DNA from: Anaerolineaceae bacterium UBA700
GTDB taxonomy: Bacteria > Chloroflexota > Anaerolineae > Anaerolineales > Anaerolineaceae
Length of the DNA: 10,933 nucleotides
Direction of reading: 5' to 3'
NCBI GenBank assembly: GCA_002298885.1
Contig: DBMK01000037.1
Location: 1 to 10,933 of the forward strand
Translations under genes and position numbers: made by a program
Shown: piece after piece, positions 1-10,933 of the stretch
How positions within the stretch are numbered: the stretch's first letter is position 1
How the letters are laid out: each line of letters starts with the position of its first letter
The notes under the pieces: model-generated
What the model saw: only the letters and a program-made list of their open reading frames with translations
Told to the model about the DNA's origin: nothing
Databases searched by the model: none

Positions 1-50
1 GGTTTTGGATTATTTTGCCGGCCGGTAGGCCGGCAAAATAATCCAAAACC
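1..50. repeat. Perfect 23-bp inverted repeat (hairpin) after the ATPase gene
   Basis: Positions 1-23 and 28-50 are exact reverse complements around the 4-nt loop GGTA. The stem ends 1 nt from the stop codon of the minus-strand ATPase gene (52-54). It has a GC-only core (GCCGGCC) flanked by AT-rich arms. On both strands the core is preceded by T-rich and followed by A-rich sequence, so the usual U-tract of an intrinsic terminator is missing inside the visible part. The window starts at its outer edge, so the repeat may extend further left and a U-tract beyond it cannot be excluded. A role in 3'-end formation or mRNA protection for the ATPase transcript is inference from position. Confidence 0.85.
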
Positions 51-51
51 A

Positions 52-2805
52 TTATTCCTTTCGCCTTCGGATCCATTTGAAAATTTCCACCCCGATGAAC
101 ACCAGGCTACTCAGGCCCAGGCTGATCGCCAGATCCTCGGCGGAAAGAGCCTGCGTTTTGAACACTTGCTGCAGGAAAGGCACGTAGATCACCGCCAGTT
201 GCAGCCCCAGGGTCAGGATCACGCTGCCCAGCAGCAGCCTGTTCGAGAACAGTCCCTGCCGGAAGATCGACTCGCGGTCCGAGCGCAGCGCCAGCACGTT
301 GCCCATCTGCGAAAGGGTCACCGTGGTAAAAATCATTGTCTGCCAGCCGGGATGGCCCGTGCTCCACGCCCAATACCCCATCCCCAGCGCTACGGCCGCC
401 AGCAGCAGCCCGATCCAGAGAATATCGCGCCCCAACCCACGGCTGAAGATGCTCTCCTTGGGAGGATAGGGCGGGCGGCGCATCGAATTTGGTTCCGAGG
501 GCTCGACGGTCAGCGCCAGCCCGGGCAGCCCATCGGTCACCAGGTTGATCCACAGGATTTGCAGCGGCAGCAGGGGCAGCGGCATGCCGATCAAAGGCGC
601 CGCCAGCATCACCCATATCTCGCCGGTGTTGGAGGTGAGAGCGTACTTGATGAACTTGCGGATGTTGTCGTAGATGCGCCGCCCTTCCTCCACCGCGGCC
701 ACGATCGTGGCGAAGTTATCGTCCAGCAGCACCATGTCGGCCGCCTCCTTGGAGACGTCTGTCCCGGTGATGCCCATCGCCACCCCGATGTCCGCCTTTT
801 TCAGCGCCGGCGCGTCGTTGACTCCGTCGCCGGTCATGGCTACAATCTGGCCCTGGTTCTGCAGCGCCTGCACGATTTTGAGCTTGTGTTCCGGTGAGAC
901 CCGGGCGTAAACGGTCACGTCGGCGGCCACCTGTTCCAGCTCGGCCACGCTCAGTTTTTCCAGATCCTGCCCGGTGAGCACCCGGCCGCTCTCCTGCGTC
1001 CGCAGGATGCCCAATTCGCGGGCGATGTACGCCGCGGTAAGCGGATGGTCGCCGGTGATCATCACCGGGCGGATGCCTGCCGCCAGGGCGGTCTGAACGG
1101 CGTCCTTTACTTCGGCCCGGGCCGGATCAATCATGCCCACCAGCCCGATGAAAACCAGGTCCCGTTCCAGCGGCTCGGCTGCGTCGTCGGGGCGCGCGTT
1201 CGTGCGCAATTGGTAGGCCACCCCCAGCACGCGCATCCCGTTGCTCGCCAGGTTGTTGTTGCCCGCCATGATTCGCTGGCGCCAGGTTTCGTCCAGCGGC
1301 TGCGCCTGCCCCTCTATCCACACCTGACTGGAGATGTCCAGCAGCCCGTCGACCGCCCCCTTGGTGAATGCGATGAATCCTGCATCTTTATTCACGCGGA
1401 GCAGCTCATGCAGCACTGCGGTAGAAGACGTTTCCGCGTCCGGCATAGCGTGCACTGTGGTCATGCGTTTGCGTTCCGAATCGAACGGCAGCTCGGCCAG
1501 GCGCGGAGAATGTTTCTCCAGCTCCGCCTTCCACAGCCCGCTGCGCCCGGCGGCGATGACCAGCGCCCCTTCCGTCGGGTCGCCCACGGCGCTGAATTCG
1601 CCCGGGCTGCCCGCCGCCGGCTCCAGCGTGGCGTCGTTGCACAGCGCTCCGCCCACCAGAAGCAGTTTTATGGATGCCTGCTGATCCAGGCCTGGCAGAG
1701 GTTCGTCCTCCGGCCGGATCGACGGGCTGAAGCTGTGCACGTATTCCTTCAGGTCCATGCGCTCCCCGGCCACGTCCAGCACGGTCACGGTCATGCGGTT
1801 TTCGGTGAGCGTACCGGTCTTGTCCGAGCAGATCACCGTCACCGAACCCAGCGTTTCGACTGCCGGCAGCTTGCGGATGAGGGCTCGCCGTTTGAGCATG
1901 CGCTGGGCGCCCAGGGAAAGGGCAATCGTTACTACCGCCGGCAGCCCCTCCGGCACGGCGGCCACCGCCAGGCTGATCGCCGTCAGGAACATCAGGCGCA
2001 GCTCGTTGCCGCGCGCAATTCCCAGGACAAAAACTACCGCCACAATGATCAGCGCCGCAATTGCCAGGCCGCGCCCCACCTGTTCCAGCCGGCGCTGCAG
2101 CGGCGTGGCCTCCTGCCCCACGGATTGCAGCATGTCGGCGATTTTTCCCAATTGGGTGCGCATGCCGGTCTCGGTGACCACGGCTGCACCGCGCCCGTAG
2201 GTCACGATCGTGCCGCTGAAGACCGAGTTGGTACGGTCACTGATCCCCAGGCCTGGCTGCGGTAGGGGTTCAGTTTTCTTTTCCACCGGCTCCGATTCCC
2301 CGGTCAGCACGGCCTCCTGCACGCGTAAATTTGCGCTTTCCAGCAGCCGTCCGTCGGCTGGGACGGCGTTCCCCGCCTCCAGCAGCAGGATATCCCCCGG
2401 TACCAGCTCGCCTGCCCCGATCTCGGCGATGCGCCCATCCCGGCGCACTTTAACGTGGGGCACGGCCATTTTCTTCAGTGCTTCCATGGCTTTTTCGGCG
2501 CGGTACTCCTGGCTGAAGCCCAGGATGGTGTTCAGCACCACGATCGCCAGGATGGCGATGGCGTCCTCGCTGTCGCCCAGGAAGATCGAAATGACCGCCG
2601 AGACGATCAGGATGACCACCATGATCCCGGTCAATTGTTCCCACACGATTTTCCACGGGCTCTTGCCGCCCTTGTCGACCAGCTCGTTCCGGCCGAATTT
2701 TTCCAGCCGCTGCGCCGCTTCCGCGGCGCTCAGACCGCTCTCGCTGCCCGTTCCCAACTGCTTCAGCACGTCTTTTATTTCGGCCTGGTGCCATTCCTGT
2801 ACCAT
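52..2805 (-). CDS. P2-type cation-transporting ATPase, probable Mn2+ (Mn2+/Ca2+) exporter
   Basis: This 917-residue membrane pump is full length for the SERCA-like P-type family. In order it shows an N-terminal cation ATPase domain (about 5-75), TM1-2 (about 58-95), the actuator domain with TGES at 168-171, and TM4 with the PEGLP ion-binding turn at 285-289. The phosphorylation motif DKTGT follows with the acceptor Asp328, then nucleotide-domain motifs FDSERKRMT (441-449) and KGA (482-484), and the hinge GDGVNDAP (659-666). The C-terminal helices carry N726 and E729 (TM5), N754/T757/D758 (TM6) and Q833 (TM8). These match the SERCA ion ligands except that TM8 has Gln where SERCA has Glu. The start at 2803-2805 has an AGGTGA ribosome site at 2809-2814. 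Sequence alone would suggest Ca2+ transport. The yybP-ykoY riboswitch in the leader points to manganese export, as known for P-type ATPases such as lactococcal YoaB. The family call is firm; the ion is inferred. Confidence 0.95.
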
Positions 2806-2808
2806 AGC

Positions 2809-2814
2809 TCACCT
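2809..2814 (-). promoter_or_regulatory. Ribosome binding site of the ATPase gene
   Basis: AGGTGA on the minus strand lies 3 nt before the ATG at 2805 (6 nt from the end of AGG). It sits downstream of the leader hairpin and outside the riboswitch, so switching is more likely by termination than by blocking this site. Confidence 0.6.
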
Positions 2815-2836
2815 GTACTTTCCCGGTAATTAATTA

Positions 2837-2871
2837 AAGCGAGACCGCCACACGAAGTGGTGGTCTCGCTT
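2837..2871 (-). terminator. Riboswitch expression-platform hairpin (putative terminator)
   Basis: On the minus strand a 15-bp stem (2857-2871 with 2837-2851, one mismatch that reads as A·C in this RNA) closes a 5-nt loop, TTCGT. It is followed by CTTTAATTAATTA, a T-rich but interrupted tract. The 5' arm contains GCGAGACC and the following CCACCA, which are also the 3' strand of the aptamer. Terminator and folded aptamer are therefore mutually exclusive, the layout expected of a switch that is ON when ligand is bound. The interrupted U-tract makes termination strength uncertain. Confidence 0.7.
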
Positions 2872-2964
2872 AACATTCGAAGAATGCTGTAAATTGCCGG
2901 GAGACCTTCGCCTCCGTCTTGACGACAATCCCTCCTGCCGAAGCAGGCAGCTACTCCCCAACCA
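2858..2964 (-). promoter_or_regulatory. yybP-ykoY family (Mn2+) riboswitch aptamer
   Basis: Read 5' to 3' on the minus strand, the leader has the family's conserved blocks in the right order. GGGGAGTAGC is at 2950-2959. A P2 hairpin CCTGC-TTCG-GCAGG follows at 2934-2947, then GTCGTCA at 2920-2926. A GGAG/CTCC hairpin leads into CCGGC, and ATTG before GTCGTCA pairs with CAAT after CCGGC, closing the second arm. A small hairpin CATTC-TTC-GAATG lies at 2874-2886, and the 3' block GCGAGACC at 2863-2870. The outer stem forms between TGGTTGG (2958-2964) and the CCACCA following GCGAGACC, with one bulge. This family is established as a Mn2+ sensor that activates exporters, including P-type ATPases. 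Length (about 107 nt), order and placement just after a promoter and before a P-type ATPase all agree. The assignment is from motif memory; a covariance-model search would settle it. Confidence 0.9.
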
Positions 2965-2969
2965 AAGAA

Positions 2970-2998
2970 AGTTTATCCGTTTTAAATCCCGCTGTCAA
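2970..2998 (-). promoter_or_regulatory. Sigma70-like promoter of the riboswitch-ATPase transcript
   Basis: On the minus strand, TTGACA (2993-2998) is a perfect -35 box and TAAACT (2970-2975) a 4/6 -10 box, 17 bp apart. The predicted start, about 7 nt downstream near 2963, falls exactly at the 5' strand of the aptamer's outer stem. That independently supports both calls. About 15 bp upstream of the -35 lie two overlapping short palindromes, TGTATATACA (3014-3023) and AAGTACTT (3023-3030). They could be an operator, but nothing identifies a regulator. Confidence 0.7.
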
Positions 2999-3065
2999 GA
3001 TTTTTTCAAAACCTGTATATACAAGTACTTCTGCAGATGGCGTTGAAAAAGACTTTCGTCAGTGC

Positions 3066-4094
3066 TTAACTCGGCGGGGGCGCCGGCTTTTGGGTAAAAT
3101 CGAAGCAGTCCAGCATGTCGTCGGCGGCTGCATCACGCTGGTTGAGCGCAGGTAAATTAAAGATCTTTTCGCAGAAACGGACCAGGCTGACGTGCGATTT
3201 CTGCGTCTGGCAGATAAAACCTTGTCTGGCGTACGGGCTTATTACCAGGCAGCCGACTCGCGTTCCCAGCCGGAATTGAGTCCCGTCGCTCCATTGCTCC
3301 AGCGATGGCGGATCGATATGATCGTACCAGCCGCCCCAATCATCCCAGGTGATGAAAATTGCTGTACTTCCCCACAGCCCACCCTGGACAATGGCTTTAA
3401 CCTGGTTGACCGTCCAATTCATGCCATCCGTCACGTTGCCGGGCGGATGTTCGCTTAGGGGATCCGGGTTGTGCAAGATTTCCGGCGCATATACCCAGGA
3501 CACTGATGCCAGTTTGCCCGCGGCCGCGTCGGTCGCGAATTGCTGCGAAGTTCGGTTTGAGGCGTGACTCCCCAGCCCCGTAATATAGCTGAATGCATAC
3601 CCTCCATAGTTTGCCCAGGTCAACTTGGCTTTGGTCAGCAGTGCGGGTAACGAAGGTAATTTATATGGGGGGCGCAGCTTTTTGGGGTCGGTGGAATGGG
3701 GGTTATTGATGATCGGCGAAGCCGCCGTGATGAGCATCAGGTGGTTGGGCGTGGACGGTCCTGCAACGTCTGTAAAATAGTGGTCACACAAAGTGAATTG
3801 TTTGGCGTACGACCAATAAGCCGGGATCACGCTGCCATCATATTGCTGCCTGACGGCATTTGTGGCCCTCACCAGCCAGGCCTCGTGGGTATGATTGGGG
3901 TCCGTAGGCGGCGGATTGGGCGCCGCCGTCAGGGTTGCATCTCCTTCGACTCCCGGGAATTTTCCAAAATAAGTGTCGAAGGCATGGTTCTCTTTGACGA
4001 TGATCACGACATGCTGGATAGGCCCGGTCGAAAGCATTTCTGCCTGTTTCGTTAGCTTTTTCTTGGGAGGTTTCGTTTGACTGCTGGGGGACAT
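3066..4094 (-). CDS. Phosphoesterase of the phospholipase C / acid phosphatase (PF04185-type) superfamily
   Basis: The 342-residue product hydrolyses an unidentified phosphate mono- or diester, judged by family. The N-terminal strand and metal motif HVVIIVKENHAFDTYFG starts at residue 28 (E35, N36). The presumed nucleophile motif GPSTPNH is at 112-118 (S114), and WDDWGGWYDH at 250-259 supplies the second metal-binding acidic cluster. GTRVGCLVISPYARQGF (from 277) and SHVSLVRF (300-307) are the usual C-terminal elements. It is shorter than the 450-700 residues common among secreted members. No signal peptide is visible: the start is polar and Lys-rich, and the in-frame sequence upstream to the nearest stop has no start codon. 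Either it is cytoplasmic or it uses an unusual export route. The ribosome site is weak (AGG about 10 nt before the ATG). No convincing terminator follows; the riboswitch-ATPase unit lies downstream on the same strand. Its GC content is visibly lower than that of the flanking genes. Substrate unknown. Confidence 0.85.
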   Translation of the reverse strand: MSPSSQTKPPKKKLTKQAEMLSTGPIQHVVIIVKENHAFDTYFGKFPGVEGDATLTAAPNPPPTDPNHTHEAWLVRATNAVRQQYDGSVIPAYWSYAKQFTLCDHYFTDVAGPSTPNHLMLITAASPIINNPHSTDPKKLRPPYKLPSLPALLTKAKLTWANYGGYAFSYITGLGSHASNRTSQQFATDAAAGKLASVSWVYAPEILHNPDPLSEHPPGNVTDGMNWTVNQVKAIVQGGLWGSTAIFITWDDWGGWYDHIDPPSLEQWSDGTQFRLGTRVGCLVISPYARQGFICQTQKSHVSLVRFCEKIFNLPALNQRDAAADDMLDCFDFTQKPAPPPS

Positions 4095-4135
4095 AGATAC
4101 TATACCTGTAATGGAAGAAATATGTTCGCAGAGCC

Positions 4136-4166
4136 ATTATACAACTTGATTTATCAATATTGTCAT
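4136..4166 (-). promoter_or_regulatory. Putative promoter of the phosphoesterase gene
   Basis: On the minus strand, ATGACA (4161-4166, 5/6 to -35 consensus) and a perfect TATAAT (4136-4141) are separated by 19 bp, slightly long. The predicted start near 4129 gives a leader of about 35 nt before the ATG at 4094. It interleaves with the plus-strand promoter at 4146-4173. Confidence 0.5.
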
Positions 4167-4173
4167 ATATAAT
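4146..4173 (+). promoter_or_regulatory. Putative promoter of the acd-iorA-iorB block
   Basis: TTGATT (4146-4151) and a perfect TATAAT (4168-4173) are 16 bp apart on the plus strand, predicting a start near 4180 and a leader of about 88 nt. The -35 lies inside the small inverted repeat TTGAT-TT-ATCAA (4146-4157). Another short one, TGGC-ggtaa-GCCA (4175-4187), sits at the predicted start. Either could be an operator; no regulator is indicated. The rest of the 4095-4267 spacer is AT-rich with no further feature that I can support. Confidence 0.5.
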
Positions 4174-4256
4174 TTGGCGGTAAGCCATTTGTAAAGTTAT
4201 CTATCCCTTTTTTTCGTTATATCAAGGTAAAATTAAAGAATAATCCCCACCCCTCT

Positions 4257-4263
4257 GGAGGAG
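4257..4263 (+). promoter_or_regulatory. Ribosome binding site of acd
   Basis: GGAGGAG, a strong Shine-Dalgarno, lies 4 nt before the ATG at 4268 (6 nt counted from GGAGG). It fixes the start, which also gives the usual N-terminus of the family. Confidence 0.8.
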
Positions 4264-4267
4264 ATGC

Positions 4268-6367
4268 ATGCAAAGTGACCTGCTGCCATTTTTTGCGCCG
4301 CGTGGCGTGGCCATCATCGGCGCATCGGCAAGTCCCAATAAGCTGAGTTTTGGCATCCTGCGCAACATGACCCTTTACGGCTATACGGGTCAGGTCGCGC
4401 CGGTCAACCCGAAAGCGGACGCCATCCTCGGCCTGAAGTGCTACGCCGACGTTGCCAGCGTGCCGGACCCGGTGGACCTGGCAGTGGCGGTGCTGCCCGC
4501 CCCGGCTATCCCCGAAACGCTCGAAGCCTGCGGGCAGCGCGGCATCAAGGCCGTCACCATTATTTCCGGGGGGTTCAAAGAGGTGGGCGAGAGCGGCCTG
4601 AGCCTGGAGCGGACTTGCCTGGAGATCGCCCGGCGCTACGGCATGCGCCTGGTTGGCCCGAACTGCGTGGGCACCCTGGACCTGTACACCGGCCTGGATA
4701 CCACCTTCATCAACGGCGTGCCGGATAAGGGCGGCATTGGCTTCGTCTCCCAGTCTGGAGCGGTCGGTGGCGGGGTGGTGGACCTGCTGCGCGGCAAGAA
4801 AATCGGTTTTTCCAATTTCGCCAGCCTGGGCAACGAGGCCGACGTTACCGAATCGGACGTGATCGAATACCTGGCGCAGGACGAGCACACCCGCGTCATC
4901 GCCGTGTACGTCGAGATGATCCGCGACGGCAGACGCTTCGTCGAGGTCGCCTCGAAAGTAACCCCTTACAAACCGATCGTCCTGCTCAAGGCCGGGCGTA
5001 CCAGCGCCGGGGCGCGCGCCGTATCCTCGCACACCGGCTCCCTGGCCGGCTCCCATGCCGCCTACCAGGCCGCCTTCCAGCAGTCTGGGGTCATCGAGGT
5101 CGACTCGGTCGAAGAGCTGTTCGATATTGCCGTGGCCCTCGATTTCCAGCCCCTGCCGCGCGGCCGGCGCACCGTGCTGCTGACCAACGCCGGCGGCCCG
5201 GCCGCCCTGGCCTCGGACAGCCTGGCTGCTAACGGCCTGCTGATGGCCGATCTTTCACCTGAGACCACGCAGACCCTGCGCGCCAGCCTCAACCCGGCCG
5301 CCCAGGTCGGCAACCCGGTCGACATGCTTGGTGGGGCGGAGCCGCCCGAGTACGCCCTGGCCCTCAAGAGCGTGCTGGCCGACCCCAACGTCGACATGGC
5401 CATCCCCATCCTGGTGCCCCAGGCGCTGGTCGACCCGGTTGAGGTGGCTCGCCAGGTCAGCCTGGTGGCTTCCGGCAGCGGCAAGCCGGTGGTGGCCTGC
5501 CTGATGGGCGAGGTCAGCGTCGGCGGCGCCCGCCAGGTGCTGCACACCAACCACGTGCCCATGTATCCTTTCCCGGAGAGCACCGGCAAAGTCCTGGGCG
5601 CCCTGTGGCGCTACAGCCAATGGCGCAGCCGCCCAAACGAGCCTGAGACCGCCCTGGACAATATCCGCCCGGAACGGGCCCAGCGCGGCCTCGATCAGGC
5701 CGGAGGCGAAACCTCGCTGGCCGAGGCGCAGACGCGCCCGCTGCTCGAGGCTTATGGTATCCCCCTGGTTGCCGGCGGCTTCGCTGCCTCCGCCCCCGAG
5801 GCCGTCCAGATTGCCCGCCGGGTTGGGTTCCCGGTGGTATTGAAGGTCGTCTCACCCGATATCCTGCACAAGTCCGAGGCCGGCGGGATCAAATTGAATG
5901 TTAAGGACGAAGCGGACGTGGCACGGCAGTACCAGGCTCTCATCGACGAGGTGTCATCCCGACTGCCGGAGGCGCGCCTGCAAGGGGTGCTGGTCGAGGC
6001 CATGGCGCCCAAGGGCCAGGAGGTCATCGTGGGCATGCGCCGCGACCCCAATTTTGGCCCGCTGCTCATGTTCGGCCTGGGCGGAATTTACGTTGAGTTG
6101 TTCGGCGACGTGGCCTTCCGGGTCGCCCCGCTCACCCGTTCCGACGCCCTGTCCATGATCCAGCAGACTAAAGCCGGGCGCCTGCTCGGCGGCTTCCGCG
6201 GCCAGCCCGAGGCCGACCTGGAGGCGGTGGTAGACGCCATCCTGCGCCTCAGCCGGCTGGCCCTCGATTTTACCCAGATCGAGGAGGTCGAGATCAACCC
6301 CCTCCTCGTCTTCCCCAAAGGCCAGGGCGCCCTTGCCCTGGACTGCCGGGCAATCCTGGGTATCTAG
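4268..6367 (+). CDS. acd: ADP-forming acyl-CoA (acetyl-CoA) synthetase, fused alpha and beta subunits
   Basis: The enzyme converts an acyl-CoA + ADP + Pi to the free acid + ATP + CoA, a substrate-level phosphorylation step ending fermentation. The 699 residues match a fused alpha-beta form. The CoA-binding Rossmann domain (about 8-140) includes VAIIGAS (14-20) and GPNCVG (130-135). The succinyl-CoA-ligase-like domains carry SQSGAVGG (161-168) and SSHTGSLAG (253-261), where His255 is the expected phosphohistidine. A linker around 445-482 leads to an ATP-grasp domain (about 483-699). That domain has HKSEAGG (534-540), whose His534 probably matches the second, relay histidine of archaeal beta subunits, RDPNFGP (592-598) and EVEINPLLV (673-681). 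The gene precedes iorA and iorB on the same strand, suggesting the natural substrates are aryl-acetyl-CoAs (indoleacetyl- or phenylacetyl-CoA) rather than acetyl-CoA alone; that is inference from context. The stop codon lies inside the hairpin at 6364-6426. Related acyltransferases (Pat-type) are excluded because no acetyltransferase domain is present. Confidence 0.93.
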   Translation: MQSDLLPFFAPRGVAIIGASASPNKLSFGILRNMTLYGYTGQVAPVNPKADAILGLKCYADVASVPDPVDLAVAVLPAPAIPETLEACGQRGIKAVTIISGGFKEVGESGLSLERTCLEIARRYGMRLVGPNCVGTLDLYTGLDTTFINGVPDKGGIGFVSQSGAVGGGVVDLLRGKKIGFSNFASLGNEADVTESDVIEYLAQDEHTRVIAVYVEMIRDGRRFVEVASKVTPYKPIVLLKAGRTSAGARAVSSHTGSLAGSHAAYQAAFQQSGVIEVDSVEELFDIAVALDFQPLPRGRRTVLLTNAGGPAALASDSLAANGLLMADLSPETTQTLRASLNPAAQVGNPVDMLGGAEPPEYALALKSVLADPNVDMAIPILVPQALVDPVEVARQVSLVASGSGKPVVACLMGEVSVGGARQVLHTNHVPMYPFPESTGKVLGALWRYSQWRSRPNEPETALDNIRPERAQRGLDQAGGETSLAEAQTRPLLEAYGIPLVAGGFAASAPEAVQIARRVGFPVVLKVVSPDILHKSEAGGIKLNVKDEADVARQYQALIDEVSSRLPEARLQGVLVEAMAPKGQEVIVGMRRDPNFGPLLMFGLGGIYVELFGDVAFRVAPLTRSDALSMIQQTKAGRLLGGFRGQPEADLEAVVDAILRLSRLALDFTQIEEVEINPLLVFPKGQGALALDCRAILGI

Positions 6368-6426
6368 TTTGGTTCTTGTTGTTTTTCCGGTGCGGAGCAT
6401 CGGAAAAACAACAAAAACCAAACTAG
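6364..6426. repeat. 30-bp-arm inverted repeat between acd and iorA, spanning the acd stop codon
   Basis: Arms 6364-6393 and 6397-6426 pair across a 3-nt loop (gga) over 30 positions, with one mismatch (C·A in the plus-strand RNA) and one G·U. The TAG stop of acd (6365-6367) is in the 5' arm. In the plus-strand RNA the 5' arm is T-rich and the 3' arm is A-rich (CGGAAAAACAAC). The first bases after it are TTCTTTTG, a short T-rich stretch that could serve as a weak U-tract. It may be a terminator or an RNA-processing/stability hairpin between the cistrons. Confidence 0.85.
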
Positions 6427-6431
6427 TTCTT

Positions 6432-6460
6432 TTGCGTTTATTCGTCTACATTCGTGTTAT
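6432..6460 (+). promoter_or_regulatory. Weak candidate promoter upstream of iorA
   Basis: TTGCGT (6432-6437, 3/6) and TGTTAT (6455-6460, 4/6) are 17 bp apart, right after the hairpin, about 34 nt before the iorA start. If real, iorAB could be transcribed separately from acd. The match is poor and may be chance in an AT-rich spacer. Confidence 0.25.
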
Positions 6461-6481
6461 TAGTGGATAAGCTCTTCCCCT

Positions 6482-6486
6482 GGAGG
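6482..6486 (+). promoter_or_regulatory. Ribosome binding site of iorA
   Basis: GGAGG lies 7 nt before the ATG at 6494. A TTG codon directly before it (6491) would be only 4 nt away, so the ATG is chosen. Confidence 0.75.
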
Positions 6487-6493
6487 TAAATTG

Positions 6494-8332
6494 ATGAAAA
6501 GATTGTTATCCGGTAACGAAGCAGTGGCTCGCGGTGCCTGGGAGGCGGGCTGCCAGGTGGGCTCGGGTTACCCCGGCACGCCCTCCACCGAGATTATGGA
6601 GGTCTTCGCCCAGTATCCCAACGTGTACGCTGAGTGGGCGCCCAACGAAAAGGTCGCCCTGGATGCCGCCATCGGCGCGGCCTACGCCGGCCGGCGCGCC
6701 ATCTCCACTATGAAGCACGTCGGCCTCAACGTGGCTGCGGACGCCTTCTTCTATGCCGCCATGACCGGCATCGAGGCCGGGCTGGTCATCGTCTCGGCCG
6801 ACGACCCTTCGATGCACTCCTCTCAGAACGAGCAGGACAATCGCCAGTTTGCCAAATTCGCCCGCGTCCCCTGCCTGGACCCGGCCGACAGCCAGGAGGC
6901 GCACGACCTCGCCATTGCCGCCTTCGACCTTAGCGAGCAGTTCGACACGCCCGTGCTTCTGCGCATGACCACCCGCGTCTGCCACACCAGCACCCCGGTT
7001 GAGCTCGGCGAGCAGCGCCAGAACCTGCCCGAGCCGGGCAAATACCCGCGCAACCTGGGCAAATACTGCATGCTGCCGGCCAACGCCCGCAAGCGCCACC
7101 CGGTCATCGAATCCCGCATCCAGGAACTGGCCGAGTTCGCCGAGACCTTCCCTTACAACCGGGTCGAATGGCGCTCGAAATCATTGGGCATCCTCACCGG
7201 CGGCGTCGGCTACCAATATGCCCGCGAGGCCTTCCCCGAGGCCAGCGTGCTCAAGCTGGGTATGGTCTATCCCCTGCCGCAGCGCTTGATCGCCGATTTT
7301 GCCGCCCAGGTGGAAAAACTGATCGTGGTCGAGGAGCTCGATCCGTTTATCGAGGACCAGGTGCGCCTGATGGGAATTGAAGTGTACCGGCCCCAAGGGG
7401 ACTGCGTTACCTATCCCATGACCAAGTCGCTCTTCCCCATCACCGGCGAATTCGATCCGTTCACCGTCCGCTCCAGCGGCCTCAAGGCCGGCCTTATGCC
7501 CGATTCGGCGGTTCTGCCGGCTTTTGCCCCCTCGCCCGCCGACCTGCCGCAGCGCCCGCCGGTGCTGTGTCCCGGCTGCCCGCACCGCAGCACGTTCTAC
7601 GTCCTGCACAAGCTGGGCCTGCCGGTCAACGGCGACATCGGCTGCTACACGCTGGGCATCACCCCGCCGCTCAGCGCCCTGCACACCTGCGGCTGCATGG
7701 GCGCCAGCATCGGTGTGGCCCACGGCGCCGCCATCGCCGGGGATACCGAGCGCCACGTTGCTGTGATCGGTGATTCGACCTTTTTCCACACCGGCATCCC
7801 CGCCCTGATCAACGTGGCCTACAACCACAGCAACGTGATAACGGTCATCATGGATAACCGCGTCACAGGCATGACCGGCCACCAGGAAAACCCGGGCACC
7901 GGAAAGACCCTGCAGCAGAAGCCGGCCCGCGAGGTGGATATTGAAACCCTGGTGCGCGCCTGCGGTATCGAAAAGGTGCTGACCGTTCCAGCATACGACG
8001 TCGCCCTGATCGAGAAGACGCTAAAGGCCTGGCTGAAGAGCGACGAGCCCGCCGTGCTGATCACCCGCGAGGAGTGCGCCCTGCTGCCCTCGGCCCGCTC
8101 CACCTGGACGCCCCTGGAGGTGGTCAGCGACAGGTGCAACGGCTGCACGCTGTGTTTCCGCATCGGCTGCCCGGCGATCCTCAAGTCGGACGAGTTGGAT
8201 CCGCACACCCAGCGCCCGCTGGCCGAGATCGATCCCGCGCTGTGCACCGGATGCGAGATCTGCGCCCAAATCTGCCCCCGCGACGCCATCCTCTTCCGCC
8301 AGCAGATCATTAACCAGGCTAAAGAGCAGTGA
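6494..8332 (+). CDS. iorA: Indolepyruvate ferredoxin oxidoreductase, alpha subunit
   Basis: With IorB it oxidatively decarboxylates aryl 2-oxo acids (indolepyruvate, phenylpyruvate) to aryl-acetyl-CoA, reducing ferredoxin, in the cytoplasm. The 612-residue protein is normal length. The N-terminal pyrimidine-binding domain (about 3-170) starts LLSGNEAVARGAWEAG and contains GYPGTPSTEIMEVF and APNEKVALDAA. A connecting domain follows at about 225-345. The TPP-binding domain contains CPGCPHR (359-365), GDIGCYTLG (380-388), HTCGCMGASIG (397-407), and GDS (426-428) leading to DN (454-455), the diphosphate/Mg2+ motif. The C-terminal 2[4Fe-4S] ferredoxin module has all eight cysteines: C548, C551, C554, C559 (CxxCxxCxxxxCP) and C584, C587, C590, C594 (CxxCxxCxxxCP). 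The stop codon overlaps a GTG in the iorB frame. iorB follows after a 71-nt gap that holds a strong hairpin. Confidence 0.96.
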   Translation: MKRLLSGNEAVARGAWEAGCQVGSGYPGTPSTEIMEVFAQYPNVYAEWAPNEKVALDAAIGAAYAGRRAISTMKHVGLNVAADAFFYAAMTGIEAGLVIVSADDPSMHSSQNEQDNRQFAKFARVPCLDPADSQEAHDLAIAAFDLSEQFDTPVLLRMTTRVCHTSTPVELGEQRQNLPEPGKYPRNLGKYCMLPANARKRHPVIESRIQELAEFAETFPYNRVEWRSKSLGILTGGVGYQYAREAFPEASVLKLGMVYPLPQRLIADFAAQVEKLIVVEELDPFIEDQVRLMGIEVYRPQGDCVTYPMTKSLFPITGEFDPFTVRSSGLKAGLMPDSAVLPAFAPSPADLPQRPPVLCPGCPHRSTFYVLHKLGLPVNGDIGCYTLGITPPLSALHTCGCMGASIGVAHGAAIAGDTERHVAVIGDSTFFHTGIPALINVAYNHSNVITVIMDNRVTGMTGHQENPGTGKTLQQKPAREVDIETLVRACGIEKVLTVPAYDVALIEKTLKAWLKSDEPAVLITREECALLPSARSTWTPLEVVSDRCNGCTLCFRIGCPAILKSDELDPHTQRPLAEIDPALCTGCEICAQICPRDAILFRQQIINQAKEQ

Positions 8333-8333
8333 A

Positions 8334-8386
8334 TTTCACCACACACCTGCTCTGGCACCGCCCGCCAGGGCAGGTGTGTGGTGAAA
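8334..8386. repeat. 23-bp inverted repeat between iorA and iorB
   Basis: Arms 8334-8356 and 8364-8386 pair fully, with a single G·U (8351/8369), around the 7-nt loop accgccc. The stem starts 1 nt after the iorA stop and ends 17 nt before the iorB ATG. It is followed by AATAAAAAAGG rather than T residues, so it is not a classic intrinsic terminator for the plus-strand operon. Terminating here would in any case separate two subunits of one enzyme. RNase III-type processing or tuning of the IorA:IorB ratio is a possible role (inference). The same arm sequence recurs at 10912-10933. Confidence 0.88.
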
Positions 8387-8403
8387 ATAAAAAAGGCGAA
8401 TAT

Positions 8404-9003
8404 ATGAGAAATGAAGCGATTAATTTTGTTCTGGTAGGCGTTGGCGGGCAGGGGACCATATTGGCCAGCGATGTGCTGGCCGAGCTGGGGCTCAGGCTCG
8501 GCTACGACGTCAAGAAGGCCGAGGTCCACGGCATGTCGCAGCGCGGCGGCAGCGTCGTCTCCCACCTGCGCTGGGGCAAGCAGGTCTTCGCCCCGGTCAT
8601 CGGCCGCGGCGAGGCCGATTTCCTGGTGGCCTTCGAAAAGCTCGAGGCTGCCCGCTTCGTCGATTGGCTGCGCCCCGGCGGCACCGTCCTGGTCAACGCC
8701 TACAGCATCATGCCAGCCACGGTCAACGCAGGCAGCGCGATCTACCCCGCCGACGACGCCATCCGCGGCGCCCTTTCTGCCGCCACGCAGCGTTCCGTGT
8801 GGGTCGATGCGGCCGCCATCGCCGATTCGCTCGGGAATGCCAAGGTCGCCAATGTTGCCCTGCTGGGTGCCTTGTCGACCCTGCTCGAAGCAGATGTCGA
8901 AGCCTGGGACGAGGGCCTGCGCCTGCGCATCCCGGCCAAATACCTCGACCTCAACCGCCAGGCCTTCCAGGCTGGCCGCGCTGCTGTAACGAATTATATA
9001 TAA
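8404..9003 (+). CDS. iorB: Indolepyruvate ferredoxin oxidoreductase, beta subunit
   Basis: This 199-residue protein is the small subunit of IOR, corresponding to the gamma domain of pyruvate:ferredoxin oxidoreductases (PF01558-type). The N-terminal glycine-rich turn GVGGQG (12-17) and AEVHGMSQRGGSV (39-51) are the family's landmarks, and the length is typical. The start ATG at 8404 is preceded by AAGGCG about 8 nt upstream and gives the canonical N-terminus. The frame also stays open upstream to a GTG at 8329 that overlaps the iorA stop (GTGA), through the hairpin, adding 25 residues with no family resemblance. I treat that as non-coding, but coupled initiation there is possible. The last codons lie in the long inverted repeat shared with the convergent regulator gene. 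Confidence 0.95.
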   Translation: MRNEAINFVLVGVGGQGTILASDVLAELGLRLGYDVKKAEVHGMSQRGGSVVSHLRWGKQVFAPVIGRGEADFLVAFEKLEAARFVDWLRPGGTVLVNAYSIMPATVNAGSAIYPADDAIRGALSAATQRSVWVDAAAIADSLGNAKVANVALLGALSTLLEADVEAWDEGLRLRIPAKYLDLNRQAFQAGRAAVTNYI

Positions 9004-9066
9004 ATGGCGATGTGATTGGCGGCAAGCCGCCAATCTCATCGCCATTTTATTTAATTCGTTACAGCA
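8982..9066. terminator. Bidirectional terminator: 85-bp inverted repeat between convergent genes
   Basis: The inner stem 9002-9023/9026-9047 pairs 22 positions (one T·T mismatch) around a 2-nt loop. It is followed by TTTATTTAA on the plus strand and by ATTTATATATAA on the minus strand, so it fits an intrinsic terminator for iorB and for the response regulator. The pairing continues outward: 8998-9000 with 9048-9050, and 8982-8996 with 9052-9066 (15 perfect pairs), interrupted by one bulge and one mismatch. The outer arms hold the last codons and the stop codons of both genes (9001-9003 and 9059-9061). Confidence 0.85.
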
Positions 9067-9712
9067 ATCCCAGTTCCTTTGCCTTCATCGCCGCCGAGGT
9101 CCGGTCGGCGACCCCCAATTTCCCTAAAATACTGGTGACGTGATTCTTCACCGTGCCTTCCGCAAGCACGAGCTGGGCGGCGATCTCGCGGTTGGTGGCC
9201 CCGCCGGCCAGCAGGCGCAGGATTTCCAACTCGCGCTGCGAAAGCGGTTCCTCCAGCGCCTGGGTCCAGGCAGGGGCCTGCTCCGACAGGCGCGTGAACT
9301 GCGCCACAACCTTTGCCGCTACCGAGGGCTGGAGCACCGTTTCGCCGCGCGACGCCGCCCGGATCGCCTCGTACAGCTTGTCGGTCGGCGCATCCTTGAG
9401 CAGGTATCCGATCGCTCCCGCCCGCAGGCCATCGAAGATGGCCGCATCCTCGTCGAAGGTGGTCAGCACGATCACCCGGATATCGGGCTGGCCGGCGCGC
9501 AGGCGCCGGGTTGCCGCGGCCCCGTCCAGCACGGGCATGCGCAGGTCCATCAGCACCACTTCCGGCTTGAGTGCGGTGCATTTTTGCAGCGCCTCTTCTC
9601 CGTCGGCGGCCTCGCCGATCACTTCGAAGTCCGCCTGGGAGGAGAGCAGCATGCGCATCCCCGAGCGGAACATGGTCTGGTCGTCGACGAGCAGGATCCG
9701 AATTTTTTTCAT
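9059..9712 (-). CDS. NarL/LuxR-family DNA-binding response regulator
   Basis: The 217-residue protein is a transcription regulator activated by phosphorylation. The receiver domain (about 3-120) has the acidic pair D10/D11, phosphoacceptor D56 in VVLMDLRMPVLDG, switch T84/T85 and K106 in GYLLKDAP. The C-terminal LuxR-type helix-turn-helix (about 157-212) begins LSQRELEILRLLAGGATNREIA, shown here as two motifs: LSQRELEIL and GATNREIA. The recognition helix is EGTVKNHV (185-192). AGGGAA precedes the ATG by about 5 nt. It lies 19 bp downstream of the histidine kinase gene on the same strand, so the pair is almost certainly cognate and co-transcribed. Targets are unknown; the convergent iorB gene need not be one. 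Confidence 0.95.
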   Translation of the reverse strand: MKKIRILLVDDQTMFRSGMRMLLSSQADFEVIGEAADGEEALQKCTALKPEVVLMDLRMPVLDGAAATRRLRAGQPDIRVIVLTTFDEDAAIFDGLRAGAIGYLLKDAPTDKLYEAIRAASRGETVLQPSVAAKVVAQFTRLSEQAPAWTQALEEPLSQRELEILRLLAGGATNREIAAQLVLAEGTVKNHVTSILGKLGVADRTSAAMKAKELGLL

Positions 9713-9731
9713 GATATTCCCTGAAATTTTA

Positions 9732-10898
9732 TTAATTTGTTGCAGCCAGCCTGGGGATTTCCACCTCCAGCCTGAATCCTTCGCCCGGGGCGGTTTCCAC
9801 CTTCAACGTCCCGCCCAGCAGTTGCACCCGCTCTTCAAGCCCGGTCAGGCCAAACCCGCCGCTGGCCTGCTGGGTGCCGATGCCGTTGTCGCACACCACC
9901 AGGCGCACCATGCGCTCGGCATACACCAGGCGCAGTTCCACCTGGCTGGCGTTGGCGTGCTTATGTACGTTGGTCAGGCCTTCTTGTGCCACCCGGTAAA
10001 GGGTGAAATCTGCCTGTGAGGAGAGCAGCGCCTGGCTGCCTTCGACGATCAGCTCGGCACGCAGCCCGGATGTGCGCGCCTCATCCAGCAGGTCGCCCAG
10101 GCGTTCGGGCAGCGGGCTGCTGGTGGAAGGGTCGCTGCGCAGCTCGGATATGGAGCGTCGCACGTCGGCCAGCGCCTCCTGGGCCAGGGTCTGGGCGTTG
10201 GCCAGCGCCTGTTTGGCCTGCGGCGGGTCCTGCTCCACGAAGGCCTGCGCCGCCTTGATCTGGATGTTGATCGCCGTCAGGTAGTGTCCGAGCCCGTCGT
10301 GGATCTCACGCGCCAGGCGGTTTCGTTCCTGGACGGTGGCCATATCCTCGGCTTGGGCCGCGTATTGGCGCAGTTTCTGGTTGGCCCCGGCCAGTTTGCG
10401 CCGCGCTTCCTGCTCGTCGACCGTGATCTGGGTGAATACAGCCACGAAGACCACCGCCGCAAGCATCGGCATGGCCCAGGAGGAAAAATTGCCCACTCCC
10501 TGGGCAGCCGCGATAGCCCCAACCTGGATGGCCCACACCCCGCCGGCGGCCACGAAACCCCACGGGCGCGGCAGGTCCTCCATGCCCTGGCTGGCGATAG
10601 GCAGCAGGATCAGCCAGGTGGTCCCCTGGGTCAAAAAGCAGATCGCGCCTCCCAGCGCCAATTGGACGACAAAGTAAGCCGGTGTCGCCCACGGAAAAGG
10701 AACAAGGTCCAGCCGTTGCTCGCCCCAGGTGCCCAGGAAAAGGTAGGTCAGCCCCAACAGGGTCAGGACCACCACGCGAGTCAGGTCGAACTTGAACTCG
10801 CTGCCCGTCAGCCACACCATATACCCCGCGGCCACCACCACCGCGAAGGCGATGTTCCCAAACTGCTGCGAGCGCTGTTCTACCGAAAGAGTTTTCAT
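9732..10898 (-). CDS. Membrane sensor histidine kinase, NarL-partner type (HisKA_3)
   Basis: The 388-residue kinase has an N-terminal membrane domain of about five or six hydrophobic segments (about 14-30, 41-57, 73-89, 93-104, 113-133, 141-158). A short coiled linker follows (about 160-190). The HisKA_3 dimerisation/phosphoacceptor motif ERNRLAREIHDGLGHYL has its phosphorylated His at 200. The HATPase domain has the N box QEGLTNVHKHA (305-315, N310), G1 DNGIG (337-341) and GGFGLTGLEERV (347-358). No PAS, GAF or HAMP domain and no extracytoplasmic loop of any size is visible, so it probably senses a membrane or cytoplasmic signal; the signal is unknown. It precedes its response regulator. No clear Shine-Dalgarno is visible before the ATG (the sequence is A-rich), and part of a repeated hairpin lies 13 nt upstream. 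Confidence 0.93.
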   Translation of the reverse strand: MKTLSVEQRSQQFGNIAFAVVVAAGYMVWLTGSEFKFDLTRVVVLTLLGLTYLFLGTWGEQRLDLVPFPWATPAYFVVQLALGGAICFLTQGTTWLILLPIASQGMEDLPRPWGFVAAGGVWAIQVGAIAAAQGVGNFSSWAMPMLAAVVFVAVFTQITVDEQEARRKLAGANQKLRQYAAQAEDMATVQERNRLAREIHDGLGHYLTAINIQIKAAQAFVEQDPPQAKQALANAQTLAQEALADVRRSISELRSDPSTSSPLPERLGDLLDEARTSGLRAELIVEGSQALLSSQADFTLYRVAQEGLTNVHKHANASQVELRLVYAERMVRLVVCDNGIGTQQASGGFGLTGLEERVQLLGGTLKVETAPGEGFRLEVEIPRLAATN

Positions 10899-10911
10899 TT
10901 AATTTTTCTTA

Positions 10912-10933
10912 TTTCACCACACACCTGCCCTGG
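10912..10933. repeat. Partial copy of the iorA-iorB hairpin arm, cut by the window edge
   Basis: These 22 nt match 8334-8355 at 21 of 22 positions and are identical to the reverse complement of the other arm (8365-8386). The single difference is at the G·U position of the first hairpin. The copy sits just upstream of the kinase start codon, as the other sits just upstream of iorB. Whether a second arm follows lies outside the window. Confidence 0.85.

What the first reader, a model, noticed from the sequence alone, without database searches (positions are those of the whole stretch)
2837..2998. Manganese riboswitch with an overlapping terminator in front of a P-type ATPase
Seen: promoter (2970-2998), conserved blocks GGGGAGTAGC, GTCGTCA, CCGGC and GCGAGACC in order with matching helices, then a hairpin whose 5' arm reuses the aptamer's 3' strand. 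Known: yybP-ykoY RNAs bind Mn2+ and switch on exporters. Inferred: Mn2+ stabilises the outer stem, prevents the 2837-2871 hairpin and lets transcription enter the ATPase gene. This would reassign a pump usually labelled Ca2+-transporting as a manganese exporter.
Basis: partly seen in the sequence, partly recalled or inferred. Interest (0 to 1): 0.7.

Follow-up and report, generated by a model that had tools for sequence, protein, structure and literature searches.

The report
Manganese riboswitch controlling a metal pump
The stretch is an RNA switch that very probably senses manganese and turns on a metal-exporting pump; it is a well-preserved new example of a known switch family, in a bacterial group where the standard search model misses it.

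Summary
Window 2966-2855 (minus strand) is a complete yybP-ykoY (Mn2+) aptamer with promoter, P1.1 switch helix and overlapping terminator-like hairpin (2871-2837), ahead of a P2A-type ATPase gene (2805-52). That test is uninformative: the model puts the E. coli mntP leader below its cut-off, does not list the alx leader, and passes its cut-off in 0 of 396 Anaerolineae genomes. A covariance model built here from 30 elements finds both E. coli leaders (E 1.8e-6, 1.9e-4) and 116 sites in 97 of 396 genomes. The helices covary, and the hairpin's arm overlaps and co-varies with the aptamer's last block. Beside the sites lie P-type ATPases, TerC/Alx, CaCA exchangers, MntP, GDT1 and membrane metalloproteases. 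In the closest relative's genome the same RNA precedes the ATPase, an MntP and a GDT1 protein. The pump thus very probably belongs to an Mn2+-export regulon; its ion-site residues are SERCA-like and do not settle specificity. Mn2+ riboswitches ahead of P-type ATPases are known (L. lactis, S. pneumoniae, C. difficile): new member of a known kind.

The parts
2970..2998 (-). Promoter TTGACA-17-TAAACT; expected start of the RNA about 2965-2961, at the foot of P1.1
   Evidence: 75 of 116 tested sites (window included) have a promoter of 9/12 or better within 65 nt upstream against 48 of 1160 shuffles
2855..2966 (-). yybP-ykoY (Mn2+) aptamer as matched by model R1
   Evidence: R1 77.2 bits, window in training set; RF00080 16.6 bits at 2961-2872
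2950..2959 (-). Block GGGGAGTAGC (L1 side; its first two G pair in P1.1)
   Evidence: kept by selection in the 30 training rows; GGGGAGTA found in 101 of 117 sites
2934..2947 (-). P2 hairpin CCTGC-TTCG-GCAGG
2891..2931 (-). P3 arm: P3.1 2931-2926 with 2896-2891, block GTCGTCA 2926-2920, P3.2 2915-2912 with 2903-2900, block CCGGC 2900-2896
   Evidence: covariation in P3.1 (5 of 6 pairs with changes on both sides) and P3.2 (3 of 4)
2872..2888 (-). P4 hairpin AGCATTC / GAATGTT
   Evidence: fold of transcripts ending at 2857 and 2854
2862..2869 (-). Block GCGAGACC (3' side of L1), shared by aptamer and terminator
2858..2863 (-). 3' strand of switch helix P1.1 (CCACCA), pairing with 2964-2961 and 2959-2958 around a bulged U2960
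2837..2871 (-). Terminator-like hairpin, followed by TTTAATTAATT; excludes P1.1
   Evidence: overlap tested over 117 sites
2808..2814 (-). Shine-Dalgarno-like AGGTGAG, outside the hairpin
   Evidence: read from the sequence
52..2805 (-). P2A-type cation ATPase, 917 aa

Best explanation
A transcriptional ON riboswitch of the yybP-ykoY (Mn2+) family. The RNA starts near 2965 and folds the P2/P3/P4 junction. Mn2+ docks the L1 and L3 loops and stabilises P1.1 (2964-2958 with 2863-2858). With P1.1 held, the GCGAGACC-ACC strand cannot join the 2871-2837 hairpin and polymerase reads into the ATPase gene; without Mn2+ the hairpin forms and transcription stops. The product is a P2A ATPase that very probably exports Mn2+, possibly Ca2+ too. 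Supported here by computation: aptamer, covariation, overlap of switch helix and hairpin, promoter, gene context across a class. Inferred: Mn2+ binding, direction of the switch, termination itself, Mn2+ transport.
For: Covariation: 13 of 19 pairs with changes on both sides, score 0.482 against 0.167 in shuffles and at most 0.140 when slid. Model R1 finds the E. coli mntP and alx leaders, which were not in its training set (E 1.8e-6 and 1.9e-4). 116 sites in 97 of 396 Anaerolineae genomes; nearest represented gene ATPase 52, TerC 25, CaCA 12, Zn_peptidase_2 10, M50 5, DedA 4, MntP 2, HtpX 1, GDT1 1, LTD 1, none 3. In G003, genome of the closest relative, sites lie before the ATPase, an MntP and a GDT1 protein. 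A helix of 8 bp or more on the AGACC arm with a T-rich tail at 91 of 117 sites against 0.95% of shuffles, and co-variation of the base before AGACC with its hairpin partner. Measured precedent for the mechanism: L. lactis (PMC11087558, abstract and passages).
Against: RF00080 is below its cut-off. Weak T tract, not flagged by the terminator scan. P1.1 appears in the predicted MFE only for transcripts ending at 2857 and 2854 among 15 lengths; at other lengths a competing pairing of the GGGGAG block or the hairpin prevails; in L002 no tested length showed P1.1. P1.1 of the window has a bulge. Ion-site residues look like those of a Ca2+ pump. Only 21 of the 150 listed class ATPases have a detected site upstream.
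Confidence: 0.9

Rival explanations
1. A yybP-ykoY-type RNA whose main physiological signal is not Mn2+ alone (another transition metal, Ca2+ together with Mn2+, or alkaline pH as at alx), controlling a Ca2+ or general divalent-cation pump.
For: The pump's ion-site residues are SERCA-like. A review passage says that these RNAs also bind Co2+, Cd2+ and Ni2+ (PMC11477304). The S. pneumoniae mgtA switch is described as Mn/Ca2+-sensing (PMC11434433, passage). A listing abstract ties the alx riboswitch to another signal besides Mn (PMC9603457; the abstract start is cut there).
Against: Same RNA before MntP, GDT1 and TerC/Alx genes in the class, and before MntP and GDT1 in the closest relative's genome.
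Confidence: 0.06
2. The leader acts through Rho, RNA stability or translation, or the hairpin is a constitutive attenuator; the intrinsic-terminator step is wrong.
For: Weak T tract; terminator scan negative; the mntP switch of E. coli is described as translational and Rho-linked (PMC11647493, abstract start).
Against: Start codon and Shine-Dalgarno-like sequence lie outside the hairpin; arm overlap and co-variation across the class; in L. lactis the same design is an intrinsic terminator.
Confidence: 0.03
3. A degenerate or chance resemblance without function.
For: Sub-threshold Rfam score.
Against: Intact blocks, own promoter, same arrangement in three related loci, covariation in the family.
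Confidence: 0.01

Closest known systems
Lactococcus lactis yybP Mn2+ riboswitch (before the P-type ATPase gene yoaB, called YaoB in the review)
   Same: Mn2+-stabilised P1.1 competes with an intrinsic terminator that uses its 3' strand, ON switch (PMC11087558, passages); controls a P-type ATPase that protects against Mn2+ (PMC11477304, passage)
   Different: Window: bulged P1.1, weaker T tract, P2A ATPase of another phylum; nothing measured
Streptococcus pneumoniae mgtA (caxP) riboswitch and Mn2+/Ca2+ ATPase
   Same: yybP-ykoY RNA before a P-type ATPase linked to Mn2+ export (PMC11434433, passages)
   Different: Original paper (Martin et al. 2019) not held; cited only through other papers
E. 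coli mntP and alx leaders
   Same: Matched full length by the Anaerolineae model R1
   Different: mntP is described as a translational riboswitch (PMC11647493, abstract start); other target families
Listeria LMCA1 and human SPCA1 (ATP2C1) pumps
   Same: Closest solved relatives of the ATPase, 600 and 594 bits
   Different: Window keeps NTGE in M5 where LMCA1 has NLGA and SPCA1 SIAA, and has DGLPGL in M6 where SPCA1 has DGPPAQ

Membership tests
yybP-ykoY / Mn2+ riboswitch (RF00080) | Score above the Rfam gathering cut-off (45 bits) | tested here: not met
   16.6 bits. The proven E. coli mntP leader also fails (41.6) and alx is not listed at E 0.1, so this cut-off is not a sound criterion for membership.
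yybP-ykoY / Mn2+ riboswitch (RF00080) | Conserved L1 and L3 blocks in order | tested here: met
   the identity of these blocks as the Mn2+ core is recalled
yybP-ykoY / Mn2+ riboswitch (RF00080) | P1.1, P1.2, P2, P3, P4 helices supported by covariation | tested here: met
   P1.1, P3.1 and P3.2 covary; P1.2 is paired in 30 of 30 rows with almost no variation; P2 and P4 not counted because their alignment is loose
yybP-ykoY / Mn2+ riboswitch (RF00080) | Homology with experimentally proven members | tested here: met
   R1 matches mntP (34.0 bits) and alx (26.2 bits) over all 109 positions
yybP-ykoY / Mn2+ riboswitch (RF00080) | Stands before Mn2+-export genes | tested here: met
   class census; the window's own gene is a P2A ATPase
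yybP-ykoY / Mn2+ riboswitch (RF00080) | Binds Mn2+ and changes expression | not testable with these tools
   needs in-line probing and transcription assays
Mn2+-exporting P-type ATPase | P2A ATPase fold with catalytic motifs | tested here: met
   Pfam and NCBIfam; DKTGT present
Mn2+-exporting P-type ATPase | Ion-site residues distinguishing Mn2+ from Ca2+ (PMR1 Gln in M6, recalled) | tested here: inconclusive
   Window has SERCA-like NTGE and NLVTDGLPGL (SERCA residues recalled); close relatives without a detected riboswitch have the same

The most novel reading that the evidence does not exclude
Anaerolineae run a broad Mn2+-riboswitch regulon that the present Rfam model does not see. Besides exporters it includes membrane zinc metalloproteases (Zn_peptidase_2/YugP, M50 with CBS domains, HtpX): nearest represented gene at 16 of 116 sites, followed by the ATPase at 8 of these 16. 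Mn2+ overload would thus induce both export and membrane-protein quality control. Many of the controlled P2A ATPases carry Lys at the SERCA E771 position (12 of 23 with, 2 of 21 without a detected site; non-random sample, largely one clade), which could mark a single-site Mn2+ pump subclass; the window's own pump is not of that subclass.
Probability: 0.45. Interest if true: 0.55.

Novelty: new member of a known kind. Interest (0 to 1): 0.38.

Why it matters
It ties a pump that annotation models would call Ca2+-transporting to manganese export in a phylum known mostly from metagenomes. It also shows that absence of an RF00080 hit is not evidence of absence: 97 of 396 Anaerolineae genomes have sites by model R1 and none reaches the Rfam cut-off. 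The class-wide regulon gives testable Mn2+ links for metalloproteases and exchangers.

Tried and rejected
A lax terminator test (arm paired, dG at most -12) was uninformative: 115 of 117 sites but also 276 of 585 shuffles pass; the stricter test replaced it. Rfam microRNA and flavivirus matches in the window are all below their cut-offs; those at 6358-6437, 8314-8398 and 8988-9060 lie on intergenic palindromes and one (2870-2835) on the terminator hairpin; rejected as chance. Minimum-energy folding alone was not relied on: partial transcripts mostly show a competing pairing. Ion-site residues do not separate Mn2+ from Ca2+ pumps; its 'without' set was picked mainly by similarity to the window and 'without' means only that R1 with strict filters listed no site, so the Lys count is biased; the Fisher p of 0.0034 ignores kinship. 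Of 31 pattern loci (L013-L043) I dropped L017 (looks like a chance match) and L034 (ACGAGACC failed my extraction pattern) before building R1; pattern places without a locus were not used. Of the 20 RF00080 places at E 0.01 or better, 16 are R1 sites and 4 are not, by my comparison. R1's E-values rest on a short calibration. The weakest site (L160, 29.3 bits) lacks AGAC and is probably false; two further sites without a gene hit lie near contig ends.

Papers: Anaerolineae plus yybP-ykoY, none held; Chloroflexi plus yybP-ykoY, one (passages). A wider search for Chloroflexota with the riboswitch listed 12 of 4,201 papers, none of the 12 holding either riboswitch term. The protease link was sought in one search: 20 of 169 papers listed, and the only listed one with yybP-ykoY was the V. 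parahaemolyticus paper, whose passages name yrbG under this riboswitch in V. vulnificus, so an exchanger target is not new (yrbG as a CaCA member is recalled). One review passage calls Mn2+ riboswitches 'OFF' switches, against the ON mechanism measured in L. lactis. Searches added nothing that I used.

Full report
What is there. On the minus strand, between a phosphoesterase gene (4094-3066) and a P2A-type ATPase gene (2805-52), lies a 260-nt intergenic stretch. It has one promoter-like site (2998-2970), the four yybP-ykoY blocks in order, matching helices, and a 35-nt hairpin whose 5' arm contains the last block. The start codon and a Shine-Dalgarno-like sequence lie outside the hairpin, so the anatomy points to control of transcription rather than translation.

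The Rfam test and why it misleads. RF00080 finds 2961-2872 on the right strand at 16.6 bits; E is 0.35 for the whole window and 0.0083 for 261 bases; the cut-off is 45. The model has 177 positions, and in the printed alignment the match ends before the GCGAGACC block. As controls, the E. coli mntP leader scores 41.6 and the alx leader is not listed at E 0.1. Over 396 Anaerolineae genomes the model reaches its cut-off in none and E 0.01 in 20; among the 14 control genomes it is over the cut-off in 2.

Relatives. The ATPase finds 12 loci, seven of them from records titled Anaerolineae, Anaerolineales, Ardenticatenia, Chloroflexi or Chloroflexota, the rest cyanobacteria, WOR-3 and one actinobacterium-like MAG. 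Eleven have upstream DNA; in three (L001, L002, L008) the same element stands before the gene with the same overlap between GC(G/A)AGACC and a downstream hairpin. None of the three reached E 0.5 with RF00080. A three-block DNA pattern matched 40 of 396 genomes; the same pattern read backwards matched 10 genomes by my count of the listing, so part of the 40 are chance.

Structure. Thirty elements (the window and 29 loci) were aligned; the loop blocks are invariant partly because the pattern and my extraction selected them. The helices were not selected. 13 of 19 pairs have changes on both sides (shuffles 9.6), 99 cells change on both sides (shuffles 27.9), the covariation score is 0.482 (shuffles 0.167), and it falls to 0.140 or less when partners are slid. 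Outer P1.1 positions are often unpaired in this register (helix 69.5% paired). The two P1.1 pairs next to L1 are paired in all 30 rows (one G:U); in L. lactis the pairs G5/G6 with C95/C96 carry the Mn2+ effect on pausing (PMC11087558, passages; the correspondence of positions is my reading).

A profile that works. R1, built from these 30, matches both E. coli leaders full length, a test outside its training set, and 116 sites in 97 of 396 genomes (strict filters). All 116 sites were matched by tblastn with ten representative proteins, over at most 2.3 kb downstream (1.5 kb or less for many). Nearest hits: ATPase 52, TerC 25, CaCA 12, Zn_peptidase_2 10, M50 5, DedA 4, MntP 2, HtpX 1, GDT1 1, LTD 1, none 3. 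The nearest hit is not always the first gene: in L118, for example, another ORF precedes the ATPase. Family names of the representatives come from Pfam and NCBIfam; the TerC representative exceeds the cut-off of the NCBIfam model R_switched_Alx. The MntP proteins match Pfam Mntp well above its cut-off but stay below the NCBIfam MntP cut-off. In G003, the genome of the closest relative (76% identical ATPase), the RNA stands before the ATPase, an MntP and a GDT1 protein. This is the best argument that the window's pump is part of an Mn2+-export regulon.

Promoters and switch. 75 of 116 tested sites have a promoter of 9/12 or better within 65 nt upstream, against 48 of 1160 shuffles. At 91 of 117 sites an uninterrupted helix of 8 bp or more uses the AGACC arm and has 6 or more T in the 12 nt at its end, against 0.95% of shuffled controls; the window has 10 bp and 7 T. 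Where such a helix was found (98 sites), the base before AGACC and its hairpin partner go together: G:C 49, A:T 26, G:T 19, A:C 0, four others. Aptamer block and terminator arm therefore evolve together. With transcripts lengthened by three nucleotides at a time (15 lengths), the MFE shows P1.1 only for ends at 2857 and 2854 and the hairpin later; at other lengths a competing pairing of the GGGGAG block with the P4 region dominates. Among three relatives, L001 and L008 show P1.1 at some tested lengths and L002 at none. On the leader ending at 2837, enforced P1.1 and P1.2 give -41.8 against -62.6 kcal/mol for the hairpin state (all). So the choice must be made during transcription, as in L. lactis; energies without Mn2+ cannot prove it.

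The pump. The best NCBIfam score is the PMR1-type Ca2+ model, 741.7 bits, below its cut-off of 798.3; the PMCA-type Ca2+ model is just over its own (509.2 against 507.05). The closest solved relatives are Listeria LMCA1 and human SPCA1. M4 PEG, M5 NTGE and M6 NLVTD are as in SERCA (recalled), and close relatives without a detected site have the same. In a tree of 44 ATPases the window, L008, L161 and L162 form a starred set, all with the riboswitch; the label changes 8 times at least (7 forced by starred branches) and is clustered (shuffled mean 14.9, 0 of 500 as low). Of the 150 class ATPases listed (a capped list) 21 have an R1 site within 1.5 kb upstream. The link is frequent, far above chance, and far from universal.

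Against the literature. Mn2+ riboswitches ahead of P-type ATPases are in print for L. lactis and, as a prediction, C. difficile (PMC11477304, passages) and for S. pneumoniae (PMC11434433, passages). The P1.1/terminator mechanism is measured in L. lactis (PMC11087558, abstract and passages). [quoted passage not shown] P-type ATPases, MntP and UPF0016 are named among the main Mn efflux systems, and yrbG is placed under this riboswitch in V. vulnificus (PMC13274385, passages). Hence a new member of a known kind, with a class-wide regulon and the protease targets as the less expected part.

Noticed in passing
L078, L084, L094, L100, L106, L141, L144, L145, L146, L151 (Zn_peptidase_2); L032, L097, L099, L105, L139 (M50); L085 (HtpX): Membrane zinc metalloproteases are the nearest represented gene after the Mn2+ riboswitch at 16 of 116 sites, followed by the ATPase at 8 of these.
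   Followed up: partly
L055, L057-L061, L067, L108, L111, L119, L123, L153: CaCA exchangers (Na_Ca_ex; NCBIfam calcium/sodium antiporter for the representative) are the nearest represented gene at 12 of 116 sites; in L108 and L111 two such genes follow one site.
   Followed up: partly
G334:C538 (L120, L147): Two riboswitch sites on one strand about 1.2 kb apart, each followed by a TerC gene.
   Followed up: no
L022, L066, L081, L086: DedA-type genes directly after the riboswitch, each with a P-type ATPase further down.
   Followed up: no
L164-L175: A mostly riboswitch-linked ATPase subgroup has Lys in M5 (GN.GK) where the window and SERCA have Glu; L193 and L195 share it without a detected site.
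   Followed up: partly
L002 2676-2920: A 41-codon-range small ORF and a second hairpin with a T run lie between the riboswitch and the ATPase (read).
   Followed up: no
window 8334-8386 and 10911-10933: A palindrome between the two indolepyruvate oxidoreductase genes recurs in part at the window's end (96% over 23 nt): perhaps a repeated extragenic palindrome.
   Followed up: no
window 6364-6426 and 8982-9066: Long intergenic inverted repeats, probably terminators; they draw spurious microRNA matches in Rfam.
   Followed up: no
Rfam RF00080, copy used here: The model under-scores or misses proven members (mntP 41.6 of 45 bits, alx not listed) and reaches its cut-off in none of 396 Anaerolineae genomes.
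   Followed up: yes
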